Part shown: piece after piece, positions 1 through 45,320 of the stretch
Position numbering within the stretch: position 1 is the first letter of the stretch
Layout: each line of letters opens with the position of its first letter
Source of the DNA: an uncultured Methanobrevibacter sp.
GTDB taxonomy: Archaea; Methanobacteriota; Methanobacteria; Methanobacteriales; Methanobacteriaceae
Direction of reading: 5' to 3'
NCBI RefSeq assembly: GCF_947170395.1
Contig: NZ_CAMVTE010000018.1
Location: 1-45,320 of the forward strand
Length of the DNA: 45,320 nt
The notes under the pieces: generated by a model
What the model was told of the DNA's origin: nothing
What the model saw: only the letters and a program-made list of their open reading frames with translations
Databases searched by the model: none
Made by a program: the position numbers and the translations under genes

Positions 1-728
1 GATTCTTCTGGCATGATTTCTGTGATGAATATATTGAAGCTGTAAAATACAGATTATACACTGAGGTTAGCGATGAATCAAGAAGAGCTGCAAAATACAC
101 TTTAAAAACAGTCGTTGAGACATCTTTAAAATTATTAGCTCCGATTGCACCATTCTTTACTGAAGAGGTTTACCAATATTTCTCAGACGAATCAATCCAT
201 ACTACTTTATGGCCTGAGGTATATGAGGAATTAATCAGTGAGGAAATGGAAACTAAAGGTGAAACTACCGTTGAGTTAATTGATGAGGTAAGAAGGTTTA
301 AATCAGCTTCTAAAATCCCATTAAATGCAGAACTTGCTGAAGTAAATGTATATACTTCAGATGATTCATTAGTTGAAATATTCAACGATTTTGAAGATGA
401 TATTAAAGGAACTTTAAAAATTAAGGATTTAGCTATTAGCTCTGGAAAACCTGAAGTTCATGAAAAAATCATCGAAGTCGAACCGGATATGTCTCAAATC
501 GGACCTAAATTCAAAGGAGATGCTGGAAAAATCATTGGTTATTTAAAATCAACTGATATTGGGGAAATCGGTGCTGTTTTAGAAAATGATCATGAACTGA
601 CAATTGGTGAGATTGTAGTTCCTGAGGACATGTTGAACATCAAAAAGGAGATTGTTGGAGCTTCTGGTAAAAAAGTGGATATCCTACAATCCGAAAACTT
701 GGACATGATTGTGGAAGTAATTAGATAA
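1..728 (+). CDS. valS: Valyl-tRNA synthetase, C-terminal part (5' end outside window)
   Basis: The reading frame is open from base 3 and ends with TAA at 728. The first residues read FFWHDFCDEYIEAVKYRLY, followed by KLLAPIAPFFTEEVYQYF and TTLWP, which is the helical anticodon-binding domain of class Ia valyl-tRNA synthetases. The last 160 residues form the lysine- and glutamate-rich tail typical of the archaeal enzyme. ValRS charges tRNA-Val with valine in the cytoplasm. The catalytic HIGH and KMSKS motifs lie upstream of the window. An internal ATG at 246 is in the same frame and is not the start. A run of nine T at 744-752 just after the stop could terminate transcription. Confidence 0.95.
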   Translation, partial: FFWHDFCDEYIEAVKYRLYTEVSDESRRAAKYTLKTVVETSLKLLAPIAPFFTEEVYQYFSDESIHTTLWPEVYEELISEEMETKGETTVELIDEVRRFKSASKIPLNAELAEVNVYTSDDSLVEIFNDFEDDIKGTLKIKDLAISSGKPEVHEKIIEVEPDMSQIGPKFKGDAGKIIGYLKSTDIGEIGAVLENDHELTIGEIVVPEDMLNIKKEIVGASGKKVDILQSENLDMIVEVIR

Positions 729-853
729 TTACTTTCCATTAACTTTTTTTTTAAAATCAATATTGTTTTTGCTTTAAATTATTTTTAATAGAAGTAAATA
801 TTGTATTTGGCTTATTTAAAGTATTTATACTACTTTTCAGTGAAATAAAAACT

Positions 854-966
854 GGAGATGAGAATTATTTTTGTATATTTTAATGGACTTGTGTGTGATG
901 TCAAAAGCCTATATCTATTTTTATTTAAGTCCAAGAGGGTTCTATTAGTGTTTTGGTCTCATCTCC
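854..966. other. Candidate structured RNA or long nested inverted repeat
   Basis: GGAGATGAGA at 854-863 is perfectly complementary to TCTCATCTCC at 957-966. Inside it, TGGACTT (884-890) pairs with AAGTCCA (927-933), giving a closed, nested, roughly 113-nt fold. The strand cannot be decided. The right arm touches the stop codon of the minus-strand acetyltransferase (966-968). No T-run follows either arm, so it is not a classic terminator. I do not recognise a known RNA family or riboswitch. The surrounding gap (729-965) is otherwise AT-rich with nothing further visible. Confidence 0.35.
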
Positions 967-1532
967 TACTCAATATCATTATCTAACTTTTTTACAACTC
1001 TTGCAGGCACTCCTATTGCAAGGGAATTGTCTGGAATGTCTTTTGTAACAACTGCTCCTGCACCAACAACTACGTTATTTCCAATAGTAACGCCAGGTAA
1101 AATTGTCACGTTGCCTCCTAACCACACGTCATTACCTATTCTGATTTCACTTCCCTGAGCCAAATGTTCTCTTCGACCTTTTGGAGTTAAAGGGTGGCCG
1201 ACAGTAGTTATTAATGTATTTGGACCAATCATCACATTATCTCCAATATAAACTTCTTTAATGTCAAGAATGGTTAAATTAAAATTTGCAGTAAAATTGT
1301 TTCCTATGAAAATGTTTTTTCCATTATCGAAACAGAATCGTTTGGCAATCCAAACTTTTTCACCCACTGAACCTAAAATCTCTTTTAAAACTTCATGTTG
1401 TTTGTCTAAATCATCTTCAGCAAGTGAATTGAATATATTTGCATTTTCGATTGCATTCAATTTCATTAAGGATATTTCTTTATCGTCATAGCAGTATTCA
1501 AGACCTGCCTTCATCTTATCAATTTCATTCAT
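966..1532 (-). CDS. Maltose/galactoside-type sugar O-acetyltransferase (hexapeptide repeat)
   Basis: This 188-aa protein has the N-terminal MAC domain (KMKAGLEYCYDD) followed by left-handed beta-helix hexapeptide repeats (IGDNVMIGPN, IGNDVWLGGNVTILPG, IGNNVVVGAGAVVTKDIP) and the family ending AIGVPARVVKKL. The catalytic histidine lies in TTVGHPLTP near residue 113. Length and domain order match maa/lacA/nodL acetyltransferases, which move acetyl from acetyl-CoA to a sugar hydroxyl. The true substrate cannot be read from sequence. No Shine-Dalgarno is visible before the ATG; a TATA-like ATATATAC lies about 60 bases upstream, so the transcript could have a short leader. It is convergent with valS and stands alone. 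Confidence 0.85.
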   Translation of the reverse strand: MNEIDKMKAGLEYCYDDKEISLMKLNAIENANIFNSLAEDDLDKQHEVLKEILGSVGEKVWIAKRFCFDNGKNIFIGNNFTANFNLTILDIKEVYIGDNVMIGPNTLITTVGHPLTPKGRREHLAQGSEIRIGNDVWLGGNVTILPGVTIGNNVVVGAGAVVTKDIPDNSLAIGVPARVVKKLDNDIE

Positions 1533-1621
1533 GGGTAAATATTTATGGATTTTAATTAAAAAAATATTTGGATAAAATGAAAATTGAGATATATACTACT
1601 TTGAAGATATTAATTCATTAA

Positions 1622-3487
1622 TTATTGTTTCATTTTGATAATAAGCATTGCTATATCGTCAGATAGTTCCTGATTGCTGTAAAATTTGTTGAGGTCATTT
1701 TCAATGGATTTTATAATGCTGCTTAATTCATTATTCTTATTTTGATTTAATGTTTTTTGCAGATTTTCGTATCCGTAATATTCATCATTACTATTGTTTG
1801 CATCAGTAACTCCGTCAGTATATAAGAATAATGAATCATTAGGCTTTAATTGAATAACCTGTTTTTCATAGTGCATATTTTCCATTCCAGCTAAAAGTAA
1901 TCCTGGTTTACCACTCAAAAATTCAAAATCACCATCGTTTTGTTTAATTAATGGTTTTTTGTGTCCTGCATTAACATAAGTCAGTTCACCTGTTTTTGTA
2001 TTAAGTTTTCCAAGCCAACAGCTAACAAACACTTCTTCAACATTATCTTTACAAAGTTCGTTATTGGCTTCGTAAAATACTTCTGATAAATCTGAATAAT
2101 AGGTAGCATAATCTCTGAGTAATGTCATGGCCTTTACCATGATTAATGCAGTTGACACACCTTTTCCACTGACATCCCCTATTACAAATCCAATATTTTC
2201 ATCATTGATTTTGAAATAATCATAAAAGTCTCCACCAACCTCATGTGCCGCTTTCATAAATCCCCAAAGACTAAGATTATTATTTTCATTGAACTCTTCA
2301 AAATCTGTCGGAACCATTGAGTATTGAATTTCATGAGCTAATTTGAGTTCTGTTTCATATCTCTCTTTTTCTTTGGTTACATCCAATAAGTTGTTAGAAT
2401 AATCTACGAATTCCTTCTGCATGTTAAGCAGGGATTCAGACAGTGATTTTATTTCATTGCTTACGGTAATTGATTTCAAATTATTAACTAAATCCTCTAA
2501 ATCATTATCATCACTTATTTCTTCAGACAGATATGTGGATAACTGATTGACTGGTTGCATAACCTGTTTTTCCAAAAACAGCATATAAATTGTTAATGGT
2601 ATTAGAATGGCCAGGAAAAATCCAGATAACATAATAAGATAATTTAAAAATTCAGATGCAATACCAAATTCATAAACTCCGGTTATTGTTAATGAAATCA
2701 AAAGGATAGTTGGGATTATAATTAATATGACGAATATTGTAATAAATGCATTATAGAATAATGTAGGTTTTTGAGTATTTTCTATTTTAAAGACATCCTC
2801 ATCCAGTGGTTTAATTAAAAATATTCCTGAAAATATTAAAATTAACAGTAAATAAATAGTATTTGGACTATTTATTGTGATTAGTGAAAGAACTATTGAA
2901 GCTATGAAGAAAATCTCATATAATTTAATAGGCATGATTTTTTTAATTTGTTTTGGAGTATATACTGCAATATTTAATTTTCCAAATATTCCCATACCTA
3001 ACAAAAGCAAAATCAGTCCTAATACGAATATCATATAATAACTTTCAAGATTTAATTTGATGACTTTATCAAAGATGTGATTGGTAAATAGATATGTTTG
3101 CAGAATAATGAAAAATATGATACATATTATTTTAATGAAACTATTAAAACTGTTTAAATTAGGTATTTCATGATTTCTTTTAGTTTTTATTGAGTACCAT
3201 AATTTCCAAGGCATTATTCCCAAAATAAATAGGGATGAACCAGTTAATAAGATTGTTAGAGGATTGGTCATTCCTAAAAATAAAATCCAATATAATACTT
3301 CAACTATGGTAAATCCTAATATTGCATATGGACCTAACAATAAACTTAATAAAAGTAACGAGGACAACTCTAAGTGAATAGAATTGCTATCAAACCAGAT
3401 GGATCCAATTAAAATTAGCATTATATTTATCATCATGGAGATAAATATAATAAATTTCTGTGATTTGAAAAGTTCTTTACTAATCAT
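1622..3487 (-). CDS. Membrane PP2C-type serine phosphatase, RsbU/SpoIIE family (paralogue A)
   Basis: This 621-aa protein starts with about eight to ten hydrophobic segments (residues ~10-310), continues through a HAMP-like and coiled-coil linker (~305-385), and ends in a complete SpoIIE/RsbU PP2C phosphatase domain (~385-620). Metal-site motifs are all present: GGDFYD, GDVSGKG, NAGH, YTDGVTDA and DDIAML. Family knowledge says such enzymes dephosphorylate a phosphoserine on a STAS antagonist; the obvious partner is the STAS protein at 7425-7721. Its ATG overlaps the stop of the upstream paralogue by four bases (ATGA) and has AGGTGG in front, so the two are translationally coupled. The signal sensed by the membrane part is unknown. 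Confidence 0.9.
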   Translation of the reverse strand: MISKELFKSQKFIIFISMMINIMLILIGSIWFDSNSIHLELSSLLLLSLLLGPYAILGFTIVEVLYWILFLGMTNPLTILLTGSSLFILGIMPWKLWYSIKTKRNHEIPNLNSFNSFIKIICIIFFIILQTYLFTNHIFDKVIKLNLESYYMIFVLGLILLLLGMGIFGKLNIAVYTPKQIKKIMPIKLYEIFFIASIVLSLITINSPNTIYLLLILIFSGIFLIKPLDEDVFKIENTQKPTLFYNAFITIFVILIIIPTILLISLTITGVYEFGIASEFLNYLIMLSGFFLAILIPLTIYMLFLEKQVMQPVNQLSTYLSEEISDDNDLEDLVNNLKSITVSNEIKSLSESLLNMQKEFVDYSNNLLDVTKEKERYETELKLAHEIQYSMVPTDFEEFNENNNLSLWGFMKAAHEVGGDFYDYFKINDENIGFVIGDVSGKGVSTALIMVKAMTLLRDYATYYSDLSEVFYEANNELCKDNVEEVFVSCWLGKLNTKTGELTYVNAGHKKPLIKQNDGDFEFLSGKPGLLLAGMENMHYEKQVIQLKPNDSLFLYTDGVTDANNSNDEYYGYENLQKTLNQNKNNELSSIIKSIENDLNKFYSNQELSDDIAMLIIKMKQ

Positions 3488-5403
3488 TTTCCACCTGCTC
3501 CATTATATTTTATTATAAGCATTGTTGTATCGTCAAATTGCTTATTATTGCAAAACATATTAATGTCTTTATTAATTTCAGTTATTATGTCGCTTAATTT
3601 TTCATTTTTATTTTTATTGATTATTTCTTTTAAGCGGTCTTCTCCATAAAATTCATTATAATTGTCATTAGCTTCAGTAACTCCATCGGTATATAGGAAT
3701 ATCATGTCTCCGGCATTCAAATTAATTTCATGTTCGCTATATTTTATGTCTTTCATTCCTCCGATGACTAAATTTGGATGTGTATTCAAGTACTCAAAAT
3801 CAGAGGAGTCATGTTTAATTAACGGTTGGTTGTGTCCTGCATTAACATAGGACAGCTTTCCGCTATTTAAGTTTAATTTTCCAATCCATGTTGTTACAAA
3901 TAATTCCTCATCATTTCTTTCATAAGCCAAATTGTTTACTTTTTCAATAACCTGTGATAAATCATCATTAAATTTAGAATGATTTTTAATTAAATACATT
4001 GTTTTAACCATGAATAATGTTGAAGGAATTCCTTTACCGCTAACATCTCCTATAACGAAATATACATTATCATCAATTTTGAAATAATCATAGAAGTCCC
4101 CTCCAACTTCTCTTGCAGGTTTCATTGTAGCGCTGACTTCAAATTCATTTTCTGAAAATTCTTCGAAATTTTTTGGCACCATATTTGATTGTATGTCACT
4201 TGCCACATCAAATTCAGTTTTGAATTTTTCTTTTTCAGAAGTTGTAATTTGAATTTGATGTAAATTATTCCTAATCTTATAAAATGACCTTACAAATGAA
4301 TTGGCCAATATTCCAATACTGTCATTTCCAATGTATTTTTTTACATTAATAATTGATTCAATCCTATTTTCTGTTTTAAAGTAATTATCTGCAGTATCAA
4401 TTAGTGCGTAAAGTGGATTGGTTATATTTTTTTCTATGTATCTTATATGAATTAATGAAACCAATAATATCAGCACACTTGTGAATGCAATGATAAGTAA
4501 AAGTTGGTATGATGGATCAAGATTGGGTGTAAAAGATAAAATAAGTGTGTTGAAATAGTTAAAGTTCAAAAATATGGTTATGGATATGATTATTAAAAAG
4601 ATTAGTATAATTTCTTCAATAATTGAATAGTTGTCGTTCGTTGGTTTAATAGTCCTGTCAAAAGTATTGAAACATATCAGCAGAGAAGTCACTATTAATA
4701 TAAAGTAGAAAATATGCTTTATGAACCTAATGCCTTCAACGAATTCCTTAAACATGATATATGCTACACATATTAAAAGTACTGTTAAAAGATAATACGG
4801 GTTTATGTTTATTTTTGTTATCTTTCTTTTAGGAGTTCGTAAAGGTATCTTAAGTATATTAAAAGAACTAATCAGCAGCAATCCAAATATTAATGAAAAT
4901 GTGATAATATTTAAAATGTAAGGGAAGTTAAAATCCACGTCTGTAATGGAATATGAGAAATTTAAACCCGGATACAGTGAAAAAGAAATAACTAGGAGTG
5001 CAAAATATACAATGGAAACAATCACTGTAATGCAAAAGAACTTAACAATATTGTATGTTGAGTTAAATCTAGGTGTGTCTATTTTCTTTTTTGTTAAAAT
5101 ATTATACCATAATTTATATGCCAATAGTGAAATAAAAAATGTGGTTGCAAAATCAATAATCGGTGTAGGAAAGCCTATTCCTTCAATTAGTTCCCCAGTT
5201 AATGTTGCAGTTGCAAAACCCAAAGCTCCTACCGGACCAAACATCAAACCGAATGTTGGGGCGAAAGCCATATCTATAAATATGTAATTGCCTCCAATAC
5301 GTTGATATTCGAAAAGGTAGTTTAATATCAATTCCACACAAAATGTGAAAATGAATATGAATATTGGATTACTGAATAACTTTTTTATTTTTGAAGGAAC
5401 CAT
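3484..5403 (-). CDS. Membrane PP2C-type serine phosphatase, RsbU/SpoIIE family (paralogue B)
   Basis: This 639-aa paralogue of the downstream gene is the first gene of its two-gene operon. It has many membrane segments (~1-330), then a linker, then a complete PP2C phosphatase domain (~395-635) with GGDFYD, GDVSGKG, NAGH, YTDGVTEA and DDTTML. The N-terminal stretch APTFGLMFGPVGALGFATATLTGELIEG resembles small-molecule-binding membrane modules but belongs to no family I can name with confidence. The membrane halves of the two phosphatases differ much more than the catalytic halves, which fits two sensors feeding one target. It is transcribed divergently from the MATE-STAS-GH3 operon across a 260-bp gap. 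Confidence 0.9.
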   Translation of the reverse strand: MVPSKIKKLFSNPIFIFIFTFCVELILNYLFEYQRIGGNYIFIDMAFAPTFGLMFGPVGALGFATATLTGELIEGIGFPTPIIDFATTFFISLLAYKLWYNILTKKKIDTPRFNSTYNIVKFFCITVIVSIVYFALLVISFSLYPGLNFSYSITDVDFNFPYILNIITFSLIFGLLLISSFNILKIPLRTPKRKITKININPYYLLTVLLICVAYIMFKEFVEGIRFIKHIFYFILIVTSLLICFNTFDRTIKPTNDNYSIIEEIILIFLIIISITIFLNFNYFNTLILSFTPNLDPSYQLLLIIAFTSVLILLVSLIHIRYIEKNITNPLYALIDTADNYFKTENRIESIINVKKYIGNDSIGILANSFVRSFYKIRNNLHQIQITTSEKEKFKTEFDVASDIQSNMVPKNFEEFSENEFEVSATMKPAREVGGDFYDYFKIDDNVYFVIGDVSGKGIPSTLFMVKTMYLIKNHSKFNDDLSQVIEKVNNLAYERNDEELFVTTWIGKLNLNSGKLSYVNAGHNQPLIKHDSSDFEYLNTHPNLVIGGMKDIKYSEHEINLNAGDMIFLYTDGVTEANDNYNEFYGEDRLKEIINKNKNEKLSDIITEINKDINMFCNNKQFDDTTMLIIKYNGAGGK

Positions 5404-5663
5404 TGAATATTATGTATAAATACTAGCATATATAAATCTTTTTTAAATGATTTTTCAAAAAATGTTAGTAATTAATAGAACAAATTGGGTTTTCTTATGA
5501 ATAATTATATAATTTCTGACTATTCTAAAAAGTATTCAATATATTATTTCATTACATTAAATTGTATGATGTGTTAGAAATACGAATATTCTAATTAAAA
5601 ATTATATGTATATATATTTAAAAATTTAAAAATAGTAATGTGTATTTTACAGTTGGTTGAATT
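5404..5663. promoter_or_regulatory. Divergent promoter region between phosphatase operon and MATE-STAS-GH3 operon
   Basis: This is 260 bp of very AT-rich DNA. Reading leftward, TTTATATATG around 5430-5440 is a TATA candidate for the phosphatase operon. Reading rightward, the stretch at about 5600-5625 (TATATGTATATATATTT) is the TATA candidate for the MATE operon. TTAGAA at 5574-5579 and TTCTAA at 5589-5594 form an inverted repeat with a 9-base spacer just before the rightward TATA region, a possible operator. The MATE ATG at 5664 has only a weak GGTTGA ahead of it. Positions of transcription starts are inference. Confidence 0.5.
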
Positions 5664-7412
5664 ATGAATTTATTAAGCAGTGATAATAAATTATTAAATT
5701 CCTTTTTTAAAAACTATTTATTCGGGACAGTAATTTCTGTAGTACTCACTATTTTAACTGTTATTTTAAATGGAATAATCATTGGCAATTTCTTTGGCAA
5801 TATTGGTCTTGCAGCATTCGGCTTGGCAATGCCAATTATTTATGCCAATTTGGCAATAGGGTATATTTTCTCGTATGGTGGTTCTATTGTCGCATCCAAT
5901 AACATGGCTGATGAAAAAAGAGTAAACAATAATTTCTCAGTGACTTGTATTGTTGCAGCAATTGTGGGGATTGTTTTAACTGCATCATTGTTATTTTTTT
6001 CAACAAATGTTGCCCAAATATTAGGTGCATCAGGTGAATCATTAGATGCAACTGTATCACTAATGAGAGGTTTGTTTTTAACGATATTGCCTTTGATGTT
6101 TTTATATATTTTTGTAAATTATTCAAGAATCGATGGGTATCCTCTATTGGGTCTTTATGCCGGTTTGATATTGTTTATATTAAATTTAATTTTAGATTTG
6201 GTATTTGTACTGATATTGAAAATGGATATTTTTGGTATTGGGCTTGCAACTGCATTAAGCAACCTGATTACAGTTCTATTTCTATTAAGCCATTTTCTTT
6301 CAAAAAAAAGTTCATATAAATTCCAAAAGAATTTAGAATTTAAAATGGAATTGTCCCAGATAATCAAATCCGGCCTTCCAAGTGCTTTAAATCAGGTTTA
6401 TAATATGGCCCGTACAATAATCACAAATAATTTAGGAGTATGGGTTGGCGGAGTTATATTTTTAGGTGCCCTTTCTGTCCAATCGAATGTTTATACATTG
6501 TTATGTAGTGTAGGTATTGGAATCGGATCAACCACTTTAGCGCTGGGTGGTGTTTTTTATGGTGAAAATGATAAAACTCACTTGGAACAATTATTAGGAA
6601 TATCAATTAAATATGCATTGGTTATCATTTTTATTATTTCTATAATTCTCTTTATTTTCGCCCCTTATTTCGTTTACATGTTCGGTAATAATCCTGAAGT
6701 GTATGACACTGCAATAAGAGGTCTTAGAATATTTGCATGGTCTTTGCCGTTTTCCGGATTATGTTTTATTTTATTGAACTTTTATAATGCAACACAGCAG
6801 CTAAAAATTGCCAATTATATTAGTTTCGCCCATAGTTTCTTATTCTTGTCAGCATTTGCAACCATATTTTCATTTTTAATTGGTGGCGACGGTATTTGGA
6901 TAAGTTTTGTATTGTGTGAAATCGTTACATTGCTTAGTTTACCATTCTTAATTAAATTAAAAACTAAAAAATTCCCTAAATCGTTAAGTGATTTTGTAAT
7001 TATGGATGAAAATGAATTCCCATCTGAAGATACTTATGTGGCATATCTTGAGTCCGAAGAGGAGTTATTGGACCTCGTTGAGAATATTGATGAAAAATTG
7101 AATGATAGTGATTTGGATGATAAAACCAAATTGAGAATACAATTGATACTTGAGGAAATGGGAACAACTATTTTTACCCATGCCTATAAATTTAAGAAAA
7201 ACAAATATTTAAATATCAGAATTCTTTATAAGAACACTGAAGAAGTTATTATTTATTTCCAGGACAATGGTGTTCCTTTTGATATTGAAGGGGATATCGG
7301 CAATAAAACTGAATTTTATGGAATTAAAATAGTCAAAAACTTTTCAAAAGACATAGATTACAATAACAACCTTAAATTAAATAACAATAAGATTATTATT
7401 CCTAAAAACTAA
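5664..7412 (+). CDS. MATE-family transporter fused to a C-terminal RsbW-like HATPase domain
   Basis: Residues ~1-440 form a MATE (MOP superfamily) transporter: about twelve hydrophobic helices in two similar halves, with features such as GNIGLAAFGLAMPI. MATE proteins export drugs or metabolites using Na+ or H+ gradients. After a linker at ~445-460 comes a domain like the anti-sigma kinases SpoIIAB/RsbW (~460-582). In it, QLILEEMGTTIFTHAY is the N-box equivalent, DNGVPF (D534) the G1 box and GIKIVKNF the G2 box. The Mg-binding Asn of the N-box is replaced by Thr502 and the G2 box is poor in glycine, so this copy may bind a STAS partner without being an active kinase. It is the first gene of an operon, 12 bases before the STAS gene. 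Confidence 0.88.
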   Translation: MNLLSSDNKLLNSFFKNYLFGTVISVVLTILTVILNGIIIGNFFGNIGLAAFGLAMPIIYANLAIGYIFSYGGSIVASNNMADEKRVNNNFSVTCIVAAIVGIVLTASLLFFSTNVAQILGASGESLDATVSLMRGLFLTILPLMFLYIFVNYSRIDGYPLLGLYAGLILFILNLILDLVFVLILKMDIFGIGLATALSNLITVLFLLSHFLSKKSSYKFQKNLEFKMELSQIIKSGLPSALNQVYNMARTIITNNLGVWVGGVIFLGALSVQSNVYTLLCSVGIGIGSTTLALGGVFYGENDKTHLEQLLGISIKYALVIIFIISIILFIFAPYFVYMFGNNPEVYDTAIRGLRIFAWSLPFSGLCFILLNFYNATQQLKIANYISFAHSFLFLSAFATIFSFLIGGDGIWISFVLCEIVTLLSLPFLIKLKTKKFPKSLSDFVIMDENEFPSEDTYVAYLESEEELLDLVENIDEKLNDSDLDDKTKLRIQLILEEMGTTIFTHAYKFKKNKYLNIRILYKNTEEVIIYFQDNGVPFDIEGDIGNKTEFYGIKIVKNFSKDIDYNNNLKLNNNKIIIPKN

Positions 7413-7424
7413 ATTGGTGACTTT

Positions 7425-7721
7425 ATGGATATAGAAAAACAAAAAGACGGAAAAAAGTTAGATATTAAATTGGTGGGTAGATTGGATACAAAAACTGCTC
7501 CTGAACTATCAGAAGTACTAAAAGATAGCTTAACGGATGTTGAGGAGTTAACTTTTGATTTATCTGACTTGATTTATATTTCAAGTGCAGGACTTAGAAT
7601 AATTTTGTCTACTCAAAAAACAATGAACGTACAAGGCTCTATGAAGGTAACTAATGTTCAGGATATTGTTATGGAGGTATTTGAATCAACTGGATTTGTA
7701 GATATCTTGACAATTGAGTAG
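7425..7721 (+). CDS. STAS-domain anti-sigma-factor-antagonist-like protein (SpoIIAA/RsbV type)
   Basis: This is a 98-aa single STAS domain, the usual length for SpoIIAA/RsbV. The signature is FDLSDLIYISSAGLRIIL; the serine two places before the glycine (Ser54) aligns with the serine phosphorylated in SpoIIAA and RsbV. In bacteria, the unphosphorylated form binds an RsbW-type kinase and the phosphorylated form lets go. Here the protein lies between two genes whose products carry RsbW-like domains and faces two PP2C phosphatases, so it is the likely hub of a partner switch. GGTGA precedes the ATG. Spacing to the neighbours is 12 and 15 bases, indicating one transcript. Confidence 0.92.
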   Translation: MDIEKQKDGKKLDIKLVGRLDTKTAPELSEVLKDSLTDVEELTFDLSDLIYISSAGLRIILSTQKTMNVQGSMKVTNVQDIVMEVFESTGFVDILTIE

Positions 7722-7736
7722 TTTTGAGGCTGAATT

Positions 7737-9872
7737 ATGGATTTAAGCAATATCGATATTTCTAAATTATCCTTTTCTGAACGGTTTTATTTAAAGTGTA
7801 TTTCAGATGGAAATAAGGTTCGTGAATCATTAGATATCATGACCAAGGATCCTATGAAATATAATGCTGATTTGTTGTTTAAAATTCTTGAGGATAATAA
7901 AGATACAGAGTATGGTCAAAAATATGATTTTGCAAATATTAAAAGCATTGAGGAATATCAAAACAAGGTTCCTATAACTGATTATGATAGCTATGCAGAT
8001 TACATTTACAGAATGACTGAAAACGGAGAGAAAAATCTATTAACCTCCTATGAAATAATTCATTATGCAAAATCATCCGGTACAATGGGAAATCCTAAAA
8101 GGATACCTACCAGCTCTCTTAATCAAGAAATCAACATGAAATATAATTATGCTTATCTATTCAACATGTTTTCTGAAAAAGTTGGTTTTGACTGGATTAA
8201 ATATCCTTTTTTAAATTTAACAGAACTTTCCATATCTACATTGCCTTCCGGTGACACTTATGGTTCTATTTCAGGTAAGATAATGGGTGGTTTTGGCGAT
8301 AAAATTTCTGAGTTTATCACATCTCCGATTGAGGCTTTAGTTCCAGAGGTTGGTACTGATATTCGTTATATTCATGCACGCTTTGCATTAATAAATCCTG
8401 ACATCTCATTTACAATAACCAGTTTTGTAAGTTTGTTTTTAGAAATTTTACGTTACATTAAAGGTAATTGGGAGCTGTTAGTTAAAGATATTGAAAATGG
8501 GACTATTAATGAGTCTGTAAAAATGTCTGATGAAGTTCGTGAAAGTTTACTTGGAAAAATCAAACCGATGCCTGAAAGGGCAGATGAACTTAGAAAAATA
8601 TTTAAAGAAGGCTTTGATGAACCTATTGTTCCTAAAATTTGGCCAAGAATGTTGCTCCTTATAGGATGCGGATCTGGAGGTTTTTCAAATTATGTTGAAA
8701 AAATAAAAAAGTTTACAGGTCCGGAATTTAATTTTGCATTAATCGGATTAACTGCATCCGAAGGCATATTCTCACTTTTCACAGAATTAAACAGTCATGA
8801 TGAAATTCTCATACCTGACAGCATGTTTTATGAATTTTTACCGTTGGATGCTGATGGGGACTTTAGCAAAATCGTGACTCTGGATAAATTAGAAGAAGGA
8901 AAAGACTATGAAGTTATTACTACTAATCTATCCGGATTTTATCGTTACAGGATGAAAGATGCTGTTCGATGTATTGGAAAATATAACAACACACCAATGA
9001 TTGAATTTTTATATAGGCTGGACCAATGTTTAAGTTTGGCCGGTGAGAAGGTTAACGAAGAAAATTTAAGAGCGGCGGCATATAAAACAGAAAAGGATTT
9101 GGGATTCGATTTAATAGATTTCTCAGTTTATGCTGATTCCGATTCATCTCCAATGAAATATGTTTATTTAATGGAAGTGGATGATCTACCGGATGATGTA
9201 ACAAAAGGAATCATTCAGGAAAAAATAAATGAGAATTTCTGTGCTACTGATCCAGTTTTATGTAATAAACTCGATAAATGTTTACTTGGAAAAACAGAAC
9301 TTCATTTGCTGCAACCTGAAACTTATTTGTTATATAAAGAATTAAAAGTTGCCAGAGGTTCTTCTCCAGCCCAAGTTAAACCTCCTAGAGTATTAAGAGA
9401 TGAACTAGATAGGTCTTTCTTCAATATTTTAATAGATGAAGAATTGGACCAGGATTATGGATGGAATATGGAAGAAATTATTTTAAAATCTAATACAGAT
9501 AATTTAGATTCACTTTTATTAACAATTGAAGAATTGCTCGAAGATAAAGGAGTCCCAATGAAATCTAAATTGCAGTTGGAGTTAATAATTGAAGAATTGT
9601 TTGTAAATATTTGTAATTATGCTTATGAAAAAGAGGATGAAATAAAAATTCAATATGTGATTTTAAATGATCCTTTGAGGATAATTATGAACTTTATAGA
9701 TAGTGGAATAGAGTTTAATCCTTTAAATATGGATGGTCCTGATTTAACTCTTGAAGCAGAAAAAAGAGAAATTGGTGGATTAGGTTTAACAATAGTTCGA
9801 AAAAATGTCGATGGGATAGATTACAAATATGAAAATAATCAAAACATTCTAACTATTGAAAAAATATTTTAA
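7737..9872 (+). CDS. GH3-family acyl-acid ligase fused to a C-terminal RsbW-like HATPase domain
   Basis: Residues ~30-570 are a GH3 (auxin-responsive family) adenylating enzyme: the ATP-binding SSGTMGNPKRIP, the LTASEGIFS motif, GFYRYRMKDAVRC, LAGEKVNEENL and the closing VKPPRVLRD are all recognisable. Plant GH3 enzymes adenylate a carboxylic acid and join it to an amino acid; prokaryotic substrates are not known to me. Residues ~585-711 are an RsbW-like HATPase domain with an intact N-box (EELFVNICNYAY, Asn624), G1 box DSGIEF (D655) and G2 box GGLGLTIVRK. Unlike the MATE fusion, this copy looks able to bind ATP and to phosphorylate a STAS serine. It is the last gene of the operon. GAGG precedes the ATG. 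Confidence 0.88.
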   Translation: MDLSNIDISKLSFSERFYLKCISDGNKVRESLDIMTKDPMKYNADLLFKILEDNKDTEYGQKYDFANIKSIEEYQNKVPITDYDSYADYIYRMTENGEKNLLTSYEIIHYAKSSGTMGNPKRIPTSSLNQEINMKYNYAYLFNMFSEKVGFDWIKYPFLNLTELSISTLPSGDTYGSISGKIMGGFGDKISEFITSPIEALVPEVGTDIRYIHARFALINPDISFTITSFVSLFLEILRYIKGNWELLVKDIENGTINESVKMSDEVRESLLGKIKPMPERADELRKIFKEGFDEPIVPKIWPRMLLLIGCGSGGFSNYVEKIKKFTGPEFNFALIGLTASEGIFSLFTELNSHDEILIPDSMFYEFLPLDADGDFSKIVTLDKLEEGKDYEVITTNLSGFYRYRMKDAVRCIGKYNNTPMIEFLYRLDQCLSLAGEKVNEENLRAAAYKTEKDLGFDLIDFSVYADSDSSPMKYVYLMEVDDLPDDVTKGIIQEKINENFCATDPVLCNKLDKCLLGKTELHLLQPETYLLYKELKVARGSSPAQVKPPRVLRDELDRSFFNILIDEELDQDYGWNMEEIILKSNTDNLDSLLLTIEELLEDKGVPMKSKLQLELIIEELFVNICNYAYEKEDEIKIQYVILNDPLRIIMNFIDSGIEFNPLNMDGPDLTLEAEKREIGGLGLTIVRKNVDGIDYKYENNQNILTIEKIF

Positions 9873-9997
9873 TTCATCTAATTATCCAATTTTGGGATTT
9901 AATTTAATATTATCTAAAATTTAATCAACAGATAAATGTTTTAGTATAGGATAGTTGTGGACAGAAAACATAATTTAATTATCTTTGGCATGATAAA

Positions 9998-11314
9998 ATG
10001 ATTCTTAAGGTTAAAAAGATTTCAGAAATTGGGGGTGTTGTCAAAGCACCGCCTTCAAAAAGCTATTCGCACAGAGCAGTAATTTTAGCATCACTTGCAA
10101 AAGGCACTTCGAAATTATATGACATGTTGTATTCCGAAGATACTTTGGCATCAATTAGAGTTTGTAAAGCGCTGGGTGCTGAAATTAATCAATCTGAAGA
10201 TTATTTGGAAGTTATTGGAACTGGAGGGAAACTTCACAATTCTTCAGCCAAACCAATTGACTTGGCAAATTCCGGAACTACTTTAAGGTTAATGACTTCT
10301 GTAGCTGCTTTAAGTGATAATGAAGTAGTTTTAACCGGTGATGAATCCCTGCAAACACGCCCTATGGGTTTATTAATGAGTGCCTTACAACCGTTAGGTG
10401 TCAATGCAGAATCAATTAATGATAATGAAAAAGCACCAATATTGATTAAACCGGGTTATGTGGGTGGCGATACTAATATTTATGGAAATGTTAGTTCACA
10501 GTTCATATCATCAATTTTAATATCCTCTCCATTGTCAGAACATGGTGTAACTTTATATGTTCTACCAGAATTTAAGTCAAAGCCATATGTTAATATGACT
10601 TTGGATATTATGAGGAAATTCGGCGTTAAAACATTAAAAGGATATTATCTCAAGCACGATAATTGTGATAAACAACATCAAAGCTGTAGGATTGATGAGT
10701 TTAAGATTACAAAACAGGATTATTTTGCTTGCGATTATACTGTTGAAGGTGATTATTCATCAGCATCTTACTTACTCGCATTAATAGCTATTAATGGTGG
10801 CAATGCTAAAATTAAAAATCTGTTTAGGAATTCTAAACAAGGAGATAAAGTAATTTTAGATATATTGCAAAAAATGGGTGCCACAATTATCCGTGGTGAT
10901 GATTATGTAGAAATTGCATCAGATGGACATTTAAAATCTATAGATGTTGATTTGTCTAATGCTCCTGATTTGCTCATTACCGTTGCGGTTCTAGCGGCAA
11001 TGGCTGAAGGTACTACTAATATCACTGGTGTGGCCCATGCCAGAGTTAAAGAAACTGACAGGATTGACACTACCTGCAGAGAATTAGAAAAATTGGGCTG
11101 TAAGCTAACTGAACGGGAAGATGGAATGAGCATAACTGGTGGTGTTAACTCTGGAGTTGTTGATTCACACGGTGACCACAGATTGGCCATGGCGTTTTCA
11201 CTAATAGGTTTAAAACATGATATAGAAATAAAGAATGGTGAAGTATTTGACGTGTCATTTCCAGATTTTATTGAATCTATGGCAGAGTTAGGATTTGAAT
11301 TGGAGTTGGTATGA
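9998..11314 (+). CDS. aroA: 3-phosphoshikimate 1-carboxyvinyltransferase (EPSP synthase)
   Basis: This 438-aa enzyme joins phosphoenolpyruvate to shikimate 3-phosphate, the sixth step of the shikimate pathway. Seen are [17 protein letters not shown] near the start, [12 protein letters not shown], the arginine segment QTRPMG, VKETDRI and [14 protein letters not shown], all family signatures with phosphoenolpyruvate- and shikimate-binding residues. Length is normal. Its stop overlaps the ATG of nth (ATGA), so the two genes are coupled. aroD, an earlier pathway step, lies at 35317-35991. The Shine-Dalgarno is weak. The 125-bp gap before it holds no other obvious signal. Confidence 0.95.
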
Positions 11315-11943
11315 TGAATAAGGAAGAAAGAGTAATCGAACTTGTAAATCAGCTGGACAATACTTTTGAAATAAGAACTTTTTTAGACCATGATCCTTAT
11401 AAGGTATTAGTCAGGACAATTTTATCCCAAAGAACCAGAGATGAAAATACCGATCAGGCTACTGAAAATTTATTCAGTAAATATAAAGACATATATGAAG
11501 TGGTTGACGCTCCAATTGATGATGTAAAAGAATTGATTAAACCTGCAGGATTTTATAACGTTAAAGCAGCAAGAATTCAGGAAGTTTCACAGATTCTTAT
11601 AGATGAATATGGTGGTGAGGTTCCGGATACTTTAGAAGAGCTTGTAAAGCTTCCGGGTGTTGGAAGAAAAACTGCCAATTGTGTATTGGTGTTTGCATTT
11701 GACTTGCCGGCAATTCCTGTTGACACTCATGTTCACAGAATTTCTAACCGTTTGGGTTTGGTTGATACAAAAGAGCCTGAAGAAACTGAAGTGGAACTTT
11801 CAAAAATAGCTCCTAAGGATTTATGGATTAAATTAAACGATTTGATGGTTCAGTTCGGCCAAAATATCTGCAAACCTATTGGACCTCAGTGTGAGATTTG
11901 TCCCTGCACAGAAATCTGCGATTATTTTGCAGAAAACATCTAA
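11311..11943 (+). CDS. nth: Endonuclease III (DNA glycosylase/AP lyase)
   Basis: This 210-aa base-excision repair enzyme removes oxidised pyrimidines and nicks at abasic sites. The helix-hairpin-helix [13 protein letters not shown] carries the catalytic lysine, and [13 protein letters not shown] carries the catalytic aspartate. The C-terminal cysteines follow the C-x6-C-x2-C-x5-C spacing of the [4Fe-4S] cluster ([17 protein letters not shown]). Length equals the family norm. The first of two adjacent ATG codons overlaps aroA's stop by four bases; the second ATG at 11314 is equally possible. Confidence 0.95.
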
Positions 11944-11972
11944 TTTTTTGCATTTTTAAAATTTTCCAAAAC

Positions 11973-12030
11973 ATTTATAAACTAAAACAATGTTATATAA
12001 CAATAGTTATTATAACATTCGTTATATTTA
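11973..12030 (+). promoter_or_regulatory. cysK promoter with repeated GTTAT/ATAAC operator
   Basis: A TATA box (ATTTATAAA, 11973-11981) is followed at 11991-12002 by the perfect palindrome TGTTATATAACA, at 12006-12016 by GTTATTATAAC, and at 12021-12026 by a further half site GTTATA. The predicted transcription start, about 25 bases after the TATA box, falls at about 12003, so a bound protein would cover it and repress. Similar arms stand before cysE and metY. The cysK leader would be about 90 bases; AGGAGA at 12080-12085 is the ribosome site. Binding is inferred. Confidence 0.65.
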
Positions 12031-12091
12031 ACTTAAAGATAACCCTTTTAATATACCATTAAAAACAATTAATATAATAGGAGAAAAAATT

Positions 12092-13039
12092 ATGGCAAAT
12101 ATACCAGAATTAAAAAGAGGAGTGCTCGACAGTATTACTGATGCTATTGGAAACACTCCAATCGTAAGATTAAACAATTTAACAGAAGGATTAGAAGCAG
12201 AAGTGGATGTAAAAATAGAATCATTCAACCCAACCGGAAGTGTAAAAGACCGTGTTGCAGTTGCTATGATTGAGGATGCAGAAGAAAAAGGCTTGCTCAA
12301 ACCTGGTGCTACAATCATCGAACCGACAAGTGGAAACACTGGTATTGGTCTTGCATTTGCAGCGGCTGCTAAAGGTTACAAATTAATTATAACCATGCCT
12401 GAAACCATGTCTATTGAAAGAAGAAAATTTGTTGGCGTTTTAGGTGCGGAAATTGTCTTAACTCCTGGTGCTGATGGAATGGGTGGAGCTATTGCAAAAG
12501 CGAAAGAACTTAATGAAAATACACCAGATTCCATTATCTTAGGTCAATTCGATAACCCTGCTAATGTTAAAATCCATGCTGAAACTACTGCTCAGGAAAT
12601 CTTAAGGGACACTGAAGGAAATGTTGATATCGTTGTTGGCGGTGTTGGTACAGGCGGAACAATTACTGGAATCGGTAAAGTATTAAAAGAAGAAGTTCCT
12701 GGTGTAAAAATTGTTGCGGTTGAACCAAAAGATTCCCAAACCTTAGGAAAAGGTGAAAAAGGACCTCACAAAATTCAAGGTATTGGCGCAGGTTTTGTAC
12801 CTTCAATTTATGATTCTGATGTAATTGATGAAATCATTCCTGTTGCAAATGAAGATGCTGGAAACACATTGCTTGCTCTTGCTAAAAAAGAAGGCATATT
12901 TTCAGGAATATCTTCTGGAGCTGCAACTTGGGCTGCATTGGATTTAGCTAAAAAAGATGAAAACAAAGGTAAAAGGATAATAGCAATTTTACCTGATAAT
13001 GGTGAAAGATATCTCTCTGTAGAATGGTTATTTGAATAA
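12092..13039 (+). CDS. cysK: Cysteine synthase A (O-acetylserine sulfhydrylase)
   Basis: This 315-aa PLP enzyme makes cysteine from O-acetylserine and sulfide. The PLP lysine is in FNPTGSVKDRVA (about residue 52), the substrate loop is EPTSGNTGIGLAF, and the phosphate-binding loop is VGTGGTITGIG. The serine motif SGISSGAATWAAL is near the end. Length is typical of CysK. It precedes cysE, which makes its substrate, with a separate operator between them. Many methanogens instead make cysteine on tRNA through Sep-tRNA, so this bacterial-type pathway was probably gained by transfer at some point; that is inference from family knowledge. Confidence 0.95.
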   Translation: MANIPELKRGVLDSITDAIGNTPIVRLNNLTEGLEAEVDVKIESFNPTGSVKDRVAVAMIEDAEEKGLLKPGATIIEPTSGNTGIGLAFAAAAKGYKLIITMPETMSIERRKFVGVLGAEIVLTPGADGMGGAIAKAKELNENTPDSIILGQFDNPANVKIHAETTAQEILRDTEGNVDIVVGGVGTGGTITGIGKVLKEEVPGVKIVAVEPKDSQTLGKGEKGPHKIQGIGAGFVPSIYDSDVIDEIIPVANEDAGNTLLALAKKEGIFSGISSGAATWAALDLAKKDENKGKRIIAILPDNGERYLSVEWLFE

Positions 13040-13045
13040 GAATAA

Positions 13046-13081
13046 TTATTTATACTATATGTTATAAATTTATTTTATAAC
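13046..13081 (+). promoter_or_regulatory. cysE promoter with GTTATAAA/TTTATAAC operator
   Basis: A TATA-like TATTTATACTA at about 13047-13057 is followed by GTTATAAA (13061-13068), a 5-base spacer, and TTTATAAC (13074-13081), a perfect 8-bp inverted repeat. The position relative to the TATA box is the same as in the cysK promoter. GAGG at 13089-13092 is the cysE ribosome site. Confidence 0.6.
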
Positions 13082-13099
13082 AATCTTTGAGGTTTACCA

Positions 13100-13807
13100 A
13101 TGTTTGATAATTTAAGGGATGAAATCAAAGCAATCAAGCAAAAAGATCCTGCGGCAAGGTCTACACTAGAGATTTTCCTTTGCTACCCTGGATTTTATGC
13201 TTTGTTATTTCATAGAGTCAGTCATTGGCTTTGGAATCATTCTTTAAAACTTTTAGCCCGTATTAATTCCAATATTGCACGATTTCTCACTGGAATAGAA
13301 ATTCACCCTGGTGCTACATTTGGTAAACGTGTTTTCATAGACCATGGGATGGGTGTTGTTGTTGGTGAGACTGCAATCGTTGGTGATGACGTGCTGTTAT
13401 ATCAAGGTGTAATCCTTGGAGGGACCAGTACAGAAAAAACCAAAAGACATCCTACTTTGGAACGGGGGGTCATTGTTGGTGCAGGTGCAAAGGTAATGGG
13501 TAACATTACCATCGGAGAGTACTCTAAAATAGGTACAGGTGCAGTTGTACTAAAGGATGTTCCTCCTGAATCAACATGTGTGGGCGTTCCAGGTCGTATT
13601 GTTAAATGTAAGGGTGTTTCCTACAAGGAAGTTGACCTTGACCACGGTAAGCTTCCAGACCCTGTTGCGGATGCAATCAGAACCTTGGAAAAACACCTCA
13701 AAGAAAATGATCAACAAATTAAGATATTATTTGATAAAAACGAAATTTGTTTAACAGAAGATATCCGAGATGAACAAGAAGAACTAGAGGATTTGTTTAA
13801 AAAATAG
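13100..13807 (+). CDS. cysE: Serine O-acetyltransferase
   Basis: This 235-aa enzyme acetylates serine with acetyl-CoA, giving the substrate for CysK. It has a helical N-terminal part (residues ~1-70) and a left-handed beta-helix with IHPGATFG, the active-site [13 protein letters not shown] and [20 protein letters not shown], ending in [15 protein letters not shown]. The roughly 55-residue tail after this is acidic and longer than in many short bacterial homologues; a CysE C-terminus often binds CysK, but I cannot tell whether this one does. The regulator gene follows 11 bases later, so both probably share the operator at 13061-13081. Confidence 0.95.
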
Positions 13808-13818
13808 AAGGGATTTTT

Positions 13819-14199
13819 ATGAAACCGCCTTGTGAAATCGTAGTATGGTATGTAATACCGGCCATTAGGTCTGAATTAGCTAAAGAACTTTTAAATTTGG
13901 GCATGAGGCAAAAAGATGTTTCAGAGCTCATGGACATTACTCAACCTGCAGTGTCACAGTACATTACAGACAAACGTGGAAGTGGAATAAAACTTGATGA
14001 TAATGTCCGGAAAATGGTTAAGGACTTTGCTAAGGAACTGGCTGACGGAAGAGCTACAAAAGCACAACTGATTGGAAGAACATGCGCTATCTGTAAGCAT
14101 GTTGAAACTGCAGATGTTTTGAACCAACTTAACATTGACAAATCTGAGCTTGGTGAGGATTGTCAATCTTGTTTAGGTTCCGAAGCTAGTAATTGCTAA
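13819..14199 (+). CDS. HTH transcriptional regulator with Cys-rich C-terminus, probable sulfur/cysteine regulator
   Basis: This is a 126-aa archaeal XRE-like regulator. Residues ~18-60 contain a helix-turn-helix, LLNLGMRQKDVSELMDITQ then PAVSQYITDKRGSG. The N-terminal PCEIVVWYVIPAIRSELAKE is typical of the archaeal family of predicted regulators. The last 40 residues carry five cysteines: CAIC (around 92-95), then CQSC and a final C near the terminus, a likely metal or Fe-S site. It is co-transcribed with cysE (11-base gap, GAAGGGA ribosome site). A natural inference is that it reads sulfur, Fe-S or redox status and binds the GTTAT/ATAAC sites. I do not know a characterised member, so the effector is unproven. 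Confidence 0.75.
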   Translation: MKPPCEIVVWYVIPAIRSELAKELLNLGMRQKDVSELMDITQPAVSQYITDKRGSGIKLDDNVRKMVKDFAKELADGRATKAQLIGRTCAICKHVETADVLNQLNIDKSELGEDCQSCLGSEASNC

Positions 14200-14270
14200 A
14201 AATATTGGGAATAATAGTAAACTATTTAAACTATCAATAACCAATATTTTATTATACTTTTAATTTTAGT

Positions 14271-14342
14271 GGCAAGTTTACCGAGTGGCTTAGGTGTGTG
14301 GCTGCAGACCATAATACGGGGGTTCAAATCCCTCACTTGCCT
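14271..14342 (+). tRNA. tRNA-Cys (GCA)
   Basis: The acceptor stem is GGCAAGT with ACTTGCC (seven pairs). The D arm is ACC/GGT. The anticodon arm TGTGG-CTGCAGA-CCATA has one G-T pair and anticodon GCA. The T arm is GGGGG-TTCAAAT-CCCTC. The discriminator base is T, as in other tRNA-Cys, and no CCA is encoded. A TATA-like TATTTTATTATACTT lies about 30 bases upstream. It sits 32 bases before cysS and downstream of cysE. Confidence 0.95.
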
Positions 14343-14374
14343 TTTATAATTACTATTTTTCGAGGTTATTTTTT

Positions 14375-15724
14375 ATGGACGTTTATTCAACTTTAACTCG
14401 CAGTAAAGAGAATTTTGTGACTATTAATAAAAATAGAGTTAACTTATTTGTTTGCGGTCCGACTGTTTATGATGATGCTCATATTGGTCATGGAAGAACT
14501 TACATTTCTTTTGATACAATTAAAAGATATTTGGAGTACAGTGGATATGCAGTATTTTATATCCAGAACATCACTGATATTGATGATAAAATCATCAACA
14601 GGTCAAAAGAAAGCGGAATTCCGGCAAGTCAGTTAGCTAGAAAATTTGAAAAAAGATACATTGAAGACATGAATAAATTAAATGTCAATGGTGTTAATTT
14701 ATTTGCAAGAGCAACCGATCATGTTGATGAAATATTGGATCAGATTCAAAGATTAATCGATAAGGGTTTTGCTTATGAAACCGAAGATGGAGTTTATTTT
14801 GAAATTGATAAGTTTCCTGAATTCGGTAAATTATCCAACAGAAATGTCGAGGAGCTGGAATCTCACAGAGACCTTGCTGAGACCACTAAGAAAAATCCTC
14901 AGGACTTTGCGCTTTGGAAAAAACGTGAGGGTACAGATGAACCAACATGGCCATCCCCATGGGGTGATGGAAGGCCTGGCTGGCACATTGAGGATACTGC
15001 AATAACCGAATACTACTTCGGACCTCAATATGATGCCCATGGTGGAGGTTTGGATTTGATTTTCCCACACCACGAAGCGGAAATTACACAAATGGAAGCG
15101 GTTTCAGGGAAAGCTCCTATGGTTAAATTCTGGTTACACACTGGATTTTTAAATGTAAACGGAGAAAAAATGTCAAAATCTTTAAACAACTTCATTACCA
15201 TTCGTGAATTGCTTGAAGATTGGGATGCCGAAACATTCAGATTCTTTGTACTTTCAACTCACTACAGAAGCCCTATCGACTTTTCTAAAGATTCACTTCA
15301 TCAATCTGAAAAAAGTTTGGATAGGATTAGAAAATACTATGAACTTTTAGATGTTGAAGTGACTGAAGAATTTAGTTCTGATTATGAAATATTGGATAAA
15401 TGGTCCGGCGAATTCTTCAATAGTATGGATGATGACTTTAACACTCCAAAAGCTATTGCAGCTGTGTTCGGATTAATAAATGATTCCAAAAATGATTTGG
15501 AAAATTTATCTGATGATGATAAAATAGCTATTAAGGCATTCTTGGATGATGTGGCTCATATTTTTGGTGTCAGCTTTGAAGTAGCAGAAGTAAATGCTGG
15601 AAGCGATGATTTGCTTGAAGTAATTTCTGAAGTAAGAACTGAACTTAGAGCTAACAAACAATATGATTTGTCTGATAAGATTAGAGATAACCTGCAGTCA
15701 TTGGGTTATGAGATAAATGATTAG
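14375..15724 (+). CDS. cysS: Cysteinyl-tRNA synthetase
   Basis: This 449-aa class Ia synthetase charges tRNA-Cys, the gene of which lies just upstream. The HIGH motif is in VYDDAHIGHGRT with the first zinc cysteine in VCGPTVYD. KMSKS is in NGEKMSKSLNNF. The zinc residues His and Glu are in FPHHEAEITQ. One expected zinc ligand differs: the usual WHIEC is WHIED here (about residue 208), so Asp would replace Cys. The enzyme is otherwise complete, with its anticodon-binding tail. GAGG precedes the ATG. A hairpin terminator follows the stop. Confidence 0.95.
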   Translation: MDVYSTLTRSKENFVTINKNRVNLFVCGPTVYDDAHIGHGRTYISFDTIKRYLEYSGYAVFYIQNITDIDDKIINRSKESGIPASQLARKFEKRYIEDMNKLNVNGVNLFARATDHVDEILDQIQRLIDKGFAYETEDGVYFEIDKFPEFGKLSNRNVEELESHRDLAETTKKNPQDFALWKKREGTDEPTWPSPWGDGRPGWHIEDTAITEYYFGPQYDAHGGGLDLIFPHHEAEITQMEAVSGKAPMVKFWLHTGFLNVNGEKMSKSLNNFITIRELLEDWDAETFRFFVLSTHYRSPIDFSKDSLHQSEKSLDRIRKYYELLDVEVTEEFSSDYEILDKWSGEFFNSMDDDFNTPKAIAAVFGLINDSKNDLENLSDDDKIAIKAFLDDVAHIFGVSFEVAEVNAGSDDLLEVISEVRTELRANKQYDLSDKIRDNLQSLGYEIND

Positions 15725-15765
15725 GGAGATTTGAATCTCCGTTTTTCTATTTTTTAATTTTTTTC
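15725..15765 (+). terminator. Terminator after cysS
   Basis: GGAGATT (15725-15731), a 2-base loop, and AATCTCC (15734-15740) form a perfect 7-bp hairpin, followed by GTTTTTCTATTTTTT. It starts right after the cysS stop codon. Confidence 0.7.
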
Positions 15766-15795
15766 TATAAGAAATAACAACCTTTATATACTATA

Positions 15796-15910
15796 ATAAC
15801 ATATGTTATATTATATAACATAAGTTATATTTTATTTTTTTCAATGTTTTAATTTAGGCATACAAAACATTTAAATATAAAAAATAACTATTGTTATATA
15901 GTAATATAAC
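15796..15910 (+). promoter_or_regulatory. metY promoter flanked by four GTTAT/ATAAC operator sites
   Basis: Upstream of the TATA box (TTTAAATATA, about 15870-15880) lie the perfect 14-bp palindrome ATAACATATGTTAT (15796-15809) and ATATAAC-ATAA-GTTATAT (15813-15830). Downstream lie ATAAC-TATT-GTTAT (15884-15897) and GTTATAT-AGTA-ATATAAC (15893-15910), which overlap each other and the predicted start site near 15900-15905. Sites on both sides of the TATA box suggest strong, perhaps looped, repression. The arms match those before cysK and cysE. Confidence 0.65.
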
Positions 15911-15954
15911 ACGTGATATATTATTAAGAAATTCAATTATTAAGGTGATTATTA

Positions 15955-17250
15955 ATGACAAATAAAAATTATGGATTAGCAACATTAGGTGTACGTGCAG
16001 GACAAACTCCAGACCCCGCAACTGGGGCACAGGCAGTTCCAATTTATCAGACTACTTCATATGTATTTAAAGACTCAGATGAGGCTGCAAGAAGATTCGC
16101 CCTTCAAGAATTTGGACAAATTTACTCCAGATTAACAAACCCTACCAGTGATGTATTTGAAGCAAGAATTGCTGCTATTGAAGGCGGTAACTCTGGTATT
16201 TCAACATCAAGTGGTCTTGCAGCAATTTCATATGCAATTTTAAATGTAACTGAACCTGGAGATAATATAGTCTCAGCAGACAACCTTTACGGTGGAACTT
16301 ACCAATTATTTAACTACACTTTCAAGGATCTTGCAAGAGAAGTCAGATTCGTAAACTCACAGGATCTGGAAGCTTTTGAAAATGCAATCGATGAAAAAAC
16401 AAAGGCGATTTATGTGGAGTCTATCGGTAATCCTAAATTGGATGTACCTGATTTTGAAGCGTTGGCTGAAATTGCACATTCCCATGATATCCCATTGATT
16501 GTTGACAATACTGTTGGTGTAGGTTTGGTCAGACCTTTAGAACATGGTGCTGATGTCATTGCAGCATCTGCAACCAAATATGTTGGAGGTCATGGTACTG
16601 CAGTTGGAGGATACATTGTAGATTCTGGTAAATTCAACTGGGGAAACGGCAAGTTTGCAAACTTCACAAAACCTGATCCAAGTTATCATGGATTGGTATT
16701 CTGGGATGCGTTCGGTGATGTTCCTGAATTGGGTAACATTGCATTTACTGTAAGAGCAAGAGCAAGGCTTTTAAGAGATTTGGGTGCAACACAAGCTCCT
16801 GTGCACAGTTTTATTTTCCTGCAAGGACTTGAAAGTTTAGATGTACGTGTAAAAAGACACTCAGAAAATGCTCTAAAAGTAGCTAAATTTTTAGAAGCTC
16901 ATCCAAAAGTTAAATGGGTAAACTATCCTGGACTTGAATCCCATCCAACTTATGAAATCAATAAAAAATACTTAAAAGATAACTTTGCAGGCATATTAGG
17001 ATTTGGTGTTGAAGGAGGAGAGGAAGCTGGAAGAAAAGTAATTGAAAAATTAGAATTGTTCTCTATTCTTGCAAACATCGGTGATGCAAAAAGTCTAGCA
17101 ATCCATCCAGCAAGTACAACCCACCAACAATTAACTCCTGAAGAACAGGAAGCTACTGGTGTAACACCTGATTTCATTAGGCTTTCCATTGGTCTTGAGG
17201 ATGCAGATGATTTAATTGAAGATTTAAGTCAAGCATTAGATAGTATTTAA
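15955..17250 (+). CDS. metY: O-acetylhomoserine sulfhydrylase (PLP-dependent)
   Basis: This 431-aa member of the Cys/Met-metabolism PLP family has about the length of MetY (roughly 430; cystathionine synthases are nearer 380-400). The PLP lysine is in SATKYVGGHGTAVGG (about residue 206). RAGQTPDPATGAQAVPIYQTTSY at the N-terminus and SIGLEDADDLIEDL at the C-terminus are typical. It uses sulfide and O-acetylhomoserine to make homocysteine, feeding methionine synthesis. AAGGTGA is the ribosome site. It has its own promoter with four operator copies. Confidence 0.92.
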   Translation: MTNKNYGLATLGVRAGQTPDPATGAQAVPIYQTTSYVFKDSDEAARRFALQEFGQIYSRLTNPTSDVFEARIAAIEGGNSGISTSSGLAAISYAILNVTEPGDNIVSADNLYGGTYQLFNYTFKDLAREVRFVNSQDLEAFENAIDEKTKAIYVESIGNPKLDVPDFEALAEIAHSHDIPLIVDNTVGVGLVRPLEHGADVIAASATKYVGGHGTAVGGYIVDSGKFNWGNGKFANFTKPDPSYHGLVFWDAFGDVPELGNIAFTVRARARLLRDLGATQAPVHSFIFLQGLESLDVRVKRHSENALKVAKFLEAHPKVKWVNYPGLESHPTYEINKKYLKDNFAGILGFGVEGGEEAGRKVIEKLELFSILANIGDAKSLAIHPASTTHQQLTPEEQEATGVTPDFIRLSIGLEDADDLIEDLSQALDSI

Positions 17251-17323
17251 GTTACTGTCTAATCACTTAAAATATTTATATCATAAGTTAAAATTTTAAA
17301 ATAAACAATTGGGAGATAAAGAA

Positions 17324-18529
17324 ATGTATTTAGACAACTCAGCTACCACTCAAGTTAGTGAAGAAGTTTTCAATGAAATGGAACCCTATTTTACACAAGA
17401 GTTCGGAAACCCTTCCACTCTTTATAAAATTGGTCGTGAATCAAAAAAAGCACTTGATTTGGCTCGCCAAAGAGTAGCCGATGCAATCAATGCAAAACCT
17501 GAAGAAATATTTTTCACAAGCGGGGGATCAGAATCAGATAATCTTGCCATTAAAGGTATCGCTTTTAAACTGGCCAAAAAAGGTAAACATATTATCACTA
17601 CCAATATTGAACACCCTGCAGTTAAAAATACTTTAGGATTTTTGGAATCCCTTGACTTTAAGGTAACCTATTTGCCGGTTTATGAAGACGGTCTAATTAA
17701 GATTGAAGACTTGAAAGAGGCTATTACTGATGAAACAATTTTAATAACAGTCATGCACGCTAACAATGAAATAGGTACTGTTCAACCTATTGAGGAAATC
17801 GGTAAAATAGCCCGTGAGAAGAAAATCAAATTCCATACCGATGCTGTTCAAAGTTTCGGTAAAATTGAGGTGGATGTTGAAAAATTGAATGTCGATTTGC
17901 TGTCTTTATCTTCACATAAAATTAATGGACCAAAAGGTGTTGGAGCATTATACATTAAAAAAGGAACTCGTGTAGTGCCGCTCATTCATGGTGGTGGTCA
18001 GGAAAAAGGAATCCGGTCCGGAACAGAAAATGTACCTGGAATTGTAGGGTTTGGGAAAGCTTGCGAATTAGCTTCCCAGCAACTTGAACAACATTATGAA
18101 AAATTATCCTCAATTAGGGATGAGCTTATTGAAAAAGTATTGGCCACCATTCCTGAAGCATATTTGAATGGGGACAGAGAAAACAGATTGCCGAACCTTG
18201 TCAACTTCAGATTTAAGGCTATTGAAGGAGAATCTTTGATTCTTTTATTGGATGCTAAAGGTTATCAGGCATCTACCGGGTCTGCATGTTCTTCAAATAC
18301 ACTGGAAGCGTCACCGGTATTGACAGCCTTAGGTCTTGATCCTGTTGATGTTCATGGATCTTTGAGAATTTCACTCGCTCCTGAAAGCGATGAATTTGAT
18401 GTGGATGAATTTGTTAATGTCATCGAAGAATCTGTTTCAAGACTTAGAGAAATGTCACCTCTCTGGAATCAGGAACTCGATTATGATGGCGTAATGTGTA
18501 AAAAACACGATGATTGTAGGTTGTGTTAA
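17324..18529 (+). CDS. nifS: Cysteine desulfurase (NifS/IscS family)
   Basis: This PLP enzyme takes sulfur from cysteine for Fe-S clusters. MYLDNSATTQVSEEV is the classical N-terminus, so I start at ATG 17324, with GGGAGA at 17311-17316 as ribosome site; the in-frame TTG at 17309 overlaps that site. The PLP lysine is in SSHKINGPKGVGALY, and the catalytic cysteine is in STGSACSSNTLEAS. The end is unusual: DGVMCKKHDDCRLC adds three cysteines that could pass sulfur or bind metal. nifU starts two bases after its stop, so the pair forms the Fe-S assembly unit. Confidence 0.95.
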   Translation: MYLDNSATTQVSEEVFNEMEPYFTQEFGNPSTLYKIGRESKKALDLARQRVADAINAKPEEIFFTSGGSESDNLAIKGIAFKLAKKGKHIITTNIEHPAVKNTLGFLESLDFKVTYLPVYEDGLIKIEDLKEAITDETILITVMHANNEIGTVQPIEEIGKIAREKKIKFHTDAVQSFGKIEVDVEKLNVDLLSLSSHKINGPKGVGALYIKKGTRVVPLIHGGGQEKGIRSGTENVPGIVGFGKACELASQQLEQHYEKLSSIRDELIEKVLATIPEAYLNGDRENRLPNLVNFRFKAIEGESLILLLDAKGYQASTGSACSSNTLEASPVLTALGLDPVDVHGSLRISLAPESDEFDVDEFVNVIEESVSRLREMSPLWNQELDYDGVMCKKHDDCRLC

Positions 18530-18530
18530 A

Positions 18531-18902
18531 ATGGATTATTCAGAAAAAGTAATGGATCACTTTGCAAACCCAAGAAACTGCAGAAAAATGGAAGATGCAA
18601 ATGGTGTTGGAACTGTTGGAAACCCGACATGCGGAGACCTGATGACAATTTATATCAAAGTTGAAGATGATGTAATTCAGGATATTTCATTTCAAACTTT
18701 CGGTTGCGGAGCAGCTATTGCAACCAGCAGTATGATAACAGAAATAGCCGTTGGAAAAACATTGGAAGAAGCTTTAAAAATATCTAGAAATGATGTTGCA
18801 GAGGAATTGGATGGTCTTCCACCTATAAAAATGCATTGTTCAAACCTTGCTGCAGACGGGCTTCAGGCAGCCATTGAAAATTACTATGAAAATAATCAAT
18901 AG
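18531..18902 (+). CDS. nifU: Iron-sulfur cluster scaffold protein (NifU/IscU N-terminal type)
   Basis: This 123-aa scaffold starts MDYSEKVMDHFANPRN. The three cluster cysteines are in GNPTCGD, FGCGAAIATSS and KMHCSNLA, with the Asp after the first, as in IscU. It receives sulfur from the upstream desulfurase and holds new clusters. I chose ATG 18531: an earlier in-frame ATG at 18510 would add seven non-conserved residues inside nifS. An AGGTTG in the end of nifS can serve as ribosome site. Confidence 0.95.
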   Translation: MDYSEKVMDHFANPRNCRKMEDANGVGTVGNPTCGDLMTIYIKVEDDVIQDISFQTFGCGAAIATSSMITEIAVGKTLEEALKISRNDVAEELDGLPPIKMHCSNLAADGLQAAIENYYENNQ

Positions 18903-18957
18903 TAATAAATACTTTGAAAAATAAAATATTTCTAACTATAAAAGGAGATGTTTTATT

Positions 18958-19323
18958 ATGGCAAAGATATTAAAATGTGAAGAATGTGGAAGTATTATCC
19001 AAGTTTTAGCTATTGGTGATGAAAACGCATGCAATGACCACATGCTTGCAATCCCTGTACAGACTGAAGGTGAAAAATCACCTAAACACAAACCTGTTGT
19101 TGAAATCGATGGTGATAAAATAACCGTTAAAGTCGGTGAAGCTGCTCACCCAATGGATGATGACCACTACATTCAATTCTTAATTGTAGAAGCTGGTAAA
19201 GAACAATATGCAAAATGTTTCGAACCTGGAGATGTTGCTGAAGCAACCTTCACTGTTAATGCAGCTGAAGATGTTAAAGCATTTGCATTCTGTAATTTAC
19301 ACGGACTATGGTCCAGTGAATAG
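18958..19323 (+). CDS. Superoxide reductase (desulfoferrodoxin type) with incomplete centre I
   Basis: This 121-aa cytoplasmic protein reduces superoxide to peroxide without making oxygen. The catalytic iron site is complete: His in KHKPVVE, two His in AAHPMDDDHYIQF, and Cys and His in AFCNLHGLW. The N-terminal desulforedoxin domain normally has C-x2-C then CC. Here C7, C10 and C25 are present but the fourth position is Asn26, so the Fe(Cys)4 centre is broken or uses another ligand. AAGGAGATG is a strong ribosome site. It has a terminator after it and stands alone after nifU, 55 bases away. Confidence 0.9.
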   Translation: MAKILKCEECGSIIQVLAIGDENACNDHMLAIPVQTEGEKSPKHKPVVEIDGDKITVKVGEAAHPMDDDHYIQFLIVEAGKEQYAKCFEPGDVAEATFTVNAAEDVKAFAFCNLHGLWSSE

Positions 19324-19362
19324 GTTTAAAATTTATTTTTAAACTTCTTTTTTTCTTTTATT
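19324..19362 (+). terminator. Terminator after superoxide reductase gene
   Basis: GTTTAAAA (19324-19331), a 5-base loop, and TTTTAAAC (19337-19344) are followed directly by TTCTTTTTTTCTTTT. Confidence 0.65.
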
Positions 19363-19410
19363 TTCATATTATAAAAAATTTTAATTACTTGTTTTAATAT
19401 ACAATATATC

Positions 19411-19926
19411 GTGTCTAGTTATATTAAATTAATAATTTTTATTGTAATATTGGCTTTAGTTTCAACCGCTGTCCTTTTTATTGATAGTTCTACTGATAAC
19501 ATCAATAAATCAATGCAGGATATTAGTGATGGCATTGTAACGGGGGATAGGGAGTATAATGAAGCCGTTGATTTGGTTAACAATAAATATTTTTATGATG
19601 GAATGGATAAGGCAGTTTCTGCGGAAAATAATTATAACAGAAGTTTATCAAAATTGCTGGATATTCAGAGTAATTTCACATCAGATGTAAATAGTGTTCA
19701 TCAGAATTACATCAATACGGTTATAAATGAATTGCAGTTGAAATTAGAAGCAATTGATTTATTTAAACAAGCTATTGAATGTTTTGAGGTTAATGCTAAT
19801 TCTACTGGTACAAGTTATGCTTCTGAAGCTAATGATTTAATCTATCAGGCTAAACAGTACCAGGATCAAAGAGATTTGATAGTTATTGAAAATCCGGATT
19901 TATTTAAAGAAGAATTTGGTATTTAA
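19411..19926 (+). CDS. Membrane-anchored helical protein of unknown function
   Basis: This 171-aa protein has one N-terminal hydrophobic segment (YIKLIIFIVILALVSTAVLF) followed by a mostly helical, acidic and Asn-rich domain that should face outside. The start is GTG at 19411 with no ribosome site; a TTTTAATATAC just upstream suggests a short-leader or leaderless message. No domain is recognised. It lies 12 bases before the RecJ-like gene and is probably co-transcribed with it. Confidence 0.65.
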   Translation: MSSYIKLIIFIVILALVSTAVLFIDSSTDNINKSMQDISDGIVTGDREYNEAVDLVNNKYFYDGMDKAVSAENNYNRSLSKLLDIQSNFTSDVNSVHQNYINTVINELQLKLEAIDLFKQAIECFEVNANSTGTSYASEANDLIYQAKQYQDQRDLIVIENPDLFKEEFGI

Positions 19927-19938
19927 TTGAGGTTTTAA

Positions 19939-22200
19939 ATGAAAACAAAATGTCCGAAATGTAAAGGAATAGGTTCAGTAGTTGTGGACTATAAAGAATG
20001 CGATGCCTGTGGTGGAACAGGTTATGAAGAGGATTTATTTGATGTAGGCAGTCACTTTAAAGGTGTTAACAGTAAGGCCCGTGATAAATTTGATTTGGGC
20101 GGGGATGAGGATATTCCCTGTGAAGTTTGTAATGGAAAAGGACAGGTGGAAGTGTATGAAGACTGTCCTCACTGCATGGGAACCGGTGAAATCAATGTAT
20201 GTAGGGATTGCGGAGCATTAATTGATGAAGGACAGGATGTCTGCTCAGATTGTATGGAAAAAAGAAAGGTTGAGAAAATGAAACATGATGAATATGTTGC
20301 CCGTCAAAATCAGGCAAGAGACGTGTATGTATTGGATTCCTTATGTAAAATGAGCGATATTGATAAGGATAAGTTATACAAAGGAAAAATTACCAGAGTG
20401 GAAAGATATGGTGCTTTTGTAACATTAAACAATAATGTTTGGGGACTTATGAGGGGAGATGTTTCCGAATATAATGTGGGTGATGATGTCATTGTATTTA
20501 TTACTGCAATCAAATCAAGGGAAAACAAAATCGATTTGGCACCGGCTTACGTTGACAAATACAGACTTATAAAATTAACAAAATCAATTCCTAGAACTCT
20601 TATTAAGCAACTGGAAGATAAAAAAGGTAAAATTGTAAGAATTGATGGTGAGGTTCAACAAATCCAGCAGACTTCCGGTCCAACAATTTTCATGGTAAGC
20701 GATGAAAGTGGAATAACTGAAATAGCTGCTTTTGATAAAGCCGGTGAGAGGTCTTATCCTGAAATCGAAGTTGGCGATGCTGTGCAGGTTTTAGGTGAAG
20801 TTAATGAACATAGCGGAAAGACACAGATTGAGTCATCTTCAATGACAAAACTTTCCGAAGAAAATACTCGTAAGTTACGAGCTTTAATTGATGCTGCATT
20901 AAACAAGAGGGCGGAGCCTGAAGATGTTGATTTCTTGGTCAAAAGTGATGTTTTAAATAGACTTAAACCGAAGATGCGTGAGGCAGCTCAAAAGATTAGA
21001 AGGGCAATACTTGATGGGAGGACAATTTTGCTTAGACACCACAATGATGCTGACGGTATCTGTGCTGGTGTGGCAATGGAAAAAGCTTTGATTCCATTAA
21101 TTGAAAAAGCAAATCCAAGTAACGATGCTCAATATTATTATTTCAAACGTTCTCCAAGTAAAGCTCCATTTTACGAACTGGAAGATGTTGTTAAAGATTT
21201 GTCATTTGCCCTTGAAGACCAGGAAAGGCACGGTCAGAAATTGCCTCTGATTGTTCTTTTGGATAACGGTTCTACAGAAGAGGACATTGTAGCGCTGATG
21301 CAGGCCAAAATCTATGATATTGAAGTTGTTGTAATAGACCATCACTCTCCGGGTGATTTAATAACAAAAGATGTACGTGACGGCGAAATCTATGGTGCAA
21401 CCGTTGCTGTGGATGAATATGTGGATACTCATGTAAATCCGTATCTTGTTGGTGGGGATTCCCAATTGACAGCCGGAGCATTGGCAACTGAAGTGGCACA
21501 CATTATCAATCCTGATGTTGAGGAGTTAATTAAGCATTTGCCTGCAGTTGCAGCATTGGGGGACCGTGCTGAATGCGGTGAGGTCTATCAATATCTGCAA
21601 TTGGCTAATGAAAAAGGATTTTCCAAAGAACATTTGGCAAAAATAGCCGAATGCGTTGATTTTGAAGCATATTTCCTAAGGTTCATGAATGGTAGGGGAA
21701 TCATGGACACTATTCTGGCAGTGGACAACATTGACAAGCACGAAAAGATGATTGATGCACTGTATAAGGAATATCAAAAGAGAATCGATACCCAGCTTAA
21801 GGCAGCATTGCCAAACATTAAAAGGACACAGCTTGAAAATGGAATTTACTTCAACCTTATTGATGTTGAAAAGTATGCCCATAAATTCACTTTCCCTGCT
21901 CCTGGAAAAACATGCGGTTTCGTTCATGACCATGTTATAAAGGAATTGGGTGAGGATAAGCCTATTGTGACTTTAGGTCACGGACCTGATTTCGGAGTAT
22001 TTAGGGCAACTGATGCTGTAAATGAAGAATTTGGATTTAATGTTAATGATATTGTAGCTACAATGATTGAAAGAGTTCCTTCCGCAGGCATTGACGGCGG
22101 AGGTCATGAATGCGCCGGTTCAATAAAATATATTGAAGGACTTGGTGAAGAAGTGTTATACAAGGTTGTTGAAGAAATTCAATCCCTATCCAAAAAATAG
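19939..22200 (+). CDS. Archaeal RecJ-like DHH phosphoesterase with DnaJ-type zinc finger, S1 and OB domains
   Basis: This 753-aa protein matches the archaea-specific RecJ-like family with a DnaJ-type zinc finger. Residues ~4-110 hold repeated CxxCxGxG motifs (CPKCKGIG, CDACGGTG, CEVCNGKG, CPHCMGTG) plus a CRDCG...CSDC ribbon. An S1 domain follows (~140-205), then an OB-fold (~230-305). The DHH core has HHNDADG near 367 and IDHHSPG near 465, and the DHHA1-type GGGHECAG is near 720. Such proteins are exo- or phosphodiesterases on single-stranded nucleic acid; the S1 and OB modules suggest RNA or DNA substrates, but activity cannot be told here. GAGGT precedes the ATG. Confidence 0.9.
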   Translation: MKTKCPKCKGIGSVVVDYKECDACGGTGYEEDLFDVGSHFKGVNSKARDKFDLGGDEDIPCEVCNGKGQVEVYEDCPHCMGTGEINVCRDCGALIDEGQDVCSDCMEKRKVEKMKHDEYVARQNQARDVYVLDSLCKMSDIDKDKLYKGKITRVERYGAFVTLNNNVWGLMRGDVSEYNVGDDVIVFITAIKSRENKIDLAPAYVDKYRLIKLTKSIPRTLIKQLEDKKGKIVRIDGEVQQIQQTSGPTIFMVSDESGITEIAAFDKAGERSYPEIEVGDAVQVLGEVNEHSGKTQIESSSMTKLSEENTRKLRALIDAALNKRAEPEDVDFLVKSDVLNRLKPKMREAAQKIRRAILDGRTILLRHHNDADGICAGVAMEKALIPLIEKANPSNDAQYYYFKRSPSKAPFYELEDVVKDLSFALEDQERHGQKLPLIVLLDNGSTEEDIVALMQAKIYDIEVVVIDHHSPGDLITKDVRDGEIYGATVAVDEYVDTHVNPYLVGGDSQLTAGALATEVAHIINPDVEELIKHLPAVAALGDRAECGEVYQYLQLANEKGFSKEHLAKIAECVDFEAYFLRFMNGRGIMDTILAVDNIDKHEKMIDALYKEYQKRIDTQLKAALPNIKRTQLENGIYFNLIDVEKYAHKFTFPAPGKTCGFVHDHVIKELGEDKPIVTLGHGPDFGVFRATDAVNEEFGFNVNDIVATMIERVPSAGIDGGGHECAGSIKYIEGLGEEVLYKVVEEIQSLSKK

Positions 22201-22212
22201 AATCTTAGAAAA

Positions 22213-23097
22213 ATGGCTTTAGAAAATTATTGTAAAACTTGCGGTCATAGAATATTTCCCAATGAATCACACTGTTCCAAATGTGGTTATAAGACAGGTA
22301 ATATAGCCAGCAGTGAAAATAATGTTTTAGTTTTGCCTATTCATGATATTGGATTTTTTAATTTGGATATAGATTTTTCACCATATATTGAAAGCAATAG
22401 GGATGATTTTAAATATGAAATATGTTCTTGCGGTTATTTGAATAGTGTAGATAATGAATTTTGCTATATGTGTGGAGCTAAACGGTCCAAAAGTAAACTT
22501 GCCAGAATCTTTAAAAACAGATCCAAACCATCATTATTCATGGATAATATTTTATGTGAGTGTGGTGCTGTTAATTCAAGGGAAAATGACTATTGTGAGA
22601 TGTGCGGTAAAAAGTTGCAGGAGGTTACTGTCTCCAACGCCAACTATAGTAATTTTAACCTGGAGTTTGATGATTCTGTCTTCTGTTTTTGCGGGGAAGA
22701 AAATGAAAAGGATTCCCAATTCTGCAGGAACTGCGGTTTGCCTTTAAAAAATTATGGCAGCTCCCGAGATGTATTTATATTATGCACATGTTCTACAATT
22801 AATGAGGCCACATCTGATTTCTGCATTGAGTGCGGTACAAGTTTGAATAGGGAAAATTCCATCATAGTTTGCATATGTGGTGAAAAAAATCCTGAAGGTT
22901 CCAAGTTCTGTCAAAACTGTGACAAGCCGTTGAACCCTCAAAAAACATTGAAAACTAGAATCATTTGTTCATGTGGCGAAATATTAAATTGGAATGAAGA
23001 TTATTGTCATAATTGTGGAAAAAATATTAAGATAACTTTAATTCGTAAAAATTCGATTAATAATACGGTAAAATCTCTTAAGGATATTTTTAGGTAG
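22213..23097 (+). CDS. Seven-zinc-ribbon protein, function unknown
   Basis: This 294-aa protein consists almost entirely of zinc ribbons. I count seven: CKTCG...CSKCG, CSCG...CYMCG, CECG...CEMCG, CFCG...CRNCG, CTCS...CIECG, CICG...CQNCD and CSCG...CHNCG. Six use the unusual tight first knuckle C-x-C instead of C-x2-C. Spacing between the knuckles is about 10-13 residues, with a common pattern N-(x)-FCxxCG. No catalytic domain is present. It may be a protein- or nucleic-acid-binding scaffold. It starts 12 bases after the RecJ-like gene and overlaps the next zinc-ribbon gene by one base (TAGTG). Confidence 0.8.
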   Translation: MALENYCKTCGHRIFPNESHCSKCGYKTGNIASSENNVLVLPIHDIGFFNLDIDFSPYIESNRDDFKYEICSCGYLNSVDNEFCYMCGAKRSKSKLARIFKNRSKPSLFMDNILCECGAVNSRENDYCEMCGKKLQEVTVSNANYSNFNLEFDDSVFCFCGEENEKDSQFCRNCGLPLKNYGSSRDVFILCTCSTINEATSDFCIECGTSLNRENSIIVCICGEKNPEGSKFCQNCDKPLNPQKTLKTRIICSCGEILNWNEDYCHNCGKNIKITLIRKNSINNTVKSLKDIFR

Positions 23098-24083
23098 TGG
23101 TTTTATTGAAAATTTGTGATGTTTGCGGTACATATAACCTTAAGGAAAACAATTATTGCACCCATTGCGGAAATAGGTTCATAAGTGAAAACATATGCCC
23201 ATACTGTGGAAAAGCAAATTTGGATTATGCTACTCATTGCGAGAAATGTCAAAAACAGATCAATCCGATAGCTATTGATGATTTTGATATACTGTTCAGC
23301 GATTATAATCATGATTTATTGTTAAATGCCCAAATTAATGATGAGGAATATAATAATCTGCTGCGTAATCTGTTTATAAGAGCAGATTATATTGAATTCG
23401 ATGGAAATGATATTAAAGAGAAAATACTGAATTTTGCTAGCGTATTCACTGAATGCAGGCCTAAAGCCAGAGGTTATGAGAGAGGCTATATTTTCCTTGG
23501 AAATTGCATTTATTATGATGACCGTTTGGATGATTCGGTTCAAATAGCGACTATTATTCATGAATTGGGTCATTATTTTTTATTTGGAATAATTGAAAGT
23601 TTATTGTGCCATATTTTTAAGGTACGAACTTCATCAACACTCCAAAGTTTAGTTTGGTATTTTTTAACATTGCCTGAATTTAAAATCATGAATGAATATT
23701 GCGCCCATACAGTTGAAGGACGTTTCATTCCTTATGGATTTCAGAATTACGGTTCATTCAATGTATTGCTGGAAAATACAGAATTGGATAAGGAGTCATT
23801 GCAGACAATGGTAGTTTTTGGAAATACTTTTGCCAATGAAATAATCACTTATCTGGAAAAATATATTGATGAGGATTTGAGGGATGAAATAAAAATTCAA
23901 TATAGAAAGGATTTGAATCCACCAACCTATGAATCAATATTCACTGAAACAAATGACTGTTTGCCTTTAGATTTAAAAAATAGTACTTTAATCAGTATTT
24001 TATATGATGTTTTTAAAGAAGCTTCACAAAAGAATGTTAGAGAAAAATTAAATGATATAAAAAAAGGGATTGATTCAACTTAA
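23097..24083 (+). CDS. Zinc-ribbon protein with a putative HExxH metallopeptidase domain
   Basis: This 328-aa protein begins with two zinc ribbons (CDVCG...CTHCG and CPYCG...CEKC, residues ~6-57). A domain with the metal-site signature IIHELGHYFLFG (about residues 157-168) follows; a downstream NEYCAHTVEGRF may give the third ligand. This arrangement looks like a small soluble M48/ImmA-like peptidase, but overall similarity cannot be tested here. The start may be the GTG at 23097, overlapping the upstream stop, or TTG at 23106. Its stop abuts the convergent HTH gene with no spacer. Confidence 0.7.
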   Translation: MVLLKICDVCGTYNLKENNYCTHCGNRFISENICPYCGKANLDYATHCEKCQKQINPIAIDDFDILFSDYNHDLLLNAQINDEEYNNLLRNLFIRADYIEFDGNDIKEKILNFASVFTECRPKARGYERGYIFLGNCIYYDDRLDDSVQIATIIHELGHYFLFGIIESLLCHIFKVRTSSTLQSLVWYFLTLPEFKIMNEYCAHTVEGRFIPYGFQNYGSFNVLLENTELDKESLQTMVVFGNTFANEIITYLEKYIDEDLRDEIKIQYRKDLNPPTYESIFTETNDCLPLDLKNSTLISILYDVFKEASQKNVREKLNDIKKGIDST

Positions 24084-24368
24084 TCATTTTTCCTCTTTTT
24101 CTTTAATTGCATCCAATACGTCTTTACCTGTGTCGGTCAATCTGTATAATCTGCCTTTGCGAGCTTCTTCATTAATGCATTCAACAATTTCTTTACTTTT
24201 TAATTCACTTAGAACTTTTGAAATATGGTTAGTTCTAATTCCACTGTCTTTTGCGATGTTAGTTGGTATTTTAACTTCATCTCCAATGGATTTCAATGTC
24301 TTTTCCCTATATTTGGAAATTTGGACATATGAAGTTAATTTCAAAAGCTCATCGTTTTCATTTGACAT
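24084..24368 (-). CDS. Winged-helix transcriptional regulator
   Basis: This 94-aa protein has an ArsR/MarR-like winged helix: IPTNIAKDSGIRTNHISKVLSELKSKEIVECI forms the helix-turn-helix, and RKGRLYRLTDTGKDVLDAI forms the wing and last helix. No metal site or ligand domain is seen. A perfect inverted repeat lies 26 bases upstream over the promoter, so self-repression is likely. It converges exactly on the zinc-ribbon peptidase gene (stops at 24083 and 24084). Confidence 0.85.
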   Translation of the reverse strand: MSNENDELLKLTSYVQISKYREKTLKSIGDEVKIPTNIAKDSGIRTNHISKVLSELKSKEIVECINEEARKGRLYRLTDTGKDVLDAIKEKEEK

Positions 24369-24393
24369 AATAGAATATTATATTGCTTATACT

Positions 24394-24416
24394 ATAAAAT
24401 GTTTATAACATTTTAT
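24394..24416 (-). promoter_or_regulatory. Perfect inverted repeat operator before the winged-helix gene
   Basis: ATAAAATGTT (24394-24403), a 3-base centre TAT, and AACATTTTAT (24407-24416) form perfect 10-bp arms. On the minus strand the repeat covers the region of the TATA box (ATTTTATAGTA, about 24389-24399), 26 bases from the start codon. This is the usual place for an archaeal autorepressor. Confidence 0.55.
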
Positions 24417-24529
24417 TATTTTATTATAAGTAGTTTAAACACCAATTTAAGGGATTTCTCAAATATTTGTTAATTTATTTATATTATGAAAATTAAATTA
24501 TTATTAATAATAGTTAGTAGTTTGATACT

Positions 24530-25150
24530 ATGAAATGTAAAAAATGTGGTTTTGAGAATAAGGATACGGCAAAGTTCTGCACTAAATGCGGGGAATTGTT
24601 GGAAAGTGGTGGAGGAGGTGATTCTCCTGAAAAAAGTTCAAACAGCACTAAATATGTTATAATTGCTTTGGTTATTGTTATTATACTTCTTGTTGCTGTT
24701 ATGGGTTATTTCATTGGATCAATGAATTCCAACTCTCAAGTTCAGGCTAATGATTCTCAACAGGACGCATCATCTTCCGTATCAAATGATGACAATGCTC
24801 AAACACAATCTGTTTCTTCTTCTCAAAGTTCAAGCTCACAAACCACTGAGTCAAAATCCTGGGAATTGATAGGCACGTATTCGGGATCCGGTTCAGGTTC
24901 TCAGACTATCAGCGTTCCGTCAGGTAAGATTATGGTCAAACTTTCAGCATATCCTATCAAAAACTATGCTACAAACCACTTATATGTCACAGGCTCCAAC
25001 GGACAGTCCGGTGGAGTGGACTGGGGTTCACATAGTGATGTTGAAACAAGATCCGATTCATTTACATATACTTCATCTTCATCTCAGACATTTGACATAG
25101 ATTATTATGAGACTGTAAGTTGGCAAGTAGAGTTCTACAGATATCAATAA
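24530..25150 (+). CDS. Zinc-ribbon membrane protein with Ser/Gln-rich linker and extracellular beta domain
   Basis: This 206-aa protein starts with a zinc ribbon (CKKCG...FCTKCGELLE, residues 3-27), then a short linker, one membrane helix (~41-63), a Ser/Gln/Asn-rich low-complexity stretch (~68-112), and a C-terminal part rich in beta-type residues (WELIGTYSGSGSGSQTI to the end). The ribbon would be inside and the beta domain outside. This zinc-ribbon plus helix layout is common in archaeal proteins of unknown role. It is separated from the RNase P gene by 14 bases and may lead into it. Confidence 0.75.
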   Translation: MKCKKCGFENKDTAKFCTKCGELLESGGGGDSPEKSSNSTKYVIIALVIVIILLVAVMGYFIGSMNSNSQVQANDSQQDASSSVSNDDNAQTQSVSSSQSSSSQTTESKSWELIGTYSGSGSGSQTISVPSGKIMVKLSAYPIKNYATNHLYVTGSNGQSGGVDWGSHSDVETRSDSFTYTSSSSQTFDIDYYETVSWQVEFYRYQ

Positions 25151-25164
25151 TTAGAGAATTTAAC

Positions 25165-25875
25165 ATGTTTGTTGATTTAAATATTAAAGGAAGCAGTTTG
25201 GAAAATAATTTGGTTATGGCCAATGAGTGTTTGGGATATGGATGGAACCATATAAATTTTTCATACAATCAAAATGATTTTAAGCAAGCTTTGGGGTTTA
25301 AAGACGATTTATTAAATAGTCTGGATGATAAAATCAGTTTTGATTATACCTTGGAGATTAAATCAGATAATGTCAATGAGATTAGAAAAATTGCCCGTAA
25401 ATTCAGAAATAAATCATCATGCATTTCTGTTGTTGGCGGCGATTTAAAGGTTAATCGGGCGGTTTTGGAGAATGTTCAAATTGATGTTTTATCAAGGCCT
25501 TATCTCAAACGCTTTGAAGGTGGCATGAATCATGTTTTGGCCAAACAGGCTGTAAATAATAATGTTGCTGTTGAATTGTGTTTTAGGGATGTTTTAAGAA
25601 GTTATTTATCCTACCGATCCAAGGTAATTTCTAATTTTAAAGATATTTATACATTATATAGAAAATTTGATTTTCCCTTAATTCTATCTTCGGGAGCAGA
25701 ATCAGTTTTTGATTTGAGAACTACGCTTGATTTTATTTCCGTTTTTAAACACACAGGTTTAACTGATGTTGAAATAGAAAAATCTTTTAAAACTTCTGCA
25801 GAAATCCTTGAATTTAATAAAAATAGGGATAAAATGATTTTAAAGGGTGTAAGGAGGGTTGATGATGAAACTTAA
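25165..25875 (+). CDS. rnp3: RNase P protein component 3 (Rpp30)
   Basis: This 236-aa TIM-barrel-like protein is a subunit of archaeal RNase P, which trims the 5' leader of tRNAs. MFVDLNIKG, SVVGGDLKVNRAVLENVQIDVLSRP, HVLAKQAVNNNVAVE and PLILSSGA match Rpp30. I start at ATG 25165, where the conserved FVDLN begins; the frame is open back to 25120, but that extension overlaps the upstream gene and is not conserved in type. Its end overlaps the start of rnp2 by 11 bases, the usual archaeal pairing. Confidence 0.93.
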   Translation: MFVDLNIKGSSLENNLVMANECLGYGWNHINFSYNQNDFKQALGFKDDLLNSLDDKISFDYTLEIKSDNVNEIRKIARKFRNKSSCISVVGGDLKVNRAVLENVQIDVLSRPYLKRFEGGMNHVLAKQAVNNNVAVELCFRDVLRSYLSYRSKVISNFKDIYTLYRKFDFPLILSSGAESVFDLRTTLDFISVFKHTGLTDVEIEKSFKTSAEILEFNKNRDKMILKGVRRVDDET

Positions 25876-26221
25876 GGTTTTGCCTCCCACTCTTAGAAAG
25901 AATAATCGATATTTGACCGTAGACATTAAGATTGATTGCCCTATTTCTAAGGATGATTTGGTTACTATAGTATGGGATGCCTGCGTTCGCTTTCAGGGGG
26001 AAACAAATACTGCTAATTTTAATTTATGGGTTATGAAGTTTTATGAAATGGAAAAACCGGACGATTATTATTGTTATAAAGCAATAATTAGATGTCAAAG
26101 GGATTTTGTAAGTGACGTCAGGTCTTCACTTGCCCTTGCCAATAAATTTAACAATTCCAGAATTGCCATTACGACCATCGGATTGTCAGGTACAATCAAA
26201 GCTTCCCAGAAATATATTTAA
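25865..26221 (+). CDS. rnp2: RNase P protein component 2 (Pop5)
   Basis: This is a 118-aa RRM-like subunit that pairs with Rpp30 to activate the RNase P RNA. MKLKVLPPTLRKNNRYL at the start and ALANKFNNSRIAITTIGLSGTIKA near the end are typical. Start choice: AAGGAGGG at 25851-25858 sits 6-7 bases before ATG 25865; ATG 25862 and TTG 25859 are closer than usual. It overlaps rnp3. The 238-bp gap to psmA follows. Confidence 0.93.
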   Translation: MKLKVLPPTLRKNNRYLTVDIKIDCPISKDDLVTIVWDACVRFQGETNTANFNLWVMKFYEMEKPDDYYCYKAIIRCQRDFVSDVRSSLALANKFNNSRIAITTIGLSGTIKASQKYI

Positions 26222-26249
26222 ATTACTTTTTGTTATTAAAAAATAGAAA

Positions 26250-26459
26250 ACTTTATAAATAATATATATTATAAATATCAATTGGATTTATGGAAAAAAG
26301 AATAAAAAAATATTTTAATAAACTACAATGTAGTGATTAAAATTAAAATTTGCCTTTTCATGGAGATTTGGTTTTGATTTTTAAAATTATATTTTTAAGT
26401 AGTTGAATTAAAATTTTTTAATATTTATAAAAATATTGTTAGATATGTGAGGTAATATT
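26250..26459 (+). promoter_or_regulatory. psmA promoter and leader region, with a possible 16-codon ORF
   Basis: A TATA box CTTTATAAATA at 26251-26261 would start RNA near 26280-26285, giving a leader of about 180 bases. A tiny ORF at 26290-26340 (MEKRIKKYFNKLQCSD) would then be almost leaderless. It contains a small palindrome CTACAATGTAG (26323-26333). A second TATA-like TTTATAAA at 26424-26431 is probably too close to psmA. GAGGT at 26449-26453 is the psmA ribosome site. Whether the mini-ORF is translated is unknown. Confidence 0.35.
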
Positions 26460-27257
26460 ATGCAACCTTTACAAAATGCTGGATATGATAGAGCAATTAC
26501 TGTATTTAGCCCAGATGGAAGACTTTTCCAAGTCGAATATGCAAGAGAAGCTGTAAAAAGAGGAACTACATCTATAGGTGTTAAAAGTTCTGAAGGAATT
26601 ATTTTAGCTGTTGACAAAAGAACTACTTCTAGTTTGGTTGAAGCATCATCTATTGAAAAGATATTCAAAATAGATGAACATATTGGGGCAGCTACTTCAG
26701 GTCTTGTTGCGGATGCAAGAGCTTTAGTTGAAAGAGCCAGAGTTGAAGCACAAATCAATAAGATTACCTATAGCGAACCTATAAGAGTAGATAGTCTATC
26801 TAAAAAATTATGTGACATGTTGCAGTTATATACTCAGAACGGTGGAGTAAGGCCATTCGGGTCTGCTTTAATCATTGGTGGAGTATATGACGGTAAAGCC
26901 AAATTGTTCGAAACCGACCCTAGTGGTGCATTGATTGAATATAAGGCAACCGCTATCGGTTCAGGCAGAGCCGCAGCCATGGAAATTTTTGAAGAAAATT
27001 ACACTGACGATTTAACTTTGGAAGGGGCTATTGGTCTGGCTTTAACCGCTATCAATGATGCCACTGACCATGAAACTACTTCTAAAAACGTTGAAATTGC
27101 AGTAATCAAAAATGATGATGGAAAATATGTGAAACTTTCTCCTGAAGAAGTACAAAATTATATTGATGAAGTGCTAGTTGAAGAAGAGGAGGAAGAAATT
27201 GAAGATGAATCTGAGGAAGAAGTATCTGAAGATGAATCTGAAGAAGATGAAGAATAA
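26460..27257 (+). CDS. psmA: Proteasome subunit alpha
   Basis: This 265-aa outer-ring subunit of the 20S proteasome gates substrate entry and docks the PAN ATPase. The gate segment [28 protein letters not shown] is the family signature; there is no catalytic threonine, as expected. The C-terminus carries an unusually long acidic tail of about 27 residues ([14 protein letters not shown] and more), beyond the normal end near residue 235. It heads the classical archaeal proteasome-exosome operon: SBDS, rrp4, rrp41 and rrp42 follow. Confidence 0.96.
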
Positions 27258-27290
27258 TTATTATAATTAGATTTGTTAGGGGATGTTTCA

Positions 27291-27992
27291 ATGGTAAATG
27301 TTGATGAAGCTATTATCGCTAAATATGAATATTGTGGTGAACATTTTGAAATATTGGTTGACCCTGATTTAGCAGCAGATTTTCGTAATCCTGATGGTCC
27401 AGATGTTGCCATTGAAGATCTTTTAGCTGTTGAAGAAATATTCAAAGACTCCAAAAAAGGAGACAAGGCTTCTGATGAAGCTATGAATAAAATATTTGAA
27501 ACTACTGATCCTATTGAAGTTTCCAAAATCATACTTGAAAAAGGTACTGTCCAACTGACTGCAGATCAAAAAAGAAAAATGCAAGAGGATAAAAGAAAAT
27601 TGGTAATAAATAAAATTGCAAAAGAAGCAATCAATCCTCAAAACGGTTTGCCGCATCCTGTACAGAGAATTGAAAACGCATGTGATGAGGCAAAAGTGAA
27701 ATTCGATCCGTTTACTTCAGTTGACCAACAGGTACAATCAGCCCTAAAAGCCATCAAACCACTTATTCCTATCAGATTTGAAAAAGTCAAAGTTGCTGTT
27801 AGACTTCCGGGCTCTGCTGCAGGAAGTGCTTATTCTGTTATTCATGGATTTGGTGAAATTATTAATGAGGAATGGCAACAGGATGGGTCATGGATTGGTA
27901 TTGTTGAAATGCCGGGTGGTCTTCAAAACTCTTTTGCTGCTAAAATGGCTGAAATTTCAGGCGGTGAAGCGGAAACCAGAACTATTAACTAA
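27291..27992 (+). CDS. SBDS/Sdo1 ribosome maturation protein
   Basis: This 233-aa homologue of the Shwachman-Bodian-Diamond protein helps release anti-association factor aIF6 from the large ribosomal subunit in related systems. The three parts are the FYSH domain (residues ~1-90, with [16 protein letters not shown]), a helical middle (~95-165, [13 protein letters not shown] and [16 protein letters not shown]), and a ferredoxin-like end ([23 protein letters not shown]). I start at ATG 27291 after AGGGGATG; the frame is open to TTG 27273 but that lies in the ribosome site. It is in the usual position between psmA and rrp4. Confidence 0.94.
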
Positions 27993-28011
27993 TTAAGCTT
28001 ATGGGATTATT

Positions 28012-28923
28012 ATGATATATGTGGAAAATAAAGATTTAGTTATTCCTGGTCAGATATTAGCTGACGATGAATACTATTCAGGAAGAGGTACCTTTAAAGA
28101 CAATGGTAAAGTTTGTTCTTCTTTAATGGGCCTTGTTTCTTTAAGGAATAAGAAAATTAGAGTTATTCCTTTAAAAAGCAAGTATGTGCCTAAAAAAGGA
28201 GATGTTGTTATAGGTAAAATTAATGACGTTAGATTCTCAATGTGGGATGTAAACATTAATTCACCTTACTCTGGAATTTTACCTGCTTTTGAAGTGTTTG
28301 GTCGTGAGAAAAAAGAGCTCAACAAAGTTTTTGATGTTGGGGACGTTCTATTTTTAAGAGTTGTCGATGTTGATGAAATCAAAAAGGCAAAGCTCGGTTT
28401 AAAAGGAAGAGGAATGGGTAAGTTTAAAGGAGGAATAATTGTTGATATTGCTCCAACTAAAGTTCCTAGATTAATCGGTAAAAAAGGTTCCATGATTAAC
28501 ATGATTAAAGACAAAACTAATTGTAAAATCGTCGTTGGTCAAAATGGTCTCGTTTGGGTAAAAGGAGACGAAGACATGGAACAGCTTACCAAAAATATTA
28601 TTCATTTAATTGAGGCTGAAGCTCATACTTCCGGTTTAACTAATAAAATCAAAAACAAATTGTATTTGGCTATTGACGGTGAATTGCCACCTGAAGAAAA
28701 TCAGGAAGCTGAAGAGGAATTTGTTTTGGAAAAACCTAAGCTTCAAAATTTTAAAGAAGAATTAGAACAGGAAGAAAAAGAAGCTGAAGAAAGTAAAGAG
28801 GAAAAAGAAGATAAACCAAATATTGCTGAAGTCATTGAAGAATTAAAGAGAAAAAACAAAAAAGATAATCCTTTATCTTATGGTGAAAGCTCAAAAAATT
28901 CTTTTATTTTGAATAATAAATAA
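28012..28923 (+). CDS. rrp4: Exosome complex RNA-binding protein Rrp4
   Basis: This 303-aa cap subunit of the archaeal exosome guides RNA into the Rrp41-Rrp42 ring. An N-terminal domain with [19 protein letters not shown] is followed by an S1 domain (~65-135), then a KH domain (~145-215) with the loop [21 protein letters not shown]. The last ~75 residues are strongly charged ([10 protein letters not shown]...[14 protein letters not shown]), longer than in many homologues and probably disordered. It is followed by rrp41 in the same operon. Confidence 0.95.
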
Positions 28924-28962
28924 TGATTATTTAATCTTCGTATTACAAATGAGGTTGATATG

Positions 28963-29655
28963 ATGTCAGAAATGATAAGAGAAGATGGTAGGAAGTTTGA
29001 TGAATTGCGCCCTATCAAAATTGAAGCAGGAGTTTTAGAACGTGCAGACGGTTCTGCTTATTTGGAAGTTGGCGGAAATAAAATTTTAGTAGCTGTTTAT
29101 GGTCCTAGGGAATCATATATCAGAAGATTATTAGAACCTAATACTGGTGTTATAAGATGCAGATACAATATGGCACCATTTTCAGTGGATGACAGGAAAA
29201 GACCGGGACCTGATAGAAGATCATCTGAGATTTCCAAAATCACTGCTGATGCTTTAAGACCAGCATTAATGTTAGAAAATTATCCTCGTTCAATGATTGA
29301 TATTTATATAGAAGTAATTGAAGCTGAAGGAGGAACCCGTTGTGCAGGAATTACTGCGGCTTCCGTTGCTTTAGTTGATGCAGGTGTGCCTATGAAAGAT
29401 ATTGTTGTAGGCTGTGCTGCTGGTAAAGTTAATGATGAGATTGTACTTGACTTGTCTGAAGTTGAAGATAAAGAAGGTCAGGCTGATGTTCCAATAGCTA
29501 TGATGCCAAGAACTGGTGAAATCACATTACTGCAAAGTGATGGTGATTTAACTGAAGAAGAATTTGCAAAAGCAATAGATTTAGCTATGGAAGGATGTCG
29601 TCAAGTAAGCGAACTTCAAAAAGAAGCTTTAATGAAAAAATATTCTACAGAATAG
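28963..29655 (+). CDS. rrp41: Exosome complex exonuclease Rrp41 (catalytic subunit)
   Basis: This 230-aa RNase PH-fold subunit has phosphorolytic 3'-5' exonuclease and tailing activity. [22 protein letters not shown] carries the RNA/phosphate-binding arginines, and [20 protein letters not shown] and [16 protein letters not shown] carry the conserved acidic site. I prefer ATG 28963, seven bases after GAGGT; ATG 28960 is next to it. It forms a hexameric ring with Rrp42, encoded 12 bases downstream. Confidence 0.95.
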
Positions 29656-29667
29656 TGGGTGGATAAT

Positions 29668-30453
29668 ATGGATATAGTACCAGAAATTACAAGACAAAGT
29701 ATAACTAACCTTGTCAAAAACGATAAAAGAGAAGATGGCAGGGAATTAACTGAATATAGGGATATTTCTATTGAAACTAATGTTATTTCTAAAGCTGAAG
29801 GTTCTGCTCGTGTAAAACTTGGTGGAACTCAAGTTATTGTAGGTATTAAACCACAACTTGGAAGCCCATTTCCAGACACTCCTGATTTAGGAGTTTTAAT
29901 GACCAACTGTGAAATGTTGCCAATGGCTGACCCTACCTTTGAACCAGGTCCACCTAGTGACGATTCAATCGAACTTGCACGTGTAGTCGATAGGGGTATT
30001 CGTGAAAGTGAATTGGTTGAATTGGACAAGTTATGTGTTGAAGAAGGTAAACATGTTTGGATGTTATTCATCGATTTACATATTATCGATAACTGCGGTA
30101 ACCTTTTCGATGCATGTGAATTGGCTGTAATGGCTGCACTCAAATCAACTAAATTGCCTGTTGCAACTATTGTTGATGAAGAAGTTGTCCTTAGTGAAGA
30201 TGAAACATTTGATTTACCAATTAACAATGAATTGGCTTTATGTACCTTTGTTAAAATTGGTGACAAAATGATTATTGACCCAACATTAAGTGAAGAAAGA
30301 GTGGCTAACGCTCGTTTGAATGTTGGTGTTACCAAAGATGGTCACATCTGTTCCATGCAAAAAGGTGGAAAAGAACCATTAACTAAAGATGATGTTCTTT
30401 ACTGTGTAAATACAGCTATAGAAAAAGTAAAAGATTTAATAGAATATCTTTAA
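29668..30453 (+). CDS. rrp42: Exosome complex protein Rrp42 (non-catalytic ring subunit)
   Basis: This 261-aa RNase PH-fold partner of Rrp41 is inactive by itself but needed for RNA binding. The starting region ITRQSITNLVKNDKREDGRELTEYR, GSARVKLGGTQVIVGIKPQLG and LFIDLHIIDNCGNLFDAC match the family. I use ATG 29668 after GGGTGG at 29657-29662; a GTG at 29659 in frame lies within that site. It ends four bases inside the convergent mobA gene, so the typical downstream genes (rpl37ae, rpoP) are not here. Confidence 0.95.
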   Translation: MDIVPEITRQSITNLVKNDKREDGRELTEYRDISIETNVISKAEGSARVKLGGTQVIVGIKPQLGSPFPDTPDLGVLMTNCEMLPMADPTFEPGPPSDDSIELARVVDRGIRESELVELDKLCVEEGKHVWMLFIDLHIIDNCGNLFDACELAVMAALKSTKLPVATIVDEEVVLSEDETFDLPINNELALCTFVKIGDKMIIDPTLSEERVANARLNVGVTKDGHICSMQKGGKEPLTKDDVLYCVNTAIEKVKDLIEYL

Positions 30454-31079
30454 ATGTCTGAAGGACGATTAAGATTTCTAAATTCTTTTTCTTCTATTTT
30501 TTTATTATCTATTAAAACAAATTTTGTATCTATTTTTTCAATCAATCCTTTGATGTGCAATACATCATTTTTTACCAGATCTTCAATGATTGGGATTATT
30601 TCTTTATTGTAGATTGAATGAAGCGGCTCTGAAGTTTTTAATTTGTTTTCACTGTCATGATAGGGCACTACTGACTGATAATTTTCATCAATCTCACAGA
30701 AAATAGCGTCAATATATTTTTTTGAAACATAAGGGCTGTCACAGGGCAAAACCAATGAGTAATCTCCCGTGATGTGTGAAAGTCCGGTCATGATTCCCGG
30801 CATCGGACCCTTATTTTTGATTTTGTCTTCAGCAAATGTGATGGTATAGGAGTAGTCTGAAGGATTGATGAATTCGCTGTATTTATCAATCCTTGATTGG
30901 TCGTTTAAAACGATTATGGCTTCATTTATTTTGTGGTTTAAAGTAGAAAGGACATGTTTAATCATAGGTTTATCTTGAATAATCATAGAACCTTTATCAC
31001 GACCCATTCTTCTACTTTGCCCTCCACATAAAATGATGCAAGATTTAATATTTTCATTATTTTTCATTTCATTACTCAT
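30450..31079 (-). CDS. mobA: Molybdenum cofactor guanylyltransferase (MobA-like)
   Basis: This 209-aa nucleotidyltransferase has the GTP-binding start CIILCGGQSRRMGRDKG and the metal-binding VLPCDSPYV. MobA couples GMP to molybdopterin to make the guanine dinucleotide form used, for instance, by formylmethanofuran dehydrogenase. A general sugar-nucleotidyltransferase role cannot be excluded. It converges on rrp42 with a four-base overlap and is the distal gene of a minus-strand run that includes cbiT and ubiX. Confidence 0.87.
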   Translation of the reverse strand: MSNEMKNNENIKSCIILCGGQSRRMGRDKGSMIIQDKPMIKHVLSTLNHKINEAIIVLNDQSRIDKYSEFINPSDYSYTITFAEDKIKNKGPMPGIMTGLSHITGDYSLVLPCDSPYVSKKYIDAIFCEIDENYQSVVPYHDSENKLKTSEPLHSIYNKEIIPIIEDLVKNDVLHIKGLIEKIDTKFVLIDNKKIEEKEFRNLNRPSDI

Positions 31080-31097
31080 ATTAAATCCTCTAAATTC

Positions 31098-31859
31098 TTA
31101 TTCTTTCACATATACTTCAGCGGTTTCGTCAAATGGATTGGTTCTGATTATCAGTGCAATCATGTATGGGTAGTGTTTGTATAGATATTTTAAGTAGTAA
31201 ACCCATTCATAAACCAATTTGTCATACACCCTTTGCATGTCTCCATTCAGATGGCCGAAATCGGCATCGTTAACTAAAGCGAAATCTGCTCTGTGCTCAA
31301 GTTCTTCATCCAGGTGAAGTATTGCATTTACCAAACCGGTAAATTCTTCTTTTTCAAGGATATTCGGGTTGTTTATTAAATTAATAATAAATTCCCTTTT
31401 GCTTGCAAGCAAAGTCCTTAAATTTTCCAAAAACTCTTCACGTTCTTCAGGTGTGATGTCTGCGGAAAAATCTGTGCTGGAATCTTTAAGTTCAGCCAGT
31501 TTATTGTCAAAGTCATTTTCATCCCAGTTTTTGATGGATTTCAGATTTTCAGTATTTGCTTTGTATTTGTTGACAGTACTTAATTGAGAAATCAGTTCAT
31601 TTCCAACTTCGGAAAAGAATGTGCTCATTAGCATGTCTAATTTTTCAAGCATTGCTTCTTTTTCTTTTCTTTCAATTATTTCATCAAGTAAAAATGCAAC
31701 AACAAGAATATCCACAGGAATAAAACCTAAATGTGTCCAGATGTAGGATATGATATGTTCTGCATCACCCAAGACGAGATAATTGGAACCGTAAATAATA
31801 ATTATTAAAACTACCATTACTATGGAAAACTTCATTTTCCAACTTAATCGTTCACTCAT
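31098..31859 (-). CDS. Two-helix membrane protein of unknown function
   Basis: This 253-aa protein has two membrane helices near the start (residues ~10-30 and ~38-60), then a long, charged, mainly helical cytoplasmic part (EIIERKEKEAMLEKLDML onward). I recognise no catalytic motif. It sits 15 bases after cbiT and 18 before mobA and is probably in the same transcript, but nothing links it to cofactor synthesis by sequence. Confidence 0.75.
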   Translation of the reverse strand: MSERLSWKMKFSIVMVVLIIIIYGSNYLVLGDAEHIISYIWTHLGFIPVDILVVAFLLDEIIERKEKEAMLEKLDMLMSTFFSEVGNELISQLSTVNKYKANTENLKSIKNWDENDFDNKLAELKDSSTDFSADITPEEREEFLENLRTLLASKREFIINLINNPNILEKEEFTGLVNAILHLDEELEHRADFALVNDADFGHLNGDMQRVYDKLVYEWVYYLKYLYKHYPYMIALIIRTNPFDETAEVYVKE

Positions 31860-31874
31860 TTTTAATCTCCAATT

Positions 31875-32438
31875 TTATCTTTTTTTAGCAGAAATGATAG
31901 CTATCGGGTTTTCACTAATCATTAATATTCCACGATCCAAAACTCGACCATTGGAAATATTCACTTCCATGATTTTCGGATTATAACCCAAATCCTTAAG
32001 TTTGTTTATCGCTTCTACTTTAGTGTCAACAAGTATGGCTGTAATTAATATTCTGCCTTTTGAATTTAATTTGTCATGAACTATGTCCAAGATATTTTCA
32101 AGTTCTCTGCCACTGCCCCCTACAATGGCAATATCAATATCATCAATATCTTTCAGGGCATTAGATCCATTATCGTTAATTAATGTGACATTGTCTCCAA
32201 GTCCGAATTTATCAAGATTTTTATTTGTTATTTCAATTGCTTCTGGATTGGTGTCAATGGAAATCACTTCATGTGCCCTTTGGGCAAATTCACATGTAAT
32301 TCCACCGGTTCCGCATCCGCAATCCACAACTTTATCATCGCTTGTTACTTCAGATTTATATAATAATATTGCTCTTATTGCTTCTTTAGTTGGTCCTGGA
32401 ACGTCACAGGATTTAAAGAAATCCTTATCTTCTAACAT
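31875..32438 (-). CDS. cbiT: CbiT-type precorrin C15 methyltransferase/decarboxylase
   Basis: This 187-aa SAM enzyme acts in anaerobic cobalamin (corrinoid) synthesis, methylating C15 and decarboxylating the ring. SCDVPGPTKEAIRA is the CbiT N-terminal signature, and VVDCGCGTGGITCEFA is the SAM-binding motif. Methanogens need corrinoids for methyl transfer in methanogenesis. A strong GGTGGGAG site lies in the end of ubiX; the ATG directly follows ubiX's stop. Confidence 0.92.
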   Translation of the reverse strand: MLEDKDFFKSCDVPGPTKEAIRAILLYKSEVTSDDKVVDCGCGTGGITCEFAQRAHEVISIDTNPEAIEITNKNLDKFGLGDNVTLINDNGSNALKDIDDIDIAIVGGSGRELENILDIVHDKLNSKGRILITAILVDTKVEAINKLKDLGYNPKIMEVNISNGRVLDRGILMISENPIAIISAKKR

Positions 32439-32987
32439 TTACTCCCACCTTTTAAATAAGTTATTTTCAATTTTCAGAGAGTCCAAAATCTTTCCTACAA
32501 TAAAATTGATTTGGTCATCAACGCTGTCATGTGTCGAATAAAATCCCGGCATTGCAGGCAGTATTATGGCTCCTTCTTGTGATAATGTTAGCATATTTTG
32601 AAGATGAACGCTTCTGAGTGGAGTTTCACGAGGAACAATAACTGTTGGTCTTCTCTCTTTAAGACTGACGTCCGCCACTCTTGTAATTGTATTTGCACCA
32701 TATCCGTTGGCTATTGATGATAATGTTTTCATGGAGCATGGTACAATGACCAGTCCGTCTGCTTTAAATGATCCGCTGTTTATTGAAGCGGTCAAGTCGT
32801 TGAAATCATAGAATGTGTCTGCTAATTGTATGACGTCTTCAACGGCATAATCGGTTTCAGATTCAATGACAATTTTTGCAGCATCACTTATGACTAAGCT
32901 GTTTTCGATATTTAACTCTTTTAAAACTTCGAGCAATCTTATTCCATATATTACTCCGCTTGCTCCTGTAATTCCAACTACTATCAT
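32439..32987 (-). CDS. ubiX: Flavin prenyltransferase UbiX
   Basis: This 182-aa enzyme joins dimethylallyl phosphate to FMN, giving prenylated FMN for UbiD-type decarboxylases. GITGASGVIYGIRLLE, VPCSMKTLSSIANG, the arginine-glutamate motif VPRETPL and MPGFYSTH are all present. In archaea this cofactor serves UbiD-like enzymes, including one of the modified mevalonate pathway; hmgA of that pathway is at 37732-38934, though the link is inference. It lies between the HD gene (9-base gap) and cbiT. Confidence 0.93.
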   Translation of the reverse strand: MIVVGITGASGVIYGIRLLEVLKELNIENSLVISDAAKIVIESETDYAVEDVIQLADTFYDFNDLTASINSGSFKADGLVIVPCSMKTLSSIANGYGANTITRVADVSLKERRPTVIVPRETPLRSVHLQNMLTLSQEGAIILPAMPGFYSTHDSVDDQINFIVGKILDSLKIENNLFKRWE

Positions 32988-32996
32988 GTCAATCTC

Positions 32997-34223
32997 CTAA
33001 AATAGTTTTATCTGGTCATAATGAATTCCATGGAATTTTTCCCTATCGATTTCAGGTAAATCCAGGAAATTTTCAAGTTTGAATTTAGTGAATTTGTTGA
33101 TTTCTTCTTGTGGAACATATACGCTGATGTCCGGAATATTGAATCTTGCTTTACTGAGAGCGGAGATAATGTTTGAAATTTCATTTAATGGATATAGCTT
33201 TCCATCCACGTTGACCTGGGTTTTCATTTCATCAAAACGAGGATACTCTGCAATATTAATGAAAACATAATCTTTATCAATATCATAAACCTGCGCAATT
33301 TCCTCTTCCGCTTTCCTTAACTCTTTTTGTTCAATCTTATACATTTTTTCCGGAACTTTGAAGTTGTCAAGTCTGATGGCTTTAACTCTTTTTAAAAGTT
33401 GTCTGTTGTCCAATCTGGACATTATGTCATTTGAGTATTTATTTTCACAATGTCTGAATATTCCGATTATATCGGCATCATCATATTTGTAAATGTCATT
33501 TTCCTTGATTATATCATCGTCAATTACTTTTTTAAGTGCTCTTCTGAACATGGAATTTACGACTCTGGTTGTGTGGTGTTGGTACACGCTGGGATACATG
33601 AAATATCTTGATACTAAAGCCCCTTCAGCGGCCTGAACTCCTTTCATATCCAGGATTAATCCGTCTTCAAGTTGTAGGTTGGAGATAATCCTTTCATAAT
33701 CAATAACTCCGTAGGCCACTCCTGTATTGTGTGAATCCCTTAAAAGGTAATCCATTCTGTCAACGTCAAGTTCTCCTGAAACTATTGGTCCGAGATATCC
33801 TTTACCGTTAACGATGTCTACAATTTCATTAACATCAAATTTTTCTTCAAGCAAATCTCTCATTGATGTTTTTGTAACCACATATTTGGTTAGCTCTTCA
33901 TGTGGGAATGATAAAACGCCTTCAGACACGTGGGAAAAAGGACCATGTCCAATATCGTGGAGCAATGCTGATGCTCGGATCAGTTCAATTTCATCATCTT
34001 CCAGTTCCAGTTCTGTTGCAAGTTTTGAACCAAGATTCATTGTTCCGATTGAGTGCTCGAATCTGGTGTGTGTCGCTCCCGGATAAATTAAACTGATTAA
34101 TCCAAGTTGTTTGATTCTTCTTAAACGTTGGAATTGTGGCATGTCCATAATTCTTTCTTCAAATTTGTTTAGACTGATGTCGCCATAAACACTATCTCTG
34201 ATAAACCTTTTTTTCTCAGCCAT
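32997..34223 (-). CDS. HD-domain phosphohydrolase (dNTPase-like)
   Basis: This 408-aa protein belongs to the archaeal/bacterial HD family related to dGTPases and SAMHD1. The metal site is spread over THTRFEHSIGTMNL (first His), LLHDIGHGPFSHVSEG (the HD pair) and ELDVDRMDYLLRDS (last Asp). I start at ATG 34223 (MAEKKRFIRDSVYGDI), the conserved N-terminus, with GGGGGT upstream; an earlier in-frame ATG at 34259 lies within the previous gene. The substrate may be deoxynucleotides but is not proven. Confidence 0.9.
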   Translation of the reverse strand: MAEKKRFIRDSVYGDISLNKFEERIMDMPQFQRLRRIKQLGLISLIYPGATHTRFEHSIGTMNLGSKLATELELEDDEIELIRASALLHDIGHGPFSHVSEGVLSFPHEELTKYVVTKTSMRDLLEEKFDVNEIVDIVNGKGYLGPIVSGELDVDRMDYLLRDSHNTGVAYGVIDYERIISNLQLEDGLILDMKGVQAAEGALVSRYFMYPSVYQHHTTRVVNSMFRRALKKVIDDDIIKENDIYKYDDADIIGIFRHCENKYSNDIMSRLDNRQLLKRVKAIRLDNFKVPEKMYKIEQKELRKAEEEIAQVYDIDKDYVFINIAEYPRFDEMKTQVNVDGKLYPLNEISNIISALSKARFNIPDISVYVPQEEINKFTKFKLENFLDLPEIDREKFHGIHYDQIKLF

Positions 34224-34227
34224 ATTA

Positions 34228-34512
34228 TCAATACCCCCAATTGTTATTGACAGTTTCATTCCATGTGTAATTCCAGTCGTAAGTGGTATTTGTAGTTGTT
34301 GTGTTATTGGTCAGATTTGTTTCAACTTTTGGAATAATTGTTGGAACTTCATCTATGTAGTTTGGTTCAAATGAATCATTCTGAATTGAAATTAACTTAT
34401 ATGAATCATTGTCTTCAGTTATTGTTAAACTGGCAAAAGCACTACTAACAGTAAATGCAATTGTTGCTATTATTAAAAATACTATTAGATTTGCTTTTAT
34501 TGAGTCTTTCAT
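34228..34512 (-). CDS. Small secreted or anchored protein dense in N-glycosylation sequons
   Basis: This 94-aa protein begins with a signal peptide or membrane anchor (NLIVFLIIATIAFTVSSAFA, residues ~8-27). The mature part is short; its last 30 residues contain about six Asn-x-Thr sequons (NLT, NNT, NTT, NYT, NET) and end in WGY. No domain is recognised. It may be a glycosylated surface peptide. It is four bases upstream of the chosen start of the HD gene, so both may be one transcript. Confidence 0.6.
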   Translation of the reverse strand: MKDSIKANLIVFLIIATIAFTVSSAFASLTITEDNDSYKLISIQNDSFEPNYIDEVPTIIPKVETNLTNNTTTTNTTYDWNYTWNETVNNNWGY

Positions 34513-34706
34513 AATAACACTTATTTTTATTTTATTTAAAAATTTAAACTACACTATTATTATTTATTTTAATAGCTAATATTTAATGTTTGTTAAAAAA
34601 TAATCATTTTAAAGTGATTTTTGTTGTATTTTCATCATTTTAACATTATTGTGCATGAATTCTCGGGCTTCTTTATCCTGCGAGGTTCAGCTTCCTATTC
34701 TCTCAT
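34513..34706. other. Intergenic gap with a GC-richer patch
   Basis: Most of the 194 bases are AT-rich and contain the promoter of the small secreted gene. At about 34655-34700, directly after the signal peptidase stop on the minus strand, there is a GC-richer patch with CTCG...CGAG pairing and a CTGA element. It could be a 3'-end structure or a small RNA; box C and D matches are too poor to call. Confidence 0.25.
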
Positions 34707-35309
34707 TTAATAACTGATTACCACACCATTTATGTCTGAGATGTCCACCCAGGTCGATATGCCTTTGATTTCGTATAAATCACCATTTATGTATTCATAT
34801 GAGACTTCCTTATTGTCGCTAACCAAATGAACTGAATTGCCGTTTACAGAATCAACCCTTTTTATGATTCCACCATATTCATCAGATTCCGCTACAACTA
34901 TATCTCCCGGATTAACGTCATGGCTTTTTTTCAACAGGACACTCTGACCGTCCTGCAGTGTCGGAAGCATTGAAGTTCCATCAACATAGACAATAACCGG
35001 GATTTGATTTTCACCGATGCTTGAATCGATATTGATTTCAACATCTTCAAGACCATACCTCCTGCAGATGTCATCAATTCCATTTCTCAATGTTGTGATA
35101 TCTGAAGTGGGATCATTCATTACATCTAAAGCATAATCACAAATCTCCATGTTCATATTTTTGGTATCGATGCCTGATAGGGTATTTGTTTTAACACTGA
35201 CATTTTCACCGTCAATATAAAGGTCGACGGAATCGTTTACAACAAAGTTCAATGCTAAAAATGCAATTAAAATAAGTACAAGTAAAGCTAAAATAATTTT
35301 TTTAGCCAT
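34707..35309 (-). CDS. Signal peptidase I-like S26/S24 serine protease
   Basis: This 200-aa protein has one N-terminal membrane helix (residues ~4-26), an extracytoplasmic domain of unknown type (~30-105), and an S26-like catalytic part. The nucleophile is in VDGTSMLPTLQDGQSVLL (Ser about residue 114) and the likely Lys base is in GGIIKRVDSV, so it follows the Ser-Lys type rather than the Ser-His type common in archaeal signal peptidases. It probably removes signal peptides at the outer membrane face. The main signal peptidase may be elsewhere. It is 7 bases downstream of aroD. Confidence 0.82.
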   Translation of the reverse strand: MAKKIILALLVLILIAFLALNFVVNDSVDLYIDGENVSVKTNTLSGIDTKNMNMEICDYALDVMNDPTSDITTLRNGIDDICRRYGLEDVEINIDSSIGENQIPVIVYVDGTSMLPTLQDGQSVLLKKSHDVNPGDIVVAESDEYGGIIKRVDSVNGNSVHLVSDNKEVSYEYINGDLYEIKGISTWVDISDINGVVISY

Positions 35310-35316
35310 TTTATCA

Positions 35317-35991
35317 CTAATCCATAATATTTAAATCCATATTTAAAAGAGCTTTCATGGTTTCAATATCAATCTGGCCGGGTGCGGTCACATCGGTTCC
35401 GGCTGCAAATGTGATTGGTGAGTCAAATTTGGATGCCATAACTCTTGTGTAGCTTCCCAAATCTCCCATTGAAATGGCAATTGTATCCTTGCAGTGTGAA
35501 AGAACGGCCAATATTGTTAAAGTGTCCTCTAAATCCTGAGGCATGAATGCAACTTTTGCAATGTCTCCAAGTTCCTGTTCCTTTTCAACGATATAAGTTA
35601 TTTCATTCAAATCAGGAGTCTTCTCAAAGTCATGGTATGAAACAATGGTTGTCACTCCGGTTTCATGGATTTTATTAATGTATTCGTCATCGCTTTGAAG
35701 CTCTATATCCACATAATCGGCCACATCACAGCACTCATATAGAATATTGAATCTTTCCTCTTCGCTGCCTTTAAAAGAACCTCCTTCAGTGTTAATTCTA
35801 TTGGTGGCTATTGTGGGGAAGTTAATTTCTTCGATTGTATTTTTAATCTCATTGATATCCGGATTTTCCAGACCGTCAATTCTAAATTCTAAAACATCAG
35901 CTCCTTTGTCAATACAATCTTTAGCTACTTCAATAACATCTTTGCAGTTCTTTTGAAAAATCGGAATTGCAATCTTTGTCTGTGAATACAT
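35317..35991 (-). CDS. aroD: 3-dehydroquinate dehydratase, type I
   Basis: This 224-aa TIM-barrel enzyme forms 3-dehydroshikimate through a Schiff base. The lysine is in DIAKVAFMPQ and the catalytic histidine in TIVSYHDFEKTP; ADVLEFRIDGLE near the start and PITFAAGTDVTAPGQ near the end are typical. It provides the third shikimate step; aroA is at 9998-11314. It heads a minus-strand pair with the signal peptidase and is divergent from the unknown gene at 36131. Confidence 0.95.
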   Translation of the reverse strand: MYSQTKIAIPIFQKNCKDVIEVAKDCIDKGADVLEFRIDGLENPDINEIKNTIEEINFPTIATNRINTEGGSFKGSEEERFNILYECCDVADYVDIELQSDDEYINKIHETGVTTIVSYHDFEKTPDLNEITYIVEKEQELGDIAKVAFMPQDLEDTLTILAVLSHCKDTIAISMGDLGSYTRVMASKFDSPITFAAGTDVTAPGQIDIETMKALLNMDLNIMD

Positions 35992-36130
35992 TAATTAATT
36001 ATTTTTATTTTGTCATTAATTAAACTTTCTTTAGATACTATTAATGTTTATATAAATTAAAAAACAAATAATATATCAATAAAATATTTATATTTTATTT
36101 ATTTGTTAATCAATTATACAAGGTGTTAAT

Positions 36131-36856
36131 TTGAAAATTACTGCTATGGGTGCCGATATATCAAAAAATGATGTATCATGCAGTGCTGAGCTAGTAGAAA
36201 CTATTGAAAATAACCTTTATAGAGTTAAAGAACTAGGTGCAAGGGATGTCGCTTTAACAAATGTCACTGGTGATGACGTTGTTGTAAGTGCATTTGTTGA
36301 AGATGATTTGCTTGAATCTGTTAATGAAGGCATTATTGATGTTTTAAAAATGAGTGCAGAAAATCTGGGCGATCTTTCTGGAATTTCCGAAAATCCTGAT
36401 GATGCCGGTGAAGGGGTGTCATATGCTCAGGCCAGCATTAGGCCAGACAGATTTCCTGATGCAATCGTTTTAGGTTTTGATACATATGGGGGAGAACCAT
36501 TTGTAGCGGATGTTGCAAACTCAGCTATTGAAGCTGCAAAAGGAATGAAAAATGTAACTGATGTATCTGACTATATAGAACCAAAAATAAGAAAAATACC
36601 TGGGGTGGGCTATGTCTCACCTGAAACTGATGATCCGGTTGTGGTTGCCACCATTGAAAATATTGAATCTGTGGGAGTTGTGGCCGGGGCAATGATTGGT
36701 GCCGCACTTGGAAACAAGAATGTTTATTTGGTTAAACGGGGAACAACCTGCAATGTATTGCCGGGTAGCGTGATTTTTTCAGCTACAGCATTTATGAACG
36801 GTAATGTAATTGATTTGGCTGTTCCATTTGAAAATAAAACTAGAATATTAAGATAG
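36131..36856 (+). CDS. Conserved-looking protein of unknown function upstream of sucD
   Basis: This is a 241-aa soluble protein starting with TTG at 36131 (AGGTG is eight bases before). Alternating helix and strand segments, glycine-rich turns (GVVAGAMIGAALGNKNVYLV) and an acidic N-terminal half suggest a folded alpha/beta enzyme or binding protein. A single cysteine lies in RGTTCNVLPG. I recognise no motif or family. It is 12 bases upstream of sucD and clearly in the sucD-hmgA operon, so a link to CoA or isoprenoid metabolism is possible but unproven. Confidence 0.7.
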   Translation: MKITAMGADISKNDVSCSAELVETIENNLYRVKELGARDVALTNVTGDDVVVSAFVEDDLLESVNEGIIDVLKMSAENLGDLSGISENPDDAGEGVSYAQASIRPDRFPDAIVLGFDTYGGEPFVADVANSAIEAAKGMKNVTDVSDYIEPKIRKIPGVGYVSPETDDPVVVATIENIESVGVVAGAMIGAALGNKNVYLVKRGTTCNVLPGSVIFSATAFMNGNVIDLAVPFENKTRILR

Positions 36857-36868
36857 GAGTATAAAATT

Positions 36869-37732
36869 ATGATTTTGTTAAATGAAGATACAAAATGTTT
36901 AGTTCAAGGAATCACTGGAAAACAAGGTTCTTTTCATACAGAACAAATGTTAAAATACAATACTAATATTGTTGCAGGTCTTACTCCGGGTAAAGGAGGT
37001 CAAAAATTCTTAGATCAAGTTCCAATTTTCAATTCAATTGAAGAAGCAACCGAAGAAGTAGATATTAACTCTTCAATTATTTTTGTACCTGCAAAATTCG
37101 CAAAAGATGCTGCATTTGAAGCAATCAGACATTTGGATTTGGTTGTTATTATTTCAGAACACATTCCAGTTCACGACAGTATGAAAATAATGGCATATGC
37201 AAAAGAAATGGGAACCACAATCATCGGTCCAAACACTCCTGGAATCATCTCTCCTGGTGTCGGTAAATTGGGCATCATGCCTACACATATCTTTTCAGAA
37301 GGTAACGTCGGTGTAATTTCAAGAAGCGGTACATTAACTTATGAGATTGCAAGCGAACTTACAAATGCAGGAATCGGTCAAAGTACCTGTGTAGGTATTG
37401 GAGGAGACCCTGTTACTGGTGATAACTATGTAGATATCCTAAAAAGATTCGATAAGGATGATGATACTGATGCAGTTGTTTTAATCGGTGAAATCGGTGG
37501 AACTGCAGAAGAAAGGGCAGGTAAATATATTGCTGAAGAAATGGAAAAACCAGTTGTATCATACATTGCAGGAAGAACTGCACCTCCGGGCAAAAGAATG
37601 GGACACGCCGGAGCTATTATTCAAGGATCTTCCGGTACAGTTGAAAGTAAAACCAAAGCTTTGAATGAAGCTGGCGTTGAAGTGGCAATCAAACCATCTG
37701 AAATTGTAGATTTACTTAAAAAGGTTATGTAA
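36869..37732 (+). CDS. sucD: Succinyl-CoA ligase, alpha subunit
   Basis: This 287-aa CoA-binding subunit starts with [36 protein letters not shown] and [13 protein letters not shown] are family signatures, and the phosphorylated histidine is in [18 protein letters not shown]. With the beta subunit it makes succinyl-CoA, in methanogens part of the incomplete reductive TCA route. sucC is not next to it in this window. Its TAA overlaps hmgA's ATG by one base. Confidence 0.95.
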
Positions 37733-38934
37733 TGTCAAATCAGGAAATTATTGATAAGTTATTAAACGGTGAAATGAAGCTTTATCAGGTTGATAAAGAA
37801 GTGAATGCTAAAGAGGCTACCGATATCAGAAGGGAATTTCTAGAGCAAAAATACTCAATAGATTTATCCAACATCTCAAATTACACTTTGGATATGGAAA
37901 GGGCTTCAGCAAGAAACATTGAAAATTCAATAGGAGTCTTGCAGCTTCCAATGGGAATTGCAGGTCCTCTAAAAATCAATGGCGAGCACTGTCAAAGGGA
38001 AGTGTTTGTTCCTCTTGCAACATCCGAAGGTGCATTGGTTGCATCAATTAACAGGGGGGCATCCACAATCACAGCTTCCGGCGGAGCCAATGCAAGAGTA
38101 ATATCTGATATCATGACTCGTGCACCTGCAATCAAATGCAGTGGTGTTGGTGAAGCTTTAAAAATCAAACAGTGGTTTATTGATAATTTCGATGAATTAA
38201 AAGAGATTGCAGAAAGCACAACCTCACACGGTAAACTAATTAAAATTGATCCTATCTTAATTGTTGGAAGCTATGTCTATCCAAGATTTGTTTTCTCAAC
38301 CGGAGACAGTATGGGAATGAACATGGTAACCATAGCTTCTGAAAAAATACTGGAAAAATTAGCACAGGACACTACTGCCAATCATCTTGCTTTAAGCGGT
38401 AATGTTTGTGTTGATAAAAAACCTGCGGCCATCAATATTGTTGAAGGCCGTGGAAAAACTGTTATAGCAGATATATTAATACCAAAAGACATAGTTGAGA
38501 AAAAACTTAAAACTACAACTGATGCAATTGTTGAAGTAAACATGGCCAAAAACTTAATCGGTTCAGCAGCCAGCGGAAGCATGGCATTCAATGCCCATTA
38601 TGCAAATATGGTTGCAGCTATATTTTTAGCAACCGGTCAGGATGCTGCTCACGTTGTTGAAGGTTCTCTTGGAATCACTACTGCTGAAAACAGAAACGGG
38701 GATTTGTATTTTTCAGTAAATCTGCCTGACTTGCCGGTAGCTACTGTCGGTGGTGGAACCAGCCTTGAAGTGGCTCATGAAGGCTTGGAAATTTTAGGCG
38801 TTGCAGGTTCAGGTCATGCAAAAGAATTTGCAGAAATAGTTGCATGTACAGTTTTAGCAGGGGAATTGTCTCTTGTTGGTGCAATTGCCGCAGGACATCT
38901 TGCAAGAGCTCATCAGCAACATGGAAGAGGATAA
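37732..38934 (+). CDS. hmgA: HMG-CoA reductase (class I, soluble)
   Basis: This 400-aa enzyme makes mevalonate for archaeal isoprenoid lipids. It begins directly with the catalytic region and has no membrane anchor, as usual in archaea. Seen are VPLATSEGALVASINRG (catalytic Glu), the NADPH-binding TGDSMGMNMV, LSGNVCVDKKPAAIN (Lys), GTSLEVA and the terminal histidine segment LARAHQQHGRG. It overlaps sucD by one base and is followed by a small acidic protein gene. Confidence 0.96.
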   Translation: MSNQEIIDKLLNGEMKLYQVDKEVNAKEATDIRREFLEQKYSIDLSNISNYTLDMERASARNIENSIGVLQLPMGIAGPLKINGEHCQREVFVPLATSEGALVASINRGASTITASGGANARVISDIMTRAPAIKCSGVGEALKIKQWFIDNFDELKEIAESTTSHGKLIKIDPILIVGSYVYPRFVFSTGDSMGMNMVTIASEKILEKLAQDTTANHLALSGNVCVDKKPAAINIVEGRGKTVIADILIPKDIVEKKLKTTTDAIVEVNMAKNLIGSAASGSMAFNAHYANMVAAIFLATGQDAAHVVEGSLGITTAENRNGDLYFSVNLPDLPVATVGGGTSLEVAHEGLEILGVAGSGHAKEFAEIVACTVLAGELSLVGAIAAGHLARAHQQHGRG

Positions 38935-38935
38935 T

Positions 38936-39142
38936 ATGGATGAGTTTCTTGATGAATTGTATCCTGAATTGACTCTTGAAACTGATGATATAATAATGAC
39001 TCTGGCTGTAAAAAAGGACTACTCCAAAATCGAGGATTTCGATAAAAGAAAAGAAGAATTCATCAATGATTTGAATGAATTCATTAAAGAGTTCAGTGAG
39101 ACTCAGGAGTCTGACGATTTCATGAGATATTATGAGGATTAG
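38936..39142 (+). CDS. Small acidic protein of unknown function
   Basis: This 68-aa soluble, very acidic protein (MDEFLDELYPELTLETDD...) has two predicted helices. I chose ATG 38936, one base after the hmgA stop and preceded by GGAAGAGG; the frame is open back to 38873 inside hmgA. It is very likely translated with hmgA. No family is recognised. Confidence 0.65.
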   Translation: MDEFLDELYPELTLETDDIIMTLAVKKDYSKIEDFDKRKEEFINDLNEFIKEFSETQESDDFMRYYED

Positions 39143-39216
39143 TATTTGGAGTCATACAAAAACTTGCATGATTACCACAATGTTTAAATTAAATAAAAGT
39201 CATATAAATAAACTAT

Positions 39217-39450
39217 ATGTCAAAAGAAAAGTTCTCCGAAACTGATATTAAATTAAAAAATTTTATCAAGAATAAACAGCTGTCCACTTCAAGAATAAGG
39301 GCGTACAATAGTACTTTCAGAGAGATACATGAACAATTTGGTTTTACCCCATCTACATTATTGGAAACTGCAAGAAACGACCAGAGACCATATATTGACA
39401 AAGATACTGGTTCACTAGTTTTTTTAGACAGGGGTGTTCGCCAAAATTGA
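39217..39450 (+). pseudogene. Tyrosine integrase N-terminal fragment, truncated by an insertion sequence
   Basis: Residues 1-72 (MSKEKFSETDIKLKNF..., STSRIRAYNSTFREIHEQFG, TPSTLLETARNDQRPYID) look like the N-terminal SAM-like DNA-binding domain of archaeal tyrosine recombinases. From 39432 on, the sequence is the left end of the IS element, so the last residues (GVRQN) and the stop codon come from it. No catalytic R-H-R-Y part is found on the far side. A TATA-like TTTAAATTAAATAAA precedes the ATG by about 20-30 bases and there is no ribosome site, so the remnant may be leaderless. Confidence 0.7.
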
Positions 39451-39455
39451 TTTTT
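39432..39455 (+). repeat. Left terminal inverted repeat of the insertion sequence
   Basis: It starts GGGTGTTCGCC and pairs with 41196-41219. It supplies the premature stop of the integrase fragment. Confidence 0.88.
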
Positions 39456-39678
39456 TGAATTTTCGTCAAAAAATTTTTGACTTATTTTTTCTTATTTTTA
39501 TCTGATTCCATTTGTATTTTTTCTAATTTTATTTTATCAATTTTTTATTTAATTTTTAATTTATTAATTCTTTGATTGAATGTTATTTTTAATTTAAAGT
39601 GTTTTTACAATAGTTAAGTTTATATACTTGATTATACATAGTTAATATTAAGTATTAGTTATTTTGGTGTTGTTGTTT

Positions 39679-41175
39679 ATGGTTAAAAGAAATTTGGCTA
39701 AGGAACAGAGTAAATTGGGCATTAAGACTTTGGATTGTAACATTCCAGGGAAGCATATTTCCCGTTTTGTTGTGGATTTTATTGAAGAAGTTTATCCGAT
39801 TTTGAATATTAAAGAACCAAAGAAAAAGAAAGGAAGAGACTCTTTACCTATTGTTTCCATGTTAAAATTGCTTGTTTATGCAAAAATCGAGCACGTAGAA
39901 AGTGCCAGGATTATTGCAGAGATGGCAAGGTATCATGAGATATATAAATTCGTTTCTGATGAAGTAATGCCATCAGAACGCTCAGTACAAAGGTACAGGA
40001 GAGAATACGGATGTTATTTCGAAGTATTGCTCAAAATGACATTAAAAAAGGCATCAGATTTAAAATTAACAAAGTTTAATCATGTTGCAGTTGATGGAAC
40101 CATCAAAAAAGCATACAATTCCAACAACAATGTCATCAGCAAAAAAGAAACACAAATATTGCTCGATTACTTCAGCGGACTATCAGTTGATCCTGAAAAG
40201 CTAGAAAAACTCCACAAACCCGCCAAAAACATACTCGAAAATAAAGACACGGATATTGAAGATAAAATAGAACTATTATATGACATTAAAACACAATTCA
40301 CATTCACAGGACAAGATACAATACCAGTAAATGATATTGAAGCAAGATTCATGAAAGGTATGAAAGGAAACTCCCTCATTGCCTATAATATCCAATCTGC
40401 AGTCGATTACGATACCAAACTAATCTGCGCAATAAACGTCACGCAAAACCCAACAGACCATTATGAACTACCAGCAATCGCAGAAAGAGTAATACAAAAC
40501 ATACAAACCACTCCAAAATACATAAGCGCCGACACAATATATTTAAACCAAATAAGCTTATCCTACCTCGCAGATAAAAAAATAGAAGGATTAATACCAA
40601 ATAGAAAACAATCCAAAGAAAAAATAGGAAAATTAAACCCAAATCCCTACCACAAAGACAATTTCGAATACGATTACAAACTAGACACATTCAAATGCCC
40701 AGAAAACAACTATCTGCACTTTTTCGGAAAATACATAGAACCACACAAAGACCCAGAAAAACCAGACAAAATAAAAAGAATATACAACAATTATGATGCA
40801 TGTAAGAACTGCAAAGCACGAAACAAATGCTGTTCAAGCTCACAAACACACAGAACCATCACAGAATACGGCTCTGAAATGCAAAAAGCAATGAATCAGA
40901 AAATGGAAAAACAAGAATATAAAGACGAATATGCCAAAAGATCAAGTGTTGAAGGACCATTTGGAATATTAAAAGAACAATTCGACATAGAAAAAGAAGT
41001 GGTCATCGGAATGGTCAGAACAGAAGAAAGACTCAACCTAGATGCTCTGGCATATAACTTAATCAGATTATACAACATGACACAGGAAATAAAAAATTCA
41101 AAAGAAGATTTAGAAAATTTCTGCGAACGAGAATCAGTAATACATCAATTAAAACTCGATGTGACCATATTCTAG
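39679..41175 (+). CDS. IS1182-family DDE transposase
   Basis: This 498-aa transposase moves the element. The DDE residues appear in NHVAVDGTIKKAYN (D about 138), YISADTIYLN (D about 284) and KRSSVEGPFGILK (E about 424). A cysteine group (CPENN, CKNCKARNKC) before the last acidic residue is typical of the IS1182 family. I start at ATG 39679 (MVKRNLAKE); the frame is open to a TTG at 39664. Base composition drifts within the gene: the first 400 bases are T- and G-rich while the rest is strongly A- and C-rich on the same strand. It seems full length and possibly active. Confidence 0.9.
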   Translation: MVKRNLAKEQSKLGIKTLDCNIPGKHISRFVVDFIEEVYPILNIKEPKKKKGRDSLPIVSMLKLLVYAKIEHVESARIIAEMARYHEIYKFVSDEVMPSERSVQRYRREYGCYFEVLLKMTLKKASDLKLTKFNHVAVDGTIKKAYNSNNNVISKKETQILLDYFSGLSVDPEKLEKLHKPAKNILENKDTDIEDKIELLYDIKTQFTFTGQDTIPVNDIEARFMKGMKGNSLIAYNIQSAVDYDTKLICAINVTQNPTDHYELPAIAERVIQNIQTTPKYISADTIYLNQISLSYLADKKIEGLIPNRKQSKEKIGKLNPNPYHKDNFEYDYKLDTFKCPENNYLHFFGKYIEPHKDPEKPDKIKRIYNNYDACKNCKARNKCCSSSQTHRTITEYGSEMQKAMNQKMEKQEYKDEYAKRSSVEGPFGILKEQFDIEKEVVIGMVRTEERLNLDALAYNLIRLYNMTQEIKNSKEDLENFCERESVIHQLKLDVTIF

Positions 41176-41195
41176 AGCAGATCTACTCATCCGTC

Positions 41196-41219
41196 AAAAA
41201 TCAATTTTGGCGGACACCC
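41196..41219 (-). repeat. Right terminal inverted repeat of the insertion sequence
   Basis: It ends ...TTTTGGCGGACACCC and pairs with 39432-39455 with one mismatch. Confidence 0.88.
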
Positions 41220-41221
41220 TA

Positions 41222-41300
41222 GGATGTTTGCTGAAATTGATTTTTTTTTTTGATTTTGTGCTGAAAATTTTTGACTTATTTCTTCTTGTTTTGCATTGAT
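41222..41300 (+). mobile_element. Decayed left end of a second, related insertion sequence
   Basis: Beginning two bases after the right end, GGATGTTTGCTGAAATTGAT matches the element's left end at 20 of 24 positions, all differences being C/T or A/G changes. The similarity continues inside the element: AAAATTTTTGACTTATTT appears in both. The orientation is the same, giving a head-to-tail end junction. No second transposase or right end is found in the following 500 bases. Confidence 0.65.
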
Positions 41301-41489
41301 TAAATTTAATTTCGCTACAATTAAATGCATTATCACCAACATTTGTAGCATTTAATTAAAGCAATATTTGATTTGCTGAATTCAATTACATCCATCATTT
41401 AACATTTAAGTTCATATATATGCTGTAAACAATGAAATGTGATTTCTCCGTAGTAATGTTTCATGGCAAATAATGATTAATCATATGTA

Positions 41490-41667
41490 TCAGCATTCAT
41501 TGATGAAGTATTTTGAGCGACAGGCCATATTTTCATCAACATTGTCCATTTGCCGAATTGCTTCCTCGTTTATTTGAAAAGAAGATTGATGGTGTTTTCA
41601 AGACTAATTCCATGCTTTTCTATTTCTTTTACTTTTTCATTTGGCTGTCTGTTAAATCAAATTCCAT
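41490..41667 (-). pseudogene. Small gene broken by two single-base losses in A runs
   Basis: Reading leftward from ATG 41667, frame one gives MEFDLTDSQMKK. Adding one A restores VKEIEKHGISLENTINLLFK, and adding another A at the next run restores INEEAIRQMDNVDENMACRS, ending at TGA 41490. The restored protein would be 59 aa, helical and charged, like many small accessory proteins or antitoxins; no family is recognised. The changes are in homopolymers, so sequencing error is possible. The rest of 41301-41837 is AT-rich with no gene I can support. Confidence 0.5.
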
Positions 41668-41837
41668 TTAAGTCATTGTTTCAAATCATTAAATAACATT
41701 ATTTAGCGATGATTTTTATAAATTGGACATGATATGCTATTTAAATTGGATATTTTTTAGCTATTTTATACATTAAAATTAGATGTGAGTCCAATGTAAT
41801 GGTTAAGGCCAATATGGGCTATATAATGTCATATTAA

Positions 41838-41870
41838 AAAAATAAAAAAAGAGCAAGTGCATTTGCACTT
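41838..41870 (-). terminator. Terminator of the surface protein gene
   Basis: On the minus strand AAGTGCA, two bases, TGCACTT form a perfect 7-bp hairpin (41855-41870) overlapping the stop codon region, followed by GCTC and TTTTTTTATTTTTTT. Confidence 0.75.
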
Positions 41871-44800
41871 ACTTAATTGTTATTTTTACAGATTTGCTTG
41901 CTGATTCGTAAGTGTTGTCACCAGCGTATTTAATGGAAGCTGAGAATTTGCCTTTTTTGATTATTTTAAGGCTGAATGTTGCTTGACCTTTAGCATTTGT
42001 TTTTGCTGTGTAGGTTTTTCCATTGATTTTCATGGTGACTTTTTTGCCTGCAGCGAAGTATGTTTTACCGTCAGCGGATGCTCCTTTGATTGTTTTGAGT
42101 GTTACTGTGTACTTTTTGGTTTTAGCGGATGCTTTGTATGTTTTTGCAGCGGCACTTATTGTAACAGGTTTTTTGGTTATGGTAATCAGATATACTGAGA
42201 GGGTTGCGTTGTAGTCTTCATCACCTAAGAAAGCAACAGCAAATGTTAATCTGTTTGCATCTTGTAAGTTGATTTGTACTCTAGCGAAACCGTTTTCATC
42301 AGTTGTTCTCTCTAATGATTTACCATTGTAACCAATATAAACTGTTTTGTTTGCAAGTGGAACGCCGTTTGCGTCAACCAATTGTACAGTGAAGTTTTGT
42401 CCTCTTTCACCAGCCCTATACTCAATAGCGCTTTGAGTGTAGTTATTACCTACAATAACAGTTGAAGCTCTCACAGGCGCTAAATCTTTAATAGTAATTG
42501 TAGTATTTACCGGTGAAATTAAATCACTTCCAGCATACTTCAATTCAACAACACTATTTGAAGAAGCATTGATTGAAACGATACCCTTATCATCTGTTTT
42601 TGCAGTGAATGCTTTGCCGTTGATTGTGTAGGTCAAATCAGCGTTTGCGATTGGAGCGCCTGTACCGTCAACCAATTTGACTGTTATTACAGCATCACCT
42701 GATATGACAATTTCTGTAAACTCACTTGCCTTAGGACCAACGCTGATTGCTTTGGTGAGTTTGCTAGGAGCGTGAGTTTCATCGCCGTTGTATACAACTT
42801 CGACAGTGTGTTCACCGACATCAAGTCCAGGAATAGTGTAGTTGGCTTTGCCGTCCACAATAGGAACTTCAGTTGCAACTCCATCAACAATTACAGTTAC
42901 GTTTCCGGTTGCTCCAGGGGCATCAACAGTAATTGGGGTGTCTTCACCCGCTTTGATGTCGCTTGGAACATCAACTGTGATGTTTGCTTCAGGTTTTGGA
43001 GCTTTGACTGTGAAGTCTTGGGAAGTTACGTTGGTGTTGTATCTGGAATCGCCTAAGTAGGTTGCAACTACAGTGTAGTCTCCAGGAACCAATATGTCAT
43101 AGAGATATCCGACACCGTTTACGACATCAACATAGAGGACGTAGTATTCAGGACCTGTTACTTCAAGTTTGACAAGGCCTGTGGCATTTGGATTAACGTT
43201 GACTGTAAATGTGACGTTATTCTCATCAATGCCTAAATCCATGCTGATTGTTGTGTTTTCTTTTGCAACATCAACAACAGTGAATGTCACAATAGTGCTG
43301 TTTTGATTGAAGTTGTCATCACCGAGATAGGTTAAATCTGCAGTGTAGCTACCTGCTGCGAAGGTGTTGATGAATGAACCTTCACCATTGACAAGTTCTA
43401 CATTGAAAATGCTATCTCCAATCTTAACTTTGACAAATCCTGTAGCGTTAGCGTCAACATTAACGTCAATGGTTACGCGATAACCGTTAACGTAGGCATC
43501 CGCCTTGATAGGAGTGTCGACTTTTACGTGTCCTTTGACTGTGAATTGCTCAGAAGTAATGTTGGTGTTAAACTTGTCATCACCCATGTAGGTTGCAACT
43601 ACAGTGTAATCTCCAGGAACTAGAATGTCATAGAGATATGCAACTCCGTCAATAACATCCACATACAATACGTAATGTTCAGGACCGGTTACTTCGTATT
43701 TTACGATACCGGTAGCCCTATTATCGACATTGGCATAGAATGTTACGTTGTTTTCATCAACACCGATGTCAATGCTGATTGGAGTGGACTCTTTTACAGG
43801 ATCAACGACTGTGAATGTCACAATAGTGCTGTTTTGGTTGAAGTTGTCATCACCGAGATATGTTAAGTCTGCGTAGTAACTTCCAGCAACCAGATTGGTG
43901 GTTACTGAACCTGCACCGTCAATCAATTCTACATTGAAGATGGTGTCTCCCAATTTGACTTTAACGAAACCTGTTGCAGTAGCGTCAACATTAACATCAA
44001 TGGTTACGCGGTATCCGTTAACATCAGCGCCGGCTGAAATTGGAGTGTCCTTCTTGATGTGTCCTGCGACTGTGAATTTCTCGGAAGTTATGTTTGAGTT
44101 GAATCTGCCATCACCCATGTAGGTTGCATATACTGTATAGTCTCCAGGAACGAGGATATCATAGAGGTATCCTACACCGTCTTCAACATCTACGTATAGG
44201 AGATAGTGTTCAGGACCTATTACTTCATATTTTACAAGACCTGTAGCTCTATTATCGACATTTGCAGTGAATGTGACGTTGGTTTCGAATCCTCCGATAT
44301 CAATGCTGATTGGAGTGGACTCTTTAACAGGGTCAACAACTGTGAATGTCACTTTGGTAGCGTTTTGGTTGAAGTTGTCATCACCCAGATATGTTAAATC
44401 TACATAGTAACTTCCGGCAGCCAAAGTGGTAATCAATGAACCTGCGCCGTTGGTTAATTCGATATTTGCAATTGTGTCTGCCAGTTTTACTCTAACAAAT
44501 CCGGTTGCATTTGGATTTACATTAACGGTTATGGTTGTGCGGTAACCATTGATATTAGCATCAGCATCAATTGCAGTGTTCTGTTTTTCATGACCTTTCA
44601 CTGTGAATGATTGTGTTGTGATGTTGGTGTTGAATCTTGCATCGCCCATGTATGTCGCAATTACAGTATAATCGCCAGCAACCAGAATGTCTTCAAGTAT
44701 TGCTTTACCATTTATGACATCTGCATATACTGTGTATTCTTCGGTTCCGGTTACTTCGAATTTGGCAATGCCAGTAGCGTCAGAATCAACATCCACAATA

Positions 44801-45320
44801 TAAACAACATCATTTTCATCAATCACAACATTTAAATCAATGTCCGTATTTTCTTTTACAGGGTCTATAATGACAAATTCCAAACTGGTACTGTTTTCGT
44901 TGTAGTTGTCGTCTCCAATGTATCTGATTGCAAAGTTGTAGCTTCCGGCATGTAAAGTGTTATTTACTGAAGTAGCGCCGTTCTCTAGTGCCAAATAAAT
45001 GGTGGAATCCTTGGTTGTCAGTTCAATGAATCCTGTTGCGTTTGGATTTACATTAACATTGATTTCTGCAGTATATCCGTTTATTTTAACATTTGCATCA
45101 ATTGTAGTGTTTTGCTTTGTGTGTCCTTTAATTGTGAAGCTTTCAGAGGTTACATTGGTGTTGTATTTATCATCGCCCATGTATGTCGCAATTACAGTGT
45201 AATCACCAGTATCTAGAATATCTACAAGTATTGCTTTACCATCAATGACATCAGCATATACAAGGTATTCTTCAGTTCCGGTTACTTTGAATTTGACAAG
45301 ACCAGTAGCATCAGAATTAA
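41869..45320 (-). CDS. Adhesin-like surface protein with tandem Ig-like domains (N-terminus outside window)
   Basis: The frame is open from the right edge of the window to the TAA at 41869, at least 1,149 residues. The visible N-terminal two thirds consist of alternating Ig-like domains of about 88-89 residues, with the landmarks ATYMGDxRFNTNITS, NGYxxxIxVNVNPNATGFVKVKL, YLGDDNFNQNST and LYDILVPGDYTV. Then come PEANITVDVPSDIKAGEDTP and further Ig-like domains. The end is a basic, Lys/Thr-rich domain (KTYTAKTNAKGQATFSLKI, YAGDNTYESASKSVKITIK) typical of Methanobrevibacter adhesin-like proteins. No anchor is seen, so binding to the pseudomurein wall may be by the N-terminal or basic C-terminal part. 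It is probably glycosylated at many NxT/NxS sites. Confidence 0.9.
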   Translation of the reverse strand, partial: NSDATGLVKFKVTGTEEYLVYADVIDGKAILVDILDTGDYTVIATYMGDDKYNTNVTSESFTIKGHTKQNTTIDANVKINGYTAEINVNVNPNATGFIELTTKDSTIYLALENGATSVNNTLHAGSYNFAIRYIGDDNYNENSTSLEFVIIDPVKENTDIDLNVVIDENDVVYIVDVDSDATGIAKFEVTGTEEYTVYADVINGKAILEDILVAGDYTVIATYMGDARFNTNITTQSFTVKGHEKQNTAIDADANINGYRTTITVNVNPNATGFVRVKLADTIANIELTNGAGSLITTLAAGSYYVDLTYLGDDNFNQNATKVTFTVVDPVKESTPISIDIGGFETNVTFTANVDNRATGLVKYEVIGPEHYLLYVDVEDGVGYLYDILVPGDYTVYATYMGDGRFNSNITSEKFTVAGHIKKDTPISAGADVNGYRVTIDVNVDATATGFVKVKLGDTIFNVELIDGAGSVTTNLVAGSYYADLTYLGDDNFNQNSTIVTFTVVDPVKESTPISIDIGVDENNVTFYANVDNRATGIVKYEVTGPEHYVLYVDVIDGVAYLYDILVPGDYTVVATYMGDDKFNTNITSEQFTVKGHVKVDTPIKADAYVNGYRVTIDVNVDANATGFVKVKIGDSIFNVELVNGEGSFINTFAAGSYTADLTYLGDDNFNQNSTIVTFTVVDVAKENTTISMDLGIDENNVTFTVNVNPNATGLVKLEVTGPEYYVLYVDVVNGVGYLYDILVPGDYTVVATYLGDSRYNTNVTSQDFTVKAPKPEANITVDVPSDIKAGEDTPITVDAPGATGNVTVIVDGVATEVPIVDGKANYTIPGLDVGEHTVEVVYNGDETHAPSKLTKAISVGPKASEFTEIVISGDAVITVKLVDGTGAPIANADLTYTINGKAFTAKTDDKGIVSINASSNSVVELKYAGSDLISPVNTTITIKDLAPVRASTVIVGNNYTQSAIEYRAGERGQNFTVQLVDANGVPLANKTVYIGYNGKSLERTTDENGFARVQINLQDANRLTFAVAFLGDEDYNATLSVYLITITKKPVTISAAAKTYKASAKTKKYTVTLKTIKGASADGKTYFAAGKKVTMKINGKTYTAKTNAKGQATFSLKIIKKGKFSASIKYAGDNTYESASKSVKITIK
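43054..45320 (-). repeat. Tandem 531-bp coding repeats in the surface protein gene
   Basis: The equivalent codon of the ATYMGD landmark lies at 45178, 44647, 44116, 43585 and 43054: four steps of exactly 531 bp (177 residues, two Ig-like domains each). Copies are similar but not identical in DNA, and the most alike are those between about 43590 and 44650. The array goes on beyond the window. Confidence 0.88.

What the first reader, a model, noticed from the sequence alone, without database searches (positions are those of the whole stretch)
1622..9872. A complete partner-switching module in an archaeon, without a sigma factor to switch
Two RsbU/SpoIIE phosphatases, one STAS protein with an intact phospho-acceptor (Ser54) and two RsbW-like domains are encoded back to back. 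In bacteria these parts control sigma factors; archaea have none of the sigma-70 type. Here both kinase-like domains are fused to working proteins (a MATE transporter and a GH3 ligase), so the STAS protein may switch export and acyl conjugation directly. A plausible reading is that the GH3 enzyme makes an acyl-amino-acid signal or toxin, MATE exports it, and the phosphatases report conditions outside.
Basis: partly seen in the sequence, partly recalled or inferred. Interest (0 to 1): 0.92.

Follow-up and report, generated by a model that had tools for sequence, protein, structure and literature searches.

The report
Sigma-free switch for synthesis and export
A gut methane-producing archaeon carries a bacterial-style protein switch built into an enzyme that joins two molecules and into the pump next to it, so it probably turns a secreted small product on and off directly, and similar gene sets also occur in several gut bacteria.

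Summary
Window 1622-9872 of a Methanobrevibacter genome encodes two SpoIIE-type phosphatases, divergent from an operon MATE-W, STAS, GH3-W (W = RsbW/SpoIIAB-like domain). No sigma-70 domain was found in this (89% complete) genome.

The interpretation needs three changes. (1) The W domains differ. GH3-W keeps the kinase residues in 41 of 42 distinct homologues. MATE-W lacks the ATP-lid glycines in 67 of 67 distinct copies that cover the lid, yet is predicted to fold like SpoIIAB/RsbW: a likely pseudokinase dock. (2) It is not an archaeal oddity. STAS lies within 8 kb of GH3 in 30 of 79 loci (directly adjacent in 24), 15 archaeal and 15 bacterial; three bacterial carriers gave only one sigma-70 hit. 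(3) The same genome has a parallel cluster with a peptide synthetase (NRPS) in place of GH3; such NRPS clusters were described in 2010.

Best reading: a partner switch acting after translation on a small-molecule ligase and its exporter. Phosphatases free STAS, GH3-W re-phosphorylates it, and unphosphorylated STAS docks on exporter and ligase. Parts, conservation and degeneration are shown by sequence. Binding, phosphorylation and product are inferred. New variant of a known kind.

The parts
1622..3487 (-). Sensor phosphatase 1: N-terminal hydrophobic (membrane-like, by eye) part plus SpoIIE/PP2C domain (1631-2203)
   Evidence: 167.5 bits; acidic metal-site residues present
3484..5403 (-). Sensor phosphatase 2: N-terminal hydrophobic (membrane-like, by eye) part plus SpoIIE/PP2C domain (3505-4074)
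   Evidence: (163.6 bits)
5404..5663 (.). Divergent intergenic region between the two transcription units; A+T-rich with TATA-like stretches (by eye)
   Evidence: sequence printed; no promoter test was run
5664..7412 (+). MATE exporter (about residues 3-440) with C-terminal RsbW/SpoIIAB-like pseudokinase domain (residues about 457-582, 7032-7409)
   Evidence: (pLDDT 85.1, pTM 0.81); missing ATP-lid glycines
7425..7721 (+). STAS anti-anti-sigma-like protein; predicted phospho-acceptor Ser54 at 7584-7586
   Evidence: (TIGR00377 above cut-off)
7737..9872 (+). GH3 acyl-acid amido synthetase (about residues 20-555) fused to RsbW-like kinase domain (residues 576-711, 9462-9869)
   Evidence: (plant GH3 structures, E about 1e-41)

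Best explanation
A partner-switching module that acts after translation on a biosynthetic ligase and its exporter instead of on a sigma factor. Two membrane phosphatases sense an external or membrane signal and dephosphorylate the STAS protein at Ser54. The W domain fused to GH3 is the opposing kinase. Unphosphorylated STAS docks on the W-fold domains: on the exporter's pseudokinase domain as a stable read-out that opens or licenses MATE, and on GH3-W, changing ligase activity. With the signal off, GH3-W re-phosphorylates STAS and both targets return to the resting state. GH3 makes an amide between an acyl acid and an amino acid (or peptide) and MATE exports it. Shown by sequence: parts, intact catalytic residues, degenerate exporter domain, conservation, no sigma-70 domain found. 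Inferred: binding, phosphorylation, direction of control, product.
For: Parts and residues. Conservation: GH3 core in 18 of 138 genomes of the family, with STAS in the same cluster in 16 of those 18 and a MATE-W (10) or ABC exporter (4) in 14 of the 16. STAS density 0.277 per kb within 500 bp of GH3 against 3 STAS in about 799 kb at 2.5-11 kb; all 24 adjacent pairs on the same strand. The fused partner varies: GH3-W (window), STAS-GH3 (L049), GH3-STAS (L211), SpoIIE-W (L197, L202, L207), MATE-W-STAS (P0147, a read-through of adjacent genes). Of 13 MATE genes in this genome two carry a W domain by the Pfam search, and both lie in switch clusters. No sigma70_r2 in own genome; one hit each in three of ten bacterial carriers. 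Precedent: SiaABCD, where a STAS-like protein binds and activates an enzyme and phosphorylation by kinase SiaB prevents it (PMC8457831, passages).
Against: No direct evidence of binding or phosphorylation. STAS or W may act in trans on other targets. In 10 of 30 STAS-GH3 loci an ABC exporter without MATE-W is seen and in 7 no exporter, so a W-gated exporter is not universal. 49 of 79 GH3 loci have no STAS within 8 kb (some contigs are short). Seven of the ten bacterial carriers searched have 3-19 sigma70_r2 hits. Loss of the ATP lid does not prove loss of ATP binding; the N-box Asn is kept in 24 of 76 MATE-W proteins and in 7 of 10 and 6 of 6 locus copies. STAS is also fused to other things: an APH-type kinase in L211 and a methyltransferase-like protein on contig C64. 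No complex was modelled.
Confidence: 0.6

Rival explanations
1. The switch controls transcription after all: STAS or a W domain binds an archaeal transcription factor encoded elsewhere, and the fusions only localise the parts.
For: Classical targets of such modules are transcription factors; the 2010 genome paper proposed regulation of NRPS expression (PMC2812497, passages). Lauric acid changed transcripts (listed with positive values) of the M1 PPTase, two MatE genes and one NRPS (PMC5816558, passages), so expression is regulated somehow.
Against: I saw no recurring regulator gene in the cluster maps, though most neighbours were not classified; no sigma70_r2 in this genome and one hit each in three of ten bacterial carriers; the switch domains are fused to ligase, exporter or phosphatase.
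Confidence: 0.18
2. The W domains are mainly a scaffold: GH3-W and MATE-W pair as SpoIIAB/RsbW do, tying the ligase to its exporter so that product is handed over; STAS breaks or makes the pair.
For: SpoIIAB and RsbW act as dimers (recalled); a kinase-competent W and a degenerate MATE-W occur together in many MATE-type clusters; the fold matches SpoIIAB/RsbW.
Against: In the loci mapped the kinase W is fused to GH3 only in the window's own lineage and is separate or on the phosphatase elsewhere, so tethering of GH3 itself is not general. Not tested.
Confidence: 0.12
3. The MATE-fused domain is a decaying remnant without a role; the active switch is GH3-W plus STAS only.
For: Pfam score below cut-off, lost ATP lid and often the Asn, perhaps further decay in some other MATEs (0.7-10.4 bits).
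Against: The domain is kept in archaea and bacteria with an invariant Glu pair, Asp, Tyr and Asn in 20 aligned copies and predicts as a well-folded SpoIIAB-like domain (pLDDT 87.5); a remnant should not keep these across two domains of life. Selection was not measured.
Confidence: 0.08
4. Detoxification: GH3 conjugates harmful aromatic or fatty acids from the gut with an amino acid and MATE pumps the conjugate out, switched on by the acid.
For: GH3 enzymes conjugate diverse acids (PDB names; OlsH uses ornithine and fatty acids, PMC12493201, passages); MATE is a broad exporter family.
Against: Some relatives add RimK-type ATP-grasp ligases, a second GH3 and ABC exporters, and the sister cluster uses an NRPS; that looks like assembly of a product.
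Confidence: 0.15

Closest known systems
NRPS clusters of Methanobrevibacter ruminantium M1 (mru0066-0071, mru0512-0516; PMC2812497, passages read)
   Same: Serine phosphatases, STAS protein, MatE exporter (and in the third cluster RsbW-like kinase and PPTase) grouped around a biosynthetic function; the authors proposed sensing, regulation and export.
   Different: GH3 ligase in place of NRPS, kinase domain fused to the ligase, pseudokinase domain on the exporter; 'GH3' has 0 occurrences in that main text.
SiaABCD of Pseudomonas aeruginosa (PMC8457831, abstract start and passages)
   Different: Target there is a diguanylate cyclase; no exporter and no fusion of kinase to the target are described in the passages.
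SpoIIAA/AB/E and RsbV/W/U of Bacillus (recalled; PDB alignments)
   Same: Same three protein families and same serine position.
   Different: They release a sigma factor; none was found here.
OlsH, bacterial GH3 making lyso-ornithine lipid (PMC12493201, abstract start and passages)
   Same: Only NCBIfam GH3 model that matches (70 bits, cut-off 620); GH3 ligase outside plants.
   Different: Planctomycete lipid enzyme; the score is far below the family cut-off.

Membership tests
Partner-switching system (Spo/Rsb type) | PP2C/SpoIIE phosphatase with metal-site acids | tested here: met
Partner-switching system (Spo/Rsb type) | STAS protein with phospho-acceptor serine | tested here: met
   (sequence only)
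Partner-switching system (Spo/Rsb type) | GHKL serine kinase with E, N, DxG and GGxG residues | tested here: met
   GH3-W: 41 of 42 distinct copies (50 of 51 rows); profile to RsbW
Partner-switching system (Spo/Rsb type) | Sigma factor as target | tested here: not met
   no sigma70_r2 in own genome (88.8% complete), control 10 of 14
Partner-switching system (Spo/Rsb type) | Phosphorylation-dependent exchange of binding partners | not testable with these tools
   needs purified proteins
RsbW/SpoIIAB kinase (MATE-fused domain) | Fold | tested here: met
RsbW/SpoIIAB kinase (MATE-fused domain) | Glycine-rich ATP lid | tested here: not met
   GG in the lid in 0 of 67 distinct copies that cover it, of 73 distinct; full residue set in 0 of 15 in the second set, one of which (L196) is not alignable there
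GH3 acyl-acid amido synthetase | GH3 N, M and C domains and adenylation-motif residues | tested here: met
GH3 acyl-acid amido synthetase | ATP-dependent amide formation | not testable with these tools
   no enzyme assay
OlsH lyso-ornithine lipid synthetase | NCBIfam equivalog cut-off (620 bits) | tested here: not met
   70.3 bits
MATE exporter | MATE transmembrane fold | tested here: met
M1-type NRPS switch cluster | NRPS gene in the cluster | tested here: not met
   window cluster has GH3; the sister cluster on contig C5 has the NRPS
SiaABCD-type enzyme-directed switch | STAS-like protein binds and activates the enzyme | not testable with these tools
   no complex prediction or binding assay

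The most novel reading that the evidence does not exclude
A class of sigma-free partner switches, shared by gut archaea and bacteria, in which a degenerate RsbW-like pseudokinase built into a MATE exporter reads the phosphorylation state of a STAS protein while the kinase is built into (or encoded beside) the peptide- or amide-forming enzyme, so that synthesis and export of a secreted small molecule are gated together by one phospho-serine.
Probability: 0.45. Interest if true: 0.88.

Novelty: new variant of a known kind. Interest (0 to 1): 0.75.

Why it matters
It would answer what a sigma-type switch does in cells without sigma factors, would add a transporter to the targets of partner switches (I know of none, recalled; one search found none), and would give a handle (STAS Ser54) for turning on silent small-molecule production in methanogens and gut bacteria. 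Named strains with STAS-GH3 clusters exist for tests: Methanobrevibacter cuticularis and curvatus, Senegalimassilia anaerobia, Acetobacterium tundrae and bakii.

Tried and rejected
Considered and rejected: (a) both fused domains as kinases; (b) archaea-only invention (archaeal and bacterial main GH3s need at least 4 changes of domain label on the tree; quick method, root not inferred, several long branches); (c) a sigma factor in this genome; in the ten bacterial carriers sigma hits were counted but not mapped against the loci; (d) chance gene order; (e) GH3 as OlsH (far under cut-off).

Led nowhere: phmmer of the GH3-fused W alone against PDB gave no hit, the profile did. The full MATE-W model listed only MATE-like and related flippase structures, its C-terminal part being barely tested, so the domain was modelled alone. 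The MATEs of L057, L069 and L152 may have a still more degenerate W, but at 0.7-10.4 bits this is weak. Papers on GH3 with STAS, on a MATE-RsbW fusion, or on GH3 in Methanobrevibacter: none found (searches listed papers that look unrelated by title and abstract start; PMC open-licence library only, no preprints). on SenB (the molecule name of 9qih) found none.

Limits of counts: one search's match list was cut ('more matches are not listed'), so one search covers 126 loci with a phosphatase among 135 loci examined, many on short contigs. One search kept the best 80 of 102 confirmed matches (79 loci); most are MAGs, so single bacterial assignments, the two Bacteroidota above all, could be binning errors. 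In the tree L168 was dropped as a near copy and one locus with GH3 under 400 residues was dropped; 78 main GH3s incl. the window and 15 second GH3s went in. The MATE-W sets hold duplicates (P0121 is the window's own) and truncated rows; one search recounts distinct rows. In one search one MATE-W row shows a G in the first lid column. Two more genomes of the family, G086 and G047, show only end fragments of GH3-W and are not in the 18. P0147 looks like loss of the MATE stop in frame with STAS, so it is weak evidence of a selected fusion.
Full report

ONE KINASE, ONE PSEUDOKINASE. On a common alignment the residues taken to be catalytic (Glu base, Mg-binding Asn, DxG, GGxG lid; roles recalled from SpoIIAB literature) are all present in 41 of 42 distinct GH3-W domains and in 71 of 72 distinct stand-alone W domains that cover the lid (by locus type 7 of 7, 29 of 31 and 36 of 37 rows). 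In MATE-W, 73 distinct copies, the lid is covered in 67 and has its two glycines in 0 of 67; the Asn is kept in some (24 of 76, 7 of 10 and 6 of 6 rows). In the genome scan, which overlaps this set, the full set is present in 0 of 15 MATE-W against 17 of 20 other W domains; the three exceptions are an 89-aa fragment and two 481-aa proteins of doubtful identity (L184 has no Pfam hit). STAS keeps the serine in 120 of 121. The phosphatases' acids are kept in 140-149 of 151 domains. GH3 adenylation-motif residues are largely kept in 78 main GH3s.

CONSERVATION. In 138 genomes of the family, GH3 cores occur in 18. STAS lies in the same cluster in 16 of those 18, and an exporter (10 MATE-W, 4 ABC) in 14 of the 16; without STAS are L051 and L052, without a visible exporter L040 and L044. 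Both fusions together occur in 4 of 138. Elsewhere in the family the kinase, where seen, is a separate 134-152-aa gene, and in one genome STAS is fused to GH3. A scan of named genomes gave 79 GH3 loci: 30 have STAS within 8 kb, 15 archaeal and 15 bacterial; 13 of the 30 have MATE-W, 13 an ABC exporter gene (10 of these without MATE-W), 9 a RimK-type ligase, 7 no exporter. STAS is directly adjacent (overlap to 333 bp) in 24, always on the same strand; density 0.277 per kb within 500 bp against 3 in about 799 kb at 2.5-11 kb. The tree puts STAS-linked GH3s in Methanobacteriota, Thermoplasmatota, Bacillota, Actinomycetota and Bacteroidota, which suggests transfer between domains among anaerobes (inference; quick tree, several long branches, many MAGs).

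A SISTER SYSTEM IN THE SAME CELL. Contig C5 carries an NRPS (2604 aa) followed by MATE-W (574 aa), divergent from STAS, W, phosphatase and PPTase. Its MATE-W also lacks the glycine lid. Of 13 MATE genes in the genome only these two carry the extra domain by the Pfam search. Among 126 phosphatase loci, 71 of the 91 with STAS or W have GH3, a condensation domain, PPTase or MATE nearby, against 6 of the 35 with neither (GH3 loci were partly chosen for GH3, and without the 11 GH3 loci it is 60 of 80). So the window system is the GH3 member of a wider habit: partner switches attached to non-ribosomal product synthesis and export. For NRPS this grouping was published in 2010 (PMC2812497, passages); that main text has no 'GH3'.

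MECHANISM. With no sigma-70 domain found in the genome, three of ten bacterial carriers giving a single sigma70_r2 hit (the other seven give 3-19), and switch domains fused to ligase, exporter or phosphatase, the economical reading is direct control. SiaABCD shows that a STAS-like protein can directly activate an enzyme and be switched off by its kinase (PMC8457831, passages). The pseudokinase on the exporter fits a read-out that binds unphosphorylated STAS without consuming it. Every step after 'parts present and conserved' is inference. The sign of control on GH3 is open: binding could activate or inhibit. Two STAS fusions, to an APH-type kinase (L211) and to a methyltransferase-like protein (contig C64), show that STAS has other outlets too.

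PRODUCT. GH3 resembles plant acyl-acid amido synthetases (E about 1e-41), so an N-acyl amino acid or peptide amide is likely. Relatives with two GH3s, RimK-type ligases and ABC exporters point to short peptides. The acyl group cannot be told.

VERDICT. New variant of a known kind; interest 0.75.

Noticed in passing
L254:916-10466 (G000 contig C5) with L034:6558-9740: Second partner-switch cluster in the same genome: NRPS and MATE-W divergent from STAS, W, phosphatase and PPTase.
   Followed up: yes
L211:6437-7615: STAS domain fused to an APH-type phosphotransferase, near MATE-W and a GH3-STAS fusion (Oscillospiraceae MAG).
   Followed up: no
L225, L227, L229-L232, L239; L220, L223, L224, L226: Clostridial GH3 genes beside a condensation-like gene (local profile), or followed by two genes and a MATE; in the one tested, L220, these two are a DUF819 protein and a PLP decarboxylase.
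   Followed up: partly
L061, L064, L065, L070: Tandem phosphatase pairs without STAS or W nearby, next to an ABC exporter gene.
   Followed up: no
L036:5783-7651: A PAS/HisKA_2 histidine kinase gene between the phosphatases and MATE-W.
   Followed up: no
L256:2408-3676 (G000 contig C64): Methyltransferase-like protein (by eye) with a C-terminal STAS domain; third STAS of the genome.
   Followed up: no
L057, L069, L152: MATE proteins of 560-564 aa with a C-terminal stretch that may be an even more decayed W domain (0.7-10.4 bits).
   Followed up: partly
window 39664-41175 and 41869-45180: Transposase-like gene and a large repeat-rich surface protein gene at the window's end (judged by eye).
   Followed up: no
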